Source: Alphaproteobacteria bacterium (GTDB taxonomy: Bacteria > Pseudomonadota > Alphaproteobacteria > Rhodospirillales > Magnetospirillaceae). Taken from it: a DNA stretch of 64,000 nucleotides. The position numbers and the translations under genes are program-made. The stretch is from NCBI GenBank assembly GCA_021325215.1, contig JAJPHO010000111.1, positions 1-64,000 on the forward strand, given 5' to 3'. Positions 1 through 64,000 of this stretch are shown here, piece after piece. The notes under the pieces are model-generated. The model saw nothing but the letters and a program-made list of their open reading frames with translations. It had not been told where the DNA came from and ran no database searches. Numbering within the stretch: the stretch's first letter is position 1; the number at the start of each line of letters is the position of its first letter.

Positions 1-73
1 AGACGGTGACGAACTTGCCGTCCTTGAAAGCCTGAGCCTTGAACGGCTTGATGTCGGTATTGATCAGGGACAT
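1..73 (-). CDS. ahpC: Alkyl hydroperoxide reductase subunit C (peroxiredoxin), 5' end only
   Basis: The first 24 codons of an AhpC peroxiredoxin run off the left edge. The N-terminus, MSLINTDIKPFKAQAF, is near-identical to the start typical of AhpC, which reduces peroxides in the cytosol with AhpF or another thiol reductant. The ATG lies at 71-73 behind a clean GGAG Shine-Dalgarno at 79-82. The peroxidatic Cys is outside the window and cannot be checked. The gene transcribes leftward, away from the AT-rich region at 120-185 that probably holds its promoter. Confidence 0.85.
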   Translation of the reverse strand, partial: MSLINTDIKPFKAQAFKDGKFVTV

Positions 74-142
74 GGGATCTCCAAAAGGTTTGATCAGTGG
101 AATGGCCGAACCTTAAACCCACGCTTGGTCATTTGTAAAATG

Positions 143-181
143 ATAGAAATTTTATGCTCTGATCGATAAATTCGATTTATC
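143..181. promoter_or_regulatory. Candidate OxyR-type operator/promoter of ahpC
   Basis: This AT-rich stretch lies upstream of ahpC in otherwise GC-rich DNA. GATAAAT (165-171) and ATTTATC (175-181) form a perfect dyad around TCG. ATAG occurs at 143-146, 22 bp before the dyad, and the elements fall roughly every 11 bp as in OxyR sites (four ATAG-like boxes). The two inner boxes are poor matches, so the link to OxyR rests mainly on position next to ahpC. Confidence 0.35.
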
Positions 182-242
182 TAGGCGCGGCTGAACCGCC
201 GGAACCGATTATCCGGTCCGGCGATCCGAACCCCGCAAATTC

Positions 243-455
243 CTATCTCGGCACGTCGGGTGTTGGGGCGCTGTTGCCGCGGCCCAATTCATGAGTATCG
301 GGCGCGGTCGAGACATAACCCATGTCATTCGAACTCGGTGCCGACTCATCCTGGCTGGTCAGCGAAGGGCCGTTATCCGCGAGGGGAAAGTGAACCGTGC
401 AGCCCCCGAGCACCAGCAACAGGGGAATCGTAACGGCAAGGAGCTTCAGGCGCAT
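243..455 (-). CDS. Small lipoprotein of unknown function
   Basis: A 70-residue protein with a lipoprotein signal: Lys at 4, a hydrophobic core at 5-16 and the lipobox LGGC with Cys19 as the lipidation site. Residue +2 is Thr, so outer-membrane sorting would be expected if standard rules hold. The mature part is polar, rich in Ser, Pro and Asp, without a recognisable fold. The start is firm: a near-perfect AAAGGAGG lies just upstream. It stands alone between ahpC and a divergent cyclic-nucleotide-binding gene. Function unknown. Confidence 0.7.
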   Translation of the reverse strand: MRLKLLAVTIPLLLVLGGCTVHFPLADNGPSLTSQDESAPSSNDMGYVSTAPDTHELGRGNSAPTPDVPR

Positions 456-575
456 AACCGTCCTCCTTTAGCGTTTTGCGCGATGGCGCATTCATGGATA
501 TATGGTGTGGGTGCTCGGAATGTGAATGGCGTAACTGCAACTCTGCCGTGATAAAAAGGGGCGGATGAGGGAAGA

Positions 576-1310
576 ATGGCTGAAAACCAGCTCAAGACCG
601 TCAGTTTCTCTCCCGGCCATGTGCTGATGAAACAAGGCGACCGCGGCCAGATGGCCTGGTTGCTGCAGGACGGCGAAGTCGAGGTCTATACCGATACCGG
701 CTCGGGCAAGAAGAGCCTGGCCCGCCTGTCGGGCCGCCAGGTGGTCGGCGAGATGGCGCTGATCGACAATGGGCCCCGCACCGCCACCGTGGTGGTCCGC
801 TCGCCGGTGACCGCCACCGAGATCCCCCGCACGGTCTTCAACAAGATGTTCGACAACTGCGAGCCGCTGGCCCGGCATGTGATGTCGCATCTGGTCAATG
901 CGGTGCGCGCCGGCAATGGCATCGCCGTCGTCGAATCGGCGCTGCAGGGCCCGATCATCCGCTCCAGCGAGGATTCCAACCGCATTCTGGAACGGCGCGT
1001 TTTCGCGCCCGGGGTCCATATTTTCCGCAAGGACGAGCCCGGCGAGGCCGCCTATCTGATCCAGCTCGGCTCGGTCAACATCATGCAGGGGGAAGAACTG
1101 GTCGCCACGCTGGGGCCGGGGCGCACCTTCGGCGAGATCGCCCTGCTGCGGAATGCCAAGCGCATGGCCAGCGCCGTGGTGGGCGAGACCGGCGCCGCCG
1201 TCGAGATCATCCGCCGCCGCGAATTCGACATGGCCATCAACAGCATGCCGAAGATCCTGCAATCCCTGGCGCACGCCTATCTCAATTATCTGGTGGGAAG
1301 CGGGAAGTAG
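576..1310 (+). CDS. Tandem cyclic-nucleotide-binding domain protein
   Basis: A 244-residue soluble protein made of two cNMP-binding (CAP_ED) domains, about residues 5-120 and 135-240. Each carries a phosphate-binding cassette: GEMALIDNGPRTATV in the first, with the conserved Glu and Arg, and FGEIALLRNAKRMAS in the second. There is no C-terminal winged helix, so unlike CRP/FNR proteins it should not bind DNA; a ligand-sensing or regulatory-subunit role is more likely. The ATG follows GAGGGAAGA. It is monocistronic, with a strong hairpin right after the stop. A diguanylate cyclase lies convergently downstream, so a signalling link is possible but unproven. Confidence 0.85.
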   Translation: MAENQLKTVSFSPGHVLMKQGDRGQMAWLLQDGEVEVYTDTGSGKKSLARLSGRQVVGEMALIDNGPRTATVVVRSPVTATEIPRTVFNKMFDNCEPLARHVMSHLVNAVRAGNGIAVVESALQGPIIRSSEDSNRILERRVFAPGVHIFRKDEPGEAAYLIQLGSVNIMQGEELVATLGPGRTFGEIALLRNAKRMASAVVGETGAAVEIIRRREFDMAINSMPKILQSLAHAYLNYLVGSGK

Positions 1311-1342
1311 ATCATCGTGCGCCAAATCTGGCGCACGATGAT
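1311..1342. terminator. Perfect 14-bp hairpin after the cNMP-binding gene
   Basis: ATCATCGTGCGCCA (1311-1324) pairs perfectly with 1329-1342 around a 4-base AATC loop, starting at the base after the stop codon. No T-run follows on either strand, so intrinsic termination is uncertain; an RNA-stability or repeat-element role is equally possible. Confidence 0.55.
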
Positions 1343-1500
1343 CGGAGGAGCGGAGCGATGACCGAAGGGAATGCAGAGCCGACCCCGAGGGTCTGTGGGG
1401 GCGAAGTCCCCAAGGTTCCGGGCGTCGGCGTAGCCGACGTCTGGAAAGGGCCGGAGGGAGGCTACCCCGCACGCGTGATGCAGACTTTCTGCATCACGAT
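1343..1500. repeat. Hairpin-rich intergenic element
   Basis: The rest of the 199-bp gap between the convergent cNMP and GGDEF genes is filled by further dyads: GGGG/CCCC around CGAAGT, CGTCGGC/GCCGACG around GTA, and an 11-bp perfect stem 1474-1484 / 1488-1498 with a CTT loop just before the GGDEF stop. No reading frame here looks coding. Together with the hairpin at 1311-1342 it looks like a composite palindromic repeat rather than one terminator. Confidence 0.5.
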
Positions 1501-1509
1501 CTAACCCCT

Positions 1510-2649
1510 TCAGTCATCGGCGGTGATGCGGTTGCGGCCCTCGGCCTTCGACCGGTAGAGCCGCTCGTCGGCCTTGTTGAACAGGGTGTCCCAGCAATCG
1601 CCGTCGGCGGGAAACTCGGCCACGCCGCCGCTGATGGTGATGGGGATGCTCTTGCCTTCGTAGGTTGCGGGGGAGCGGGCGACCTGCTCGCGCATGCGCT
1701 CGGCCATGGTCCGCGCGTCGGGACGGCCGGTGTCGTAGAGCAGCATCATGAATTCCTCGCCGCCGACGCGCCCGAGCAGATCCTCCTGGCGCTTGGCCGA
1801 GGTCAGGGTTTCGGCGAGATGGCGCAGCACGGCGTCGCCGGCCTGATGGCCATGGGTGTCGTTGACCTTCTTGAAGTAATCGATGTCGAACAGCATCAAG
1901 GCGAAGGGCCGTCCGGTGCGGCGCGCCCGCGAGGCCTGTTCGTCGAAGCGGGACACGGTGGCGCGGCGGTTGGGCAGGCCGGTCAGCGAATCGCCATAGG
2001 CCATGGTGGTCAGCCGGTCCTCCATCTTCAGAACCTCGATCCAGAACAGGCACAGCATGCCGATCATGGAGAACAGGATCTGGGCGATGGAGAAGAGGTC
2101 GATCACGCCCTGGGTGTCGTCCGCGGCCAGCAGGGCCGCTATGCGAAGGCTCCAGAGCAGGCTGCAGGCCAGCATTCCGGCCGCCAGCAGCCGGCAGGTA
2201 TTGCGTGCGGGGGGCAAGGGATGGCGCCACAGGGTGATCCCGCCATAGACGAACATGGTGATGGCGAAGGGCGACGGGGCGATCAGATTGAGCGGCCGGG
2301 GATCGGTGCTGAAGAGGCAATTGGCGAGCAGCGCCAGCCCGGTGAGAATCAGGCCGGCCCAGGCCCATCGTTTGTTCGCCTGCCGTCCGCTATTGACCAG
2401 CAGCCCCTGCACCAGCGGGATCGTTCCGGCGGCGATCAGCAGATTGCCGATCAGATGGGTCGGGCGGTAATCGAACACGCTGTCCAGATTGATGAACAGG
2501 ACACCGGCCGCATAGACGATCAGCCCCCAGCCCCACAGGCGGACGGAACGCAGCCGGTTGACGCCCCGCGCGGCGGCCAGCGACAGCCCGCCCAGGGTGA
2601 GGTGGACCAGCAGCAGGGCCAGTCCCAGCATCGGCAGTTTCGCCAGCAC
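1510..2649 (-). CDS. Membrane-bound GGDEF diguanylate cyclase
   Basis: A 379-residue protein predicted to make cyclic di-GMP from two GTP. The first ~200 residues are hydrophobic, with six or seven apparent membrane spans. A GGDEF domain follows, from DSLTGLPNRR to the end. The active-site signature is GGEEF, with an RxxD inhibitory site (RQED) exactly five residues before it, so product feedback inhibition is expected. The start is a GTG that overlaps the stop of the upstream 65-aa gene by one base (TAGTG), implying translational coupling. No EAL domain is present. The membrane part has no recognised sensor fold; its signal is unknown. Confidence 0.9.
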   Translation of the reverse strand: MLAKLPMLGLALLLVHLTLGGLSLAAARGVNRLRSVRLWGWGLIVYAAGVLFINLDSVFDYRPTHLIGNLLIAAGTIPLVQGLLVNSGRQANKRWAWAGLILTGLALLANCLFSTDPRPLNLIAPSPFAITMFVYGGITLWRHPLPPARNTCRLLAAGMLACSLLWSLRIAALLAADDTQGVIDLFSIAQILFSMIGMLCLFWIEVLKMEDRLTTMAYGDSLTGLPNRRATVSRFDEQASRARRTGRPFALMLFDIDYFKKVNDTHGHQAGDAVLRHLAETLTSAKRQEDLLGRVGGEEFMMLLYDTGRPDARTMAERMREQVARSPATYEGKSIPITISGGVAEFPADGDCWDTLFNKADERLYRSKAEGRNRITADD

Positions 2650-2846
2650 TAGACATCCTTGTCTTCGACCAGCTTCAGCCGCTTTTCGCGGACCAGCCGG
2701 TCGAGGGTTTCGTCCACCAGGCCGGGGTCCTGCCCGGCGAACCAGGCGCGGATCTCGGACCGCCGCAAAGGCCGCTTGCGGGCGGACCGCAAACCGGTGA
2801 CGTAGGCGATGATAGCGCGTTCCAGTTGAGTTTTACTTACGCTCAT
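2649..2846 (-). CDS. Small basic protein coupled to the diguanylate cyclase
   Basis: A 65-residue charged protein, probably all-helical and perhaps a small winged-helix-like fold (LRRSEIRAWF, then VDETLDRLVREKRLKLVED). I do not recognise the family. Its ATG overlaps the stop of the upstream amidase (ATGA) and its TAG overlaps the GTG of the GGDEF gene, so it sits inside a tightly packed three-gene minus-strand run. That packing is the best evidence that it is real. A role in controlling the cyclase is possible but not shown. Confidence 0.6.
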   Translation of the reverse strand: MSVSKTQLERAIIAYVTGLRSARKRPLRRSEIRAWFAGQDPGLVDETLDRLVREKRLKLVEDKDV

Positions 2847-4372
2847 GGCGTCGGCACGGTGGGAAGGTACTTCGGCGCATGGCGCGGCGGGGCAAAGCGT
2901 TCATAGGAATAGGCGATGGCGATCAGGGTCGGTTCGCTCCATTTGGCGCCGTACAGGGTAATGCCGAGCGGCAATTCGTGGGCATAGCCGGACGGCACGG
3001 TGATCGAGGGATAGCCGGCCACCGCCGCCGGCCGCGAGGTGCCGCCGAAGAAATGGTCGCCCAGCACGGGGTCGATGACGCAGGCCGGCGCCGTCGACGG
3101 GCTGAGAAGGGCGTCGAGATGATTGGCCGCCAGGGCCGCATCGATCCCTTCGGGCCCTGCCAGTCGCTTCGCCTTGGCCTGGGCCTCGATGTAAGCGGCG
3201 TCGGTGACCGGCCCGCGCGCTTCGGAATCCTCGAAAGTATCCTGGCCGAACCAGGACATCTCGCGCGCATCCCGTTTGTCGAAGGCGATCAGCTCGGCAA
3301 GTGATTTCGGCGCGCCGGGACGGGTGGCGAGATAGGCGGCGATGTCCTGCTTGAAATCATATTGCAGAACGATGCCCTCGGGCTCGGACAGTTCCTTGAG
3401 ATGGGGCAGTTCGACCGGATCGACGATCACCGCGCCATGCGCCTTCATGACCGCGATGGCGGCTTCCACCGCGCGGTCGGCATTGGGTTCGCGGCCCATC
3501 ATGGCCCGCACCACGCCGATGCGCTTGCCCTTCAACCCGTCGGGATCGAGGAAGCGGCTGTAATCGGTGGCATGGGAGTCGGCTTCGGCGGTGGCGGGAT
3601 CGCGCGGGTCGCGTCCCGCAATGACGGTCAGCAGCGCCGCGGCGTCGGCGACGCTGCGGGCCAGCGGGCCGGCGGTATCCTGATTGTGGCTGATCGGCAC
3701 GATGCCGGCGCGGCTGACCAGGCCCAGGGTCGGTTTCAGCCCGACGATGCCGTTGGCGGCGGCGGGGCAGAGGATCGAGCCGTCGGTCTCGGTGCCGATC
3801 GCCGCCACGGCCAGGCCAGCTGCCACCGCGACCGCCGAGCCCGAACTCGACCCGCACGGGTCGCGGTCCAGCACATAGGGATTGTGCGTCTGGCCGCCGC
3901 GCGCGCTCCAGCCGCTGGTCGAATGGGAGGACCGGAAATTGGCCCATTCCGACAGATTGGTCTTGCCCAGGATCACGGCGCCGGCGCGGCGCAGCTTTTC
4001 CGCAACGTAAGCATCGTCTTCGGCGGGCTGGCCGGCCAGGGCGAAGGAGCCGGCGGTGGTCAGCATGCGGTCGTGGGTGTCGATATTGTCCTTGATCAGG
4101 ATCGGCAGGCCGGACAGCAGACCGGTGCCGGGTTTGGTGGCCAGGGCGATGGCGCGGGCATCGGGATTGACCTCGATCACCGAGTGGAGAGCGGGGTCGA
4201 TGCCGTCGATGCGCCGCAGATAGAGATCGGTCAGCATCGCCGGGGTGACGCCGTTTTTCAGGCGCGCATGCAGGGCGGAGACGGACGCGAAGGCGTCGTC
4301 ATCCTGCAGCTCGGCGGCGCTCGCCAGCGTCGGCAGAAGTAAAACCAGCAGGAGAAGACGGCCGAGTGTCAT
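2843..4372 (-). CDS. Exported amidase (amidase-signature family)
   Basis: An amidase-signature hydrolase of about 509 residues. It has a Sec signal (MTLGRLLLLVLLLPTLASA), so the start is set at 4372 rather than at the longer reading to 4471, whose extra 33 residues are not protein-like. The Ser-cisSer-Lys triad is visible: Lys94 in LPILIKDN, the Ser cluster at 174-179 in GSSSGS, and nucleophile Ser199 in GTETDGSI. It should hydrolyse amides in the periplasm; the substrate cannot be read. It is divergent from an exported amidohydrolase, with only 34 bp between them, and overlaps the next gene downstream. Confidence 0.88.
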   Translation of the reverse strand: MTLGRLLLLVLLLPTLASAAELQDDDAFASVSALHARLKNGVTPAMLTDLYLRRIDGIDPALHSVIEVNPDARAIALATKPGTGLLSGLPILIKDNIDTHDRMLTTAGSFALAGQPAEDDAYVAEKLRRAGAVILGKTNLSEWANFRSSHSTSGWSARGGQTHNPYVLDRDPCGSSSGSAVAVAAGLAVAAIGTETDGSILCPAAANGIVGLKPTLGLVSRAGIVPISHNQDTAGPLARSVADAAALLTVIAGRDPRDPATAEADSHATDYSRFLDPDGLKGKRIGVVRAMMGREPNADRAVEAAIAVMKAHGAVIVDPVELPHLKELSEPEGIVLQYDFKQDIAAYLATRPGAPKSLAELIAFDKRDAREMSWFGQDTFEDSEARGPVTDAAYIEAQAKAKRLAGPEGIDAALAANHLDALLSPSTAPACVIDPVLGDHFFGGTSRPAAVAGYPSITVPSGYAHELPLGITLYGAKWSEPTLIAIAYSYERFAPPRHAPKYLPTVPTP

Positions 4373-4406
4373 TGGGTTACTCTGCCTGCGGGAATTTGGG
4401 AGGGAA

Positions 4407-6446
4407 ATGATGAAATCGTCATTTGCGCTGGTTTTTGCCCTTATCACAACCGCCGCTGCCGCCGACACCAAGGTCGAGGATCTGCTGAAGCCGCCGGCCG
4501 GCGCGATCCATTATTCGATCGTCTCCTCGGCGGGCAAGCATGGTGATTCGGCGCGCTGGTTCACCGCCGACGGCCAGGAAATGGGGCGTGAAAGCATGGT
4601 TCTGCGCGGCCAGGTGTTCGAGACCGACAGCGTCGCCCGCTTCGGCGGCGACGGCATGCTGTCCTCGGTCACCGTGCGCGGCTTCACCCCGAATGGCGAT
4701 GCCGGCGAAACCTTCTCCATCGAGGGCGGCAAGGCCCATTGGAAGAGCCCGGTCGACGAGGGTTCTGCCGATTACACCGCCCCCGCCATGTATGCGGCGT
4801 TCGGCGGCACCTTCGATCTCAATGCGGTGATGCTGGAGCGCCTGCTGGCTCTTCCCGCTCATCAATACGCGATGCTGCCCGGCGGCAGGCTGTCGGCGGA
4901 AAAGCTGACCACGGCGACGGTCGGCACGGGCGACAGGAAAAAGACCGTCACCGCCTGGGCCTTGATGGGCTTTTCCAATACGCCGGTCCCTATCTGGGCC
5001 GACGACAAGGGTAAGTTCTTCGCCCTGACCGGCAATCTGAGCTGGATCGCCGCGGGTTACGAAGAATCGGCCGAGGCGCTGCAGAAAGCCCAGGATGAGG
5101 CGCTGGCCAAGCGTTCGCCCAAGCTGGCCAAGCAATTGGCCAAGACGCCCAAGGGCGCGGTGGCCTTCACCGATGTGCGCGCCTTCGTCGATGGCGACCA
5201 TTTCGCCGAGCATCAGACCATCGTGGTCGAGAAGGGCAAGATCACCCTGGTCGGCGCCGCCAGCGCGATCAAGGTGCCGAAGGGCGCCCAGGTGTTCGAT
5301 GGCGCCGGCAAGACGCTGGTGCCCGGCCTGTGGGACTCGCATATGCATTTCGGCGATGACGCCTCGGGTCCGATGCTCCTCTCGCTGGGCATCACATCGG
5401 CGCGCGATCCCGGCAACATCAATGAACTGACCCTGGCCCGCGCGAAGCGCCGCGCCGCCGGACAGCTGCTGATGCCGCACATTTATCCCTCCGTGCTGAT
5501 CGACGGCAAGGGCCCCAATTCGGCCCAGAGCGGCACCGTCGTCGGGTCCGAGGCCGAAGCTGTCGCAGCCGTGAAGAAGGCGCATGAGCAGGGCTTCAAG
5601 GCCATCAAGATCTACGGCACCTTCAATCCCGCCTGGGTCAAGGCGACCGCCGCCGAGGCGCATAGCTTGGGCATGCATGTGCACGGCCATCTGCCGGCCG
5701 GCATGCGCACGAAAGAAGCCATCGCCGACGGCTATGACGAGATCACCCATATCTATTTCGTGATGATGCAGGCGATGCCTGACGAGGTGGTCAAGGTCTC
5801 GAACGGCATGGCGCGCTTCCAGGGCCCGGGCAAGTTCGCCAAGGATGTCGATCTCAATGCCGAGCCGATGAAGTCGCTGATCGCCACCATGGCGGCCAGG
5901 AAGATCGCTTCGGACCCGACCCTGGTGGTGGCGGAGAGCCTCTATGTGCCTGAAAACGGCGATTTGTCGCCGTCTTACGCTCCCTTCGTCGGCACCCTGC
6001 CGCCGACCGTCGAGCGCGGCTTCCGCCAGGGCGGTTTCGTGCCGCAGGAGGGCGTGACCCGCGCGGATTACCGCGCCAGCTTCGAAAAGCTGGGCGAGCT
6101 GGTCGGCGCACTGCACAAGGCCGGCGTGCCGGTGGTGGCCGGCACCGACGGTTCGGGCATGGAACTGGTGCGCGAGCTGGAGCTCTATACCCGCTTCGGC
6201 TTCACCAATGAGGAAGCGCTGGCGGCCGGCACCATCGCCACCGCCAGGCTGGTCGGGGCGGACAGCCGCACCGGCAGCATCGCCATGGGCAAGGACGCCG
6301 ATCTGGTGCTGGTCGAAGGGGACCCCTCCAAGACCATCGGCGATCTGCGCCATACGAAAGTGGTCATGATGGACGGCAAGCTGATGGACGCGGACGCCCT
6401 GCGCGCGGCAGGCGGGTTCTCCGGCAAGCCGAAATATCTGGAGTAG
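4407..6446 (+). CDS. Exported amidohydrolase (imidazolonepropionase-like)
   Basis: A 679-residue metal-dependent amidohydrolase. The start is taken at 4407 (or 4410), behind GGGAGGG, because a Sec signal (KSSFALVFALITTAAAA) follows directly; the longer frame upstream overlaps the divergent amidase. Metal ligands are visible: His312 and His314 in DSHMHFG, candidate bridging Lys401 in AIKIYG, His residues 424-428 in GMHVHGH and Asp581 in GTDGSG. The first ~280 residues form an N-terminal extension of unknown fold. Together with the amidase and the next amidohydrolase it suggests periplasmic amide or peptide breakdown. Confidence 0.85.
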   Translation: MMKSSFALVFALITTAAAADTKVEDLLKPPAGAIHYSIVSSAGKHGDSARWFTADGQEMGRESMVLRGQVFETDSVARFGGDGMLSSVTVRGFTPNGDAGETFSIEGGKAHWKSPVDEGSADYTAPAMYAAFGGTFDLNAVMLERLLALPAHQYAMLPGGRLSAEKLTTATVGTGDRKKTVTAWALMGFSNTPVPIWADDKGKFFALTGNLSWIAAGYEESAEALQKAQDEALAKRSPKLAKQLAKTPKGAVAFTDVRAFVDGDHFAEHQTIVVEKGKITLVGAASAIKVPKGAQVFDGAGKTLVPGLWDSHMHFGDDASGPMLLSLGITSARDPGNINELTLARAKRRAAGQLLMPHIYPSVLIDGKGPNSAQSGTVVGSEAEAVAAVKKAHEQGFKAIKIYGTFNPAWVKATAAEAHSLGMHVHGHLPAGMRTKEAIADGYDEITHIYFVMMQAMPDEVVKVSNGMARFQGPGKFAKDVDLNAEPMKSLIATMAARKIASDPTLVVAESLYVPENGDLSPSYAPFVGTLPPTVERGFRQGGFVPQEGVTRADYRASFEKLGELVGALHKAGVPVVAGTDGSGMELVRELELYTRFGFTNEEALAAGTIATARLVGADSRTGSIAMGKDADLVLVEGDPSKTIGDLRHTKVVMMDGKLMDADALRAAGGFSGKPKYLE

Positions 6447-6449
6447 GGA

Positions 6450-7727
6450 TCAGCGCCGATAGACCGCGCCATCCTTCATGACGAACCCGACCTCGCGAAG
6501 CGCCGAAGCATCCGAGGTCGGGTCTCCCTTCACCGCGACGATATCGGCCAGCAGCCCGTCTTTCAGGCGGCCGAACTGGTCGCCCTTGCCGAGGATGTCC
6601 GCCGACACGGCGGTGGCGGCGTGCAGCGCTTCCAGCGGCGTCATTCCCAGCCGCACCATGCCTTCGATCTCGCGTTCGTTGGTGCCATGCGCGAACACGC
6701 CGACATCGCTGCCGCAGCCGATCACCACGCCCGCCGCGCGGGCCAGTTTGAAGGCGCGGGCGACCGCCTGCATGCTTTCGGTGGGCGGATCGCCCGGGCT
6801 GTAGTGCTGGAAATATTCGGCCACCGACTCCACCGCGGTGATGGTCGGCAGATAGGCGACCTTGTGTTCGGCCATCAGTTTGAAGGTCGCCTCGCTGCCG
6901 CCATAGCCATGCTCGATGGTGTCGACGCCGGCCAGGACCGCGCGGCGCATGCCTTCGTCGGTGGCGGCGTGCACCGCGACCTTGCGGCCGGAATCGTGGG
7001 CGGCGCGTACCATCGCGTTCATCTCCTCCTGCGAGAAGGTGGCATGCGCCGAGCCGTCGGGGCCGGTGCGGTAATCGGCATAAAGCTTGATCCAGTCGGC
7101 GCCATGCGAGGATTGCTCGCGCACCGCATCGACCCCGGCATCCGCGCCGGTCACTTCCTGGGCGCCGTGCGGCAGATCCATGTCCGGGCGGAAGTTCCTG
7201 GCTGCCGGGCCGTAGGAATGGGCGGCGACGATGGCCCGGGTGGCGACGAACATCCGCGGGCCGGGGATCTTGCCTTCGTCGATGGCGCGCTTGACCGCCA
7301 CATCGGCATAACCGGCGCCTTCGCTGCCCAGATCGCGCAAGGTGGTGAAGCCGGCGCGCAGGGTTTCGGCAGCGTGGAGAGTGGCAAGAATCGTACGATA
7401 CTCGGACGATTGGCGCATCACCTGATCGTCCCACGACGTCTGGTTATAGGGATAGAGCAGCACATGCGAATGCAGGTCGATCAGTCCCGGCAGCAAGGTC
7501 ATGCCGGCCAGCTCGATGGTCTCGGTTCCCGCCGGGACAGCGATCCTGTCGGCCGGTCCGGCGGCGGCGATGCGGTTGCCGGAGACCAGCACGGCCCAGC
7601 CCGGATGCGCCGTGCCGTCGCCGGTGAAGACGCGATCGGCTTTCAGCAGAATCGGGTGATCGGCGGCCTGCGCCGGGGCCAGCGAAGCGGCAAATGCCAG
7701 CGCGATAAAAATTTTCGGCAGTCTCAC
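6450..7727 (-). CDS. Exported amidohydrolase, Xaa-Pro dipeptidase-like
   Basis: A 425-residue amidohydrolase, convergent with and only three bases from the previous one. The true start is a GTG at 7727 ([22 protein letters not shown], a Sec signal) behind GGGGGG; the longer reading covers the divergent Gly-rich gene. Metal-site motifs are His86/His88 in IDLHSHVL, Lys in WIKLYADY, His in [10 protein letters not shown], His in IEHGYGG and Asp in GCGSDVG. This set is typical of the prolidase-like/imidazolonepropionase branch. The likely place is the periplasm; the substrate is unknown. Confidence 0.85.
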
Positions 7728-7784
7728 GCTTTTTCCCCCCGGCGTTCCTATATATTTGAAAGAGCGCAGCTCAAGGAGTTTGCC

Positions 7785-8291
7785 ATGTTCAACCTGGTCC
7801 GCAAATACGGCGCGCGCAGTCTCGCGCTGGCCGCCTTCACCGCCGCGGCGATCGCCGCGGCTCCCGCATCCGCGCAGCATGCCGGTGGAGGTTTCCACGG
7901 CGGCGGAGGCTACCATGGCGGCGGGGGCTACCACGGAGGCTACCATGGGGGCGGTTGGCATGGCGGCCATGGCTGGCATGGCGGCTGGGGTTGGGGTGTC
8001 GGGATCGGCCTCGGTCTTGGTGTCGGCCTCTATGACCCCTGGTGGCCGGGCTATTACGGCTATGGCTATTCGCCCTATTATCCCTATTACGCCGAACCGT
8101 CGGTGACGGTGGTCCAGCAGGTTCCCGTCGCTCCGGCCCAGGGAGCCGCGGTTCAGGCGGCGCCGGCCACTTGGTATTACTGCGATAATCCGGCCGGCTA
8201 TTACCCCTATGTGCAGAATTGCAGCATTCCGTGGCGCTCGGTTCCCGCCACGCCGCCGCCGGCTGCCTCCGCACCGCAGCCGCAGCAGTGA
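7785..8291 (+). CDS. Exported Gly/His/Tyr-rich protein
   Basis: A 168-residue exported protein. AAGGAG precedes the ATG at 7785. Residues 1 to about 30 form a Sec signal ending APASA-Q. The mature part opens with a Gly-His low-complexity stretch of repeated [13 protein letters not shown] units that could bind metals, then a Tyr/Trp-rich stretch ([15 protein letters not shown]), and ends in a domain with [14 protein letters not shown] and a second Cys, a C-terminal pattern I have seen in many small proteobacterial envelope proteins. It is divergent from the amidohydrolase across 57 bp that must carry both promoters. Confidence 0.75.
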
Positions 8292-8292
8292 T

Positions 8293-9156
8293 CTAACGCG
8301 CTTCGGCGAGTAATTTAGCCAGGTTCGCCAAGGTGGGCGGGGTTCCCCGTCCACCGTCGAGCGCCGCCACCGCCGCGGCGGGCTGCACGGCGACCGGGCC
8401 GCCGCTGGGCGGATGATGGCCGGGCGATCCGGTCAGTTCGGACAGAATCTTCGCAGCATTGGGATAGCGTTTGCGGTCGAGCAGTCCGGTGACCGCGACC
8501 GCGCCGGTGCTGATTTTCCCCAGCGCATGGCCGGCCACGGTGGTGATGCCGATCAGACGGGGGCCGTCGGGCAGGAAGGCGAAGAGCGGCCCGCCGGAAT
8601 CGCCCGGCGCGTCTTCGCAATCGTCCCACAGAAACCGCTGGTCCGCCGCCAGCATCGCGCAGCCATAATCCAGTACCATGGCGTGCGGGCTCTCGGCCCG
8701 ATAGCCTAATTGCGCCAGCGGGGCGCCGGGTTCGATCTTGCCCATCGGCACCCAGCCGGCGGTGCGTCCGACCGGGTCCTCCAGCTCGACTACCGCCCAA
8801 TCCCCTTCCAGATGGCCGGGCTGCCAGCCGTCGGCGGGGGTGATCCCGCGGGCGAGGGTGGCCAGCGGCGCTTCACCGCCCTGATAACCGGGGATGAAAT
8901 GAACCGAGGAAGCCGGCCACCAATCCCGGGTGACCGGATTCCACAGGCAATGGGCGGCTGTCAGGATATGGCGCTCGGACACCAGCACGCCGGTGCAATA
9001 GCGCTTTCCCGCGATGTTCAGGCGTCCCGCCGTGCTCCAGGGATATTCCATCGCCTCGACATGCAGGCGGGGATTGGCCCGGGCGGCCGGCAAGACGCAC
9101 AGCGCGCAGAACAGGACAAAGACGGTTTTACTCAGGCGAATATTGCGCCAACCCAT
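8293..9156 (-). CDS. Secreted trypsin-like serine protease (S1 family)
   Basis: A 287-residue chymotrypsin-fold protease with the complete triad: His69 in LTAAHC, Asp119 in EGDWAVVEL and Ser187 in GDSGGP. The signal peptide is residues 1-27 ([17 protein letters not shown]). The start was set at 9156 because the longer reading lies wholly in the preceding tautomerase gene; even so the two genes overlap by 29 bp, and the Shine-Dalgarno is weak. After the catalytic domain comes a short Pro/Ala-rich tail. Expected in the periplasm or outside the cell. Confidence 0.85.
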
Positions 9157-9514
9157 TCCCGAACGACCAATTTTCCTTCCCGACTTCGACGAGGTTGATG
9201 AAGACGTCCTCGCGCCGCAATGACAATCTTTCATGCAGCCCGTCGGCTATGGCCTTGTAGAAGGCTCGTTTCTTCTCGACTGTCCGCCCCGAATTCAAGG
9301 TGATCTGGATGAAGACGCAGTCATCGGTGCGGCTGACGCCGAGATAAGTCGGGTCGAAGATGAAATTCTCCGCCTTATGCTCGGTGATGACCTGGAAGCG
9401 GTCATTCTCCGGCACGTCGATGGTGCTGCGCATGGCGTCATAGATCACGTCGCCGATGCTCTTGCGATAGTCGGCGGACTTTCCTTCGATCAGGTCGATG
9501 CGGACGAACGGCAT
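9128..9514 (-). CDS. Tautomerase family protein
   Basis: A 128-residue tautomerase-superfamily protein, twice the length of 4-oxalocrotonate tautomerase and resembling Pfam Tautomerase_2. Residue 2 is Pro, the catalytic base exposed after Met removal. Family landmarks are PFVRIDLIEG at the start, DRFQVITEH in the middle, ITLNSGRTVEKKRAFY and the terminal [20 protein letters not shown] gives a clear ribosome site. The natural substrate of such proteins is seldom known. It reads in the same direction as the protease, which starts within its 3' end. Confidence 0.85.
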   Translation of the reverse strand: MPFVRIDLIEGKSADYRKSIGDVIYDAMRSTIDVPENDRFQVITEHKAENFIFDPTYLGVSRTDDCVFIQITLNSGRTVEKKRAFYKAIADGLHERLSLRREDVFINLVEVGKENWSFGNGLAQYSPE

Positions 9515-9597
9515 GGGATCTCCTATCTTTCGATGCGGTTGATGTGGGGATCGCGATGGCTCTTGTCATCGGCTATCGTGATGGCGAGGATAGTGCC

Positions 9598-9906
9598 ATG
9601 ACCGATGTTCGCTATCGCCGCTTCGGCGATTTCTATCCCTTCTATCTGACCGAACACGCCAACCGGCTGTGCCGGCGCATGCATTTCATCGGTTCGACGC
9701 TGGTATTGTGCGCACTGGCCGCCGCTCTCGTCACCGGCAATGGCTGGTGGCTGCTGGCCATGCCGGTCGCGGGCTACGGTTTCGCCTGGATCGGCCATTT
9801 CGCTTTCGAGCATAACCGGCCAGCCACCTTCACCTATCCGCTGTTCAGCCTGATCGGCGACTGGGTGATGTACAAGGACATGCTGACCGGACGAATCAGC
9901 TTCTAG
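9598..9906 (+). CDS. Mpo1-like (DUF962) membrane protein
   Basis: A 102-residue protein of the DUF962/Mpo1-like family; the yeast member is an Fe(II) dioxygenase that shortens 2-hydroxy fatty acids. The start at 9598 follows GAGGATAG and gives the family N-terminus RFGDFYPFYLTEHANRLCRRMHF. Conserved His residues appear in LTEHANR, RMHFIG and GHFAFEHNRP, with two hydrophobic segments between (LVLCALAAALVT, WWLLAMPVAGYG). Oxygenase activity is inferred from the family only. Confidence 0.8.
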   Translation: MTDVRYRRFGDFYPFYLTEHANRLCRRMHFIGSTLVLCALAAALVTGNGWWLLAMPVAGYGFAWIGHFAFEHNRPATFTYPLFSLIGDWVMYKDMLTGRISF

Positions 9907-9918
9907 GATATTGGATCT

Positions 9919-10380
9919 ATGAGAGTTTTCCTGACCGCCCTGCTGCTTCTGGCCGGAGTCTCGGCCCAGGCGGAAAGCGGCCCGCGCTGCTTCGGCACCG
10001 GCGATGTGGTGTCCGCCGACGGCGCCTATACGGCGCGCATCACCCGCACGGGGCGCTCCACCTGCGGCGAGAGCAAGATCGAGATTTTCCTGGCCGACGG
10101 CCATCTGCTGACCGTCGCCGACTACACCTCGAATGACGGGGCGAGCGGGCAGGGCGTGATCCAGGCGCAATGGTCGCCGGATTCCCAATATCTGGTGTTC
10201 AGCCTGACCCAGCCGCCGGGGCGCGCCGACCGGCCTTATACGGTCGGGATCTATTCGAGCAAGAAGAACAAGGTGAAGGCGCTGCCGGTCTCGAAGCCGG
10301 AATTCACCTTTTCCGCCGACGCGCTGGAGATCGCCGGGGTGTCGGGGCAGGTCGAGCACCTGCCGTTGGCTGCCCCGTGA
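9919..10380 (+). CDS. Exported protein with a TolB-like beta motif
   Basis: A 153-residue exported protein with signal MRVFLTALLLLAGVSAQA. One stretch, WSPDSQYLVFS, matches the blade motif of TolB/PD40 propeller repeats, but the protein is too short for a full propeller. Two Cys residues in the mature part (PRCFG and STCGE) could form a disulfide. It sits 12 bp after the Mpo1-like gene and overlaps the next gene (GTGA), so the three are probably one transcript. Function unknown. Confidence 0.65.
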   Translation: MRVFLTALLLLAGVSAQAESGPRCFGTGDVVSADGAYTARITRTGRSTCGESKIEIFLADGHLLTVADYTSNDGASGQGVIQAQWSPDSQYLVFSLTQPPGRADRPYTVGIYSSKKNKVKALPVSKPEFTFSADALEIAGVSGQVEHLPLAAP

Positions 10381-10868
10381 TTCGCGCCGCGGCTCTGTCT
10401 GTCCTGCTCTTGCTGGGCACGGGGGCCGCGGCAAAGGATTGCTTCGCCCCATTCGCAGGGGCCTGGCAGTCCGAGGATGGGAACATAGAGGTTTTTGGTC
10501 ACGGAACTCTGGCTTACCAAAAGCCTGACATGGCAAAGCCGGCCCCGTTGCATGTGGTCGCGGACGGCAGCGATAAGGAAGCCGATGACGTCTCTCTGAA
10601 GTGCGGAATCCTGGATAGGACGGGCGTTGCGCAGCTTTTGGCCAAGTTGAGAGGCGATGCTGCGGCGACGACCGGGCCAGCTTATGTGGGGCAGGTAACT
10701 GGTGCCGCTTCGGTCGAGATGCTTCTGCAGCATCCGCCTTACCCTATGATCACGGCGCGCTACTATGAAGGCGTCAGCTATTACATTCGCGTCGGCGATG
10801 GCGATCTGATCGCTGTCGAATATGAAGGGCCGGGAATGGACGTCGTGAGCCTCAAAAAGAAGGATTAA
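10377..10868 (+). CDS. Small exported protein, unknown function
   Basis: A 163-residue exported protein whose start is read as the GTG at 10377, overlapping the stop of the previous gene (GTGA). This puts a Sec signal (IRAAALSVLLLLGTGAAA) at the N-terminus. The mature part has Cys residues in KDCFAPF and LKCGI and no family I know. It is probably translationally coupled to its neighbour and ends the operon: its TAA lies inside a long terminator-like hairpin. Confidence 0.6.
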   Translation: MIRAAALSVLLLLGTGAAAKDCFAPFAGAWQSEDGNIEVFGHGTLAYQKPDMAKPAPLHVVADGSDKEADDVSLKCGILDRTGVAQLLAKLRGDAAATTGPAYVGQVTGAASVEMLLQHPPYPMITARYYEGVSYYIRVGDGDLIAVEYEGPGMDVVSLKKKD

Positions 10869-10944
10869 CCACAGAGGTCACCGAGTACACAGAGAAGGAA
10901 AGGGGGAACCTTTCTCCCTCTGTGCTCTCTGTGGCCTCTGTGGT
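10868..10944. terminator. Long imperfect hairpin between convergent genes
   Basis: ACCACAGAGG (10868-10877) pairs with CCTCTGTGGT (10935-10944), and much of the inner sequence (ACAGAG/CTCTGT, GAAAGG/CCTTTC) also pairs around a GGGAA loop. It fills the gap between the plus-strand operon and the minus-strand cytochrome gene, so it probably stops transcription both ways. The CACAGAGG wording resembles interspersed intergenic repeats seen in many bacterial genomes. Confidence 0.6.
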
Positions 10945-10950
10945 GAATTT

Positions 10951-11376
10951 CTACTTTGCCTCGCGAACCTGCTTCACCTCATCGAGCGACACCGGATCGG
11001 TATAGCTGTTGCCAAAATGCGTCCGCACATAGCCGACCACCGCGGCGATCTGGGCGTCGCTCATGGCTTCGCGGAAGGATGGCATGGGGCCGCGGCCGTT
11101 CATCACCATCATCACGGGATAGGACGACACGGCCAGTTTGTCGTTCTTGGCCAGCGCCGGATAGAAGCCGGCGCCGGTGCCGCCCATGGCGTTGGGCATG
11201 TGGCAGGAAGCACAGACGGTGGCGTAGAGCTTCTCCCCATCGGTTTCGGTGAAGTGGGTCGGGCCCATCAGATTGGCATGTTTGCTGGGTATGCCGCCGG
11301 ACGACACGCTGTCGCCGGCTCGGGTGGAAACGGCGGCCAGCACGATCAGGCCGGCCAGGATGATCTTGGTCTTCAT
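10951..11376 (-). CDS. Periplasmic cytochrome c, partner of the amine oxidase
   Basis: A 141-residue class I cytochrome c with signal peptide MKTKIILAGLIVLAAVSTRA. The haem site CASCH is at residues 55-59 and a likely axial Met at 98 (GRGPMPSF). The start at 11376 follows GAGG; the longer reading runs into the upstream gene. It lies 11 bp after the flavin amine oxidase on the same strand, so it is the probable electron acceptor, passing electrons from the flavin to the respiratory chain in the periplasm. Confidence 0.85.
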   Translation of the reverse strand: MKTKIILAGLIVLAAVSTRAGDSVSSGGIPSKHANLMGPTHFTETDGEKLYATVCASCHMPNAMGGTGAGFYPALAKNDKLAVSSYPVMMVMNGRGPMPSFREAMSDAQIAAVVGYVRTHFGNSYTDPVSLDEVKQVREAK

Positions 11377-11387
11377 GGACGGCCTCC

Positions 11388-12989
11388 TCAAGCGGTGACG
11401 ACGCGGCGGTGCAGGCGGGAAATGGCGTCGAGCGCCGACAGGATGGCGCCCTCCTGCCAGCCCGACAGATGCGACAGATGGTCGCCCGCCAGCACGATGC
11501 GGCCATTGATCTCGGCCAGATTGCGGTAATGCTTGGTCCGCTGCTCGTCGGTCCATTCGGCGGCGCAGCCCATGGTGAAGGGCGAGCGGTGCCAACTCCA
11601 TGAGACGCCGTTCTCGTACTCGGCCTTGTATTGCGGATGGATCTTGGCGCCTTGCTCGACCGCCGCCTTCACCCGGTCCGCCGCCGACATCGAGGCCAGC
11701 CCGAAAGCGGCTTCGCCCCACGCGAAGGTGCCCAGCAGCACACCCTTGCCCGGGCGGTTATAGCCGAAATTGGGGTAGGCGATCTGGCTGATCGGCTGGT
11801 CGGTGAAGCTGATGCCGCCATAGATATGGTCGTCATCCTCCCAGAAGCGCCGCTTGAACTGCAGGCCGGTCTTGACCGCGGCGGCGTAGGAGATGGCGCT
11901 CATGCCTTCCTTCATGGCGGGGCTGACCTGCACGTCGATCTGGCTCAGCACCGTCAGCGGCAGCGTACAGACGCACCAGTCGCCCTTGACCTGGCGCTGT
12001 TCCTTGCCGGTGCGGGAATCGACGAAAGTGACGGTGACACCGTGCTCGTCCTGCTGGATCGCGGTGACCTTGGCGTTGAAGGTGGTGATGTCCTCAAGCA
12101 CCTTGCCGACCGCCTTGGGCGTCGCATCCATGCCGCCGACCGGCTGGAAGATGCTGGCCTGCCATTGATGGGTCTGGCCGAAGATCATCGCCCGCCAGAC
12201 GTCGGATTTCAGCAGGTCGCTCAGCGCGATCGGCTGGCCGCCGACCGGATCGGGCATCAACCCGCCGCCCTTGTTGACCTCGTAGCCGCGCCGTTCGGCG
12301 CTGGTCGGCCCGGCGACATAGGCATAATTCTTGTCGAGCGCGCCCCAGCCCTTCAGGGCTTCGAGCAGCATCTCCTGGTCTTCCTTGCCGACGCTCTGAT
12401 CCAGCTTGTCCTGGCGGATGGTCTTGGCCAGCAATTCCGAGACATGGCCCTGGAAATCGGCCTGGACCTCGCGGAAGCGCTGCGGCTTGCCGCCGAAATA
12501 GTCCTTGGAATGGACGTAGGAATTGAAATTGATCATCTGGAACGGTTCGAGCTGCACGCCGAACCTTTTCGCGTAATCGAGATAGCCGCGGTGATGATAG
12601 GGAATGCGCCAGGGCCCGGGATTGAGATAGAGCCCGGAATCGAAGCCGCATTTCTGCGTCTCGCCGCTCATGTCGGTGATGGTATCGCCGCCGCGGATGG
12701 TCCAGGCGCGGCCGCCGACGCGGTTGTTGTACTCGATCAGCTCAACTTTATAGCCGGCATTGCGCAATTCTAAGGCAGAAACCAGTCCGGCCCAGCCGGC
12801 GCCGAGCACCACGACCTTGGCGCCTTTCGGGTTTCCCTCCAGCTTGATCGGGCCGGCATATTGCGAATCGGCGGCGAAGCCGAGGCTGGTCATGGCCTGG
12901 TACATGGCCGCTCCGCCGGCGACCGAGCCGATCATGCGGAACAGGTCGCGTCTTTTCAGGGTGACTGAAGACTCTTCCGAACTGGTCAT
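11388..12989 (-). CDS. Tat-exported flavin amine oxidase/dehydrogenase
   Basis: A 533-residue FAD enzyme of the monoamine-oxidase fold. The N-terminus TLKRRDLFRMIGSVAGGAAMY is a twin-arginine-type signal, implying export of the folded flavoprotein. The dinucleotide-binding motif is VVVLGAGWAGL followed by the acidic strand end (VELIE) and RVGGRAWT. The FAD-closing motif near the C-terminus is LAGDHLSHLSGWQEGA. AAGGAG precedes the ATG. It should oxidise an amine in the periplasm; the cytochrome c gene just downstream suggests it works as a dehydrogenase rather than an H2O2-producing oxidase. Substrate unknown. Confidence 0.85.
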   Translation of the reverse strand: MTSSEESSVTLKRRDLFRMIGSVAGGAAMYQAMTSLGFAADSQYAGPIKLEGNPKGAKVVVLGAGWAGLVSALELRNAGYKVELIEYNNRVGGRAWTIRGGDTITDMSGETQKCGFDSGLYLNPGPWRIPYHHRGYLDYAKRFGVQLEPFQMINFNSYVHSKDYFGGKPQRFREVQADFQGHVSELLAKTIRQDKLDQSVGKEDQEMLLEALKGWGALDKNYAYVAGPTSAERRGYEVNKGGGLMPDPVGGQPIALSDLLKSDVWRAMIFGQTHQWQASIFQPVGGMDATPKAVGKVLEDITTFNAKVTAIQQDEHGVTVTFVDSRTGKEQRQVKGDWCVCTLPLTVLSQIDVQVSPAMKEGMSAISYAAAVKTGLQFKRRFWEDDDHIYGGISFTDQPISQIAYPNFGYNRPGKGVLLGTFAWGEAAFGLASMSAADRVKAAVEQGAKIHPQYKAEYENGVSWSWHRSPFTMGCAAEWTDEQRTKHYRNLAEINGRIVLAGDHLSHLSGWQEGAILSALDAISRLHRRVVTA

Positions 12990-13102
12990 TCCAACTCCTT
13001 CCCCAAGGCTGTCCGACCGGAATGTTAAGCAAGACTTGTGCCGCTAACGTTCCCCCGGGCGGGATGTCCTTGATCCGCTGAGTGAGCGCGGCGATCTCGT
13101 CG

Positions 13103-14011
13103 TCAACTTTCGGACGAGCAGGCGGGTTCGTCAATCTTGCGCATCGGCGGACGGGAAAAGTGCCGGGCGCCGGCGACGCACAGCACCACGCCGGCGGTCG
13201 CCCACAGCATGGTCCAGCTGATCGATTCGTGCAGCAGGGTGGCGGACCAGGCCAGGCCGAACAGCGGCATCAGCAATTGCAGCTGGCTGATCGCCGCGAT
13301 GCCGCCCAGGGCCAGGCCGCGATACCAGAAGACGAAGCCGATGAACATGCTGAACAGGGTGACATAGAAGAAGCCGAACCAGGAAACCGTGGTCACCGGC
13401 GCCAGATCCCCGGGCAAGGTCCACAGCATCGCCGGCAGCATCACCGGCAGGGACAGGACCAGGGCCCAGCAGATCACCTGCACCCCGCCGAGATGGCGCG
13501 CCAGCACGCCGCCTTCGGCATAGCCCAGCCCGCACACGACGATGGCGATCAGCATCAGCAGGTCGCCCTGCGGCGAGGAATCTCCACCGCGCGCCAAGGC
13601 AAACGCGCCGATCACGCCGGCGCCCAGCAGCGCGAACAGCCAGAACGGCGCTGGCGGCCGTTCCCCGCCGCGCAGCACGCCGAACAAAGCGGTGGCCATC
13701 GGCAGCAGGCCGAGAAACACCACCGAGCGGCCGGACGAGATGTGCTGCAGCGCCAGGCCCGACAGCAGCGGGAAACCGGCCACGATCCCGGCGGCGGTGA
13801 CCAGCAGGCGCCCTATGTCGCCGCGGCTGGGCAGCGGGGCGCGCAGCACCAGCAGCATCGCGGCGCCCAGGCAGGCGGCCAGGGTGGCGCGGGCCGAGGT
13901 GACGAAGAACGGATCGAGCGACAATACCGCTGCGCGGGTAGCCGGCGTCGAGCCGCTGAAGATCAGCATGCCCGCGATACCGTTGAGCCAGCCTTTGGTC
14001 TTGTCGTTCAT
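13103..14011 (-). CDS. EamA/DMT-family transporter
   Basis: A 302-residue drug/metabolite transporter with about ten membrane spans in two repeated EamA halves. The N-terminus, WLNGIAGMLIFSGSTPATRAAVL, and the Gly-rich hydrophobic stretches are typical. The ATG has a good GGAGGT. It is divergent from a MocR-type regulator across 104 bp, an arrangement in which the regulator commonly controls the exporter. An amino acid or related metabolite is a likely substrate, but this comes from the family and neighbourhood only. Confidence 0.85.
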   Translation of the reverse strand: MNDKTKGWLNGIAGMLIFSGSTPATRAAVLSLDPFFVTSARATLAACLGAAMLLVLRAPLPSRGDIGRLLVTAAGIVAGFPLLSGLALQHISSGRSVVFLGLLPMATALFGVLRGGERPPAPFWLFALLGAGVIGAFALARGGDSSPQGDLLMLIAIVVCGLGYAEGGVLARHLGGVQVICWALVLSLPVMLPAMLWTLPGDLAPVTTVSWFGFFYVTLFSMFIGFVFWYRGLALGGIAAISQLQLLMPLFGLAWSATLLHESISWTMLWATAGVVLCVAGARHFSRPPMRKIDEPACSSES

Positions 14012-14065
14012 GATCGGTTACCTCCGACTCTCTTTATCGGTTGCAAAGGCGGTGCGATTCCAGAG

Positions 14066-14093
14066 ACAGTTGAGGACAGTTCGATGAAACTGT
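14066..14093. promoter_or_regulatory. Candidate MocR operator: two direct and one inverted ACAGTT box
   Basis: ACAGTT occurs at 14066-14071 and 14076-14081, exactly 10 bp apart, and its complement AACTGT at 14088-14093, all between the divergent EamA and MocR genes. MocR proteins are known to bind direct repeats in such gaps, so this is a plausible site for autoregulation and exporter control. Confidence 0.4.
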
Positions 14094-14115
14094 ACTGGTG
14101 CAAAGAGGTGTACGG

Positions 14116-15519
14116 ATGGATGGCGGCGGCGAGGAGCCGGCCAGTCTGGTCGAGGGCGTGATGCGCGCGGTGCGTAGGCGCATCGCGGCGCGGACGCTGC
14201 TGCCCGGCGCCAAACTGCCGTCGATCCGCGCCATGGCGGCCGAGATGGGCGTCTCCAAATCGACGGTGGTCGAGGCCTATGACCGCCTGGCCGCCGAATC
14301 CGTCATTCGCTCGCGCCGGGGCTCCGGCTTTTTCGTCGCCGGCCATCTGCCGCCCCTGGCCCTCGCCGAGATCGGTCCTCGGCTCGACCGGGTGGTCGAT
14401 CCGCTGTGGGTGTCGCGCCAGGTGCTGGAAGCGGCCGAGGGAACCATGATGCCGGGCTGCGGCTTCCTGCCCGACGCCTGGCTGGCCGGCGAGGAATTGC
14501 GCCGCGCCCTGCGCAGCGTCGCCCGCACCGCGACCGAAGCGCGCCTGACCCGCTACGAGACTCCGCACGGCTTCGCGCCCTTGCGCCGGTTGCTGTCGCT
14601 GCGCCTGGCCGAGCGCGGCGTCGAGGCGGCGCCCGAGCAGATCATCCTGACCGACAGCGCCACCCAGGCCATCGACCTTTTGTGCCGCTTTCTGCTCGAT
14701 CCCGGCGATGTGGTGCTGGTCGACGATCCCTGCTACTTCAATTTCCATGCGCTGCTGCGGGCGCACCGCGTCAAGGTGGTGTCGGTGCCCTATACGCCCG
14801 CCGGTCCCAATATGGAGCAGTTCGCCGCGGCTTTGGCCGAGCATCGGCCGCGCCTCTATCTGACCAATGTCGGGCTGCATAATCCGACCGGCGCGACGAT
14901 TTCTCCGGTGACCGCGCACCGCCTGTTGCGCCTGGCCGAGCAGCACGGCCTGACCATCATCGAGGACGACGTGTTCGCCGATCTGGAACCCGAACCGTCG
15001 CCGCGCCTGGCCGCCTTCGACGGGTTGGAACGGGTGGTGCAGGTCGGCAGCTTTTCCAAGGCGCTGACGGCGGCGGCGCGCTGCGGCTTCATCGTGGCGC
15101 GGCGGGACTGGATCGAGCCGCTGCTCGATTTGAAGGTGGCGACGCTCTATGGCGTGTCGCGCCTGTCCGCCGAGCTGACCCATGCGGTGATGACCAATGG
15201 CAGCTATCGCCACCATCTGGAAAATCTGCGGGAACGCCTGTCAAAGGCGGCCGGCGAGACCATGGGACGGCTGAAATCGATCGGCATCACGCCCTGGATG
15301 GTGCCGCGCGGCGGGCTGTTCCTGTGGTGCAAACTGCCCGACGGCGCCGATGCGGTGGATCTGGCCCGGCGCGCCTTGGCCAAGGACATCGTGCTGGCGC
15401 CGGGCAATGTGTTCAGTCTGTCGCAATCGGCGGGTCAGTATATGCGCTTCAATGTCGCGCAATGTGACGATCCCAGGCTGTTCGAGATTTTGCGTAATTT
15501 GATGTCGACAAAGGTCTAA
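14116..15519 (+). CDS. MocR/PdxR-type regulator (GntR helix-turn-helix plus aminotransferase domain)
   Basis: A 467-residue fusion. Residues 1 to about 80 form a GntR winged helix (LPSIRAMAAEMGVSKSTVVEAYDRL). The rest is a class I PLP aminotransferase domain, including LHNPTGATIS, an acidic PLP-ring motif (IIEDDVFADLE) and the PLP Lys in VGSFSKALTAA. The PLP domain is used as a sensor in this family. The start is set at the ATG 14116 behind AGAGGTG rather than the GTG at 14098. It probably regulates itself and the divergent EamA exporter. Confidence 0.9.
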   Translation: MDGGGEEPASLVEGVMRAVRRRIAARTLLPGAKLPSIRAMAAEMGVSKSTVVEAYDRLAAESVIRSRRGSGFFVAGHLPPLALAEIGPRLDRVVDPLWVSRQVLEAAEGTMMPGCGFLPDAWLAGEELRRALRSVARTATEARLTRYETPHGFAPLRRLLSLRLAERGVEAAPEQIILTDSATQAIDLLCRFLLDPGDVVLVDDPCYFNFHALLRAHRVKVVSVPYTPAGPNMEQFAAALAEHRPRLYLTNVGLHNPTGATISPVTAHRLLRLAEQHGLTIIEDDVFADLEPEPSPRLAAFDGLERVVQVGSFSKALTAAARCGFIVARRDWIEPLLDLKVATLYGVSRLSAELTHAVMTNGSYRHHLENLRERLSKAAGETMGRLKSIGITPWMVPRGGLFLWCKLPDGADAVDLARRALAKDIVLAPGNVFSLSQSAGQYMRFNVAQCDDPRLFEILRNLMSTKV

Positions 15520-15777
15520 GGGGTGTGCGCCGGGACTCCGTGAAGACACCGCTCACGGCGTTCGGGCTGAAGCCACTCTAGAATCAGCCAAGGTCCGGTA
15601 GTCGGATTATTTTCCGGGGATGTGTCGAAGCGCCCCTTGCAAAGGAGAATGCTTCTGAATAAGCGTCCTGTCGAAACGTCTCTCGTCTCGACCCGGATAA
15701 TACTGCCGGAAACGATAGTCGAGACCCTACCTCGTCGGGAATGATGGACATCGTCTGCGGCAGCGCCGATAGGACAA
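15520..15777. other. Intergenic gap without a supported gene
   Basis: Between the MocR gene and the small membrane protein. An 88-codon minus frame spans 15584-15850 but is arginine/serine-rich, has no ribosome site and overlaps the small membrane gene in another frame. The sequence turns visibly more AT-rich after about 15600. I see no clear dyad with a T-run. Confidence 0.5.
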
Positions 15778-15990
15778 TCATATTTTGTTTTTCATGTGAA
15801 CAATAGTGGCCCACCAAATAAAAATGCCAAATGACATCAAAAATAAACACACAAATATTGCGTAGAATACATTGCCGCCCCTGGATATCTCGCTGATAAT
15901 TATGATCGGGCCGAACAAGGCTATAAGGGTTGCCGTTGCCCGTATGAAGTAAATAACAAGGAGCGTATATAGCCTCATTTTTTCATTCAC
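15778..15990 (-). CDS. Small two-span membrane protein
   Basis: A 70-residue hydrophobic protein with two clear membrane segments (LLVIYFIRATATLIALFGPI and YAIFVCLFLMSFGIFIWWA), joined by a short polar loop and ending in a Lys-rich tail. GAAGGTG precedes the ATG. I do not recognise the family. Its codon use is visibly AT-richer than its neighbours, as is the DNA around it (about 15600-16050), which suggests recent arrival. The gene stands alone, facing the MocR gene. Confidence 0.5.
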   Translation of the reverse strand: MNEKMRLYTLLVIYFIRATATLIALFGPIIIISEISRGGNVFYAIFVCLFLMSFGIFIWWATIVHMKNKI

Positions 15991-16167
15991 CTTCAGTTGT
16001 GAAGCCCTAGAAGATTAGCGAATGAGGGTGTCGTGTAGGATATCCCCTTTGTGAAGCTTCTCATTGATCTCCAAGGTTCGATCTCCCGAAGGGTGTTTTC
16101 TGGGAGTTTTTCCGCAACTATTTGTGGTGTTAAGCGGTGCGCTCTTGGCCGGTGGCCAAAGGGATGG

Positions 16168-17490
16168 CTAGCCGCCGTTTACCACATCCACCAGCAGCAC
16201 CAGATTTGCCGTGGTGATCAGCAGAAACAACCCCCACGCGCCAACGGTGACCAGCGGGCCATTGGCGAATTTGCCCATTAGATTTTTGTCGCCGGTCATG
16301 CGGGTCAGCGGGAACAGCACGAAGGGCAATTGCAGGCTCAGCACCACCTGGCTCAGCACCAGCAGTTTGCCGAGCGCCGGCTCGCCCAGCAGGGCGATGC
16401 CGATGAAGGCGGGGATCAAAGCGAGGCCGCGGGTGATCAGGCGGCGCTGCCAGCAGGGGATGAACAGGTCGAGATAACCCTCCATCACCACTTGGCCGGC
16501 GATGGTGCCGGTCAGAGTCGAATTCTGCCCCGAGGCCAGCAACCCGATGCCGAACAAGATGCCGGCCAGGCTGCCGCCGACGATGGGATCGAGCAGGTGA
16601 TAGGCCTGCCCGATATCGGCGACGTCGTTATAGCCATGGGCATGGAAGACGCCGCCGGCGGCGATCAGGATGGCGGCATTGATCAGCATCGCCGCCAGCA
16701 GCGACACGATCGTGTCGAGGCCCAGGAAACCGATCGCCTCGCGCTTGGCCTCGTCGGTCGGGGCGAGGCGTCGGGTCTGCACGATCGAGGAATGCAGATA
16801 GAGATTATGCGGCATCACCGTGGCGCCGAGGATGCCGATGGCCAGATAGAGCGGCTCGCGCTGCAGGATCGTATGCGGGTCGGGCAGCAATCCCTGCGCC
16901 ACGTCGGGCCAATAGGGTTTGATCAGCCATAGCTGGGCCACATAGGACAGGCCGATGGTCAGCACCAGCCCCAGCACGATGGCTTCGAGCTGGCGGAATT
17001 TCTTACCCTGCAACCCGAGCACGATCAGCGTGTCGAGCGCGGTCAGCGCGACGCCGCCCAGCAGCGGAATGCCCAGCAGCAGATGGAACGCCAGGGCGCC
17101 GCCCAGCACCTCGGCGAGATCGCAGGCGACGATCGAGATCTCGGCCATCGCCCATAGGAACAGATTGACCGGACGGCTGTTCCGGCCGCGCGACAGCTGG
17201 GCCAGATCCTTGCCGGTGACGATGCCCAGCTTCATCGCCAGCCATTGCAGCAGCATGGCCGCCAGGCTGGACAGCAGCACCGCGAACAGCAGCTGATAGC
17301 CGTATTTCGACCCGGCCTCGATGTCGGTCGCCCAATTGCCGGGGTCCATATAGCCGACCGACACCAGCAGGCCGGGCCCGGCGAAGGTCCGAAGGCGTTT
17401 CCACAACGAGGCGCCGCCCAGAACGGGGACTGTGCCCTTTACTTCGGGGGGGCAGAACGGGGCCGTCGCACTTTTTGGCAGAATGTACAT
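16168..17490 (-). CDS. mntH: Nramp-family Mn2+/Fe2+ transporter
   Basis: A 440-residue Nramp transporter with about eleven spans. The metal-site motif DPGN is at 49-52 ([11 protein letters not shown]) and the second signature [10 protein letters not shown] starts at 226. These residues bind Mn2+ or Fe2+ during proton-coupled uptake across the inner membrane. The start at 17490 lacks a good Shine-Dalgarno, so a somewhat shorter protein is possible; the first ~25 residues are not conserved in such proteins. It is divergent from a chemoreceptor gene and a dyad lies just upstream. Confidence 0.88.
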
Positions 17491-17496
17491 GGGTGT

Positions 17497-17511
17497 AAGA
17501 TGTCATATCTT
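17497..17511. promoter_or_regulatory. 15-bp dyad upstream of the metal transporter
   Basis: AAGAT-GTCAT-ATCTT, a perfect 5-5-5 inverted repeat six bases before the mntH start and 37 bp before the likely chemoreceptor start. Mn/Fe transporter genes often have a metalloregulator site at this place, but the sequence is not a textbook Mur, Fur or MntR box. Confidence 0.3.
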
Positions 17512-17547
17512 GGAGAGATTCAAAGCAGCCAGATGCGGGAGCCCCTG

Positions 17548-18942
17548 ATGGACATGCGTTCGGGAGATGGAGCGGGCGAACTGATCGCGGCGGTCGCGAC
17601 GCGCATAGGAAAATTGAGCGTCGAAATCGCCGACGTGGTCGGCAGCACCCATCAGGTGCAGAAGGCGGTGGACGCGCAGAACGGGCGGCTGACGGTGATC
17701 GCCGAAGCGACAGGCGACATTACCGAGGCCAACCGCAATATCGACGACATGGCGCGGCGCACCGAACAGGCGGCGCGCCAGGCGCAGGGCGAGATCGACC
17801 GTTCGGGCGAGGATATCAGGCAGGCTATCGACGAGATCGGCGGATTGGTCGCCGCCGTCGAGCAGTCGGGCGGCGAGCTGTCCGGCCTGCAGGAGGCGAT
17901 GGAGCGTGTCGCCCAGGTCTCCGGCGAAATCCGCACGGTGGCGCGCCAGACCAACATGCTGGCGCTGAACGCCACCATCGAGGCGGCGCGCGCCGGCGAG
18001 GCGGGGCGGGGTTTCGCCGTCGTCGCGTCGGAGGTCAAAAATCTGGCGCGGCAGACCGCCGAAGCGACCGCCCGCATCGACGAAACCCTGAGCGCCCTGA
18101 CCGAGCAGGTGCGGCGCCTGGGCGAGCGCATGGCGGTCAGCGCCGAGAAGGCGGCGCAGGTCGGCGCCACCGCCTCGACCATCGGCGGCGCCGTCGAATC
18201 GGTCGGGCAGGTGGTGGCCGAGGTCTGCCAGCATGCCGACGCCATCGCCCGGGCCACCGGAGACATCGCCGAGCGCTGCGATTCCTTCCGCAATTCGGTG
18301 GATGGCCTCAAGGCCGACGCGGCGCATTCCACCGCGGAACTGAGCCGCGCCACCGGCCATCTCGACAGCACCCTGTCGGGCGCCGAGAAGATTTTGATGC
18401 TGACCGCGACCTCGGGCTGCGCGACCGAGGACACGCCGTTCATCGACCAGGCGCGCGAAACCGCCGCCGCGATCGAAAAGCGGCTGGAGCAGGCGCTGCA
18501 GGCGGGGGAATTGACGCTGGAGGATCTGTTCGACAAGGATCTGCGGCCCATCGAGGGCAGCAATCCGCCGCAATTCATGACCCGTTACATCCCCTTCCTC
18601 GACAAGGAAATCACCCCGCTGCAGGACGCGGTGCTGGCCTTCGACAAGCGCGTGGTGTTCTGCGCGCCGACCGACCATAACCGCATGATTCCCTGCCATA
18701 ATCCGCAATTCCGCCAGCCGCAGGGGCCCGATCCGGTGTGGAACGCCGCGCATAGCCGTAACCGCCGGGTCTATGCCGACAAGACCGCCGCGGCGGTGGC
18801 GGCTAGCGAGGCGCCGTTCCTGCTGCAGACCTACCGGCGCGACATGGGCGGCGGCGTCTTCGCGCTGATGAAGGATGCCTCGGCGCCGATCCGGGTCAGG
18901 GGCCGGCTTTGGGGCGGCTTAAGGGTTTGTTACACCGCCTGA
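17548..18942 (+). CDS. Soluble methyl-accepting chemotaxis protein
   Basis: About 464 residues with no membrane span. The N-terminal two thirds are a long coiled coil with the conserved receptor tip ([20 protein letters not shown], then [15 protein letters not shown]), the site that contacts CheA and CheW. The last ~140 residues form a separate domain ([20 protein letters not shown], then [19 protein letters not shown]) found at the end of some alphaproteobacterial receptors and probably the sensor. The start at 17548 is chosen because GGGAG precedes it; an ATG at 17500 is also open. The ligand is unknown, and no CheA or CheW gene is nearby. Confidence 0.85.
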
Positions 18943-19005
18943 ACAGTATAGACTGAAGGGAGAATAGCGCGGGAACCGCGTATGGGAAAAAAGGGCTGTT
19001 GAGCG

Positions 19006-19929
19006 ATGTCGGATCAGGAGAGGGCGCCGGAGCCCGAGTCCGCGCCCAAGGCCGGGCCGAAGACGCGCCGCATCGAGGCCGATCCCCGCACGGAGGAATT
19101 CGTCATCCTGTTCCAGCGCTATGGCGAGACGGTGGTCAACCATGTCGCCAAGACGATGGGCCGCCCGGTCGATACGACCCTGCTGGACAAGATCAACAGC
19201 CAGATCGAGCCTCTGCTGCGGTCGCGCGTCGAATCCCTGGTGAACGATTATCTGCGCTCGGCCTATGAATCGCTGACCGGCGAGGAGATATTGCCCGGCG
19301 AAGTCGGTTACCGCGTCAAATTTCCGCGCCGCCATCGCTATCATCTACGCTTCCTGACCCTGTCCTTCGCCGACCTCGTCGCCTTCGACGAGACGTCGCT
19401 GATCGTCCTGCCGGAAAGCGGCAAGCTCAAGAAGGACAGCACCACCGTATTCCCCAAGGCGCTGCTGGAAGGCGTCGACATGTGGTCGCGCCAGGTGCTC
19501 GATCTGCGCGATCTCGAAGCCGCCAACATGGTGGCGTTCAAGGCGCTGGACCGCCTGGATGTCACCGCCGATACCGACCTCGAGATCTTGGAAAGCGATC
19601 GCGATCTGTGGCGCCGCCTGTTCGAGATGGATGATGCGCTGGATCTGATCTGCCCGGTCCTGGTGCCGCTGCTGAAGCCCTTCGCCGCCGATTTCGACGG
19701 CGCGCGGACCGTGATGCAGCGCCTGATCGGCAATGGCAGCGACGGGCGCGTGCAGCTTAACGCGCAGATGTGGGACATGCTGTTCTCGCGCCTGTTCGGC
19801 CGGCTGATGAAACTGGCCGTCACCGAAGGCCCCGGCGGGGCCGACAAATTCGATCACTCGACGCTGCAGCTGCTGACCGTCGTGTCGACCTATTACCGCC
19901 GCTGGCGCAAAGACAATCAGCTAAAGTAG
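19006..19929 (+). CDS. Conserved-looking cytoplasmic protein, unknown function
   Basis: A 307-residue soluble protein that I do not recognise. It starts with an acidic, proline-rich tail (residues 1-25), then a helical charged region, and in the middle RRHRYHLRFLTLSFADLVAFDE. Hydrophobic helical segments near the C-terminus (LDLICPVLVPLLKPFAADF) suggest a folded domain rather than membrane spans. Codon use is like that of its neighbours. It lies between the chemoreceptor and the FAD protein, and the seven-base gap to the latter suggests one transcript. Confidence 0.65.
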   Translation: MSDQERAPEPESAPKAGPKTRRIEADPRTEEFVILFQRYGETVVNHVAKTMGRPVDTTLLDKINSQIEPLLRSRVESLVNDYLRSAYESLTGEEILPGEVGYRVKFPRRHRYHLRFLTLSFADLVAFDETSLIVLPESGKLKKDSTTVFPKALLEGVDMWSRQVLDLRDLEAANMVAFKALDRLDVTADTDLEILESDRDLWRRLFEMDDALDLICPVLVPLLKPFAADFDGARTVMQRLIGNGSDGRVQLNAQMWDMLFSRLFGRLMKLAVTEGPGGADKFDHSTLQLLTVVSTYYRRWRKDNQLK

Positions 19930-19935
19930 AGCCCC

Positions 19936-21294
19936 ATGACGGAACGCAAGCCTCCCTCCTTCGGCATCATCGGAGCCGGCTTCAGCGGTTCGCTGCTCGC
20001 CGTCCATCTGCTGCGCCGCCTGCCGCACGGGTCGCGGGTGCATCTGATCGAGCGCCGCGGCGAATTCGGCAGCGGGCTGGCTTTCTCGACCCCCAATTCC
20101 AGCCATCTGCTCAATGTGCGCGCCGAACGGATGAGCGCCTTCGAGCGCGAGCCGGCGCATTTCCAGAACTGGCTGGCCGACCAGCACGAGGATGAGGGGC
20201 CCGGCGGCTCGGCCTTCGTGCCGCGCGGGATGTATGGCCGCTACGTGCAAAGCCTGTTGGCCGATCAGCTGGCGGCCGAGAACGGCAACCGCAATCTCTA
20301 TCTGTTCCCCGACGAGGCGGTCGACCTCGAACTGGGCGCGGATGGCGCGGTCATCCAGATGAGCGGCGGGCGCCCGGTGCGGGTCGACGCCGCGGTCCTG
20401 GCGGTCGGCAATTTCCCGCCCCAGGTGCCGTCGGGCGCCGAGGCGCTGGCGGGATCGCCCCATTACGTCGCCAACCCCTGGGATGCCGAGGTGACCCGGG
20501 CCATCAGCCATGACGCGGCTTTGCTGGTGATCGGCAGCGGCCTGACCATGGTGGATTTCGTGCTCAACATGCTGGATCGCGGCCATCGCGGCCCGATCTA
20601 CGCCATGTCGCGCCGCGGCCTGCTGCCGCACCGCCATGCGCCCAGTCCGCCGCCGGTGCCGTGGGTGCCCGAGGAGCTTCCGCTCTCGGCCCAGGTGCGC
20701 AAGATGCGCCATGCGGTCGAAAGCCATGATTGGCGCGCCGTGTTCGACGGGGTACGCCCGCATACCCAGAGCTGGTGGAGCAATCTGCCGGTCGAGCAGC
20801 GCAAGCGCTTCCTGCGCCATCTGCGGCCCTGGTGGGACATCCACCGCCACCGCATGGCGCCGGAAGTGGCGCGGCGCATCGACGAAGCGATCGGGCGCGG
20901 CGCGCTGACCGTATTGGCCGGGCGTTTCCAGACGATCGAGGCGGAGGGGCAGAGGCTGGCCATCCGTTATCGCCCGCGCGGCCGCGATGCGCAGGGGCAT
21001 CTGGCCGTCGATCATGTGGTCAATTGCTCGGGGCCGTCCTCGGACTATGGCGCCATCGAACAGAAACTGGTGCGCGCGCTGCTCAAGCGCGGCGCCATCC
21101 GCCCGGACGCCTTGAGCCTGGGCCTGGACGTCGACGTCTCGCTGAAGCTGCTCGACGCCGAAGGCAAGGTGCAGCCGCGCCTCTACGGCCTGGGGCCGGT
21201 AACCAAGGGCCGCTTCTGGGAATGCACCGCCGTCCCGGAAATCCGCCGCCAGGCCGAGGAACTGGCCGAGCGGCTGGTGGCGGACTGGTTATAG
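19936..21294 (+). CDS. FAD/NAD(P)-binding oxidoreductase
   Basis: A 452-residue protein with an N-terminal FAD-binding Rossmann motif (FGIIGAGFSGSLLAVHLL) and the acidic end of strand 2 (HLIERRGEFGSGLAF). A second dinucleotide site is LLVIGSGLTMVDFVLNML. This layout fits the NAD_binding_9 family of FAD-dependent proteins, relatives of monooxygenases and siderophore hydroxylases; the reaction is not known. It starts seven bases after the preceding gene. Its stop is the last host feature before the prophage. Confidence 0.8.
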   Translation: MTERKPPSFGIIGAGFSGSLLAVHLLRRLPHGSRVHLIERRGEFGSGLAFSTPNSSHLLNVRAERMSAFEREPAHFQNWLADQHEDEGPGGSAFVPRGMYGRYVQSLLADQLAAENGNRNLYLFPDEAVDLELGADGAVIQMSGGRPVRVDAAVLAVGNFPPQVPSGAEALAGSPHYVANPWDAEVTRAISHDAALLVIGSGLTMVDFVLNMLDRGHRGPIYAMSRRGLLPHRHAPSPPPVPWVPEELPLSAQVRKMRHAVESHDWRAVFDGVRPHTQSWWSNLPVEQRKRFLRHLRPWWDIHRHRMAPEVARRIDEAIGRGALTVLAGRFQTIEAEGQRLAIRYRPRGRDAQGHLAVDHVVNCSGPSSDYGAIEQKLVRALLKRGAIRPDALSLGLDVDVSLKLLDAEGKVQPRLYGLGPVTKGRFWECTAVPEIRRQAEELAERLVADWL

Positions 21295-21329
21295 GGGCAC
21301 AGATAGACCCCAGCGCTCATGTACGGCAC

Positions 21330-21412
21330 AGCGACCGAATAGATATAGCGCGGCGCCCGATTTTGGACGAATTTGCGGACGCTTTTAGACTCCAATAACG
21401 GGCGTTTTAAAG
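21330..21412. repeat. Transposase-binding-like sites, 22-bp period, tail-fibre end
   Basis: Three 17-mers ending in TTTTGGAC, TTTTAGAC and TTTTAAAG lie at 21352-21368, 21374-21390 and 21396-21412, their T-runs exactly 22 bp apart. A fourth, degenerate copy fits the same phase at 21330-21346. Contiguous 22-bp sites are what Mu has at its right (tail-fibre) end. The innermost copy overlaps the stop codon of the last phage gene. Confidence 0.65.
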
Positions 21413-22105
21413 CCAGGTAGGCTGCACCGCGAGGACATCGGCTGGCCCCTTGGACGTGTCGGCCACCAAAGCCGTCATCGTGTCCTTGGCATCCGAGCAG
21501 GCTTTGATCGTGGCGGACTTCCACGCGCCACTCTGCTCAAGCACACCGAGTATGTCGGTCGCCGCCATTTGCACCCAGACGTTTTCGAGCACGCGCAGCT
21601 CCATCATCGCGCTGCCCTGTCCCTTGGCGATCGCGATCTGGGCCTGCAGCGTGAGGCCCAGCCAGTTCGTCTGATCGTCGGCGCCCATCTGCATAATGAG
21701 CGTCCCAGCCTGCTGGCCGGAGGCCAGCTTGAAGGCTGAAAAATCATACGAGAAGCCTGCCGCGATCATGGCATCGCGGGCATTGTTGAAAGCCGCCGCC
21801 TGTTCGGTGGCGATCTGCTGCTTGAGTGCGGCGAGCTGATCGGCGCTCATGCCGGCGGTGATGTCCACAACCTGCCACTGCTGTGCCCAGGTACCATTGG
21901 TCTCGACGGGCTCGACCTCCTGCGCGGTCTGCAGGCGGGTCAACGCTGGCTGGGGGGTGGCGAAGACCGGATCGATGTTGAAGAAGTCGAACTCGGCCTC
22001 GGTCAGCACGGCGGGGATCGCGAGGGCTGGGTATTCCTGCCGCAGGATGGCGTCGGTGATCGGGTACTGGCCGGTGGTGCGATTGCGATAAGCGACGATG
22101 CTCAT
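21407..22105 (-). CDS. DUF4376-type tail fibre assembly protein
   Basis: A 232-residue phage protein. The N-terminal ~100 residues (RNRTTGQYPITDAILRQEYP) resemble tail-fibre assembly proteins, and the C-terminal ~120 residues are a helical DUF4376-like domain. Such proteins help fibre folding or attachment and sit last in tail operons, as here. AAGGA precedes the ATG. It follows the fibre gene by nine bases and its stop lies inside the terminal repeat array, so it is the outermost gene of the element. Confidence 0.7.
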   Translation of the reverse strand: MSIVAYRNRTTGQYPITDAILRQEYPALAIPAVLTEAEFDFFNIDPVFATPQPALTRLQTAQEVEPVETNGTWAQQWQVVDITAGMSADQLAALKQQIATEQAAAFNNARDAMIAAGFSYDFSAFKLASGQQAGTLIMQMGADDQTNWLGLTLQAQIAIAKGQGSAMMELRVLENVWVQMAATDILGVLEQSGAWKSATIKACSDAKDTMTALVADTSKGPADVLAVQPTWL

Positions 22106-22114
22106 GACAGATCC

Positions 22115-24019
22115 TTAGGCTATGGCCAGGAACAGATAGTTCCCGCCGCTGACATTGATGAAAGAGGTGGTGTTCTGATTGACGAAGATACCCGCGGCGT
22201 TGGGGCTCACACTGTCCACCGAAGTGACCTGGGACGCCTCGGTGTTAAGTGTCAGATAACTGTCGTTGCCGGTGGTGATGCCTTGCACGCTGTCGAAAAC
22301 GATCCAATCGCCGGTTGCGTCGAGCCGCTTGACCATGAAGAAGCGAGGGCTAAAGCCAGTCGTGATTAGGTGCGATGAGTTAGAAGTTCCATCGCCCGTG
22401 TAGGTGCCCACCTTTGATACGCCGGGGCACGAAGCGAACAGTATCGATTCCATGTTGGTGCCGGTGCCCAAAGCGGTCGAGTCGATACCGAAATCGGAAG
22501 CGGTTGGTGGAGTCGTGCCATATGCACCGGCCTGAGTGGTCACCGCTGCATTGTTGTTCAGGATGAGTAGGCTGTTCACGCCTCCTGCTGCGTAATAGAC
22601 AGACCAGGATTTTATTGTCGTGTCCCGCGTTTTAGTCAGGATCAGTTCTGGGACAGCCCCGAGGCCCATAAAGGGCACTCTCTGGTTGGTCGTGCCGGCG
22701 CTTTTCCAGCACGCCACGTCAAGGAAGTTCGGCGCGCGCCGGAACATCCAGGCGATGAAGGAGCTGGAGGCGAAGAAGCTCGATTGCGTGAACCCATCGT
22801 TGATGTCGAATGAGGCGCCTCCGGTATTCGAGGCCTCTACCGCCGACGCGTCGGTTTGCAAAAACTGGCCGCTACCGCAAAGCCGGCTGGACACTGCGGC
22901 ATGTTCGCCCGACTGGGGGGTGGGGAACTGCGCCTCGATGACGAGATCGATCGGGAAGCCCGCTGTGATCTTCGTGGTCGACACCCCCTGGGACTTGACG
23001 TTGAAGACCTGGGTGCCCGCGGTAGGCGTACGCATCGGCCCGCGTCGTATCGCCATATAGCAATAGGTCGCTCCAGAAGCATTGATGGTGGCATCGACGA
23101 GAACGATTTGGAAGCCGGTAGGACTGACATTCACGGTCGCCCCACCGAAGTACTGGCCTTCCGACGACGTCTGGTTGGGGCGCATCTCGCGAGCGCCCGT
23201 TGGCCCCGCGCCAGGAAGGCTCCTTGATGCGTCGAAGATAAACCAGTCGGAGGAAGACCCCGTCGACCTCTTCACCATGATGAATTGGGGCTCCCACCCG
23301 AGGTTGACGGTGGGTCCGGCAGCCAGGCCGTTTCCGGCATAGCTCCCGCATTGGATTATACCGCTGTTCGAGGTGTCATGCGCCCACAGGTAGGCCACAT
23401 AATAGGCACCCGACAGATTGGCCGAGCTGGCGATCGTGATGTCCTGCGCCGAAGTCGCCGTGACCGAAGTGAAAGATGCTGCCGCGACCGCGGTGCTCTC
23501 CAGCGCCATCTCGCCCGTGGCCGATCGGTGAGCTGCAATCCAGGAGCCGGCGTTGTCGTATCGCTTGACCACGACGAGACCGGGGGCAATTGCGAGCCCG
23601 TGAGTGATCTTCCGGCCCGAGGTGCCATCCCCGATGTACTGGACGACATCGAAGAACTTTGACGCCTTGCGGAAAGCGTAGCCGATATACTTGTCGCCGC
23701 TCTTTCCCGTGGCGGCATTGTTGCCCGCGGTGTAGCCGTCGCTCGTAAATGACGTGAGACCCAGAGGGCCAGCCTGCAGGGCCGTTGAGTTGCTTTGCAT
23801 GGAGATGCCCGCGCCGCGGATGGTGTCGTAGACCTGCGGGCTCTGGGCCGTGGTGCGGTCCATGATCCAGACCATCCCGCCCTTATCGACAAGATCAACG
23901 CCGCAGTGAACGGCCGAGGTCGATCCGTCGCCGACATAGGCCGTCGCCGCGAACACATCCTCGATCATGGTCCCCGGCGTGCCGGTGCCAGCCGCCAGCA
24001 GCGCGGAGAGGAGGCTCAT
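22115..24019 (-). CDS. Repeat-containing tail fibre/adhesin
   Basis: A 634-residue structural protein of repeated ~90-residue units, each with a pattern like GW-PQF-MVKR, then W-IFD or W-AAHR, then Y-L-WA: compare WEPQFIMVKR, FSPRFFMVKR and IAPGLVVVKR. This is the DUF7483-like fibre repeat seen in cyanophages and other phages, and suggests receptor binding at the tail. It overlaps the stop of the upstream fibre gene (ATGA). No catalytic residues are evident. Confidence 0.7.
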   Translation of the reverse strand: MSLLSALLAAGTGTPGTMIEDVFAATAYVGDGSTSAVHCGVDLVDKGGMVWIMDRTTAQSPQVYDTIRGAGISMQSNSTALQAGPLGLTSFTSDGYTAGNNAATGKSGDKYIGYAFRKASKFFDVVQYIGDGTSGRKITHGLAIAPGLVVVKRYDNAGSWIAAHRSATGEMALESTAVAAASFTSVTATSAQDITIASSANLSGAYYVAYLWAHDTSNSGIIQCGSYAGNGLAAGPTVNLGWEPQFIMVKRSTGSSSDWFIFDASRSLPGAGPTGAREMRPNQTSSEGQYFGGATVNVSPTGFQIVLVDATINASGATYCYMAIRRGPMRTPTAGTQVFNVKSQGVSTTKITAGFPIDLVIEAQFPTPQSGEHAAVSSRLCGSGQFLQTDASAVEASNTGGASFDINDGFTQSSFFASSSFIAWMFRRAPNFLDVACWKSAGTTNQRVPFMGLGAVPELILTKTRDTTIKSWSVYYAAGGVNSLLILNNNAAVTTQAGAYGTTPPTASDFGIDSTALGTGTNMESILFASCPGVSKVGTYTGDGTSNSSHLITTGFSPRFFMVKRLDATGDWIVFDSVQGITTGNDSYLTLNTEASQVTSVDSVSPNAAGIFVNQNTTSFINVSGGNYLFLAIA

Positions 24020-25017
24020 CGCAGCACCTTGCCGTAGACGGTCGTGCCGCCATCATCGGACCACAGCAGGGCGAAGTCGACGCCGGTGGTCTGCAGGGTA
24101 TAGGGGAACGTGGTGGTGTAGGTGCCGCTGCCGTCCGTCTTCATCCAGTTGATGCCGGCCGGCCAGGTCACGACGGCCGAGCCACCGTTGGTGATCTTCA
24201 GCATCAGAAGCGCCTCGTTTCCCGCCGCCGGCCAGCCGGCCAACGCCACCGTCAGCGCTCCGCCCACGGTGATAGACTGGACGGCGCCCGCGGAGACGGT
24301 GAAGGTCTGCGTCCCGCTGGACTGCGTCCCCTTGGCCGCGACGGTGTAATACTCGCCGATCATCTTCTGGCAGCCATTCGCGTCGAGCTGGGGGATGCCG
24401 TTGGCCACATTGCCGACAGCCAGCCCGGCGCCGAGGTTCTTGCCGGTGGTATCGGAATAGGTCGGAATGTTGCCGGTCGTCGAGTTCGCCGGACCGTTCA
24501 CGGTGCCTGTGCCATTGGTGCCCGCCGTGCCTTGCGGCCCCTGGCTGGCGATGTTCATCCAATATTGCCCGGCGGCTGGGGCCTGGTTGGTATTGGCCGT
24601 CAGGGCGACCCAGGAGCCCCCGTTGTAGGAGATCAGGTCCATGGCGGCATAGTTCGACGCCGCCGACCAGGCGCCGCGCGGATTGAAGGTGCTCGCGCCG
24701 CTGGTGGCGTCGACATAGGCCGAGACGTGGTAATGGATGCCGGCCGCGCTGGGGTTGGCCAGCAGCTGATCGCCCGGCATCAGGTCGATCGCCTTCGGCG
24801 CGACCCACGGCGTGCCCTTCGCCACCGAGATCTGGTCGAAGATCGTGGTAGTGGTCTGGGCCGCATAGGACATCAGCTTGATGTCGATGGCGATCGCGGT
24901 GGCCGTGGAGTTGGACAGGGAAAGCGTGTGAACCGAGCCCTGTTGAGTGCCCGGCTCGGTATAGATCACGTTGTCGGTGGTTGCCGTGAGGCTGCCGGAA
25001 GCGTTCGCGAAAGTCAT
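24016..25017 (-). CDS. Tail fibre protein with carbohydrate-binding-like and collagen-like parts
   Basis: A 333-residue structural protein. The middle has GAWSAASNYAAMDLISYNG followed by WVALTANTNQAPAAGQYW, the pattern of chitin/carbohydrate-binding modules, then a short Gly-Pro-rich collagen-like linker (GPQGTAGTNGTGTVNGP). The N- and C-terminal parts are beta-rich. It is likely to make contact with surface sugars of the host. It lies in the fibre cluster and overlaps its downstream neighbour. Confidence 0.65.
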   Translation of the reverse strand: MTFANASGSLTATTDNVIYTEPGTQQGSVHTLSLSNSTATAIAIDIKLMSYAAQTTTTIFDQISVAKGTPWVAPKAIDLMPGDQLLANPSAAGIHYHVSAYVDATSGASTFNPRGAWSAASNYAAMDLISYNGGSWVALTANTNQAPAAGQYWMNIASQGPQGTAGTNGTGTVNGPANSTTGNIPTYSDTTGKNLGAGLAVGNVANGIPQLDANGCQKMIGEYYTVAAKGTQSSGTQTFTVSAGAVQSITVGGALTVALAGWPAAGNEALLMLKITNGGSAVVTWPAGINWMKTDGSGTYTTTFPYTLQTTGVDFALLWSDDGGTTVYGKVLR

Positions 25018-25025
25018 CTGATCCC

Positions 25026-27179
25026 CTATGCGAAAATGATGGCCATAGCCACCGCGCGGCTGCGCGCCGTGCTGTCGATGGCGGTAACGTTGGTGAGCTG
25101 GCTTCCATCGACGGCCGGCAAGCGGGCCTGGCTATCGAGCTGGACGAGGTTGGTGGCGGCCGTCCCGGCATTGAGCGCCGCAGCGGTGCCGAGCGTCGGC
25201 AGGCCGGTCAGGCTGGCATAGCTGCCCGTCGAGGCGACGGTGGCAAGGCCACCGATGTCCGCGAAGGTCAGAGTGATGGTTCCTTGACGCCCGGCGACCG
25301 AGGTGACCTGGTTCGGCGTCGACATCTCGACCCAGTTCGCCAGGGTCGTCGCGGGCGTCTGAGACAGCATGAAGCTCACGCCCAGATCCGACCTTACGGC
25401 GACATCGCCGACGTTCGCCGCAAGCGCCAGCATCGCGGCCTGGCTGGCAACGGGATAGACCTCGTTGATGGTGAAAGCGGGAAGCTGCGCCGCCAGCACC
25501 TTGCCATCCGCGCCGAGCGTGGCAACGCCGTTTGCGGCGGCCAGCAAGCTGACATTGACCGCGTCCGTGATCCCGTAACCCGCCAGCGTTGTCGCCTTCG
25601 GCGCCAGCGTGGTGATCGTGGTGTTCAGCGAGTTGATCGAGCTGTCGATCTGGGCGTGCGTGAGCGTGCCGGCGTGAAGCAGCGCCTGGTGATCGATCTG
25701 GGACGGGTTGGCCGAGAAGGTGACCCCGTTGCCCGCCCAGGCCAGCGTGATGCCGCTCCCCTGCGTCAGGTTGAAGAGGGAGCTGGGCGCAGCGGCCGAG
25801 TAGCGCAAGTTGGAGCCGTCGCCGAACGAGCCGATGTTGTTGCCCCCGGCGATCAGTGCCGCCTGCGCCGCCGATTGCGCCGCCTCGGTGGCCCAGTGCA
25901 GGGAGCTGTAGGCGCCGGGCGCGACCTGGACGTTGTGCGGCGTGGTCGCGTAGGCCTCGGAGATCTGGGCCGAGCTGGCGGCATCGGTCTCTGATTGGGC
26001 GGCAGCCGTGGCACTCGCTTGGGCCCCACCCTGGCTGGTCAAAGCGGCCGTCGCCGAGGTCGCCGCCTGAGTGGCCGACGTGGCTGCATTGTTCTCGGAC
26101 GCCGTAGCAGCCAGGGCGGCCGAGTTAGAGGTGGTTGCCGAATTCGCTGCAGCGGCGGCCGAATTGGCGGCGCCGGTGGCGGCTGTGCCGGCGGTGGTGG
26201 CGTAGGTTCCGGCCGTCGTGGCGCTGGCAGCCGCCGCCGTGGCGCTGACCTGGGCGGCGGTCGCATACCCAGACGCCGAGGTCACCGCCCCCTCGGCCGA
26301 GATTGCTGAGGTCTCAGCATCGGCAGCGCTGGCCGCCGCTGCCGTCGCGCTGGTGCTGGCCGCAGTCTGGGCAGCTTGCGCAGCGGTCTCGGCAGTTTGG
26401 GCCGTGGTGGCAGATCCGGCGGCATTGGTCGCGGACGTGGCCGCCGCTGTGGCTGCCGTGGTTGCTGTCGTCGCGCTGCCGGCCGCCGCGGTGACATCTT
26501 GAGAAACGGTGGTCACCGCCGCCTGGACTTGGGTCAACGCCGTGGTGGCCGTGGTCGCCGCGGTTTGGGCCGAGGTGACCGCCGCCAGCACCTGGGGCAA
26601 GCCGGCGGTGCTATCGACCCAGGCCGTGCCGGTGAAGAGCATCTCCAGCGTCTGATCCAGCACCCAGACCCGGTTGCCTGGCTCGGGCGCGGTGAAGGCC
26701 CACACAGACCCGACGAGCTGGGCCAGATTGTTGGTCTGCCCGGCCCAGGCGCCGGTCGCGCCCGGGGGCACGACCCAGAATTCGCTGGCCGACGCCGTCG
26801 CCGGCGGCACAGTGGTGGTGATGCTCTGGACGGACGGAGACCCCTTCACCGTGGCATTGACCGCCGTGTCGAGCGCCATCATGGCCCGCCGGAACAGCAG
26901 CGCGGTGCCGATGTCGTTGGCATCGGGATAAGGGAACCCGCAAAGCGGCGTAAAATCGCGGCTTATGGCATAGGAAGCCCCCGCCGCCCCGACACCCTCA
27001 TAGGGCGTCGAGAGGGTGAGTGATCCATTGGCTGGGACGGAAGAAACCTCATAGACCACGTTGTCGCCGGCAACGAAGAAGAGGTCGCCGTCCTCGACCT
27101 GGCCCAGCCAGGCCGTGCCCGTGCCGGCGACGACGTTGCTGCCATTGGTGACGGTGACCGTCCCGGTCCTATACTGCAT
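25026..27179 (-). CDS. Large tail fibre with Ala/Ser/Thr-rich shaft
   Basis: A 717-residue fibre. The first ~120 residues are a phage-attachment-like beta domain (GTVTVTNGSNVVAGTGTAW). Residues about 200-430 form a low-complexity shaft of short A-A-T-S-A repeats, probably a long trimeric coiled coil. Beyond it lie GVTFSANPSQIDHQALLHAG and other motifs common in distal fibre domains. AGGAGAC precedes the ATG. The shaft region has unusual skew at the DNA level and could recombine or slip. Confidence 0.75.
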   Translation of the reverse strand: MQYRTGTVTVTNGSNVVAGTGTAWLGQVEDGDLFFVAGDNVVYEVSSVPANGSLTLSTPYEGVGAAGASYAISRDFTPLCGFPYPDANDIGTALLFRRAMMALDTAVNATVKGSPSVQSITTTVPPATASASEFWVVPPGATGAWAGQTNNLAQLVGSVWAFTAPEPGNRVWVLDQTLEMLFTGTAWVDSTAGLPQVLAAVTSAQTAATTATTALTQVQAAVTTVSQDVTAAAGSATTATTAATAAATSATNAAGSATTAQTAETAAQAAQTAASTSATAAAASAADAETSAISAEGAVTSASGYATAAQVSATAAAASATTAGTYATTAGTAATGAANSAAAAANSATTSNSAALAATASENNAATSATQAATSATAALTSQGGAQASATAAAQSETDAASSAQISEAYATTPHNVQVAPGAYSSLHWATEAAQSAAQAALIAGGNNIGSFGDGSNLRYSAAAPSSLFNLTQGSGITLAWAGNGVTFSANPSQIDHQALLHAGTLTHAQIDSSINSLNTTITTLAPKATTLAGYGITDAVNVSLLAAANGVATLGADGKVLAAQLPAFTINEVYPVASQAAMLALAANVGDVAVRSDLGVSFMLSQTPATTLANWVEMSTPNQVTSVAGRQGTITLTFADIGGLATVASTGSYASLTGLPTLGTAAALNAGTAATNLVQLDSQARLPAVDGSQLTNVTAIDSTARSRAVAMAIIFA

Positions 27180-27372
27180 TGCTGTCTCCTGGGAGCGGAT
27201 GGGCGGCGCGGATCTCCGCGAAGTCCGCGTTCATTTTCTGGAGCTTTTCGGGCCGGCCGGCGGCGGCCTCGGCATGCGCCTCGAGCTGCGCGTGGATCGG
27301 CCAGGCCGCCAGATAGGCCGCCTGCCGCGCGGTGCGGATGTGCTCGACGCAAGGCGCTACGGTCAGGCGCAT
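27169..27372 (-). CDS. Small phage protein in the fibre cluster
   Basis: A 67-residue helical protein (IRTARQAAYLAAWPIHAQLEA). The start at 27372 overlaps the end of the previous gene (the ATG lies inside its last codons), and its stop overlaps the start of the large fibre gene. Both couplings argue that it is real. Small proteins in this place are often tail assembly chaperones, but I cannot assign it. Confidence 0.55.
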   Translation of the reverse strand: MRLTVAPCVEHIRTARQAAYLAAWPIHAQLEAHAEAAAGRPEKLQKMNADFAEIRAAHPLPGDSNAV

Positions 27373-27752
27373 TCGATCACCACCGAGTAGTCCATATAGG
27401 GCCAGGCCTGGATCTGGATGTTGAAGCGGCCGATCCCGGCCCAGGGCAGCACCACCTCGCCGTCCGTCACCTGGTGGGTGACGCCGTTGACGGTGACACT
27501 CGAGGGGTTGGGCAGGCCGGTCAGAGTGGCGACCTGGCCGGACACCAGCTTCAGCTTGTCGAACCGCGGCAGGGTTGGCCGCTCGACCACGACATCCCCG
27601 CTCACATAGTGGGCGTTCGGATCGAGAGGGGCGTCGATCTGCAGCACCTTCAGCTCGGGCGAGATATGGGCAATATCCATCAGCGCGGCACAGCTCGAGG
27701 AGAAGCGGATCTTGCCGGTGGCGTCGTAGGCGACCTGGTGAATCATCGTCAT
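27363..27752 (-). CDS. Phage structural protein between tip protein and fibres
   Basis: A 129-residue beta-rich protein (MTMIHQVAYDATGKIRFSSS). Its middle part, VERPTLPRFDKLKLVSGQVATL and VTDGEVVLPW, looks like small fibre-associated proteins, but the family is not certain. The start at 27752 follows the stop of the tip protein by two bases; an ATG at 27746 is also possible. The upstream extension of the frame is antisense-like and was dropped. Confidence 0.55.
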   Translation of the reverse strand: MTMIHQVAYDATGKIRFSSSCAALMDIAHISPELKVLQIDAPLDPNAHYVSGDVVVERPTLPRFDKLKLVSGQVATLTGLPNPSSVTVNGVTHQVTDGEVVLPWAGIGRFNIQIQAWPYMDYSVVIECA

Positions 27753-27754
27753 GG

Positions 27755-30700
27755 CTATTTCTGGCTCGCAATAACGGCCATCGATCCGGCGAGGATCTGG
27801 ACGTGGCTGTTGTCGGCCTGCCACCAGAAGACCACCTCGTAGGTGCCCTGAGGCAGGGTGGTCGACCACATGTAGGCCGGGGTCTGGGTAGTAGCGACGC
27901 CGGTATGAAGGACAGGCCCGGTCGCGTTCGTATTGCCGAAGATCTGCCCGAAGAACTGCTGGTTGGTGTTCCCGAAACCGCTGTCGTAATTGCAGCCCCA
28001 GCTCGCCTGGAGAACTACGGTCGCCGCGCTCTTGAGGGTGATCCAGGTGGTGGCCACGTTGACGTAGCCGCCGGTGCCCGTGGTGGCGCCGATGTTGACG
28101 CTGCCGGCGACCGTGGCCGCCCCGGCGGCGATATTCGAATTATCGACCGCCAGGTTGCCGATCTTGGCGTTGGTGATCGCAGCGTTCTGAATGGCCGCGT
28201 TCGGGATGGTCACCACCCCATTGACGACCTCGAGGGCGAAGCTGGTGGCGCCGGGCGCGGCCACGGCGAAGTCGTCGACGTTCACCACGAAGGAGCTGAA
28301 AGGCGTGCCATTGACGGGCGTGCTGGCCAGGCCGAAGCCGGCGACATGGCCGTTGGCATCGATCTTCACCGTGTATTGGGCGGTCAGGCCGTTGATGGTG
28401 CTGGCCTGCTGCTGGATCGAGGTGGTGGCGCTCCCGACCGTGGAATTGAGCTGCTGCAGGAAGGTCGACGACGAGGCGTTAATGCCGGCGATCGCCTGAT
28501 TGACCGTGGTGAAGGTGGCATAAGTTCCGCCCAGGCTGGCCGAGAGCGTGTTGACCTGCTGAGTGGCTGCCTGCTCGGCCGTCGCGATCGCGCTGTTGAG
28601 CTGGGTGATCGTGGCATAGCTATTCCCCACCAGCGCGGACAAGGCCGAGATCGCCGAGGCGTTGGCCTTGTCGGCCGCGGCGCGGACGCTCTGCTCGTTG
28701 GTGATGGTGGCGGTATTGCCCCCGACCGTCACCGAGAGGCTTTCGACGGTGTCGTTGATCTGGGTGTACTGGTCGCCCAGGGTCAGGATCGACGCCAGCG
28801 CCGCCTGCAGGGAGCCAGGCGTTTCCGGGCCGGCCGTGACCAGGTCGATCGCGCTGTTGAGATCCTGGTCCAGCTGCTGGGTGGTGATCGCCGCTGTGGC
28901 GATGTCGGTCGAGCCCACCAGGGCAGTGGTGGTGGTGTATTCCGACGAGTAGTTCAGCCCGGACTTTCCGAAGCTGTCATATGACGCCAGCACCAGGAAA
29001 TATTGCGTGCCCGCGGCGGCGGTCGGGATATTCACCAGCGTGTCGGTGCCGTCATAGACCAGGGTGGACGGGTCCGGATCAGCGCCGCCGAATGACTCGG
29101 TCTGCATGAAAACCAGCGTGCCGGCATAGTCCAGATCGGCCGGCGGCTGGTATTGCACCGAGACGGTCTTGAAGGCCGACAGCGGCACGATCTTGGTGGG
29201 GAACGACGGCGCCGGATTGCTGACCGTGATCGACGCCGGCGCCGACACACGATTGAGCTTGTCCGTCCACACCACCTCGATCCGGAAGGAGCGGTGCGGG
29301 CCGCCCGGATCAGACGCGTTTTTCTCGAAGGTGTAGACGTAGGAAGGATCTGTGACGGTCTCGGTCCGGAGCGCGTTGTTGGCGCTATCGAAGATCGTCA
29401 CGCGATAGTTGGCGAACCAGGAATCGAGATAGTTGGAACCGGCGCTGTTGCTCGCCGTCAGGGCTTCCGAGCTGCCATAGGACGAGTTCATGCGCCAGTC
29501 GAAATGGGCGTCCTGGCCGACGAACTCCGCCCCATTGGCCTGGCCGGTCAGCTCCAGGCCCGTGACGGCCGGGAGCGAGAGGCTGTCGGTGGTCACGTCC
29601 CAGGTAATCTCGACCGGCTCGGAGGTCAGACCCATGCCGACCGCCACGACTTTGATGGTGTAGACGGCCTCGAGGACATTGGGGATGTCGGCCGCCGGCT
29701 GGCCGCCGGTGGTGAAGGTCGTCCAGGCACCGTTGCCCATCTGATAGGACACCTGGTAGTCCGAGACCCAGCTGGTGGCGCTGGCGGTCCAGGTGACGGT
29801 GATATCGACGCGCATTCCGAGGGACGAAGACACCACGGCCTGGGAGGCCTGCAGGTCGGTCGGCGGCGCGACGAAGAACCCGTTGCCGGTCGGCGTCAGG
29901 CTGTAGGCGACGGCGGTCGATTGGTCGCCGCGACCTTCACCATAGATGTTGAACGAAATGAACTTGAGCCAGATCGGCGCGCCGACATTCTCCTTGGGCA
30001 GGCCGTACTTGAAGACGGCATCGTTCAGCCGAAGAAAGGCGGTTCCAGCCGGGTGCGCGGCCGGCGTCGTTCCGTAGAGGCCACGCTCCAGATAGGTCAG
30101 GGTGTACTGGTTCTGGCCCGTGAGCGTGGCGGTCGCATAGGCGATGATTTCGCCGTCGACCCAGCAGAGCGTCCGGCCTGCAGCAGCGTCCGCCTGGGTC
30201 GCGGTGATCAGTGTGCCGGCGCTTTCCGTGAGGTCGACCGACAGCGAACTCGTCTCGTCCGGATTGGCGCCCGCCGGCGCCGCCAGTGCGGCAGTGAGAT
30301 AGCCCTGGCAAGCGGCCCGCTTGATGGTGCCGATGTTCTCGTATTCGACGTTGTCGGCCGAGACCAGCACATCGGCGCCGCCCCAGTTCGGATCGAACAC
30401 GCCGTTGTTGCCGCCCGACACGCCAACCCAGATCTGGGCACCGGCCTGGGTGAGGTCGGCCGAGGGCTCGAAGATGACCGGCAGGTTCACGGGCGCCGCC
30501 AGCTGGTTCTGGTCGATCGGCCGCGGCTGGCCGACATTGACCGAATAGCTGGCCGGCGCCCCAGTCCCGGTCGGGTACTGATCGGCGATCAGCGTCCAGC
30601 TGCCGTCGTCGTTCTCGGTCCCCTCGACCAGCTGCACCCAATGGTCATTCCATCCCAGGGCCTGGTCGGTGATGCCGATGATGTCCATGCCGTCGAGGAC

Positions 30701-32071
30701 GCAATAGCGCTCGTCCACCGTGAAGGTGCCCCCGTTCCGGACAAATTGCCGCTGCAGCAGCAGCTGGGCGGCGGTGTGTCCGGCGACCGGATCGGAGAAG
30801 ATGTGGGCCTGTTGGCTGCCCTGGGGGCGATAGCCGCGGGCTGTGATCCGCGCCGGGTCGTCGACGTCGACCGGCACCGGAGCGTATTGATTGCCCCGGT
30901 CGAGCACCTCGAGCTGGACATCGTTGAACTGATCCGACGACCGCGTCCTGGTCACCACAACCGGATCGTCGGTCGAGCTGCTGCTCGATCCCTGGTTCGG
31001 CAGGAAATCGTCATCCGTGAGGGAGAAGAGCGGCGCAGTCTGGGCCTGGTAGGTGTAGCCGTTGCCGGTGACATCGACGGTGCCGTAAGGCTTCACGCTC
31101 AAGGAGCCAGCCGACCAGACGATGGCCGAATTGGTCAAGGTGGCGATGTCGTTGATCATCGACGCCGCCGCCTGCTGCGAGGTATAGGCCGGCGAGATCC
31201 AGAGCCCGAGCGCCAGCGCATAGGATTGGTAGGTCGCGAGACCGGCATTGCTGGCGAACCGGATCGTCACCGACTTCCCCGCGCTGGACGGGGCGAAGGT
31301 GTAGGTGCCGTTCACGAAGCTGTACTGATCCGGGCCAGGCGTCACGCCAGGCGCGACGCAGGTATAAAGCTCGCCGGCGTCGTCGACGACACACAGGTTG
31401 TAAACCCAATTCGCCGTGACGGCGACCGAGGGCGCAGTCCCGGCCGGGACGACGTGGGTCTCGCTCTGCGTGACCAGCTCGCCGATCCGATCGGCAGGGA
31501 AGCCGGCGCCGAACGACGGGTTCGACAGCAGCAGCGGGATCGCCTGGCTGGGATCGGCATCGATGCCGTTCGGCGCCGTCCCCTCCAAAAAGCCATAAGC
31601 TTCGATGCCCCAGTTCGGGAGCGCCGACGTGTTCCCCAAGCTGTAGCCGGCCTGGTAGAGGAACGAGAAGCCGCTGTAGCCCAGCGCCTGGTTCGGATAG
31701 TTCTGCTCGAGATAGGGCCAGACAGGCTGGCCGTAGTTGCCGGCGCTGAAATTCATCACCAGCGTGGCCAGGTTGGTGACGTTGTTGTTCCCGTTCTGCC
31801 AGATGGTGCCGACGCCCGAGATCGGCCCCTCGCAGAGCATGAGGATCAGATCGACGGTGTAATTGTCCTGGGTGCCGGTCGAGCTGCTGCCGGTGCCCTT
31901 GCCGGGCTGCTTGCCCGGGTGCAACTGCATGTTCTCGAACCAGCCGACATTCGGCGCAATCCTGGTGCGGCCGATGACGATCGGCACCGGCAGCCCGTAA
32001 GCCGAAGTGTTCAGCTGCAGGCCGGTATAGGCCGGCGCCTTTGGCTTGTTTCCCCCGAGTACACCGGCCAT
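27755..32071 (-). CDS. Tail tip/host-specificity protein
   Basis: A 1438-residue tip protein of the lambda-J/GTA gp15 kind. The N-terminal ~500 residues carry GLPVPIVIGRTRIAPNVGWF and VDLILMLCEGPISGVGTIW, typical of the conserved tip domain. Fibronectin-type and beta domains follow, then a long coiled coil (SLSVTGGNTATI..., Ala/Ser/Thr heptads), and a C-terminal beta domain. AGAGGTG precedes the ATG at 32071, which shares one base with the stop of the NlpC gene. It should seal the tail tip and help to choose the host. Confidence 0.85.
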   Translation of the reverse strand: MAGVLGGNKPKAPAYTGLQLNTSAYGLPVPIVIGRTRIAPNVGWFENMQLHPGKQPGKGTGSSSTGTQDNYTVDLILMLCEGPISGVGTIWQNGNNNVTNLATLVMNFSAGNYGQPVWPYLEQNYPNQALGYSGFSFLYQAGYSLGNTSALPNWGIEAYGFLEGTAPNGIDADPSQAIPLLLSNPSFGAGFPADRIGELVTQSETHVVPAGTAPSVAVTANWVYNLCVVDDAGELYTCVAPGVTPGPDQYSFVNGTYTFAPSSAGKSVTIRFASNAGLATYQSYALALGLWISPAYTSQQAAASMINDIATLTNSAIVWSAGSLSVKPYGTVDVTGNGYTYQAQTAPLFSLTDDDFLPNQGSSSSSTDDPVVVTRTRSSDQFNDVQLEVLDRGNQYAPVPVDVDDPARITARGYRPQGSQQAHIFSDPVAGHTAAQLLLQRQFVRNGGTFTVDERYCVLDGMDIIGITDQALGWNDHWVQLVEGTENDDGSWTLIADQYPTGTGAPASYSVNVGQPRPIDQNQLAAPVNLPVIFEPSADLTQAGAQIWVGVSGGNNGVFDPNWGGADVLVSADNVEYENIGTIKRAACQGYLTAALAAPAGANPDETSSLSVDLTESAGTLITATQADAAAGRTLCWVDGEIIAYATATLTGQNQYTLTYLERGLYGTTPAAHPAGTAFLRLNDAVFKYGLPKENVGAPIWLKFISFNIYGEGRGDQSTAVAYSLTPTGNGFFVAPPTDLQASQAVVSSSLGMRVDITVTWTASATSWVSDYQVSYQMGNGAWTTFTTGGQPAADIPNVLEAVYTIKVVAVGMGLTSEPVEITWDVTTDSLSLPAVTGLELTGQANGAEFVGQDAHFDWRMNSSYGSSEALTASNSAGSNYLDSWFANYRVTIFDSANNALRTETVTDPSYVYTFEKNASDPGGPHRSFRIEVVWTDKLNRVSAPASITVSNPAPSFPTKIVPLSAFKTVSVQYQPPADLDYAGTLVFMQTESFGGADPDPSTLVYDGTDTLVNIPTAAAGTQYFLVLASYDSFGKSGLNYSSEYTTTTALVGSTDIATAAITTQQLDQDLNSAIDLVTAGPETPGSLQAALASILTLGDQYTQINDTVESLSVTVGGNTATITNEQSVRAAADKANASAISALSALVGNSYATITQLNSAIATAEQAATQQVNTLSASLGGTYATFTTVNQAIAGINASSSTFLQQLNSTVGSATTSIQQQASTINGLTAQYTVKIDANGHVAGFGLASTPVNGTPFSSFVVNVDDFAVAAPGATSFALEVVNGVVTIPNAAIQNAAITNAKIGNLAVDNSNIAAGAATVAGSVNIGATTGTGGYVNVATTWITLKSAATVVLQASWGCNYDSGFGNTNQQFFGQIFGNTNATGPVLHTGVATTQTPAYMWSTTLPQGTYEVVFWWQADNSHVQILAGSMAVIASQK

Positions 32072-32532
32072 TACATCCACCTCTTCAGGCGGAAGAACTT
32101 GACCGGGGCGCCCACGCTGCCGGCGATCGCGCGGTTCTGCGTGAGGTTGGGCGCCTGGTCGACGTTCTCGAGGTAAGTCCCGCGGCCGACATGGGCATGG
32201 ATGATCAGCGGCCAGTCCACGACGATGGCGCCGTGGGAGTAGCAGCGGCCGATCTTCCAGACGGCGATGTCGGCCGGCAGCAGTTCCTCGACCTGGTCGC
32301 AGAACTGCATGACACCGCCCAGATACAACTCTTCCTCACGGTGCAAATACCAATCCCGCGTGTAATAGGGGATGGTCGGCCGGTCTATCACGCCCGCGTT
32401 GGCATAGACGCAAGCGAGCAAGGTCAGGCAGTCCACGCCCGCGCCTTTGACCTGGCCGGCATGGTGGTAAGGCGTTCCGACCCAGGTCTTTGCCTCGGCG
32501 ATCACGGCGGCGCGCTCGGCGGCGTACTGCAT
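32071..32532 (-). CDS. NlpC/P60 tail peptidase
   Basis: A 153-residue NlpC/P60 cysteine peptidase of the phage tail (GTA gp14-like). The catalytic Cys is in GAGVDCLTLLA and the catalytic His in GRCYSHGAIVVD. It cuts peptide cross-links in the cell wall during entry. The start at 32532 comes straight after the stop of the DUF2163 gene (TGACATG); the ten extra residues in the longer reading overlap that gene. It belongs to the tail-tip cassette DUF2460-small-DUF2163-NlpC-tip. Confidence 0.85.
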   Translation of the reverse strand: MQYAAERAAVIAEAKTWVGTPYHHAGQVKGAGVDCLTLLACVYANAGVIDRPTIPYYTRDWYLHREEELYLGGVMQFCDQVEELLPADIAVWKIGRCYSHGAIVVDWPLIIHAHVGRGTYLENVDQAPNLTQNRAIAGSVGAPVKFFRLKRWM

Positions 32533-32533
32533 G

Positions 32534-33688
32534 TCAGGCTGCCGTGCTCGGCGCGGGAACAAAGGGAAAGCCCCGGAACCGCGCCAGATTGTTGAACTTG
32601 GAGCACCCGTTCAGGACCAGGCCAGGCTTGGTGAGGGTGTAAATGTGGCTCTGCCCGACCGAGGAGGTCTGGAAGGTGCCCGACAGCAGCAGCGCGCCGT
32701 TGGTCGGCACCGGCGGGGTGCCAGGCGCACCGGACTCATAGCCGGTGACGGTGTAGCCGCCGGCGGGGATGCCATAGCCGGTGATCGTGTAGCCGATCAG
32801 CGCGGTCGAGCCGGCGCTCCCGTTGACCAGATCGAGGTTGTTCTGCCCCTCGGTCATGATGCCATTGACGGTCAGCGGCAGGTCGCAGGACTTGTCGCAA
32901 CCCGCGTAGATATTGAAGCTGTCGCCGGCGGCTGGCGGCGCCGGCAGGAAGCCCAGCAGGTTGATGACCGAGGGTGCCCCATAGGACACCTGTTTGACCG
33001 TGAAGGTCTGGCCTTGGTACTGGCCGCTGGTGAAGGTCAGCGTCCCGAGGTCGAAATAGCCCTGCTGGAACTGGCCGGCGATCGTCGCCATCACGCCGGC
33101 GACGGTCGATCCCGCCGCTACGATGCCGGTCGACATATATTGGCTGATATCCACGCCGCAGGCCTGATCGCCGAGGGTGTTGACGCATCCGGCCTGATAG
33201 AGGTTCCGGGGCATCTGGATGTTCAGCAGCTCGAGGTGCGAGGTGATGGTGAAGGTGGCGATGCTGCGGCTCACATCGACCTCGGCGACCCGGCCGACGA
33301 ACAGGCGGATGAAGCCGCGGCGGGTGTCGCCCCAGGTGGGCATGTAGACGCGATCGAGGGTGAATTCCGCGTCATCGAACACGCCGCTGAGGATCGCCTG
33401 CAGAATCGGCACGCCCAGCACGGTGGCAGACCCAGGCAGCATGTCGATGATCAGGCTGTCGACATCCACCCCGACTTTCCAATGGCACTTCGCCTTGTTG
33501 TCGCTGCGGTCCCAATAGGGGCCGATCATCCCGCCGGCCGAGAAAAGGAAGCCGTTGCAGGTGATGTCGGCATCGCCGCCGCAGTAGCGCAGCGTTTCTC
33601 CCGTCACCAGGGTGATGGTGTAAAGGTCGGCCGCGAAGAACTGGCGGGTCGCCAGCAGGCTCAGCAGCTCGGGTGCGACAGGCTTCAT
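32534..33688 (-). CDS. DUF2163 tail-tip protein with an internal insertion
   Basis: A 384-residue DUF2163/TIGR02218 protein (GTA gp13-like), which forms part of the tail tip. Typical motifs are TLVTGETLRYCGGD, NLYQAGCVNTLGDQACG and AGCDKSCD. In relatives the Cys-rich AGCDK motif is followed closely by a Cys and NFRGFP-like ending; here about 90 residues (270-360) of Gly/Thr-rich beta-like sequence come between AGCDKSCD and GCSKFNNLARFRGFPFVP. Total length is therefore about 90 above usual. ATGA overlap with the upstream gene. Confidence 0.8.
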   Translation of the reverse strand: MKPVAPELLSLLATRQFFAADLYTITLVTGETLRYCGGDADITCNGFLFSAGGMIGPYWDRSDNKAKCHWKVGVDVDSLIIDMLPGSATVLGVPILQAILSGVFDDAEFTLDRVYMPTWGDTRRGFIRLFVGRVAEVDVSRSIATFTITSHLELLNIQMPRNLYQAGCVNTLGDQACGVDISQYMSTGIVAAGSTVAGVMATIAGQFQQGYFDLGTLTFTSGQYQGQTFTVKQVSYGAPSVINLLGFLPAPPAAGDSFNIYAGCDKSCDLPLTVNGIMTEGQNNLDLVNGSAGSTALIGYTITGYGIPAGGYTVTGYESGAPGTPPVPTNGALLLSGTFQTSSVGQSHIYTLTKPGLVLNGCSKFNNLARFRGFPFVPAPSTAA

Positions 33689-33951
33689 CGGGCAACCTCA
33701 TTGCTGACGGTCTCGCCGGTGCGGCTCATCGCCGAGATGATCAGCGCGGCCGGATAGTCGCCTTCACCGAGATACGACAGGACGACGGCCTCGGCCGGGC
33801 GCGGCCGGGCGCCATCGAGGGCGATGTCGAGCTGCAGGGCGACCAGCATGACCTGCATGGCCGCGCAGGCCTGGATGCGATCGGGAGCGGCAACGCGCGC
33901 GCTCTGCAGGGGGCACGCCTGGTCGGCGAACTGGAAGAGCCAGATCTTCAT
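33685..33951 (-). CDS. Small tail-tip-cassette protein
   Basis: An 88-residue protein (MKIWLFQFADQACPLQ...) between DUF2460 and DUF2163, joined to both by overlapping stop and start codons (TAATG, ATGA). I do not recognise the family, but its place within an otherwise standard tail-tip cassette makes a structural or assembly role likely. The two Cys residues at positions 13 and 29 could be functional. No membrane segment or signal. Confidence 0.55.
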   Translation of the reverse strand: MKIWLFQFADQACPLQSARVAAPDRIQACAAMQVMLVALQLDIALDGARPRPAEAVVLSYLGEGDYPAALIISAMSRTGETVSNEVAR

Positions 33952-34469
33952 TATTTAATGCTCGTAAAAGTGAGCTGGTTGACCTTGTAAAGGCCTTGGC
34001 CGAATTCCTCGAAATCGCAGGAATCCGCATCGAACCGGCAGGGGTAGTAGTAGGAGAAGGTCGCCGTAATCTGATGCCCAGCCGGATAGACGCTGGGCAG
34101 GAAGATGAAGCCGGGACCGCCGGACAGGCCGGTATAGCCCCAGGGGTTGAACACCGGGTTCTGGGTGGTGATCCCGTTGCAAGTGACGCTGGTCACCGCC
34201 TTGATGGCATAGCAAGGCTCGACCAGGTCGCCGAACGACTTGTAAGCCTGAAAACCCGTGTTCAGCCCATCGGTCACCCCGATGACCTGGTCGGTGACCG
34301 AATTGTCATCGCCGACCTGGTAGAGGAAGCTGTCGAAGCCGGCGTTGCGGGCGCAGTAGAACCCGAACAACTCCGCCATCTCGGCCAGGTCCTCACCCAG
34401 GAAAAAGCCCTGTCGCAGAAGGTTGAAGGTCAGCGTCCAACGATGGCGCGGCGTGCTCCAGGCCGCCAC
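33951..34469 (-). CDS. DUF2460 distal tail protein, N-terminus missing
   Basis: The 172-residue frame starts (GTG) within what should be the body of a DUF2460 (GTA gp12-like) protein: AAWSTPRHRWTLTFNLLR, LFGFYCARNAGFDSFLYQ and DDNSVTDQVIGV match the conserved region, but the usual first ~35-45 residues are absent. Directly upstream is the sheath stop codon, in the same frame. This is the left join of the foreign tail block. The product may be made but lacks part of its ring-forming domain. Confidence 0.7.
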   Translation of the reverse strand: MAAWSTPRHRWTLTFNLLRQGFFLGEDLAEMAELFGFYCARNAGFDSFLYQVGDDNSVTDQVIGVTDGLNTGFQAYKSFGDLVEPCYAIKAVTSVTCNGITTQNPVFNPWGYTGLSGGPGFIFLPSVYPAGHQITATFSYYYPCRFDADSCDFEEFGQGLYKVNQLTFTSIK

Positions 34470-34475
34470 CGCGGT

Positions 34476-35969
34476 TTAGCTAAGGCGGAACTGCGCCAGC
34501 AGCGCGAAGATGCGCAGCTGGTCGATCAGCGTGCCGGGCCACAGCACGTCGATGCGGTTCGGGTTGGTGGCGTTCTGCTGGACGATCACCGCCTTGGCGA
34601 AGGCGGCGCTGTTCTGCACATAGCCGTCCTGCTCCAGCTCCTGATACTTGGCGATGATGTCCGCCTTGATCGTGCTGGGCGTGACGATCGCCGAGCCGGG
34701 CGCGATCCGCGTGCCGTCGGCGGCCAGCTTCACCCGGGCGTACTTCGACGTGACCATGGTGGCCATGGCCCGCAGAACGAACATCAGGGTGAAGAGGGTT
34801 TCGACCTGCAGATAGCTGGTGTCAGCCTGGCCGAAGGCATTGGTCTGGTACGTGGTAATCACGTTTTCCAGATAGATCTGCCCGCTCTGATCGACCGTGA
34901 AGGTCGAGATCCCGTCATACAGCAGGATGTTCCGCTCGGCGAGATTGAAACGGGACGCCAGCGGCGGCGCGAGCACGCCATAAACCGGCAGGGTCTGCAG
35001 CGGCAGCGCCGCATCGGCCCGGACGCTCTGCGCGACGGCGCCGGCGATCGCCGCCGACCATTCCCAGGCAGCCGAGGGCGAGTCGTAGAAACCCATCACC
35101 GACTCATGCTGGTTGTTGCGGGTCACGCCAAAGGTGGTCTGCGACGCACCGGTGCCCCGGTATGCGTAGAAGACATGGCCGTAGACCTGCTGCTGCCAGC
35201 TCCACCGGCCCGTGGTATCGCTCAGGAACGCCTGCAGCGCCGTCATAGAGGCGGCATCGGTCAACGAGCACGCGATGAAGTCGAAGGGCATGTCCAGCAA
35301 ATTGGCCAGGCCGGTCGTCAGCGTCGGGTTGGTGGCACCGTTTGCCATGGCGGTGATCGTCACCGTCATGCCAGTCGGCGTCACCTCGCCGGCAGCGGCG
35401 CCCTGATAGTTCAGGCGAACGTCGATATCGTTACCGACCAGACCGGCATTCTTGGCGACCAGGTCGACCTTGCTGGGCGTGGTGCCGTCGACCGTAGCAT
35501 TGACCGGCAGATTGCCGGGCGCGTTGATCGCGGCAGCGAGCGCGGTGGCGATCGCCGCCGGCGTCTCAGCGGCCGTGATCGGCACGGCGACGAGCTGACC
35601 CTTGATATAGACCGACAGCGTGCCCGCAGCCGTCGGGGCGGCGGTGATGTTGATCGAACCGGTCGCGGCGACGGCACCACCGGCATCGCTGAGCGGCAGA
35701 TACCAGACCTCGCCGAACTCGTCGTTGTCGAAATAGGCGTTGGCCATCAGGGCCAGGATCGAGCCGTTGCCGCCCTGCAGGATGGCGTCGGCAGGCCCCT
35801 GGCTGCGCAGCGGTACATTCGGAGCGGCGGCGCCCGTGGCGAGGATCTGGCCGATCAGCAGCGCGCGCTGGTTGGTGCCGCCGGTGTTGGCCTGGCTGTT
35901 GCTGACTTCGCCATAGAACAGCGGCACCCGGATATTGCTCGGAATGTGCTGGAACGGGATGGTAGTCAT
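34476..35969 (-). CDS. Contractile tail sheath protein (Mu gpL-like)
   Basis: A 497-residue sheath protein of the Mu gpL type. The start (FQHIPSNIRVPLFYGEVSNSQA) and the C-terminal part (ENVITTYQTNAFGQADTSYL, ARVKLAADGTRIAPG) are characteristic. Sheath proteins polymerise around the tube of myophage tails and contract on infection. It does not fit the siphophage-type tail-tip genes beside it. ATGA overlap with the DUF2635 gene upstream. Intact in itself; its stop touches the cut DUF2460 gene. Confidence 0.88.
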   Translation of the reverse strand: MTTIPFQHIPSNIRVPLFYGEVSNSQANTGGTNQRALLIGQILATGAAAPNVPLRSQGPADAILQGGNGSILALMANAYFDNDEFGEVWYLPLSDAGGAVAATGSINITAAPTAAGTLSVYIKGQLVAVPITAAETPAAIATALAAAINAPGNLPVNATVDGTTPSKVDLVAKNAGLVGNDIDVRLNYQGAAAGEVTPTGMTVTITAMANGATNPTLTTGLANLLDMPFDFIACSLTDAASMTALQAFLSDTTGRWSWQQQVYGHVFYAYRGTGASQTTFGVTRNNQHESVMGFYDSPSAAWEWSAAIAGAVAQSVRADAALPLQTLPVYGVLAPPLASRFNLAERNILLYDGISTFTVDQSGQIYLENVITTYQTNAFGQADTSYLQVETLFTLMFVLRAMATMVTSKYARVKLAADGTRIAPGSAIVTPSTIKADIIAKYQELEQDGYVQNSAAFAKAVIVQQNATNPNRIDVLWPGTLIDQLRIFALLAQFRLS

Positions 35970-36172
35970 TCCTTGGTGCTCCCTTCAGCGAGCGCCGGCT
36001 TCGGCGCCGCGGGCTTGGTCGCGCGAACGGCGTTCGCGATGACGCAGTCGCCGCAGTCGAGGCGGCGCTGCCAGTAAAGATCGCCGTCGGGAACTTCCCG
36101 GCCCTCCGGCGGCAAAAGGTCGAGCTTGACCGGGTCTCGCACGCTGAGACCGTCGGCGGGTTTGACGAACAT
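35966..36172 (-). CDS. DUF2635 protein (Mu gp38-like)
   Basis: A 68-residue DUF2635 protein: FVKPADGLSVRDPVKLDLLPP, EGREVPDGDLYWQRRL and GDC follow the family pattern closely. In Mu-type myophages it lies directly before the sheath gene, as here, and is probably structural. GGAG precedes the ATG; the stop overlaps the sheath start. Its presence identifies the block 34476-37143 as a Mu-type contractile tail module. Confidence 0.8.
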   Translation of the reverse strand: MFVKPADGLSVRDPVKLDLLPPEGREVPDGDLYWQRRLDCGDCVIANAVRATKPAAPKPALAEGSTKE

Positions 36173-36175
36173 GCG

Positions 36176-36817
36176 TCACTCCTGTTGCGGGAGAATGATG
36201 TCGAGGCCGTTGCCCTCGGCCCGTCCGTCCGGTCCGGACGTCCGCGGCGCGGGGGTGACAGCCTGGGGGAACAGCCCGTCCGGATAGGTGCCGGCCGGGT
36301 CGAAGACGTTGGTCAGATCCGTGGTGACGGTAACCTCGGTCAGAGTTTCGGTCGGGGGCTGACAGAAAGCCTCCCAGCCCTGATAAAACAGCATGCCGAT
36401 ATCCATGACGAACTCGGCGAAGTGCTCCCTGCCCTCCGCGCTCACCTTGATCTGGGTGTCAACGAAGGGGAACTGAGATAGGAGCGGCATCAGCGCCGGC
36501 GCATTGATGATGGCGACCTCGACCTGCTGGGCAAGCGACCAGGCCTCGCCCTCGGCAACCGAAGCGCCGAGATCGGCGGCCTGCGCTGGCGCTGCCACGC
36601 GGCCGGTGACCCGGATCGTCGTGGTGACCTCGAAATTGAGGCCAGACCTACCCTGCTGCACCTTCTGCTCCCGGATAGCCTGGCAGAATAGGAGGGGAAA
36701 TTCCCCCGCCCAGGTCGGCCAGTCGCCAGGAACGAAGACATTCTGACCGGCCGCGGTGCTGCCGGTCAGAATGGTCTGGACAAGGGCCAGCAGGCCCGCT
36801 GTGCGAGTGACCGTCAT
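36176..36817 (-). CDS. Tail terminator-like protein (myophage module)
   Basis: A 213-residue protein (RTAGLLALVQTILTG...) with two hydrophobic helices and a beta-rich middle; its place between head-tail joining and DUF2635 genes is that of the Mu gp37-type tail completion protein. Sequence alone gives only a weak assignment. It overlaps the previous gene (ATGA). Note that a second, different terminator-like gene lies at 38377-38802, so the prophage has two tail-completion genes of different kinds. Confidence 0.6.
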   Translation of the reverse strand: MTVTRTAGLLALVQTILTGSTAAGQNVFVPGDWPTWAGEFPLLFCQAIREQKVQQGRSGLNFEVTTTIRVTGRVAAPAQAADLGASVAEGEAWSLAQQVEVAIINAPALMPLLSQFPFVDTQIKVSAEGREHFAEFVMDIGMLFYQGWEAFCQPPTETLTEVTVTTDLTNVFDPAGTYPDGLFPQAVTPAPRTSGPDGRAEGNGLDIILPQQE

Positions 36818-37143
36818 GGCGAACTCACGAAGTTCAGCATCAGCTTTGCGTATCCGTGGCCGTCCGGACGAACCTCGCGGACCACATAGGTCGTGTTGAC
36901 GCTAGCGACCGAGACGCGGTCGTTTTGGACAGGCGGCACCGGGAAGGCCGCCAGGCGAACACCCAGAACGGGAAGTTCCGTGGTGATCGCGCTGGCGCCG
37001 TCGATCAGCTCCAATTCACGGTAGGCTTCGTCGAAGACACCCGTGATCAAGTAGGAGCCGCCGGCGGCCGGCAGGTAGGTCGCCGGCTCGCCGAACACGC
37101 CCATCAGCGGCCCCAGGACCATCGCGTCCCAGTTGACCGCCAC
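36814..37143 (-). CDS. Head-tail joining protein (gpFII-like)
   Basis: A 109-residue small beta protein (MAVNWDAMVLGPLMGVFG, then GVFDEAYRELELIDG) like the phage head-tail attachment family of lambda gpFII, which forms the ring between head and tail. GTG start at 37143. Only 38 bp separate it from the divergent tube gene at 37182; within those bases lies the point where the module changes strand. Confidence 0.65.
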   Translation of the reverse strand: MAVNWDAMVLGPLMGVFGEPATYLPAAGGSYLITGVFDEAYRELELIDGASAITTELPVLGVRLAAFPVPPVQNDRVSVASVNTTYVVREVRPDGHGYAKLMLNFVSSP

Positions 37144-37181
37144 GATCAGTCGCCCTTGGACCGGCGAAAGGAGCGACCTTT

Positions 37182-37559
37182 ATGGCCGATACCACCAACC
37201 GGCTCGCGGGTACGGCGAGCCTGACCATTGACGGGGTCGCCTATTCCGTCTCGGGCGATTTCGCCTACAACCCGGGCAGTGTCTCGCGTGAGACGTTGTC
37301 CGGCATGGATGCCGTCCACGGCTACAAAGAGAAGCCGATGGCGCCCTATATCGTGGCGACCATCCGCGACTCCGGCGGCCTGACCGTGGCGGATTTCAAC
37401 GCCATGACCAACAACACGATTTCTGCCCAGCTCGCCAACGGCAAGCTGATCATCGGCCGCAATATGTGGACGGTCGGCGATGCGCAGGAAGTGAAGTCGG
37501 AAGAGGGCACCTTGGAGGTGCGCTGGGAAGGCTTCCAGGGCAGCGTGACGGAGAACTGA
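37182..37559 (+). CDS. Phage tail tube protein (Mu gpM-like)
   Basis: A 125-residue tail tube protein (PF10618-like): TNRLAGTASLTIDGVAYSVS, then RETLSGMDAVHGYKEKPMAP and the end EVRWEGFQGSV. It forms the inner tube of contractile tails. AAAGGAG precedes the ATG. It is the first of three plus-strand genes in an otherwise minus-strand phage region, and its usual partner, the sheath gene, lies on the other strand 1.2 kb away. Confidence 0.85.
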   Translation: MADTTNRLAGTASLTIDGVAYSVSGDFAYNPGSVSRETLSGMDAVHGYKEKPMAPYIVATIRDSGGLTVADFNAMTNNTISAQLANGKLIIGRNMWTVGDAQEVKSEEGTLEVRWEGFQGSVTEN

Positions 37560-37563
37560 GACC

Positions 37564-37866
37564 ATGAGCACCGAAAACGGCGCCTCGGCCATCCCCGAGG
37601 AAGAAAAGTCCCTCACCCTGCGCAAGCCGATCAAGCTGCAGGACCGCGAGATCAAAACGATCACGCTGCGCGAGCCGACGGCCTATGAGATCGAGCAGGT
37701 CAGCAAGCGGGCCGAGAAAAGCTCGCAGGGCTCGAACATCCTGCTGATTTCGCTGGTCTCCGGGATCACCGAGGGCGAGATCGGAAAAATGTCGATCCGG
37801 GACTTCAACGAGGCGATGAGCTACGTCTCCGGTTTTTTTTCCAACGACCAAAAAACTGGCAGCTAG
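37564..37866 (+). CDS. Tail assembly chaperone, short form (Mu gp41-like)
   Basis: A 100-residue tail assembly chaperone (TAC_7 type): EEEKSLTLRKPIKLQDREIK, then TLREPTAYEIEQVSKRAEKS. It binds the tape measure during tail assembly and is not kept in the virion. It starts five bases after the tube gene. A T8 run at 37833-37840, shortly before its stop, gives a slippery site for making the longer form. Confidence 0.8.
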   Translation: MSTENGASAIPEEEKSLTLRKPIKLQDREIKTITLREPTAYEIEQVSKRAEKSSQGSNILLISLVSGITEGEIGKMSIRDFNEAMSYVSGFFSNDQKTGS

Positions 37867-37988
37867 TCCTCGCCGGTTTGACCAAGTTCTACGGCTGGGG
37901 CCCCCGCGATGCGTGGGGCCTCACCTGGACTGAATTACTCTGGTGGAATAGCCAGGCGCTTCTTCTCAAGAAGGCGGCGGAGCCGTAA
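37564..37988 (+). CDS. Tail assembly chaperone, long form by -1 frameshift
   Basis: Shifting back one base at T_TTT_TTT (37833-37839) continues the chaperone for another 49 codons, to TAA at 37986-37988. The added sequence, NWQLVLAGLTKFYGWGPRDA then WTELLWWNSQALLLKK, is clearly protein-like and matches the second part of gpG-T-type chaperones; it has no start codon of its own. It ends five bases before the tape measure gene. The shift is a known, conserved feature of tail chaperone genes. Confidence 0.7.
37833..37839 (+). other. Slippery heptamer T TTT TTT for programmed -1 frameshift
   Basis: In the zero frame the codons are GGT TTT TTT TCC, so the heptamer has the canonical X XXY YYZ phase; stepping back gives TTC CAA and the long chaperone form. 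No strong downstream pseudoknot was searched for by calculation. Confidence 0.65.
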
Positions 37989-37993
37989 TCCCG

Positions 37994-38593
37994 ATGGCCA
38001 ATCAGTTCCAAATCGTGATCGCGGCTGTCGATCGCGCGACGGCGACCGTCCGCAAGGTCAATGCGTCCTTCAGCCAACTGACCAGGCCGATCGGCCAGGT
38101 GCAGGCTGCTGTCGGGCGCTTCGGTAAAGAAATGGGGTTCGACCGCGTCGCCCGGGGCATGGGTGACGTCGGTCGCGCCGCCGGCGATGTGGCCAGCAAG
38201 GTGTCGGCGATCGCCGCGCCGCTGGCTGCCGTTGCCGGCGTCGGCAGTGTCGCCGCAGTCGCGGCGTTAGCGACCGAATGGGGGCGGCTGGGCGCTGAGA
38301 TCAGCCGCAGTGCGGTCGGCATCGGCGTCACCACCGATCAGCTGCAGACCTTGCGCGGCGCTGCTCGGGTTTCCTTTCAGGGGACGAGGATTTTCACGGG
38401 GATGACGGCGGCGGCGAACTGCGAGTTCGACCCGGAGAAGACCTCGATCGTCCCTTCGATCCAGCAGTTCTGCACCAGGCCGCCGAGGGTCTGGGTCGGC
38501 AGGCCGCACGGCTTGAGCACCTTCTCGACAGCGTCGATCGCCGCGTTGAGCTTCGGATCGGCCGAGACCTTGTCGTCGGTGTTGCTGACGTAG
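37994..38593 (+). pseudogene. Tail tape measure protein, cut after ~125 residues
   Basis: The N-terminus of a Mu gp42-like tape measure: ANQFQIVIAAVDRATATVRK, then GVTTDQLQTLRGAAR. Tape measures are normally 600-1000 residues. Here homology stops at about 38370, where the sequence becomes the antisense of the tail terminator gene; the open frame runs on to 38593 but those residues have no meaning. This is the right join of the rearranged block. The product could not set tail length. Confidence 0.8.
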
Positions 38594-38802
38594 ATCGTCA
38601 GCTGGGCGCCGAGCGTGTGGACGGCCGGGAGCCCCAGCTGCTGCTTGATGGGCTGCTTGTCGACCGTCATGAACAGGGCGTCATAATCGGCCGGGTTCAT
38701 GTTGGCCGGCAGCCTCAGCTTGCGGGACACCGTCTTGAACTGCGTCCCCGACAGGGTCATCAGCAGATTGAACAGGGCGGTGTAATAGGTCTCGCGGACC
38801 AT
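38377..38802 (-). CDS. Tail terminator/minor tail protein (siphophage module)
   Basis: A 141-residue protein (MVRETYYTALFNLLMTLSG, LRLPANMNPADYDALFM, then VNTD-like VSNTDDKVSADPKLN) fitting the tail-completion family next to gp10-like genes in HK97/GTA-type phages. Its start overlaps the stop of the gp10-like gene (TGATG). Tube and tape measure genes should follow on this strand; instead, straight after its stop, the DNA becomes the inverted end of a foreign tape measure gene. Confidence 0.65.
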   Translation of the reverse strand: MVRETYYTALFNLLMTLSGTQFKTVSRKLRLPANMNPADYDALFMTVDKQPIKQQLGLPAVHTLGAQLTIYVSNTDDKVSADPKLNAAIDAVEKVLKPCGLPTQTLGGLVQNCWIEGTIEVFSGSNSQFAAAVIPVKILVP

Positions 38803-39305
38803 CAGTTCTCTCCTCCTGCGGCGCGCAGAGCTGCGGCCTTGATGCGTTCGATGATGCCGGCCGCCTCCGCCGCCAGGGCGGCACGCAGATAGGACCGAGG
38901 CGCCTGGTCGACCTGGCGGGTGTGCTGCCGCACCACGACTTCACGCGGCGAGATCGGGCGGCCGAAAGCCTGGGTGATTTCCCGAAGGTGTTCCCTCACG
39001 TCCTCGGTGCCGGTGAAGCCGTATTCCCAGAACCCGGCATAGCCCGCATCACCGAGATTGACGCCCACCGCCGCCTCGACGCTGTCGCCGCCGGCGTGCA
39101 GCTCGAGTTCATGGACCGAGCGGCGCAAACGGCCGCTGCGAATGCCCAGCACCTGGCCGGACAGGTACTCATCCTTGATGACCTCGACCAGGTGCAGGGC
39201 CTCCATGTGGACCTGGGCCTCGAGCGCCAGGCGCACCTCGGCCGGGATCTGCTGGAAGTGGGCGATGGCCTCCTCGATGCCGACGCTTTCGACCTCGACG
39301 CTCAT
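38802..39305 (-). CDS. HK97 gp10-like head-tail/tail protein
   Basis: A 167-residue protein of the HK97-gp10 kind: IEEAIAHFQQIPAEVRLALE, GIRSGRLRRSVHELEL and GYAGFWEYGFTG (GxxxxxxEFGT-like). The start at 39305 overlaps the connector stop (ATGA); the longer frame is antisense noise. Such proteins complete the head-tail joint. Between 120 and 167 lies a helical Ala-rich tail with a conserved RSYLRAAL. Confidence 0.78.
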   Translation of the reverse strand: MSVEVESVGIEEAIAHFQQIPAEVRLALEAQVHMEALHLVEVIKDEYLSGQVLGIRSGRLRRSVHELELHAGGDSVEAAVGVNLGDAGYAGFWEYGFTGTEDVREHLREITQAFGRPISPREVVVRQHTRQVDQAPRSYLRAALAAEAAGIIERIKAAALRAAGGEN

Positions 39306-39859
39306 ATCGGGGCCACCCGGCGGTAGTTCGCCAAGATCGAGGCGGCCCGCGGCGGCATGTCGCGGATGATGTAGGAGGTGGTCTCGCCGGCGATCGCCTG
39401 GGACGACATGCCGATCCGGGCGCCTTCGCGATAGCAATAGGCCACGATCTCGTTGACCCCTCGGGTTACCGAGGCGGGGATCTCGGCGAAGCCGGCCTGC
39501 AGATCGATCTCGACGTTGCCCAGACCGCGCGTGAACCGATAACCCCGCAGCATCAGCAGCTTCGGCGTGAAGAAATAGCCGGGCTGGCTGGCGCTGCTGC
39601 TGAATGGGATCGACTGGCCGTCGATCGTGAGGGAATTGATCGAGACGACCGGCTGGTTCTGGAACGGCATCTTCACGTTGTTGTTGCCGTCGCGGATCTC
39701 GACGTAGTCCTGCAGGGCGAACTGGCGATTGCACCAGTCCTCGGCGAACGACGACGCCTCGGTGATCAGCTCGGCCAGCAACGATTCGTCATCGTTGCCG
39801 GCGGCGAGCTTCAGCAAGGCTTCGACGTTGGCCAGGGTGGTGAGATCGCCAGTCGCCAC
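39302..39859 (-). CDS. Head-tail connector (gp6-like)
   Basis: A 185-residue connector protein: the N-terminal helices (LTTLANVEALLKLA, DDESLLAELITEASSFAEDW) and the following beta part with VVSINSLTIDG are typical of gp6-like connectors that form the ring under the portal. GTG start at 39859, just past the stop of the previous gene. It sits between the capsid and gp10-like genes as in HK97-type phages. Confidence 0.78.
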   Translation of the reverse strand: MATGDLTTLANVEALLKLAAGNDDESLLAELITEASSFAEDWCNRQFALQDYVEIRDGNNNVKMPFQNQPVVSINSLTIDGQSIPFSSSASQPGYFFTPKLLMLRGYRFTRGLGNVEIDLQAGFAEIPASVTRGVNEIVAYCYREGARIGMSSQAIAGETTSYIIRDMPPRAASILANYRRVAPI

Positions 39860-39862
39860 GGC

Positions 39863-40162
39863 TTATTTGGCCTTCTGCAGGTCGGCGAGCTGCTTCTTCA
39901 GCTCCTCGTTTTCCTTGGCCAGCGTCGAGTCGGCCAGCTGGCGCTTCAGCTCGGCGTTCTCGGCCTCGAGGGCGGCGCGCTGTGCGGCGTCCTGGTTGGC
40001 CTTCTCGGTCTGGTCGGCTTCGTCTTCCAGCAGGAGACCGTGGGCTTTCAGGGCGACGACGTGGCCGTCCTCGATCTCGAACAAGCCCTTCTTGTTGGGC
40101 TTGTACTCCTTGCCCTCGTGGGACACGCTGGTGTGGCCCGACAGCGACTTCATCAGTTTCAT
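39863..40162 (-). CDS. Small coiled-coil phage protein after the capsid gene
   Basis: A 99-residue protein. The N-terminal half is a compact basic domain (TSVSHEGKEYKPNKKGLFEI...), the C-terminal ~50 residues a strict leucine-zipper-like coiled coil (LEAENAELKRQLADSTLAKE). The start is set at 40162; the longer frame covers the capsid end in antisense. Position after the capsid gene suggests a head-completion or decoration role; the family is not certain. Confidence 0.6.
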   Translation of the reverse strand: MKLMKSLSGHTSVSHEGKEYKPNKKGLFEIEDGHVVALKAHGLLLEDEADQTEKANQDAAQRAALEAENAELKRQLADSTLAKENEELKKQLADLQKAK

Positions 40163-40212
40163 TGCGCTTCTTTGCTCCAGAAAGTGGGGGGGTGCCTTTG
40201 CACCCCGCCCGG

Positions 40213-41748
40213 TTAGCCGTTGGCGATGTTGTTGATGACCACCGTCGACGGCGGGAAGAAGTGCTGCAGGACGCCGCGGATATAGACGCCGTACTCGTAG
40301 CGGCGCCGGACGCGCGGCCACAGAGTGGCGAACCAGTTCTGGATCGGCAGGAACCGCTTGACGCTGGGCACGTCGTTCAGCGGATAGGGCAGCACGTTGG
40401 TGTCGAAGATCACCGTGCCGGGCGCCAGATCCGGGTGGCAGACGATCGGGACCACCTTCGCGCCCTGGCCGGTCTTGGCGTCATAGTTGTTGCCGAACTT
40501 GTTCAGGTAGGCCGTGACCAGGTCGCCGCCCATGATGTTGCCCTGGTTGGCGGTGATGACGAACCGCTGCGCGCCGGAACCGCTGGGCGAGGACAGCACC
40601 TTCTGGGTGATGTTCTCCTGTTCCTGGCTGGAGACGTAGATCACGCTCGGGCCGAGGCGCAGGTTGTCCCACATCCATTTGGTGACCAGGTCGAACTCGA
40701 CGATGCCGCCCTTGCCATCCGCGGTCAGCGGCGTCCCGGTGCCGGCGGCGCCGGTGGGCATCGAGTAGGTGAAGGTGCCCATGCCCTGCTTGGCGTTGAT
40801 GGCGATCAGGCCGTCGCACTCCAGCGAATTCTGGCTGAAGTCCGTGGCGGCCGCGCCGAGCGAGGCGGCGGTCTGGGTGCCGGTCGCCGCGGCGGTGATC
40901 AGCACCGAGTTGATGGTGGTGATCGCGCCCAGGGTCTCGGCGCCGGCCGCGCCCCAGAACCACGCCCAGGCGACCACGCCGGCGGTGGCGGGCGTGGTCG
41001 CGGTGATCGAGTTGGTGGCGCCGGCGCCGGTGGTCACGGTGGCATTCGGCGAGCGCGGGCCGGTGCCGCCGCCGTAATTGTCGATCGAGCCATCCATGTT
41101 GGTGCGCGCGACCAGGCCCGGGACGCCGGCGGCGATCGAGCCGTTGCGGAAGCCGGACAGGGTCAGCGGGGCGACGATGACCGAGATGGTCTGGGTGGCG
41201 CCCAAGCTGCCGCCGGTGGTGGCGGTGGCCAGGGACGGCGCGGCCGGCCGGGCCAGGGCGTAAGTGCCCTGACCGCCCAGCACGACGCGCTCCATGCTGA
41301 TCCGGACGGCGAACAGCAGGTTCGCCTGGGCCCGGGCCAGGAGGTCCAGATAGTCCTTGGCGGCGTCGCGCGCCTCGTCCGTGACGAAGTCGTCATGGCC
41401 GAAGGACTTGTAGGCGGCATAATAGTCGGCGGTGCTCGTGGTGATCGCCCCGCCGCGGTTGCCTTCCGAGAGGCCCGCCGACATGCCCGTGGTGTTGATG
41501 CCGGTGACCGCCTTCCAGTTGGCCTGGATGCCGCCGGCGGGCTGTTCGTCGTCCGACATGGACAGCGAGTTCATGATCGGCGTGATGACCGGGAACAGGG
41601 ACAGCGCCGGCTTCATCAGCGAATAGTTCTGGATGCCGGTGGTGGCGCCGGTCGGTTGGAACCACGCCTTGATCATATCCTCGGCGGTGTCGCCAGCACC
41701 GCGCATGAGGTTCATCGTTTCTTCGGTAACAGCAGCCTGGTTGAACAT
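40213..41748 (-). CDS. Major capsid protein
   Basis: A 511-residue capsid protein of the long, beta-rich kind found in rhizobial and Mu-like siphophages: MKPALSLFPVITPIMNSLS, GHDDFVTDEARDAAKDYLD, then Gly/Ala-rich domains. Close to the C-terminus it has VPSVKRFLPIQNWFATLWPR and a region with YEYGVYIRGVLQHFFPP. GGAG lies eight bases before the ATG at 41748. It follows the protease/scaffold gene by 18 bases. Length is in the usual range and no break is seen. Confidence 0.78.
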   Translation of the reverse strand: MFNQAAVTEETMNLMRGAGDTAEDMIKAWFQPTGATTGIQNYSLMKPALSLFPVITPIMNSLSMSDDEQPAGGIQANWKAVTGINTTGMSAGLSEGNRGGAITTSTADYYAAYKSFGHDDFVTDEARDAAKDYLDLLARAQANLLFAVRISMERVVLGGQGTYALARPAAPSLATATTGGSLGATQTISVIVAPLTLSGFRNGSIAAGVPGLVARTNMDGSIDNYGGGTGPRSPNATVTTGAGATNSITATTPATAGVVAWAWFWGAAGAETLGAITTINSVLITAAATGTQTAASLGAAATDFSQNSLECDGLIAINAKQGMGTFTYSMPTGAAGTGTPLTADGKGGIVEFDLVTKWMWDNLRLGPSVIYVSSQEQENITQKVLSSPSGSGAQRFVITANQGNIMGGDLVTAYLNKFGNNYDAKTGQGAKVVPIVCHPDLAPGTVIFDTNVLPYPLNDVPSVKRFLPIQNWFATLWPRVRRRYEYGVYIRGVLQHFFPPSTVVINNIANG

Positions 41749-41766
41749 CAAAAGTGCTCCGTGGGG

Positions 41767-43290
41767 TTAGGACTTCATCGCCAGCCGCACCAGCGCGGTG
41801 GTCTTGTCGGGGCCGTCCGGCATGGCGTCGATCGCGGCCTGTTCGGCGGCGATGTCTTTGGTCTTGTCGGCTTGGCCCTGGCCATGGTCGGCGCCTTTCG
41901 ACACCGCGCCCGGGGTGGCACTGGTGCGCGCGGGGCCGCCCTGCTCGGGCAAGCCCTCGAGTTGGTGGATGCGCTTTTGCATGTCGTCGCGCTCGGCCGT
42001 GACATCGGCGAGAAGGGCGCGGGTGCTGGCCAGGTCGCCGGCGATTTTCACCATGTTGGTCAAGCCGCCGCCGTCATGGGCGCAGCAGGCGCCGAGCTGG
42101 GCGGCCTGGTCATGGATGGACTGGACGAAGGCGCTCACGCCGGCATCGCCGGCGATCGCCTTGGCCATGTCGAGAATGGGGGCGGCCTTTTCCATGTCGG
42201 CGGCGATCGTGGCGTCGATCGGGATGGCATCGACCTGGGCCTGCAGCGCCGCCATGGCTTCGCTGGTTTCCTCGGCCGACATGGCGTTGAGGATTACGGT
42301 GCCTTGCTTCACCCAGGCCGCGAGCTGGGCGGGCACCTTGGAGCCGTCGCGCTCGGCGCTGGCCTCCCAGGTCGCGTCGGACACCAGCCAGGTCAGGCAC
42401 TCCAGCAGTTCGGCCAGGCGGCTCACATTGCCGAGGCCCTTCTGCATGGTCGACCCGGCCCAGCCTTCCGGCAGCAGGTCGGTCGCCTCGAGCGCCAGGG
42501 CGCGCTCGGTGATCCAGGTCTGCGCGGCGGCCTGGTCGGCGGCATAGCCGTGGGCCGACACCGCGATCTCGACATCGGCCCGGGCGGCGATCGGGAATGA
42601 GCCGTCATCCATGGCCTCGCCCTTCGCCGCCAGCGCCAGGCGCTCCTGCGCGTCATAGTCGCGCTTCAGCATGGCGTCGGGGCCGGCCTCGGGGAACAGC
42701 ACCTTCAGCATGTCGGCGCCCTGGGCCGTCAGGATCTGGCGGTACTCGTTCAGATCCTCGGCGTCGACCAGCAGGGAACCGACATAGCGCGATTGGGCGT
42801 CGAGGCCGCCATCCACGAATTCCAGCGCGACCTCGGTCCCGTCCGCTTTCAGCATGACGGCGCCGCCCGGGTTGCACGGCAGGTCCACGATGCTCAGCTC
42901 GTTGATCTTGCCGGCGGTATAACGGGTATAGGGGCCGTCGCGCCACTTGCGGCCGTACTTGCCGCCCTGGCTGATGCCGGTCAGCACCCCCGTCTCGACC
43001 TTCAGCATCGTGTCGTCGTCGAGCACTTCGATTTCGAACTCGAACGCCTTCTCGGCGTCGAGGCAGTCGAGGCGCACCACGCGGCCGGCCGCCTTCAGGC
43101 CGTGCATCTCGCGCACATTGCCGTAGCTCAGGCCGCCCGAGGCCTTCTGCATGGTCTGGGACCACTCCAGAAAAGCCGGCTTGGACGAGTCATAGTCCAA
43201 GACCATGTTCGCCCGATCGGGCGTTTCATCGAGACGGGCGATGATGATGCGCCGGGCGGCATCGACCTTCAGCAGCGGAATGAACAACAT
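41767..43290 (-). CDS. Prohead protease/scaffold (XkdF-like)
   Basis: A 507-residue protein. The first ~165 residues resemble XkdF-type prohead proteases: DYDSSKPAFLEWSQTMQKA, GLSYGNVREMHGLKAAGRVV, INELSIVDLPCNP; His and Ser candidates sit in VREMHG and NELSIVD. The rest is a long helical, Ala-rich region with a coiled coil (TAERDDMQKRIHQLEG), a likely scaffold that guides capsid assembly and is then removed. It opens the capsid operon after a 455-bp gap. Confidence 0.7.
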   Translation of the reverse strand: MLFIPLLKVDAARRIIIARLDETPDRANMVLDYDSSKPAFLEWSQTMQKASGGLSYGNVREMHGLKAAGRVVRLDCLDAEKAFEFEIEVLDDDTMLKVETGVLTGISQGGKYGRKWRDGPYTRYTAGKINELSIVDLPCNPGGAVMLKADGTEVALEFVDGGLDAQSRYVGSLLVDAEDLNEYRQILTAQGADMLKVLFPEAGPDAMLKRDYDAQERLALAAKGEAMDDGSFPIAARADVEIAVSAHGYAADQAAAQTWITERALALEATDLLPEGWAGSTMQKGLGNVSRLAELLECLTWLVSDATWEASAERDGSKVPAQLAAWVKQGTVILNAMSAEETSEAMAALQAQVDAIPIDATIAADMEKAAPILDMAKAIAGDAGVSAFVQSIHDQAAQLGACCAHDGGGLTNMVKIAGDLASTRALLADVTAERDDMQKRIHQLEGLPEQGGPARTSATPGAVSKGADHGQGQADKTKDIAAEQAAIDAMPDGPDKTTALVRLAMKS

Positions 43291-43745
43291 GGATCTCGAC
43301 GGCCCCTAAAAGCCGCGCCGCCGCAACCGGCGGCACGCGGAATGAGCCTTGAGATTAGGGAAGGGCGAAATGGTGCATCACCCTGACAGGTGTCAGGGGG
43401 GCGGCCGTTCTCAGGTGCGGGAAGAAGGTCACGGTGCCACGATGGCGGCGCGGCGACAACAGGCTCGATTCGTCCGAGCCGATTTTATGGCCGTGGGTGC
43501 GAGTCGACCCCATACCTGCCGCGACGGGGCGCCGAATCTTTTAAAGATGAATTTAAACGGTCCTGGCGCGGTTGGCGGGCCTATTCCACCTCGGGGCCAC
43601 ACCCCCGGTCACAGAAATGACCCGACCTCCGGGGCGGTTGCGGCAAGACCCACCCGGGCTTATAATCAGGTTTCCCACCTCGGACCGCCGGACAACTCGA
43701 GACGGCGCCGAGCGTAGAGCCGGCCGGGGCTAACCCCTGGCCGGC
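43291..43745. promoter_or_regulatory. 455-bp gap with a likely late promoter region
   Basis: No supported gene lies between the protease start and the portal/MuF stop. An AT-rich island at about 43535-43557, with the dyad TCTTTTAAAGA (43537-43547) and a following TTTAAA, stands out in GC-rich DNA and could be the promoter of the leftward capsid operon. The rest is GC-rich, with short Pro/Arg-rich frames that do not look coding. Confidence 0.4.
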
Positions 43746-43747
43746 TC
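43717..43747 (-). terminator. Strong GC hairpin after the portal/MuF gene
   Basis: GAGCCGGCC-GGGG pairs with CCCC-TGGCCGGCTC around a CTAA loop with one bulged base, and overlaps the stop codon at 43746-43748. A long GC stem, but no T-run follows in the minus direction. Confidence 0.45.
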
Positions 43748-45812
43748 ACCGGGAGCCTCCCTTTCCCTTCTGATACGCGGTCAGCACCCAATGGGTGTCC
43801 GGCCCCTTGCCGCCCTTGGTCAGCACGACGCGGTGCTCCTGATGCTCGACCACCACCCGGGTGGGGCCGCGCTGGCTGCTGCCATAGGCCAGGGTATGGG
43901 GCACCGCCAGAGCGGATTCCGACCCGTGTTTCGCGACGATCTTGGCCAGGCCATAGCCGCCCTTGAAGCTGTTGGCTTTGTCGCCCTCCTCGCCCCAGAC
44001 GAACGACACTGGCCCGACGCCGGCGACGTGCATGGCGGCGTCATGATCCTGGTGGGTGGCGATGACCTTGGCCATGGCGGCCAGGCCGGCCGAATGCTCT
44101 TGGGCTGGATCGTCGTGCCCGGCCGGCGCCGGCGCGCTGGTGAAGCGCCCCCGGGCGTCGTGGTGGGGGTTGCCGCCGGCCTTGGCCATGTCGTCGGCCT
44201 CGTCGGTGTCCCGCTGCACCACCGGCACCAGGTCGCAACCGCATCGCGGATGGAAGGGCGGTGCCTCGCCGGCGTCCCAGCTGTCGTCGAGATCGATCGC
44301 GCCGTCCCGTACCGCCTGCAGGCAGGCCGGGCAGTGATCCTCGTTGATGCCCAGGATCACTCGCTTCTTGGTCTTGATGCCGTAGCGCTCGTCCGCCCTC
44401 TTCCAGCTGGCCAGGTTGCCGCGGATCGACGAGGCGGCCAGCTCGTTCTTGGCGATCATGCCGGCGCGAACCGGCCCGAAGCCCCCCATGCTCTCGACCT
44501 GGTCGGCCAGCTTCGCGACGCTCCACCCCTCGGTCTGGGCGGTGGCGATCAGGTTGCGCAGCAGGCCGCGGGTGGTGTCGTCGATTTTTGAGACCAGGGC
44601 GGCGCCACGGGTCTGGGCATATTCGACCGCGTCCGGATGCGCCAGGTTGGTGATCTCGACGCGCTCTTTCGGCCCCAGCACGATGCCGGCATGGGCGCCG
44701 CCGGTCTCCATTCGCTTGGCCAGCGCGTCGAGGCCGGCATCGACGCCGGCGATTCCGGACTTCTGCAGCAGCTCGGTGGTGGCGGCCGATAGTGCCGAGC
44801 GCTCCGCCGCGGTCGCCGACGCCTCGATCGCGCCGATCGCCATGGTGTCGGCGCTCCAGCCGGCGGGCACCAGATCGTCATCGCCTCCGGCCTGGTCAGC
44901 CAGATAGCCTGTGACCTGATCGGCCTGGTGCTCGAAATAGGTCAACCACAGCTCGCCCAGCTCGTCGACATCATCGGCCATCTGCTCGTCGCCGGCCGCC
45001 TTCTTCATGACCTTGCCGCCCTTGGCCGCCGGCGCCGGCGGCTTGTCGACCTGGTTGTCATCGTCCAGAGCCGGACCACCATTGTGGCCAAGCTGGTTGA
45101 GCGGCGCCGGCGGCGGCGGCGGGTTCAGCACGTCCTTCAGCGGCACCGCGCCGGTGGCGGTGTAAATCATCGGCGTGTCGCCGTCCTCGACCTTTTCCTG
45201 CCCGCGGTTGGCCCGCACCTCGTTGATGGTGGCGCTGCCGTTCTTCAGATTGGTGTCGTCGATCGCCGCCTGCTCCTGCGGCGAGACGGCCTGATCCTCC
45301 TTCCATCTGAACTGCAGGTCAGGTCGCTTGAAGACCTGGGCGATGATCCGGTTCATGACCCGGCGCACCCAGGACTGCAGGGGGGCCAGGCCTTCTTCCT
45401 GAGCCTGCTGCGCGGCGCTCTCGGCCGTCGAGCGGTTCATCATCTTGACCGCCCACTGGCTGGACACGCTGAAGGCGTAGCAGACGAACCGGGCGATCCA
45501 CTCGTCGAACTCGTCCTTCAGCGCCCCTTCCTTGGTCTGGACGAACGCCTTGGCGATCGTCTCGGGCACGAAGCGGACTTTGCGGCGCTGGCCGGTGTCG
45601 TGCTCGAGGAGGGAGTCGAAATAGTCTTGGAATTCGGAGATCTGGTTGATGTTCCAGGTCACCGGCACGCCGGCCAGGGCGTCGGGCACCGTGCCCTCGG
45701 TATAGAACTGCAGCTTGTGCCATTCGCGGCGCAGGGCGATGTTGATCATCACCACGATCTGCTCGACCGGCGAGAAGCCGTAGATCTTGTTAGTCCTGAA
45801 ATTGCGCGGCAT
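43746..45812 (-). CDS. Portal (C-terminal part)-MuF fusion with a C-terminal PBECR-type nuclease toxin domain
   Basis: A 688-residue frame in three parts. Residues 1 to about 215 are the C-terminal half of a phage portal (RNFRTNKIYGFSPVEQIVVM, KDEFDEWIARFVCYAF, NEVRANRG); about 200 N-terminal residues are missing. Residues ~285-530 are a MuF/SPP1 gp7 head-morphogenesis domain with the HCPACLQ and HPRCGCDLVPV metal-type motifs. After a GNPHHDARGRF linker, residues ~575-688 resemble the Barnase-EndoU-ColicinE5/D-RelE (PBECR) nuclease fold, with His629 in IVAKHG and the end motif HWVLTAYQ. MuF-linked toxins are injected with phage DNA or used in phage conflict. The ATG at 45812 was an internal Met of the original portal. 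Confidence 0.72.
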   Translation of the reverse strand: MPRNFRTNKIYGFSPVEQIVVMINIALRREWHKLQFYTEGTVPDALAGVPVTWNINQISEFQDYFDSLLEHDTGQRRKVRFVPETIAKAFVQTKEGALKDEFDEWIARFVCYAFSVSSQWAVKMMNRSTAESAAQQAQEEGLAPLQSWVRRVMNRIIAQVFKRPDLQFRWKEDQAVSPQEQAAIDDTNLKNGSATINEVRANRGQEKVEDGDTPMIYTATGAVPLKDVLNPPPPPAPLNQLGHNGGPALDDDNQVDKPPAPAAKGGKVMKKAAGDEQMADDVDELGELWLTYFEHQADQVTGYLADQAGGDDDLVPAGWSADTMAIGAIEASATAAERSALSAATTELLQKSGIAGVDAGLDALAKRMETGGAHAGIVLGPKERVEITNLAHPDAVEYAQTRGAALVSKIDDTTRGLLRNLIATAQTEGWSVAKLADQVESMGGFGPVRAGMIAKNELAASSIRGNLASWKRADERYGIKTKKRVILGINEDHCPACLQAVRDGAIDLDDSWDAGEAPPFHPRCGCDLVPVVQRDTDEADDMAKAGGNPHHDARGRFTSAPAPAGHDDPAQEHSAGLAAMAKVIATHQDHDAAMHVAGVGPVSFVWGEEGDKANSFKGGYGLAKIVAKHGSESALAVPHTLAYGSSQRGPTRVVVEHQEHRVVLTKGGKGPDTHWVLTAYQKGKGGSR

Positions 45813-47110
45813 GTAGAACAGCTCGCCGGCCTGGTAATCGTTCGCCTGGCCGACGTCGCCGCCTTCTTCATGTCCTTGCGGGTCTTCTTGTAGCCGGACT
45901 GTCGCGCCTCTTTGTCCATGTCCTGGCCGACATAGCTGATCATCGTCTTCGCGGCCCGGTGGAGGACTGTAGAGTTGCGGCGCTCCACGATGCCGCGGGC
46001 TTGGGAGTTGTAGGGGATGCTGTGCATCTTCGTGATGCCGAGGCGACCGGCTAGGCCGGTGGTGGGTTCATCCCAGTTGACATTTTTCGCGCCCGAGCCG
46101 TTGTCGTAGTAGAAAATGTCGCACTGTGTCGCCGAGGTGACGGCATGGCGCAGCGCATCGGCCACCGACCGGGTGTTTTCGGCCAGATCGACGCTCCACC
46201 CGACAATCTTCCGCGTATAGACGTCGACAATGATGGTGACCTCGGGCCTGAATGGCTTTCCGCTGAGCGGGTTCGCCACCTCGGCCTTGAAAGTATGGCC
46301 GTCACCGACGAACACCGCGCCAGGCCATAGCTCGGACGTGTCACGGGCGTGATAGACACGGAACTTGCGCAGCTCCCGCGGCCCGAGGCGGCCCTCGTTC
46401 CGGGTCAGAATGCTGACCTTGTCGAGCAGGCGCCGCACCTGATGGATGCTCGGTTTCTCGACGGATTCGGGCCAGTAGTCCTCCATGATGGCGGTCAACG
46501 CCGGCTTGCGCGGATCTGCCCACAGATTGAAGAAGGTTTCCGCCCAGACAGGAACCGGGGCTTCCTTTGCCGCCTTGGGGGCGAGGGCTACGACATTGCC
46601 GCCAGCCTCCGCGCGCGCCTTCAGCCAGTTATAGACCGTGGCGCGCGTCAGGCTGCGGTCGGAGTTCGGCCGCGCATTGGCGATCCCGACTTGCTTCTGT
46701 ATTTCAGGCGGCAGCTCGCCCTTAGCGGCCATCTCAACGAGTGCAGCGACAGCCTGGCCCTGACTGATTCCGCGCGTCAACACCAGGTCGTCAACCTGCT
46801 GCAGGAGGATGGCCCGGGCGGTCATGCGGTCGCGCTGATGGTTCTTTAACTCGGCGGCCGTCTGGAGCGGAAGCGGAAGCTGTACCGCGATTGGCATGGG
46901 AGGCATCGCCTTGAGGGCAGCCGCGGCAATCGCTTTCTGCAAAGCGGCCGGAAGGCAAGAGGCGGGGTACTCGTAACCGCCTCCCTTGCCCGCGCGCTTG
47001 CGGCGCTCCCAGTTTTCCCGGGCTGCCCACAGCTGGATCGCTCGTTCTGTCTTTGGAAATCCCTTGGCGCCGATGCCCGCAATCTCAAGAGCCGTGAGCC
47101 ACTTGGTCAT
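45749..47110 (-). CDS. Mu-type DDE transposase, C-terminus replaced
   Basis: A 453-residue frame. Residues 1-60 form the Mu DNA-binding winged helix (MTKWLTALEIAGIGAKGFPK). The RNase-H-like core shows Asp270 in FVGDGH, Asp336 in YYDNGSG and Glu376 in RGIVERRN, so the DDE triad is complete. Homology ends at KTRKDM (residue 414); the last 39 residues are Arg/Ser-rich out-of-frame reading of portal DNA. Lost are the rest of the core, the C-terminal beta barrel and the MuB/ClpX contact region, so it is probably inactive. ATGA overlap with the gene upstream; no MuB gene follows. Confidence 0.8.
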   Translation of the reverse strand: MTKWLTALEIAGIGAKGFPKTERAIQLWAARENWERRKRAGKGGGYEYPASCLPAALQKAIAAAALKAMPPMPIAVQLPLPLQTAAELKNHQRDRMTARAILLQQVDDLVLTRGISQGQAVAALVEMAAKGELPPEIQKQVGIANARPNSDRSLTRATVYNWLKARAEAGGNVVALAPKAAKEAPVPVWAETFFNLWADPRKPALTAIMEDYWPESVEKPSIHQVRRLLDKVSILTRNEGRLGPRELRKFRVYHARDTSELWPGAVFVGDGHTFKAEVANPLSGKPFRPEVTIIVDVYTRKIVGWSVDLAENTRSVADALRHAVTSATQCDIFYYDNGSGAKNVNWDEPTTGLAGRLGITKMHSIPYNSQARGIVERRNSTVLHRAAKTMISYVGQDMDKEARQSGYKKTRKDMKKAATSARRTITRPASCSTCRAISGLTRSTASRRSSRSW

Positions 47111-47565
47111 CGGGCACCCCGCGCACGTCGCTCTTCCGTGGCAGCGAGGTCTGCCAGCTCCGCGGCCTTATCCCTCATTTGCTTGGCACGGATCACGCTT
47201 AGATAGCGCTCCTCAACAACTGCCAGACCGGCCCGATCAGGGCCGATTGAGAGCAGCCGATGGTCGCCGGTAACCACCGCCAGGGCGATCAGACGGACCG
47301 CGCTGATATTGTGGTTCTCGCGCGCCGGCGAGGTGTAAGCGTTCAGCATATTCTCCGTCACCTCGACCCCCAGGTAGGCGGACATCTCTTGGGCTACCTG
47401 GTCGCGCGACTTGCCGCAGTCTGCCAGGGCAACCGAGACCGCCTTGCAGATCTGGGCCTGTAGGGTCGCTGCGCGGATTTCCTCTGCCTCGAACCTGATC
47501 GCCACCTCGGGCGCCTCCCAGCTCAACAGGTCGAGGGTGGCGGTGTCGTAGCGCGATTTCACCAT
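47107..47565 (-). CDS. Early phage protein upstream of the transposase
   Basis: A 152-residue helical protein (MVKSRYDTATLDLLSW...). The middle, SRDQVAQEMSAYLGVEVTEN, looks like a helix-turn-helix, and FEAEEIRAATLQAQICKAVS precedes it; the end is a charged helix (AKQMRDKAAELADLAATEER). It is co-transcribed with the transposase (ATGA overlap), the place held by early accessory proteins in other transposable phages. Exact family unknown. Confidence 0.6.
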   Translation of the reverse strand: MVKSRYDTATLDLLSWEAPEVAIRFEAEEIRAATLQAQICKAVSVALADCGKSRDQVAQEMSAYLGVEVTENMLNAYTSPARENHNISAVRLIALAVVTGDHRLLSIGPDRAGLAVVEERYLSVIRAKQMRDKAAELADLAATEERRARGAR

Positions 47566-47685
47566 ATGGCCGCGCCTCCGAATTGATCCCGGTCGACCGT
47601 CCTGGGGGATGTGGGGGGAATGACGGCCGACCGGACTTCCCCTATGGTCGCGCTTGGCAGCTCACAACCACCGAGAGGAAGAGGT

Positions 47686-47886
47686 ATGGACAAAGAAGCG
47701 TTGGAAGTCAGGAATGTCGCGATCGGGACGGCGCTCGTAGTGAAGGCGATGGTGCGCCTGCTCACAGACGAGAATCCGGCGTTGCTAAACCGTCTCAAGG
47801 ACGTCCTGGACAGCATGATGGATGGTGATCCGGCGCTATATGGAGCGGCCGAGGTCGCGCACTCGATCATTCAGCGCACTTCCTGA
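47686..47886 (+). CDS. Small helical protein, divergent from the early operon
   Basis: A 66-residue helical protein (MDKEALEVRNVAIGTALVVK, then NRLKDVLDSMMDGDP) with a strong AGGAAGAGGT before the ATG at 47686. It is read rightward, against the neighbouring early genes, and its 3' end overlaps by 16 bp the end of the 47-aa gene on the other strand. Function unknown; its location suggests early control or a superinfection role, but nothing in the sequence proves it. Confidence 0.55.
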   Translation: MDKEALEVRNVAIGTALVVKAMVRLLTDENPALLNRLKDVLDSMMDGDPALYGAAEVAHSIIQRTS

Positions 47887-48014
47887 TCGAGGGCTTCGTC
47901 GATGCAGCGAATTGCCTTCCGGAAAAGGATTGCCGTTTCGCCTTCAGGTTCTTTGCGCGGCTGGCCTGGATAGGGACGAGGACGCGGTGCCGGCCGCTTC
48001 TTGCCGCTGTTCAT
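47871..48014 (-). CDS. 47-aa basic phage protein coupled to ner
   Basis: A short frame of 47 residues: basic Pro/Arg-rich start (MNSGKKRPAPRPRPYPGQPR) and a helical end (ILFRKAIRCIDEALDQE). AAGGAAG lies before the ATG, and the ATG overlaps the stop of the Ner-like gene (ATGA), so the two are translationally coupled. The basic N-terminus suggests nucleic acid contact. It is too short for most gene finders. Confidence 0.5.
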   Translation of the reverse strand: MNSGKKRPAPRPRPYPGQPRKEPEGETAILFRKAIRCIDEALDQEVR

Positions 48015-48334
48015 GGGCGCACTTCCTTTTGAACATTACCGGCCCCACGGCCCGTGGTACGCTGGACCTGTCGCGTGGGGTTCAGTCGGTTACCTGCTGC
48101 GTCGAACCGCTCGGGAAACAGTCGTTCGACCTTCAGGCCCAGTTCATCCGCGATCGCCTGCTCGAGGTTGGCAGACGGGGTCATCAGCGCATTGCTGACC
48201 GCCTGCCTGCAGACGCCCTCTTGGTTGGCGATCTTGGTGATGGAACTGCCCCCTACGCGGAGTCGGTAAATGACCCATGCCCGCCTTTCGGCGGGATTTT
48301 TTGGGACGTCTAAGGTTGCGTTCGTGATGGACAT
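48011..48334 (-). CDS. ner: Ner-like transcriptional regulator
   Basis: About 107 residues with the Mu Ner/Nlp fold: RRAWVIYRLRVGGSSITKIA, QEGVCRQAVSNALMTPSAN and the LGLKVERLFPERFD ending match the family. Ner turns down early transcription in Mu-type phages. The start is taken as the ATG at 48334; it lacks a good Shine-Dalgarno, and the longer frame (to 48412) would run through operator DNA. It is the first leftward gene after the regulatory region, divergent from the repressor. Confidence 0.75.
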   Translation of the reverse strand: MSITNATLDVPKNPAERRAWVIYRLRVGGSSITKIANQEGVCRQAVSNALMTPSANLEQAIADELGLKVERLFPERFDAAGNRLNPTRQVQRTTGRGAGNVQKEVRP

Positions 48335-48349
48335 GGCAATGAAGATGAC

Positions 48350-48395
48350 ACACAAATTCGTGTTTTTCGAGGAAAAAACACACAATTCTGTGTTT
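48350..48395. promoter_or_regulatory. Two AATT-centred ACACA/TGTGT operators
   Basis: ACAC-AAATTC-GTGT (48350-48363) and AAACACA-CAATTC-TGTGTTT (48376-48395) are similar dyads whose centres are 29 bp apart, immediately upstream of the Ner-like gene. They probably bind Ner or another early regulator; their sequence differs from the CGGAGTT boxes next to them. Confidence 0.55.
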
Positions 48396-48523
48396 CGGAG
48401 TTTGGCCTCCAACTCCGATTGCAGGCGATATGCTAACCTGTTGATTTATCCGCTTTTTTCTCAAATCCGAAATTTCGGAGTTAGGATGGTGCGGAATTCG
48501 GAGTTTGGATTATGAACTCCGAA
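48396..48523. promoter_or_regulatory. Five-copy CGGAGTT operator array
   Basis: CGGAGTT occurs at 48396-48402, 48476-48482 and 48499-48505, and inverted at 48411-48417 and 48515-48521. Two pairs form dyads: one with an 8-bp spacer, and one of 9-9-9 bp (48497-48523) covering the repressor start codon. TCCGAAATTTCGGA (48466-48479) is a perfect 14-bp palindrome. These are likely repressor operators controlling both divergent early promoters. Confidence 0.6.
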
Positions 48524-48991
48524 ACGATAGGGCAGCGCCTTCGGAAGTTGCGCGGCAAAATGACCCAGGAAGAATTCGCTAAAATTCTTCATCTCCACAA
48601 GAACACTATTGGAAACTACGAACGCGGCGAGCGCGAGTTGGAGGTGGGTGTCATTAAGGCATTGCAAGATGCATTCTGGCTGAATGCGAACTGGCTTCTT
48701 ACGGGTCAAGGAAAGATGATTGTCGATTCGTTCGACGATATCTCGACGGAGACTGATGAAGAGCTGATGGGCCGGATTTTCGACGGCATACTGTTTTCTT
48801 ATAAGTCTGAGGGAGCTGCCATTTCCCCTCTCGACGCGGGTAAGCTGGCGGCCAGGATGCATAAGACGCTGGTCACCAAATTCCAGACCCCTGAAAGCCG
48901 ACTTATTGCCCTTCAGGGGATGCTGGCTCAGCTCCGCGACGATCTCAGAAAGCCGGTTTCCGGTACTTCTTCGAGCAAACGCTCGGCCTGA
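48512..48991 (+). CDS. XRE-type phage repressor
   Basis: A 159-residue repressor. Residues 5-60 form a Cro/CI helix-turn-helix: IGQRLRKLRGKMTQEEFAKI, LHKNTIGNYERGERE. The C-terminal ~90 residues are helical and lack the S24 protease signature, so SOS-type self-cleavage is not expected. The ATG lies inside an operator dyad, so autorepression at the translation start is likely. GGAG of the same operator also serves as the ribosome site. Confidence 0.8.
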   Translation: MNSETIGQRLRKLRGKMTQEEFAKILHLHKNTIGNYERGERELEVGVIKALQDAFWLNANWLLTGQGKMIVDSFDDISTETDEELMGRIFDGILFSYKSEGAAISPLDAGKLAARMHKTLVTKFQTPESRLIALQGMLAQLRDDLRKPVSGTSSSKRSA

Positions 48992-49023
48992 GACTGGTTC
49001 GGACGGCGGGAAGCGGAACATAT

Positions 49024-49040
49024 TGTCCGCTTGCCGGACA
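49024..49040. terminator. Small hairpin after the repressor gene
   Basis: TGTCCG-CTTGC-CGGACA, a perfect 6-bp stem 33 bp after the repressor stop. No T-run follows, so it is a weak terminator candidate. Confidence 0.3.
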
Positions 49041-49043
49041 GGT

Positions 49044-49059
49044 TGTGATCTACCTCACA
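49044..49059. promoter_or_regulatory. CRP-consensus dyad TGTGA-N6-TCACA
   Basis: Both half sites are perfect matches to the enterobacterial CRP consensus, with the correct six-base spacer. It lies in the prophage end region, about 50 bp past the repressor stop. No promoter is obvious beside it. Confidence 0.4.
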
Positions 49060-49082
49060 CCGATGTGCGAGGCTCGGCGCGA

Positions 49083-49269
49083 ATCTAAAAGCGTGCGCCA
49101 AATCGGGAAAATTTTCCGAGGCTGTGGGGATCTTCGTCTAAAAGGCGCCCGCCGATCTAACGCCCCCTGGCTAGGGGTTTTTCTGGCGGAAATACTGGGG
49201 ATTCAGTCCCAATATGTCCCGGAATGTCCCGTCGAATCCCGCAACTGCGTCTGTCTAAAATCGGTCACC
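49083..49269. repeat. Three spaced inverted transposase-site-like repeats, repressor end
   Basis: TCTAAAA-core 17-mers at 49083-49099, 49136-49152 and 49253-49269 are inverted copies of the TTTTAGAC sites at the other end. The outermost matches the complement of 21352-21368 in 14 of 17 positions. Their A-runs lie 53 and 117 bp apart, close to the wide uneven spacing of Mu attL sites. Confidence 0.6.
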
Positions 49270-49358
49270 TCTCAATAATAGAGCATCTGTGTTTATCTGT
49301 GTTCATCCCATTCATCCGTGTACGCCGTAGGCCTGTTGGTTAAGCTGCCTTCGGCGGG

Positions 49359-50183
49359 TCAATGCGCCAGCAGCGCCGGCACGCCCGGTCTGCTCAGCAC
49401 CTTCTGCGTGATGCCGCCGAACAGCATCTGGCGCACCCGGCCGCGCGTATAGGCGCCCATCACCAGCAGGGTGACGCGGTTTTCCTCGATCACCTTCATC
49501 ATGCATTCGCCGACCGGCTTGTCCTTGTGCAGCCGGACGTCGTCGGCGGCGACGCCATGCAAAGCGAGATAGTCGCGCAATTCGGGCAGGTCGGGGGCCG
49601 GTTCGCCATCCTCGCCGACGGCGAAGATCGAGACGCGCCTGGCCTCCTTGAGGAACGGCATGGCCAGGGCGACCGCGTGCGACGCCTCGGTGCTGTGGTT
49701 CCAGGCGATCATCACATGGTCGAGGTAATCGGCGGGCAGGGGGCCATCCACCACCATGGCCAGACGGCCGGCGCCCAGCACCGCGCCTTCGAACGCCTCG
49801 TCGAGGGCCGGGCCCTTGTCGCCGCGGCGCTGGAACAGCACCAGATCGGCCAGGCAGCCGCGCTCGGCCACCACCGAGCCGATGGCGCCGTCCTTGACCT
49901 TCCAGTGGATGGCCGTGCCGTTGCCGTGATCGGCGGTCCAGGCCTCGAAGCGCTTGTGCGCGGCCTTGGTCGCGCTCTCTTCCTCGGTCTGGATCTGGCT
50001 GATCAGATTGGGATTGGCGAAGCCGAAACCGGCGTCATAGAGCACGGCATTGGCGACGATGGGCCGGATGAAGCAGACCTCGATCTCGGCGCCGAATTGA
50101 TGCGCCACCGTACTGGCCGCGTCCAGCAGGCCGTCGAAACCGCCGGCGCTGTAAAGCGGCGCCTCTATTCTGCGGATCGTCAT
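49359..50183 (-). CDS. Universal stress protein, two-domain UspA type
   Basis: About 274 residues with two UspA domains. The second is the better preserved, ending VTLLVMGAYTRGRVRQMLFG followed by GITQKVLSRPGVPALLAH, the nucleotide-binding G-2x-G-9x-G(S/T)-like motif region. The first (1-145) is more diverged. The start is set at 50183, behind GGAGGA. Such proteins act in the cytosol under stress; the exact role is unknown. It is convergent with the FAD gene across the prophage, so the element sits between two host 3' ends. Confidence 0.85.
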   Translation of the reverse strand: MTIRRIEAPLYSAGGFDGLLDAASTVAHQFGAEIEVCFIRPIVANAVLYDAGFGFANPNLISQIQTEEESATKAAHKRFEAWTADHGNGTAIHWKVKDGAIGSVVAERGCLADLVLFQRRGDKGPALDEAFEGAVLGAGRLAMVVDGPLPADYLDHVMIAWNHSTEASHAVALAMPFLKEARRVSIFAVGEDGEPAPDLPELRDYLALHGVAADDVRLHKDKPVGECMMKVIEENRVTLLVMGAYTRGRVRQMLFGGITQKVLSRPGVPALLAH

Positions 50184-50280
50184 GACTCGTCCTCCGCTCT
50201 GGCAGATCTGAGGTGATTTTAGCACAGCGGAGGGTGGGATGGAGTGACCGATATGGGCCCCTGTTGCCAAGCATCGAACC

Positions 50281-50313
50281 TCAAGGTATTATGCCTTGAA
50301 CTTCGAGGTATAA
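50281..50313. promoter_or_regulatory. Candidate PadR operator
   Basis: TCAAGG-TATTATG-CCTTGA is a perfect dyad at 50281-50299, and the hexamer AGGTAT recurs 22 bp apart (50284 and 50306), the second copy next to the ribosome site of the PadR gene. PadR proteins usually repress their own promoter, so this is the likely site. Confidence 0.4.
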
Positions 50314-50318
50314 GGTCC

Positions 50319-50657
50319 ATGGCCGACAGCAATCCCCATTTCATGAACGGCGTTCCCGAGCTGCTGATCCTGCAGGTGCTGAGAGAGCGCGAGATGTATG
50401 GCTACGAACTGGTCGAGGAGATCCACCGCCGCAGCGGCACGGTGATCTCGATCGGCGAGGGCGTGGTCTATCCCGTGCTGCACGGGCTGGAGCGCTCGGG
50501 CGCGCTGGCGTCGCGGCGCGTCAAGGTCAATGGCCGCAGCCGGGTCTATTACGCGCTGACGCCGCAGGGCGCCGCCCGGCTCGAAGGGCTGTCGGATAGC
50601 TGGTCGCGCCTGTCGGACGCCATCCGCCTGGTGATGACGGGGGCGGCCCATGCTTGA
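50319..50657 (+). CDS. PadR-family transcriptional regulator
   Basis: A 112-residue PadR regulator with the winged helix ELLILQVLREREMYGYELVE, then VVYPVLHGLERSGALASRRV and RSRVYYALTPQGAARL. It has the short C-terminal dimer helix of the small subfamily. The start at 50319 follows AAGG; the longer reading has no support. It overlaps the next gene by eight bases, the usual arrangement in which PadR controls a coupled membrane protein with an HAAS-like N-terminus. Confidence 0.88.
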   Translation: MADSNPHFMNGVPELLILQVLREREMYGYELVEEIHRRSGTVISIGEGVVYPVLHGLERSGALASRRVKVNGRSRVYYALTPQGAARLEGLSDSWSRLSDAIRLVMTGAAHA

Positions 50658-51288
50658 CGAATTGAGGGAAAAGCTGCTGCGCGAGGGGGTGAAGCCCGGC
50701 GTGGTCAGGCGCTATCTCGCCGAGCTGGAGGATCATCTCGACGATCTGGGCGGAACGCGGACCCGCGAAGAAGCCCTGAAGCGCCTCGGCAGCGCGGATG
50801 CGCTGGCGGCGGCGATGCTGGCCCAGCCGGGCGTGCGGTCCTGGACGGCGCGGGCGCCGTGGGCGACGCTGGCCTTGGGGCCCTTGCTGGGGTTCGTCTT
50901 CCTGTGCTTTCTGCCGACGCTGGCCCTATATCTCGGGACGCGCAACTTTGCCGCCGACAGGGACTGGCCGCTTGCGGCGGCGCGGTTCCTGGTGACCTTC
51001 AACGAATATGTGCTGCCGATCCTGATCGGCTGGATGGCCGCCGCCATCGCTCTGCGGCAGCGGGCCGAACCGGCCTGGCTGCTGGCGGGAGCCTTACTGA
51101 TCGCGCTGCTGGGCGGCGGCCTGATCGAGCAGATCAATCTGCGCGGCAACAATTTCGGCTTCGGATTTCAGGTGCTCGACCCGTTCACCAGTGTGATGGG
51201 CCGCAGTTTCGAGACGATGCTGTTCAACCTGATCGCGATCCTCGCGCCCTATGCGGTGCTGCGGAAGCGGATGGAGCGGAGCGCCTGA
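50650..51288 (+). CDS. HAAS-like membrane protein paired with PadR
   Basis: A 212-residue membrane protein. The N-terminal ~60 residues form a charged helical HAAS/DUF1700-like domain (VRRYLAELEDHLDDLGGTRT) and are followed by four or five membrane spans. In PadR operons this soluble part is thought to contact the PadR protein. It overlaps the PadR gene by eight bases, so both are made together. The biological signal is unknown. Confidence 0.78.
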   Translation: MLDELREKLLREGVKPGVVRRYLAELEDHLDDLGGTRTREEALKRLGSADALAAAMLAQPGVRSWTARAPWATLALGPLLGFVFLCFLPTLALYLGTRNFAADRDWPLAAARFLVTFNEYVLPILIGWMAAAIALRQRAEPAWLLAGALLIALLGGGLIEQINLRGNNFGFGFQVLDPFTSVMGRSFETMLFNLIAILAPYAVLRKRMERSA

Positions 51289-51289
51289 C

Positions 51290-51748
51290 ATGCGGCGCGC
51301 CGGGCTGATCGTCATCGTTCTGTTGGCGGTTCCCGGCGCGGTCTGCCAGGCCAAGGGCAAGAATCTCGGCCCGCTTCAGGTGCCGAAATTCGTCGAGGCG
51401 AATAACGGGCTGGCCGCCGCCGCGGCGCTCCGCGGGGGCGACTTCGTCTCGCGGGTCGTGCTGCATTTCCTGGGCATGGACCCGGCGGCGCAATGGGTGC
51501 CGCCGCCGAAATATGCGGAAATCTTCCCGGCCTGGGTGGACGAGCCGGTGGCCAAGCCGGCCGCGATCATCGCCATCGGGGCGCCCGGCTGCGGCGCGCC
51601 GGATTACGGCCGGCTTGCCGCCGCTCTACGCGACGGGCCTCCGGCTCCGCTGTCCGCCGGAGGACTGATCCATGTCGAGGCCCCTCCGGCGCGGGGACCG
51701 GCTCCGGGCGATCTCGGCGGCCGCGAGATCTATGGGCGCTGCGAGTGA
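51290..51748 (+). CDS. Secreted protein, unknown function
   Basis: A 152-residue exported protein (signal MRRAGLIVIVLLAVPGAVCQA). The mature part, QVPKFVEANNGLAAAAALRG and FVSRVVLHFLGMDPAAQW, is not of a family I know; two Cys (GCGAP and GRCE) might pair. It starts one base after the previous stop, so it is the third gene of the PadR operon. The last third is Pro/Gly-rich. Confidence 0.6.
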   Translation: MRRAGLIVIVLLAVPGAVCQAKGKNLGPLQVPKFVEANNGLAAAAALRGGDFVSRVVLHFLGMDPAAQWVPPPKYAEIFPAWVDEPVAKPAAIIAIGAPGCGAPDYGRLAAALRDGPPAPLSAGGLIHVEAPPARGPAPGDLGGREIYGRCE

Positions 51749-51749
51749 G

Positions 51750-51893
51750 TCAGACCCGGCTGATCACGCCCAGGATCACCAGCAGCACCAGCCCGAGGCC
51801 CAGGCTCCAGCCGATCAGCTTCTTCTCGATCGGCAGCAAGGGCTCGGTGCCGATCTTGGTCAGTTCTTCCTGCAAGGTATGGTCGGGCATCAT
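51750..51893 (-). CDS. 47-aa single-span membrane protein with the YeiH gene
   Basis: A short frame with a clear GAGGAG before the ATG at 51893 and one membrane segment: MMPDHTLQEELTKIG, a polar part with PIEKKLIGWS, then SLGLGLVLLVILGVISRV. It starts nine bases after the stop of the YeiH-type exporter, on the same strand, so it is likely to be co-expressed and may be a small subunit or regulator. It is too short for common gene finders. Confidence 0.6.
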   Translation of the reverse strand: MMPDHTLQEELTKIGTEPLLPIEKKLIGWSLGLGLVLLVILGVISRV

Positions 51894-51901
51894 GTCGCTC
51901 C

Positions 51902-53359
51902 TCAGGAAACGGTCGGCGGCAGAACGCCGTGGAAGAAGATCCAGGAGATCACCAGACCGACCCAGATCACGAAACCGAACAGGCTAACCAGATAGACGGC
52001 CACCAGCTTGGCGAAGCCCTCCTGCCAGAGCTTCTTGAAGTTCGACAGCAGGCCGATCGAGAAGAAGGTCAGCAGGAAGAAAATGACGCGGAAATTGTTC
52101 GCCTCGCCGATGGCGGGCGGCAGCTTCTTGGCGATGTCCGGCGGGCCGTATAAAGCCAGCAGCAAGGTGATCGCGAAGGTGGCGACGAAGCCCAGGATGA
52201 ATTTGGGGAAACGCTGCCAGATCTCGCGGGCGCGGGTGCGCTCGCCTTCGGGCTTCGGCGTGATGTAGTTGGTCCAGATGGTGCCCAGGATGAAGGCCCA
52301 GATGCCGATGAAGATGTCGATGAACACCTTGACCGTGGCGGTGGTCGCCAAGATCCAGCCGGGCTCGTAATTGACGCCGTCGGCGGCGGCTTTGGCCAGG
52401 ATCAGGCTGTCGGTGATGCCGCCGGCCGCCACCGCGGCGCCGTCGGTCTTGATGGCGAGGCCGATCCAGGCGCCGGCCACCAGCGGGTCATTGGCCAGGA
52501 AGGTCTGGGCCACCCACGGCAGGATCAGCACTTCGACCACCGCGAAGATCACCACCAGCGACGAGACCAGAACCGGCACCATCGGGCGGGCGCGGATGGC
52601 GCCGCCGGTGGCGATGGCCGCCGCCACGCCGCAGATCGAGATGCCGGAGGCCAGCGGCACCGACCATTCGCGCGAAAAGCCGAAATATTTGCGGGCGATG
52701 AAATAGACCACCGACCAATAGATCAGATAGGCCTCGACGATTGCCGCCGTGCCGCGCAGCAGCAGGTTCGACGCCAAATTCAGCTTGCCGGCGGCGGTGA
52801 CCGCCAGGAAGGCGCCGAGGATGACGATGGCGATCTTGATGTAGAGCTCGGGGCGCACCGCTTCCTTCAGTTTCTCGGCGAAGGAAGGGGTGAAATTGGC
52901 GATAGCGAGGCCGGCCAGCAGGGCGACGATGAAGCCGCCCTCATTGGTCAGCTTGAGCGACCACTCGATGCCGAACTTCTTCTGGTCGGCCGGCGTCACC
53001 ACCGCCAGATGGGCGAAGGAGCCGACGAACCACGAGGCATAGGCGATGGCGAACAGCGCGGTGAAGGCGATGGCGAAGCGGGTGACCGGCACTTTCAGCG
53101 CGGCAGCGGCGGTCGAGAGCACGGCCAGCAGCGCCAGATAGGTCAGCAGCAGGGCGGGAAAGCCGCCGATGCCCGCATAAGCCTTGCTGGCGGTGCCCAG
53201 TCCCTTTCCGGCGTCGGTCCATACCGAGGTGGTGACCGCCCAGCCCAGCAGGTCGAAACCCGCCAGATTGGGCAGGGCCAGGGCGAAGATCAGCAGACCG
53301 GTCACCAGGGCGACCAGATCCTCCGTCCATTTTACACCTGAAGCCGCGACATTACTCAT
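51902..53359 (-). CDS. YeiH-family putative sulfate/anion exporter
   Basis: A 485-residue membrane protein of the YeiH family (PF03601) with about ten to twelve spans. The signature region is VPLASGISICGVAAAIATGG, followed by RPMVPVLVSSLVVIFAVVEV and, later, IKTDGAAVAAGGITDSLIL. Members are proposed to export sulfate or a related anion across the inner membrane. The length is above the usual ~350, with extra spans near the C-terminus. A small dyad upstream may be the operator; a 47-aa membrane gene follows. Confidence 0.8.
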   Translation of the reverse strand: MSNVAASGVKWTEDLVALVTGLLIFALALPNLAGFDLLGWAVTTSVWTDAGKGLGTASKAYAGIGGFPALLLTYLALLAVLSTAAAALKVPVTRFAIAFTALFAIAYASWFVGSFAHLAVVTPADQKKFGIEWSLKLTNEGGFIVALLAGLAIANFTPSFAEKLKEAVRPELYIKIAIVILGAFLAVTAAGKLNLASNLLLRGTAAIVEAYLIYWSVVYFIARKYFGFSREWSVPLASGISICGVAAAIATGGAIRARPMVPVLVSSLVVIFAVVEVLILPWVAQTFLANDPLVAGAWIGLAIKTDGAAVAAGGITDSLILAKAAADGVNYEPGWILATTATVKVFIDIFIGIWAFILGTIWTNYITPKPEGERTRAREIWQRFPKFILGFVATFAITLLLALYGPPDIAKKLPPAIGEANNFRVIFFLLTFFSIGLLSNFKKLWQEGFAKLVAVYLVSLFGFVIWVGLVISWIFFHGVLPPTVS

Positions 53360-53374
53360 TGCGCCACCCTGTAG

Positions 53375-53389
53375 CCACTAATCTAGTGG
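53375..53389. promoter_or_regulatory. Dyad upstream of the YeiH-type gene
   Basis: CCACTA-ATC-TAGTGG, a perfect 6-3-6 dyad 16 bp before the exporter start. LysR-type regulators commonly control yeiH, but the regulator gene is not in the window. Confidence 0.35.
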
Positions 53390-53454
53390 ACTATGAGTGC
53401 GCGCTAATAACGTGTCAATCAGTGTTGTTTGAAATTAAATACTGATTTTTAGTG

Positions 53455-54414
53455 TTATTTATTCGAGTCCAATATGCGGATCGGCTTGCCGTCGAGATAG
53501 GCGGCGATGTTCTCGACCGTGTCGCGATAGAAGATTTTGTAAGTGTCTTCCGTGACATAGCCGATGTGCGGCGTGGCCAGCAGATTGTCCAGGCTGCTGA
53601 ACGGATGGTCGGCGGGCAGGGGTTCGGTGTCGAACACATCGAGCGCCGCGCCGGCGATGCGTTTCTGCCGCAGGGTCTCGATCAGCGCCGCCTCGTCGAT
53701 CAGCGGCCCGCGCGAGCTGTTGATCAGCCAGGCGGAGGGCTTCATCAAATCGAGTTCCGCTTTGCCGATGATTCCTTTCGACCGGCCGCTGAGGATCAGA
53801 TGCACGGTGACGATGTCGGCCTGGCGGAACAGCTCCTCCTTTTCGACGCGGCGGGCGCCGGCTTCGGCCGCCTTTTCGTCGGTCAGGTTCTGGCTCCAGG
53901 CGTTCACGTCCATCTCGAAGGCGCGGGCGATGCGGGCGATCGAGCCGCCGATATTGCCTAAGCCCACGACGCCCATGGTCTTGCCCTTGAGGTCGACGCC
54001 GATGCGGGTCTGCCAACCGGCCGAGCGGAACGAGGTGTTTTCCTGCGGGACATGGCGCAGCGCCGACAGGATCAGCGCCCAGGTATGCTCCATGGCGCCG
54101 TGCGAGGAATAGCCGGTATAGCAGACGGTGATGCCGCGCTCGGCGGCGTAGTGCAGGTCGATGGCGGCATTGCGGCGCCCGGTCGACAGGATCAGCTTGA
54201 GATTGTCGAGCTGGGCCAGCAGCGGTTCCTTGAACGGCGTGCGCTCGCGCATCGCCACCACCGCGTCGAACGGCTTCAGCCGCTCGACCAGCGCCGGTCC
54301 GACCGGCAGATAATCCCGGAACACGGTGATCTCGGCCCTCTCCTTGAGCGGAGACCAGTCGGCCGAGGTCAGGGCGACGCCCTGGTAATCGTCGAGGACG
54401 GCGATTTTCATCAT
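53455..54414 (-). CDS. D-2-hydroxyacid dehydrogenase
   Basis: A 319-residue NAD(P)-dependent 2-hydroxyacid dehydrogenase. The Rossmann motif is GVVGLGNIGGSIARIARAF; the active-site Arg lies in INSSRGPLIDE, the Glu in VFDTEPLP and the His in TPHIGYV. It interconverts a 2-hydroxy and a 2-oxo acid in the cytosol. The start overlaps the stop of the upstream EamA gene (ATGA), so the two are coupled. Substrate not readable. Confidence 0.88.
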   Translation of the reverse strand: MMKIAVLDDYQGVALTSADWSPLKERAEITVFRDYLPVGPALVERLKPFDAVVAMRERTPFKEPLLAQLDNLKLILSTGRRNAAIDLHYAAERGITVCYTGYSSHGAMEHTWALILSALRHVPQENTSFRSAGWQTRIGVDLKGKTMGVVGLGNIGGSIARIARAFEMDVNAWSQNLTDEKAAEAGARRVEKEELFRQADIVTVHLILSGRSKGIIGKAELDLMKPSAWLINSSRGPLIDEAALIETLRQKRIAGAALDVFDTEPLPADHPFSSLDNLLATPHIGYVTEDTYKIFYRDTVENIAAYLDGKPIRILDSNK

Positions 54415-55292
54415 GATGCGGCTTTCACCTTTCCACGCATAACCAACAGATTGCCGGCCAGCGAGACCAGGAGCCCCGCGACCGAAGCGATCCGCCATTG
54501 ATAACTCTCGAATAGAGAAGACAGCACCAGTGCGACCATCGGAATCAGCACATTGGCATAGGAGGCCTGCGCCGCGCCGATGCGCTGGATCAGGCCGAGA
54601 TAGGCGGCGAAGGCGATCACCGAGCCGAACAGGCTGAGATAGAGCAGCGGCAGCAGGAACTGCGCTGTCAGGGGAATGGCCAGCGAATCGCCCGCCAGCA
54701 GCCCGACCGCCATCATGGTCAGGCCGCCGGCGCCCATGCCGATCGCCATGCCGGGGATCAGGCCGACGCCGCTCTTCTGGGTCTGCACCGACAGCAGATT
54801 GCCGCAGGAGGAGAAGAAGGTCGCGCCCAGGGCGAACAGGATGCCGGCCACCTTGGCGCCGCTGGCTTCGAAGCCGGCCACTTCGGGCCAGAACACCAGC
54901 AGCACGCCCGCGACGCCCAGCGCGGCGCCCCCGGCGCCGTAGGCATTGATGCGCTGCACGAAGAACAGCCGCCCGCCGATCATGTTGAACACCATCAGCA
55001 GCGAGAACAGCACTGCCACCAGCCCCGACGAGATGCGCGTCTCGGCCTGATAGACCATGTAATAGTTGAAGCAGAAATTCATCAGGCCCTGCAGCACCAC
55101 CAGGCCGATCTGCCGCGGGCTGAAGCGCATGTCGAGCCGGCGCGCCAGGCACCAGCCCCACAGGATCGCGGCGGCCAGCACGAAGCGCCAGCCCACCGCG
55201 ACGGCGACCGGGGTGCCGAGCTGATAGGTGATCACCAGCCAGGTCGAGCCCCAGATCGACACGGTCAGCGCATAGAGCAGCAGATTTACCAT
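54411..55292 (-). CDS. EamA/DMT-family transporter
   Basis: A 293-residue ten-span exporter with two EamA repeats: LYALTVSIWGSTWLVITYQL at the N-terminus, then GAGGAALGVAGVLLVFWPEV and, in the second half, FGSVIAFAAYLGLIQRIGAA. The start at 55292 has only a weak ribosome site; the longer reading lies in the antisense of the XdhC gene. Overlap with the dehydrogenase suggests a shared substrate, perhaps a hydroxy or keto acid, but this is inference. Confidence 0.85.
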   Translation of the reverse strand: MVNLLLYALTVSIWGSTWLVITYQLGTPVAVAVGWRFVLAAAILWGWCLARRLDMRFSPRQIGLVVLQGLMNFCFNYYMVYQAETRISSGLVAVLFSLLMVFNMIGGRLFFVQRINAYGAGGAALGVAGVLLVFWPEVAGFEASGAKVAGILFALGATFFSSCGNLLSVQTQKSGVGLIPGMAIGMGAGGLTMMAVGLLAGDSLAIPLTAQFLLPLLYLSLFGSVIAFAAYLGLIQRIGAAQASYANVLIPMVALVLSSLFESYQWRIASVAGLLVSLAGNLLVMRGKVKAAS

Positions 55293-55382
55293 TTGAAATT
55301 CAGCATGATTGACAGCATCTCCCCTCCATTGTGTTCTAAACGCTAAAGATTTGACACGCGATGTCGAGATGCAAGGCGGCTT

Positions 55383-56345
55383 ATGTACGGTAACGAACGG
55401 GAAGTGCTCGAGCGCCTGGCGCAATGGATCAGGGAAGGCCATCGCGCCGTCCTGCTGACGGTTTTGTCGACCTTCGGCGGCAGCCCGCGCCCGCCGGGCT
55501 CGATGGCGGCGATCCGCGACGACGGCATCATCTGGGGATCGGTGTCGGGGGGCTGTGTCGAGGACGATCTGGTCGCCGAGATGCGCGAGGGAAAATTGTT
55601 TTCCGCCGCTCAGCGCGTGATCGTGCGCACCTTCGGCAAGGATGCCGAGGAACAGGCGCGCTACCGGCTGCCCTGCAACAACACCCTGCGCGTCGCCATC
55701 GAGACCCGGATCGATCCGGCGCTGCTGGCCATGACCATCCGCGCGCTGCGCGACCGCCGCGTGGTGCGCCGCTCGGTCTGGCTGGCGGACGGGCACAGCC
55801 TGCTGACCGAAGGCGCCGGCGGCCCCGTCTTCGCCGAGGATGAGACCAATTTCAGCCATCTGCTGGGGCCGCGCTACCGCGCGCTGCTGATCGGCGCCAC
55901 CGAGCTGGCCCGGTATCTGTCGAATATCCTGACTACGCTGGGTTTCTCGGTGTCGGTCTGCGATCCGCGGCCGGAATATGCCGATAGCTGGGATATGCCC
56001 GATATCCCGGTATCGCGTGACATGCCCGACGACCATGTGCTGGCGATGCAGGGGGATCTGCGCACCGCGGTGCTGGCGGTGTCGCACGATCCCAAGCTCG
56101 ACGATCTGGCGCTGATGGAGGCTTTGCGCACGCCGACCTTCTATGTCGGCGCGCTGGGATCGGTCGAGACCACGGAAAAACGCAAGGCGCGCCTGGCCCA
56201 GTTCGACCTGTCGCCGGCCGAGATCGAGCGGCTGCATGGTCCGGTCGGCATGCCGATCGGCTCGCGCACGCCGGCCGAGATCGCCGTGTCGGTCGCGGCC
56301 GATCTGGTGGCGGCACGGCGAAATTTGGAGCGCGATGCCGATTAA
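55383..56345 (+). CDS. XdhC/CoxI-family protein
   Basis: A 320-residue XdhC-type protein. The N-terminal domain has LLTVLSTFGGSPRPPGSMAA and GSVSGGCVEDDLVAEM with the Cys that holds the molybdenum cofactor; the C-terminal domain is a Rossmann fold, ending PTFYVGALGSVETTEKRKAR. XdhC loads modified Mo cofactor into xanthine dehydrogenase-type enzymes. No such enzyme is next to it. It overlaps a nucleotidyltransferase gene by 11 bp. Confidence 0.87.
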   Translation: MYGNEREVLERLAQWIREGHRAVLLTVLSTFGGSPRPPGSMAAIRDDGIIWGSVSGGCVEDDLVAEMREGKLFSAAQRVIVRTFGKDAEEQARYRLPCNNTLRVAIETRIDPALLAMTIRALRDRRVVRRSVWLADGHSLLTEGAGGPVFAEDETNFSHLLGPRYRALLIGATELARYLSNILTTLGFSVSVCDPRPEYADSWDMPDIPVSRDMPDDHVLAMQGDLRTAVLAVSHDPKLDDLALMEALRTPTFYVGALGSVETTEKRKARLAQFDLSPAEIERLHGPVGMPIGSRTPAEIAVSVAADLVAARRNLERDAD

Positions 56346-56904
56346 GGCCGCCGCGCTGATCCTGGCGGCCGGCAAAGGCAGCCGCTTCGGGTCGGACAAG
56401 CGCCAGGCGACAGGGCCCTGGACCGGGCCGCTGCTGCATCATGTGCTGGGGCTTTATCGTCCGCTGTTCGAAAACCTCGCCGTGGTGACAGGCCCGGACG
56501 ATCCGTTCGGTCAGGAAGCGTGCCGGACGTTCTCGGCGCACCGCATCGTCAATCCCGCGGCGGAGCAGGGGATGGGGACCTCCCTGGCCAAGGGCGCCGA
56601 ATGGCTGGTCGCCGAGGGCATTGGCCGTGTCGTGGTCGGATTGGCCGACATGCCGTGGATTCTTCCGGAAACCATCGCCGCCGTCGCCGCCGCCGGTCTC
56701 GACGGGCAGGCGGTGGCGCCGGCTTTCGCCGGCAAGCCGGGCTTTCCCCGCGCACTTCCCGCCGCCTTGTTCCCCGAATTGCTGAAACTGACCGGCGACC
56801 GCGGCGCCAGCGCGGTGATCGATTGGCACCAGGCACTCTGGCTCGACTGCGGCGACCCCGGTATCCTGCGCGACATCGATAAACCGGAGGACGTCCCGTC
56901 ATGA
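56335..56904 (+). CDS. MobA-like nucleotidyltransferase (MocA type)
   Basis: A 189-residue NTP transferase with the signature LILAAGKGSRFGSDKRQ and a metal-binding Asp in VVVGLADMPWI. Beside XdhC the best reading is the enzyme that joins CMP (or GMP) to the molybdenum cofactor. The ATG at 56335 lies inside the end of xdhC, and the stop overlaps the GST gene (ATGA), so the three genes are made together. Somewhat short for MocA. Confidence 0.8.
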   Translation: MPIKAAALILAAGKGSRFGSDKRQATGPWTGPLLHHVLGLYRPLFENLAVVTGPDDPFGQEACRTFSAHRIVNPAAEQGMGTSLAKGAEWLVAEGIGRVVVGLADMPWILPETIAAVAAAGLDGQAVAPAFAGKPGFPRALPAALFPELLKLTGDRGASAVIDWHQALWLDCGDPGILRDIDKPEDVPS

Positions 56905-57548
56905 GCAAGCCGCTTCTGTTCGGCTATTTCCGCAGCTCGGCCGCCTATCGGGTGCGCATCGCCCTGGCCTGGAAGGGGATCGCGTTCGAAACCAAACCGG
57001 TCCATCTGGTCAAGGGCGAGCACCGCGCGGACGATTATCTCGGCGTCCAGCCGCAGGGACTGGTGCCGGCGCTGCGGATCGACGGCCATACGCTGGGCCA
57101 GTCGATGGCTATTCTCGAATATCTCGAAGAAACGCGCCCCGAGCCGCCCCTGCTGCCGAAAGATCCCGCCGAGCGCGCCATCGTGCGCTGGATGGCCGAA
57201 TTGATCGCCGCCGATATCCATCCGGTGAACAATCTGCGCATCGGCAATTACCTGCGCGGCACGCTGGGCCAGGACGACGCGGCGGTGCAGATCTGGATGC
57301 GCCATTGGATGGCGCAGGGCTTCGTCGCGCTGGAGAAGCTGGTCGCCCGGCATGGTGGCGCTTTCTGCCATGGCGACGCCGTCAGCCTGGCCGATCTCTG
57401 TCTGGTGCCGCAGATGTATAATGCCCGCCGTTTCGGGCTGGAACTGGCGGATTTTCCGGCTTTGACGGCGATAGACGAGCGCTGCCGCGCCTTACCGGCT
57501 TTCGACTCCGCCGATCCCACGAAGCAGATCGACACGCCGGTTTCCTGA
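56901..57548 (+). CDS. maiA: Maleylacetoacetate isomerase/zeta-class GST
   Basis: A 215-residue zeta-class glutathione transferase. The active-site motif is SSAAYRVRIALAWKG near residue 12, followed by the GSH-site QGLVPALRIDG and QSMAILEYLEE. The C-terminal helical domain has RIGNYLRG and LADLCLVPQMYNARRFG. In tyrosine breakdown it turns maleylacetoacetate into fumarylacetoacetate; the partner enzymes are not in the window. Overlap (ATGA) with the nucleotidyltransferase. Confidence 0.85.
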   Translation: MSKPLLFGYFRSSAAYRVRIALAWKGIAFETKPVHLVKGEHRADDYLGVQPQGLVPALRIDGHTLGQSMAILEYLEETRPEPPLLPKDPAERAIVRWMAELIAADIHPVNNLRIGNYLRGTLGQDDAAVQIWMRHWMAQGFVALEKLVARHGGAFCHGDAVSLADLCLVPQMYNARRFGLELADFPALTAIDERCRALPAFDSADPTKQIDTPVS

Positions 57549-57552
57549 CCTG

Positions 57553-57588
57553 TTTTGGTCACAAAGATGTCAAGTCTGTGACCGAAAA
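57553..57588. terminator. Hairpin after maiA
   Basis: GGTCACA (57557-57563) pairs with TGTGACC (57577-57583), with further TTT/AAA pairing outside and a 13-base loop. TTTT before and AAAAA after the stem mean that it is better as a minus-strand than as a plus-strand terminator. Confidence 0.4.
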
Positions 57589-57693
57589 ATTAGCTGCTTG
57601 TCCATTCAACGGGAGTTGAGCATAGTGCAGTGCAGCATCGCCGAGTCCGACAGAAGAAACGGCCTGCTTTCGGGAAAAAGATCGGAGTGCACT

Positions 57694-57876
57694 ATGTCGG
57701 GTATCAAGACCACCAAGACTCCTCTTTCGGCGGTCAAGACCGCGCGGCCGCAGGGCGAGCGCGAGGAGTCCCCGGTGCGCTGGCCGAGCGTCGTTTCCAG
57801 CGGCGCCGCGGCTTATGTGTCGCATCCGCAGCCCAAGGACGGCAAGGCAGGACCCGAAACGGGCGCCGAGGGCTGA
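57694..57876 (+). CDS. Small protein of unknown function
   Basis: A 60-residue protein (MSGIKTTKTPLSAVKTARPQ, then SVVSSGAAAYVSHPQPKDGK), basic and probably unstructured. GGAG lies six bases before the ATG at 57694; the upstream extension of the frame is not supported. It has no signal or membrane segment and no family I know. It lies alone between maiA and the transglutaminase group. Confidence 0.45.
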   Translation: MSGIKTTKTPLSAVKTARPQGEREESPVRWPSVVSSGAAAYVSHPQPKDGKAGPETGAEG

Positions 57877-57973
57877 GACCAGGATCGCGGCACTTTTGGA
57901 CGCAGGGCGCCCGCATCTTTGCGGCTTATTAATCGCCCTGTCATAAAATCGTCCAAAATGTGGGAGGGCTGCG

Positions 57974-58135
57974 ATGTTTTATTCTTCCATGGATCGGTTG
58001 TACGCTCCTTACGTAGCGGGCTGGTATCTGGGAATGATGGTCTGCATGCATTTGTGGGCAGGCCTGTCGGGCAGCGCGGAACCTCCGCGCGGCCAGCACC
58101 TTAGATTGGTGTCCGACCGGGGGCGGTTGGTCTGA
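57974..58135 (+). CDS. 53-aa protein upstream of the transglutaminase gene
   Basis: A short frame with GGGAGG before the ATG at 57974: MFYSSMDRLYAPYVAGWYLG, a hydrophobic centre (MMVCMHLWAGLSG) and a basic tail. The aromatic-hydrophobic start suggests membrane contact. It stops 61 bp before the large transglutaminase gene, so could be a leader or a partner. Below the length cut of common gene finders; the evidence is the ribosome site and amino-acid make-up only. Confidence 0.4.
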   Translation: MFYSSMDRLYAPYVAGWYLGMMVCMHLWAGLSGSAEPPRGQHLRLVSDRGRLV

Positions 58136-58196
58136 TAACGCGGGGGACATTCCCCCATAGAAGCGGGGGAATGATCAGCATGGGATTCCGTGTCCG

Positions 58197-61100
58197 ATGA
58201 CCATTCGCGTCGGCCTCACCCATCGAACCCATTACCGTTACGACCGTCCGGTCGTCCTGTCGCCGCAGACGGTGCGCCTGCGCCCGGCGCCGCACAGCCG
58301 GACCGAGATCGTTTCCTACGCGCTGAAGATCGGCCCCGAGGGCCACTTCATCAATTGGCAGCAGGACCCGCAGGGCAATTATCTGGCCCGCCTGGTTTTC
58401 CCCGAGAAAGTCAGCGAATTCCTGGTCGAGGTCGACCTCGTCGCCAATATCGCCGTCTTCAATCCGTTCGACTTCTTCCTCGAGCCCGACGCCGAGGAAT
58501 ATCCCTTCGCATACGATCCGGTGCTGGCGTCCGAGCTGGCGCCGTTCCTCAAGGTCGAGCCGGCCGGGCCGCTGCTGTCCGACTGGCTTTCCAAGATCGA
58601 CCGCAATCCGCGTTCGACCGCCGATTTCATCGTCGCCCTCAACGCCTCGGTGCAGCAGGCGGTCAAATATCTGATCCGCATGGAACCGGGCGTGCAGACG
58701 ACCGAGCAGACGCTGGAGCGCGGAAGCGGCTCCTGCCGCGACAGCGCGTGGCTGCTGGTGCAGATCCTGCGCCATCTCGGCCTCGCCGCGCGTTTCGTGT
58801 CGGGCTATCTGATCCAGCTGGTCGCCGACCAGAAACCGCTGGAAGGGCCGGAAGGGCCATCCGTCGATTTCACCGACCTGCATGCCTGGGCCGAGGTCTA
58901 TCTGCCCGGCGCCGGCTGGATCGGCCTCGACGCCACGTCGGGCCTGCTGACCGGCGAGGGGCACATCCCGCTGGCCTGCACCCCGGAACCGGCCAGCGCG
59001 GCGGCGATCTCCGGCGCGGTCGAGAATTGCGATGTGCAGTTCGAGTATCACATGGAGGTCCGCCGGGTTTTCGAGACCCCGCGCGTCACCAAGCCCTATG
59101 ACGAGGCGCAGTGGCAGGCGATCGACCGGCTCGGCCATCAGGTCGACGAGTCCCTGATCGCCGGCGATGTGCGCCTGACCATGGGCGGCGAGCCGACCTT
59201 CGTGTCGCTGGACGATCCGCAAGGCGCCGAGTGGAACACCGACGCGGTCGGTCCGACCAAGCGCGAACGCGCCTTCGACCTGATCGGCCGCCTGCGCGAG
59301 CGGTATGCGCCGCAGGGTCTGCTGACCTTCGGCCAGGGGAAATGGTATCCCGGCGAGCCGCTGCCGCGCTGGGCCTTCGCCTTGACCTGGCGCGGCGACA
59401 ACGAGCCTTTGTGGCGCGATCCGTCGCTGATCGCCAAGGAGCCGGGAGACGGCGAGCCGGACGAGGAAGTCGCCCAGCTGTTCGGCGAGAAATTGGCGAA
59501 AAAGCTGGATGTCGACGCCGATTATCTGATGCCGGCCTATGAGGACCCGGTCTATTTCGCGCTGGCCGAACAGAGGCTGCCGGTCAATGTCGATCCGTTC
59601 GACAGCAAGCTGGAGGACCCGCAGGAGCGTGAACGCATGCTGCGGGTGTTCCGCCATGGCCTGGCCCGTCCGGTCGGGTTCGTGCTGCCGGTCCAGCAAT
59701 GGCAGGGCAAGGACGGGCCGCGCTGGATTTCCGGCCCCTGGCCGCTGCGGCGCGAAAGGCTTTATCTGCTGGCCGGCGATTCGCCGCTCGGCTTCCGCCT
59801 GCCGCTCGGCAGCCTGCCTTATATCGGCCCGTCCGATTATCCTTATTTCACCCCGGCCGATCCGTTCGCGCCGCGCGGTCCGCTGCCGCGCCGGCCGGCC
59901 CAGGCGCGCATCGAGATGCAGCGCGAGACGCCGCGCAATGGGGCGCACCGCGAGCAGGGCTCCGGCGGCGTCGCGCCGACCCGGCACAGCCCGTCCGGAC
60001 GGCCGATCTCCGACAATGTGCGTACCGCACTGAGCATCGAGCTGCGCGACGGCAAGCTCTGCATCTTCATGCCGCCGACCGAAACCGCCGAGGGCTACGT
60101 CACCCTGATCCATGCGCTGGAGGAGGTTGCCGACGAACTCGGACAGCCGGTCTCGATCGAGGGCTATCCGCCGCCCGGCGACGTGCGCCTCAATTCGATC
60201 AAGGTGACCCCCGATCCCGGCGTCATCGAGGTCAATATCCAGCCGGTCAAGGATTGGTCCGCGCTGCGCGACAACACGCTCGCGCTCTACCGGCTGGCCC
60301 GCGAAACGCGCCTGACCTCCGAGAAATTCATGATCGACGGGCGCCATGTCGGCACCGGCGGCGGCAATCACATGGTGCTGGGGGGCGACGAGCCGGCCGA
60401 CAGCCCGTTCCTGCGCCGGCCCGACCTGCTGGGCAGCATCCTGCGCTTCTGGCAGAATCATCCGTCGCTGTCCTATCTGTTCTCCGGCATGTTCATCGGC
60501 CCGACCAGCCAGGCGCCGCGTATCGACGAGGCGCGCGACGACACGCTCTACGAGCTGGAAATCGCGCTGCAGCAGATTCCCGAAGCGGGCGCGCAAAACG
60601 TTCCCCCCTGGCTCATCGACCGCATCCTGCGCAATGTGCTGATCGACGTCACCGGCAATACTCACCGCACCGAGATCTGTATCGACAAGCTCTATTCGCC
60701 CGACGGTCCGACCGGGCGCCTCGGCCTGGTCGAGTTCCGCGGTTTCGAGATGCCGCCTCATGCCGAGATGAGCTGCGTGCAGCAGCTTCTGCTGCGCGCC
60801 CTGATCGCCCGTTTCTGGCGGACGCCCTATCAGGCGCCTCTGATCCATTGGGGGAACGCCCTGCGCGACCGCTTCATGCTGCCGCATTTCGTCTGGGCCG
60901 ATTTCAAGGATGTGCTGGACGACCTCGCACAGCATGGCTTCCGCTTCGACGAAGGCTGGTTCGCGCCGCATGTCGAGTTCCGCTTCCCGCTGTTCGGCAA
61001 AGTCCGCTACGACGCCATCGAGATCGAGTTGCGCGCCGCGCTGGAACCCTGGCACGTGTTGGGCGAGGAAGCGGGGGCGGGGGGCACGGTGCGCTATGTC

Positions 61101-61529
61101 GACAGTTCGGTCGAGCGGCTGCAGGTGCGGGTTTCCGGCCTGTCGGGCGAACGCCATTGGGTGACCTGCAACGGCCGCGCTTTGCCGCTGACTCCGACCG
61201 GCACGCCGGGTGAAGCTGTCGCCGGCGTCCGCTTCCGCGCCTGGCAGCCTGCCTCGGCGCTGCATCCCACCATCGGCGTGCAGACTCCGCTGGTGTTCGA
61301 TCTGGTCGATCGCTGGAACAAGCGCTCCATCGGCGGCTGCACTTATCACGTCACCCATCCGGGCGGGCGCAGTTACGAGACCTTCCCGGTCAATTCCAAC
61401 GAAGCGGAGGGGCGGCGCCTGTCGCGCTTCGTTCCGTTCGGCCATCATGTCGGCCCGCTCGACCCGCCGCAGCCTGCCTATAACCGCCACTTCCCGGCGA
61501 CCCTGGATTTGCGTCTCCCCAACGTCTAA
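58197..61529 (+). CDS. Transglutaminase-like protein with DUF2126 domain
   Basis: A 1110-residue protein. Residues 1 to about 300 are a bacterial transglutaminase-like (papain-fold) domain with the triad Cys180 in GSGSCRDSA, His229 in DLHAWAEV and Asp245 in GLDATSG. From about 330 on is the large DUF2126 domain (MGGEPTFVSLDDPQGAEWNT, GQGKWYPGEPLPRW, later GTGGGNHMVLGG), which resembles a glutamine-synthetase-like amidoligase. With the ATP-grasp/alpha-E gene next to it this is the predicted peptide-synthesis/cleavage group reported for many proteobacteria; the product is unknown. The ATG is at 58197. Confidence 0.87.
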   Translation: MTIRVGLTHRTHYRYDRPVVLSPQTVRLRPAPHSRTEIVSYALKIGPEGHFINWQQDPQGNYLARLVFPEKVSEFLVEVDLVANIAVFNPFDFFLEPDAEEYPFAYDPVLASELAPFLKVEPAGPLLSDWLSKIDRNPRSTADFIVALNASVQQAVKYLIRMEPGVQTTEQTLERGSGSCRDSAWLLVQILRHLGLAARFVSGYLIQLVADQKPLEGPEGPSVDFTDLHAWAEVYLPGAGWIGLDATSGLLTGEGHIPLACTPEPASAAAISGAVENCDVQFEYHMEVRRVFETPRVTKPYDEAQWQAIDRLGHQVDESLIAGDVRLTMGGEPTFVSLDDPQGAEWNTDAVGPTKRERAFDLIGRLRERYAPQGLLTFGQGKWYPGEPLPRWAFALTWRGDNEPLWRDPSLIAKEPGDGEPDEEVAQLFGEKLAKKLDVDADYLMPAYEDPVYFALAEQRLPVNVDPFDSKLEDPQERERMLRVFRHGLARPVGFVLPVQQWQGKDGPRWISGPWPLRRERLYLLAGDSPLGFRLPLGSLPYIGPSDYPYFTPADPFAPRGPLPRRPAQARIEMQRETPRNGAHREQGSGGVAPTRHSPSGRPISDNVRTALSIELRDGKLCIFMPPTETAEGYVTLIHALEEVADELGQPVSIEGYPPPGDVRLNSIKVTPDPGVIEVNIQPVKDWSALRDNTLALYRLARETRLTSEKFMIDGRHVGTGGGNHMVLGGDEPADSPFLRRPDLLGSILRFWQNHPSLSYLFSGMFIGPTSQAPRIDEARDDTLYELEIALQQIPEAGAQNVPPWLIDRILRNVLIDVTGNTHRTEICIDKLYSPDGPTGRLGLVEFRGFEMPPHAEMSCVQQLLLRALIARFWRTPYQAPLIHWGNALRDRFMLPHFVWADFKDVLDDLAQHGFRFDEGWFAPHVEFRFPLFGKVRYDAIEIELRAALEPWHVLGEEAGAGGTVRYVDSSVERLQVRVSGLSGERHWVTCNGRALPLTPTGTPGEAVAGVRFRAWQPASALHPTIGVQTPLVFDLVDRWNKRSIGGCTYHVTHPGGRSYETFPVNSNEAEGRRLSRFVPFGHHVGPLDPPQPAYNRHFPATLDLRLPNV

Positions 61530-61540
61530 TCTGGAGTCCC

Positions 61541-64000
61541 ATGGAAGATCGCCGCATCAGCGTGGACACCTTGAACGGCCCCGAGCAGGCGACGCTGCCC
61601 GGGGCGTTCCGCATGGGCTATCCGCTGCCGCGCGGCTCGTGGGACGAGATGTTCGGCGCCGACGGCATGCCGCGGCCGCATGCCGAGCCTTTCTTCAATC
61701 TGCTGTCGGGCCTGTCGCGTGACGAGATCGGACGGCGCTGGGATCTCGGCCTGCGGCTGATCCGCGAGAATGGCGTCACCTACAATGTTTACAGCGGCAA
61801 TGAGGGGCTGGACCGGCAATGGCAGCTCGACCCGCTGCCGCTGATGATCCCGGCCGATGAATGGCGCCGCATCGAGGCTGCGCTGATCCAGCGCGCCACG
61901 CTGCTGAATCTGGTGCTGGCCGATCTCTACGGTCCTCAGGAACTGCTCGCGCGCGGCCTGATCCCGCCGGTGCCGGTACTGTCGCATCCCGGCTATCTGC
62001 GCCCGCTGAAGGATGTGCGCGTCGCGCGCGGCATCTATCTGCACATCTACGCCGCCGATCTCGCCCGCCTGCCGGACGGCTCCTGGCAGGTGGTCAGCGA
62101 CCGCTGCGAGGCGCCGTCGGGCGCCGGCTATGCCCTGGAGAACCGCGGCATCATCGCTCGCGTGCTGGCCGATGCCATGCGCGACCACAAGGTCCGCTCG
62201 ATCGCGCCCTTCTTCCAGAAGATGCGCGACAGCCTGCTGGAGCTGAGCCCGCGCTCGCGCGAGACGCCGCGCATCGTGCTGCTGACCCCGGGGCCCTATA
62301 ACGAGACCTATTTCGAGCATGCCTATCTGGCCCGCCAGCTGGGTTACACGCTGGTCGAGGGCGAGGATTTGACCATGCGCGATGGCCGGGTCTGGCTGAA
62401 AACGCTGGAAGGGCTGCAGCCGATCGACGTGATCCTGCGCCGCACCACGGCACCCTTCTGCGATCCGCTGGAGCTGCGCAGCGATTCAGTGCTGGGCGTT
62501 GCCGGCCTCAGCCAGGCGGTGCGCCAGGGTACCGTGGTGGTCGCCAATTCCCTCGGCAGCGGCGTCATCGAAGGCGGCGCCCTGTCGCCCTTCCTGCCGG
62601 CGGTGTCGCGCCATCTGCTGGGCGAGGATTTGATGATGGGATCGGTCGAATCCTGGTGGTGCGGCCGGCCCGACGAACTGGCCTATGTGCTCGGCAATCT
62701 CGAAAATCTGGTGATCAAGCCGTCCTTTCCGCGCCCCGGCAAGGCCGCGACCATATTCGGCGACCGGCTGAGCGCGGCCAAGCGGGCGGAGCTGGCGGCG
62801 GCGATCAGGGAACGGCCGCGCGACTACATCGCCCAGGCCCGTATCCGCCTGTCCACCACGCCGGTCTGGACCGGCACCGCGCTCGACGCCAGGCCGATGA
62901 TGCTGCGCGTCTTCCTGGTCGCCGACGGGGCGGGCTATTCCGCGATGCCGGGCGGGCTGGTGCGTGTCGCCTCCGAGCGCGGCGGCTCGATGGTGTCGCT
63001 GCAGGCCGGCGGCGGCAGCAAGGATACCTGGGTGCTGGCCGACAAGGCCGAGAAGGCGCCGGTGGTGGCGCGCAGTGGCACGGGTCCGTCCGCGCGGCTG
63101 ATGCGCGGCGCGCGCGACATGCCCTCGCGCGTCGCCGATAATCTCTATTGGTTCGGCCGCTATGCCGAACGCCTGGAAGATACCGCCCGCCTGCTGCGCG
63201 CCGGTCTGGCCCGCACCGGCGCGATGGCCGGTTTCGGCGCGGCGGAGGAGCTGCCGCTGGCGTTGCGGCTGCTGTCCCATGTGTTCAAGCCGGCCGGCGA
63301 TAGCGACGAGGAGAAGCTGGCCTCGACCCTGGCGATGGCGTTCGATCCGGCTCATAGCGACGGGCTGCGTTTTTCCGCCGAGAAGATTCACCGCATGGCC
63401 TCGCTGGCGCGCGACCGCCTGTCGCCGGATACCTGGCGCGCGGTCAATCATCTGGTGCGCTCGGTCCAGACGGTGATCGGGCAGGGGCTGCTGGTCGAGG
63501 ACGCCATGGCCTCGCTCAACACGCTGATCCTGGCCTGCGAGGCTTTGAACGGGCTGGTCATGGAAAACATGACGCGCGGCCTGGCTTGGCGCTTCCTCGA
63601 TTTCGGCCGCCGGCTGGAGCGGTCGGTCCATATGCTCGATCTGCTGTCCGGCGCTTTGTCGCGCGGCGAGGCGCCCAATGGCCAGGTGCTCGATCTGCTG
63701 CTGGAAATCTCCGACAGCTCGATGACCTATCGTTCGCGCTATCTCTCGACGCCGCAATTCGCCCCGGTCTGGGATCTGCTGATGGTGGATGAGAGCAATC
63801 CGCGCTCGCTCGGCTTCCAGCTGGCGAGCCTGGCCAACCACATGGACATGCTGGCGGCCCATCGCCGCAGCGCCTTCCTCGGCCCCGAGCAGCGCCTGAC
63901 GGTGTGGCTGACCGGGGCGGTGCGCACTGCCGAGATCGAGCGGCTCTGTACCCCCGACGAGGAGGGCGAGGCGCGTCAATTGGCCCGCTTCATGGAGACT
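61541..64000 (+). CDS. Circularly permuted ATP-grasp plus alpha-E domain protein, 3' end beyond the window
   Basis: At least 820 residues, open to the right edge. Residues ~80-480 form a circularly permuted ATP-grasp domain (WQVVSDRCEAPSGAGYALEN, LENLVIKPSFPRPGKA). From about 530 on follows an alpha-E (DUF403) domain starting MPSRVADNLYWFGRYAERLE. The two are often separate genes; here they are one chain. CTGGAG before the ATG, 11 bp after the transglutaminase stop. It probably links peptides in the same pathway as the upstream protein. Confidence 0.85.
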   Translation, partial: MEDRRISVDTLNGPEQATLPGAFRMGYPLPRGSWDEMFGADGMPRPHAEPFFNLLSGLSRDEIGRRWDLGLRLIRENGVTYNVYSGNEGLDRQWQLDPLPLMIPADEWRRIEAALIQRATLLNLVLADLYGPQELLARGLIPPVPVLSHPGYLRPLKDVRVARGIYLHIYAADLARLPDGSWQVVSDRCEAPSGAGYALENRGIIARVLADAMRDHKVRSIAPFFQKMRDSLLELSPRSRETPRIVLLTPGPYNETYFEHAYLARQLGYTLVEGEDLTMRDGRVWLKTLEGLQPIDVILRRTTAPFCDPLELRSDSVLGVAGLSQAVRQGTVVVANSLGSGVIEGGALSPFLPAVSRHLLGEDLMMGSVESWWCGRPDELAYVLGNLENLVIKPSFPRPGKAATIFGDRLSAAKRAELAAAIRERPRDYIAQARIRLSTTPVWTGTALDARPMMLRVFLVADGAGYSAMPGGLVRVASERGGSMVSLQAGGGSKDTWVLADKAEKAPVVARSGTGPSARLMRGARDMPSRVADNLYWFGRYAERLEDTARLLRAGLARTGAMAGFGAAEELPLALRLLSHVFKPAGDSDEEKLASTLAMAFDPAHSDGLRFSAEKIHRMASLARDRLSPDTWRAVNHLVRSVQTVIGQGLLVEDAMASLNTLILACEALNGLVMENMTRGLAWRFLDFGRRLERSVHMLDLLSGALSRGEAPNGQVLDLLLEISDSSMTYRSRYLSTPQFAPVWDLLMVDESNPRSLGFQLASLANHMDMLAAHRRSAFLGPEQRLTVWLTGAVRTAEIERLCTPDEEGEARQLARFMET

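Follow-up and report, generated by a model that had tools for sequence, protein, structure and literature searches.

A phased GGGAY array in the left end of a Mu-like prophage as a proposed packaging site

The window analysed here, a stretch of 64,000 nucleotides, carries a Mu-like prophage at 21344-49277 with the 5-bp sequence ATAGA on both flanks. We consider it likely that the left end of this prophage combines an attL of the Mu/D3112 type, with core sites for the transposase, and an array that is the packaging site (pac) for a gp27-type terminase. On the minus strand, the cores read as L1 (TTTTAGAC, 49253-49260, 17 nt from the terminus), L2 (TTTTAGAC, 49136-49143) and L3 (TTTTAGAT from the end inwards, 49083-49090), the last two placed by site search and by the layout of relatives' left ends. 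At the right end, on the plus strand, they read as R1 (TTTTGGAC, 21361-21368, 17 nt from the terminus) and R2 (TTTTAGAC, 21383-21390, 22 bp from R1). Between L1 and L2 lies the proposed pac, a minus-strand array of four GGGAYN5 units in 10-bp phase (GGGATTCGACGGGACATTCCGGGACATATTGGGAC, 49206-49240) that occupies nt 38-72 reading inwards and is the single match in the window even when two mismatches are allowed (0.02 expected). The array is absent from the preliminary description of this DNA and is a more general finding than the core sites.

In the mechanism we propose, the transposase would bridge L1, L2, L3 and the R1-R2 pair (core TTTTRGAC read inwards), nick beside the 5'-TA/TG termini and join the ends to staggered target cuts, which would give the 5-bp ATAGA repeats. 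The GGGAY units, four in number and spaced by one turn of the helix, lie 38-72 nt from the end; they would form the packaging-initiation site and be bound on one face by a gp27-type small terminase. Cleavage by the large terminase would fall in host DNA immediately beyond this end, with headful packaging proceeding to the right. Both contacts, of the transposase with L1-L3 and R1-R2 and of the terminase with the array, we infer from sequence. Groenen and van de Putte (1985) reportedly mapped the packaging site of Mu to the left end, and its position, which we take to be about nt 35-58, is consistent with the array at nt 33-67 of Mu. No description of a repeat at the Mu left end, or of what is recognised at pac, was found in the literature searched, which included few subscription papers.

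Distribution of the array and type of small terminase

The exact array occurs 15 times in 13 of the 55 family genomes, compared to no match for the reversed controls. Three of the 15 stand with TTTTRGAC, and 12 lie behind another L1 core (e.g., GACACTAGGTCTTGGAG), with TGT 30-38 nt outside the array. When IMG/VR was searched, the raw pattern matched at least 120 stretches, compared to 105 for the reversed control, so the pattern alone is not specific, and in this collection only the link to the transposase, the orientation and the terminase are informative. Among these at least 120 array loci (120 listed), 23 hold a Mu-type transposase, compared to 0 of 102 control loci, and in 23 of 23 such loci among the matches listed the array lies upstream of the transposase in the same orientation. 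Across 177 scored transposase loci, two controls never reached three mismatches or fewer, and at this threshold the array was present in 32 of the 145 transposase-chosen loci (the transposase loci minus array-chosen loci and duplicates), with both controls at zero. The array is found at nt 33-67 of Mu and nt 45-79 of B3, with two mismatches each, while none was found at up to four mismatches in the stretches examined of MP22, D3112, RcapMu, RR1-B and KS10. In the window it starts at nt 38, inside the 31-45 nt range set for the Mu-type pac grouping that we propose (array plus gp27-type small terminase).

The small terminase of B3 belongs to PF11985, and those of MP22, RcapMu and RR1-B are of the DUF1804 type. 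We tabulated the terminases of 26 loci with the array (at most three mismatches) and of a further 24 located on long contigs, together 50 loci in 48 records, which were hand-picked from the 177 before the terminase was known, except for L151 and L217. Terminases were linked to loci by strand and distance, with the L176 link uncertain. Of the 26 array loci, 22 were linked to gp27-type (PF11985) terminases and none to DUF1804, with four undecided (L172, L169, L173 and L183); the 24 others comprised 13 with DUF1804, nine with PF11985 and two with neither (L211 and L156). This hand-linked contrast of 22/0 versus 9/13 gives a Fisher value of 1.9e-5, which overstates independence since the loci are related. 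When the terminase lies on the locus itself, the array (at most three mismatches) is present in 15 of 37 gp27-type and 0 of 17 DUF1804 loci, a count that includes duplicates and one array-chosen locus and in which many gp27 loci seem to stop before the phage end. Twenty additional records were searched with PF08822 alone, and nine of them passed the cut-off.

Nine PF11985 loci have more than three mismatches. In four of them (L170, L178, L189 and L201) the score for a weaker array is far higher than on the opposite strand, and in L168 it is somewhat higher. Inspection by eye suggests a CCGGAR variant in L160 and L176, whereas L218 and L166 gave nothing clear. L160 and L176 are Pseudomonas elements in which a CCGGARNNNN run with a 10-bp period stands near a TG end, upstream of the transposase; it is possible that this run is a variant of the array.

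These comparisons show that the array follows the terminase better than it follows the transposase site. The contrast is sharpest within the TTTTRGAC clade, where the elements with the array (L032, L074, L157 and L084) are all gp27-type, whereas those without it (L094, L105 and L144) are all DUF1804. The L1 of L157 is ATTTAGAC, 17 nt after TGT, and the L084 record starts within the array. Outside this core, five elements with mapped termini (L086, L217, L223, L228 and L191) have DUF1804 and no array; in L081 there is no array and, in its 42-kb record, no DUF1804. Together, these findings indicate that the array, as judged across the loci compared, tracks small-terminase type.

We regard as unlikely a reading of the GGGAY array as a transposition element, whether an intrinsic bend or a site for HU between L1 and L2, or a relocated enhancer for the transposase N-domain. 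The array does lie between L1 and L2 and is helically phased, and ends without it have shorter L1-L2 spacers (79, 82 and 93, versus 116-128). HU acts between L1 and L2 in Mu attL, and the Mu array sits where HU probably bends the DNA. On the other hand, the array is common to phages with differing L1 cores, and three TTTTRGAC ends with a DUF1804 terminase do without it. It is also present in B3, whose transposition proteins are described as different (PMC5977238).

Returning to the array as pac, we lean towards a wider reading in which four GGA(Y) units in 10-bp phase, some 32-72 nt from the left terminus, would be the general pac recognition element of gp27-type transposable phages, including Mu. 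Such an element would evolve as one module with the terminase and independently of the transposase and its sites, and a swap to DUF1804 would be accompanied by loss of the array and a shortened L1-L2 spacer. Since the repeat tracks one small-terminase family, recognition at pac becomes directly testable in Mu. The array also offers a sequence handle for the left ends of many Mu-like prophages, and it sets a packaging code apart from the transposition code within attL.

Genes of the resident prophage and the operator region

Between the left end and the transposase stand two divergent regulators identified by domain match, a c-type repressor (HTH_3, 48512-48991, plus strand) and a Ner-like regulator (HTH_35, 48011-48412, minus strand). 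The transposase A gene (PF02316 and rve, 45749-47110, minus strand) encodes a Mu-type DDE transposase with a Mu DNA-binding domain, but it is broken after codon 420, with unrelated residues beyond; its homology to the 767-aa full-length transposase of L032 stops at residue 445 of the latter. A portal gene truncated at its 5' end (43746-45812, minus strand), which also contains head-morphogenesis and PBECR1 regions, overlaps the broken gene; no homologue of this portal was found in L032 or L044. Tail sheath, tail and portal families are found between the two prophage ends, and a DUF4376 protein adjoins the right end. As a separate observation, the PBECR1 domain (barnase/EndoU/RelE-like nuclease) lies C-terminally in this portal/head-morphogenesis protein.

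The prophage copy in the window is defective. The run-on of transposase into portal is best explained by a deletion that took the terminase genes too, and no PF11985 or PF08822 small terminase was found in this genome, which is what loss of the packaging genes through such a deletion would predict. The fusion at 43746-47110, presumably the product of that deletion, leaves the element without a full transposase and terminase of its own. Both att ends look intact, and the element might be moved in trans. In one relative, translations of L032:1-1230 show the left end adjoining apparent head genes of a phage, which would fit the integration of one Mu-like phage into a second.

The preliminary description placed an operator array 0.75-0.9 kb inside the left end and took it for the counterpart of the Mu transpositional enhancer, within an att-enhancer architecture conserved around a different recognition sequence. 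The distance was right, as the repeats TTCGGAGTT and AACTCCGA at 48394-48525, the presumed c operators, lie 752-883 bp inside the left terminus at 49277. That these operators double as an enhancer is nevertheless very unlikely. Although the operators are at the right distance, position alone is a weak argument, since the repressor gene fills most of the gap. The Mu operator works as an enhancer because its repressor and its transposase have a DNA-binding domain in common. Here, the repressor and the transposase N-terminus showed no similarity by BLASTP and match unlike Pfam domains (HTH_3 versus HTH_Tnp_Mu_1), so the logic of the Mu operator does not carry over, and no exact end-type core was found near the operators. 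On these two grounds we do not adopt the enhancer reading. The attL/attR part of the proposed architecture holds, with its 5-bp duplication, three-site left end and 22-bp R1-R2 spacing.

Core sites and termini

A chance origin of the three TCTAAAA copies as A/T-rich matches beside a prophage has next to no probability: although the motif is a short 7-mer and some relatives have another core, it is confined to the two ends, with just four occurrences in 64 kb (0.89 expected by dinucleotide shuffles; four reached in 0 of 100 shuffles), the target duplication is flush with the ends, and the reading is untenable because relatives' left ends keep the sites, with spacing and orientation maintained in those compared. 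The three plus-strand copies start at 49084, 49137 and 49254, one base above the positions first reported (49083, 49136 and 49253), and the spacings given for them, 53 and 117, were correct; for GTCTAAAA the start positions are 49136 and 49253. The inverted form, TTTTAGA, is present a single time in the whole 64 kb, at 21383. The broader GTCYAAAA occurs seven times in the window (0.90 expected), four times as end sites and otherwise at 36923, 57894 and 57951.

At the right end, inverted copies had been proposed across 21352-21412. R1 (21361) and R2 (21383) bear this out, but the third, TTTTAAAG at 21405-21412 on the plus strand, is a weak and degenerate candidate R3 that matches at 6 of 8 positions, 22 beyond R2, and a 6-of-8 match at +22 recurs in only 4 of 18 right ends. 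All three left sites are present, compared to two and a degenerate third on the right. When the R1-R2 spacing was allowed to vary from 19 to 25, the pattern was found at 18 places in 11 of the 55 family genomes (window included), all with 22 bp, versus four matches for the reversed control.

Scanning genome contigs with a single protein gave no relative, whereas an alignment scan found relatives; the IMG/VR locus L001, 100% identical over its 12,650 bases, was left out as a relative. We compared 11 left ends, selected for containing the TTTTRGAC core, starting 17 nt before L1, except that L078, which has no clear L1, was read from a TGT picked by eye. The three-site plan is present in 9 of the 10 left ends other than that of the window, L078 being the exception, with one core mismatch in the L1 of L032 and L072. 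L1 and L2 are 116-128 bp apart in the window, L033, L488, L032, L079, L072 and L074, compared to 82 in L094, 79 in L105 and 93 in L144. The L2-L3 distance is 42-44 bp in 9 of the 11 left ends, which upholds the likeness to Mu spacing suggested at the outset; L105 has 35, and the window, with 53, is an outlier about one helical turn above its relatives. Among the loci scanned, 24 had an exact TTTTRGAC within 4.5 kb upstream, with 42 matches on the expected strand, whereas two controls gave 24 and 13. Many of the remaining loci stop short of the phage end, and some that show the end have another core. By their layout, the window ends read as a Mu-type attL/attR pair with core TTTTRGAC.

More distant relatives lack this core. 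The preliminary description had named conserved ends without these sites as the finding that would count against it, and such ends do occur, in L086 (53% identical transposase), L081 (49%), L217, L223, L228 and L191, but they have the same kind of terminus and carry another core at the same place. In these six ends the terminus has the form T(A/G)T.GGGGAGGTGA or TATAGGGGGGTGAT, and the core position, at a similar distance, is taken by TTTTGGCAC, GTTTGGCAC, TTTCTGCAC or the like; MP22 has TTTTGACAC at the corresponding place. Since relatives at 49-53% identity keep the kind of terminus and carry another core, the core drifts within the clade. The terminus is older than the core, with TTTTRGAC a trait of one clade, and these six left ends point to termini and transposase core evolving at unequal speeds.

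The target-site duplication ATAGA stands at 21339-21343 on the right-end side and 49278-49282 on the left-end side (both plus strand). The flanks share six bases, AATAGA, so the duplication can slide by 1 bp, and we prefer 21344-49277 because the distance from terminus to core is fixed in relatives: 17 nt before R1, as in relatives' right ends, was applied to both window ends. The right terminus is 5'-TATAGCGCGGCGCCCGA (21344-21360, plus strand), with the same start in relatives, and the left terminus, supported by the duplication and by relatives, is 5'-TATTGAGAGGTGACCGA reading inwards (49261-49277, minus strand), which puts the left end 3 bp past the limit first assigned to it. Both termini are 5'-TAT rather than TG..CA, and relatives have TG or TA. 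Among the 18 right ends matching the pair pattern, 17 have T(G/A)TAGCG 17 nt before R1 (nine TA, window included, and eight TG), the exception being L053 with ACT. The flanks of these right ends differ from one another, apart from three copies in G032 that adjoin similar intergenic repeats. On the left, T(A/G)T stands 17 nt before L1 in 10 of the 10 ends having an L1, where the 17 nt came from the right ends and the window duplication. Terminal triplets among the 11 left ends are TAT in five and TGT in six, and the record L105 begins exactly at the predicted left terminus.

Two loci of one genome (L063 and L067) have identical right ends with different flanks. A second target-site duplication was sought in three other elements and none was found, with no left-end core on the stretches examined. 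In one record with both ends (L074/L234), the flanks are not a duplication and one end is TG, the other TA. An empty-site search using host DNA yielded nothing usable, its best hits having 66% identity over part of the flank. Separately, three contigs of genome G032 (C21, C34 and C37; loci L065, L068 and L069) hold three copies of one right end, each adjoining a similar intergenic repeat resembling GGAGCCGC...GGCGTCTCGAAGG, and insertion beside such similar repeats suggests a target preference.

Comparison with known transposable phages

Mu has three sites at its left end and, at its right, an R1 and an R2 that lie close together. The window resembles Mu (NC_000929) in both respects, in the repressor and Ner-type repressor that adjoin the left end and in the array (nt 33-67 in Mu). 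It differs from Mu in that its core, TTTTRGAC, is not the Mu site, its termini are 5'-TA, and its repressor domain family differs from that of the transposase N-domain.

Its transposase is 36-37% identical to those of the D3112/MP22 group (Casadabanvirus), with which it shares terminal motifs (TGTAGCGCGGCG on the right, AGGTGAC on the left). This group is described as ending in TGT and as carrying three sites of 22 bp at each end, at 10/93/124 on the left and 4/46/93 on the right, a sequence and spacing unlike those of the window (PMC4378225). MP22 further differs in its DUF1804 terminase and in having no array at up to four mismatches in the stretches examined. B3 (Beetrevirus), on the other hand, shares the left-end array (nt 45-79) and a gp27-type small terminase with the window, but its transposition proteins are reported to differ and its early genes to be inverted (PMC5977238). 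In L599 and L232, we observed that the first bases of the B3 3' end are nearly identical to the MP22 right end, although the B3 transposition proteins reportedly differ.

The alphaproteobacterial Mu-like phages RcapMu and RR1-B share the 22-bp R1-R2 spacing (annotated in RcapMu, by eye in RR1-B), and the RcapMu ends start with TGTAG. Unlike the window, both have the core CTTYYGGAC by eye, no array and DUF1804. KS10 provides a precedent, as a Mu-like phage reported to lack TG..CA, and no direct repeats were found at its flanks (PMC2628397), unlike the 5-bp duplication of the window. Since KS10 also lacks them, we treat TG..CA termini in Mu-like transposable phages (proposed Saltoviridae) as usual, not obligatory, and the TA termini of the window, with their target duplication, bear on the strictness of the CA-3' rule.
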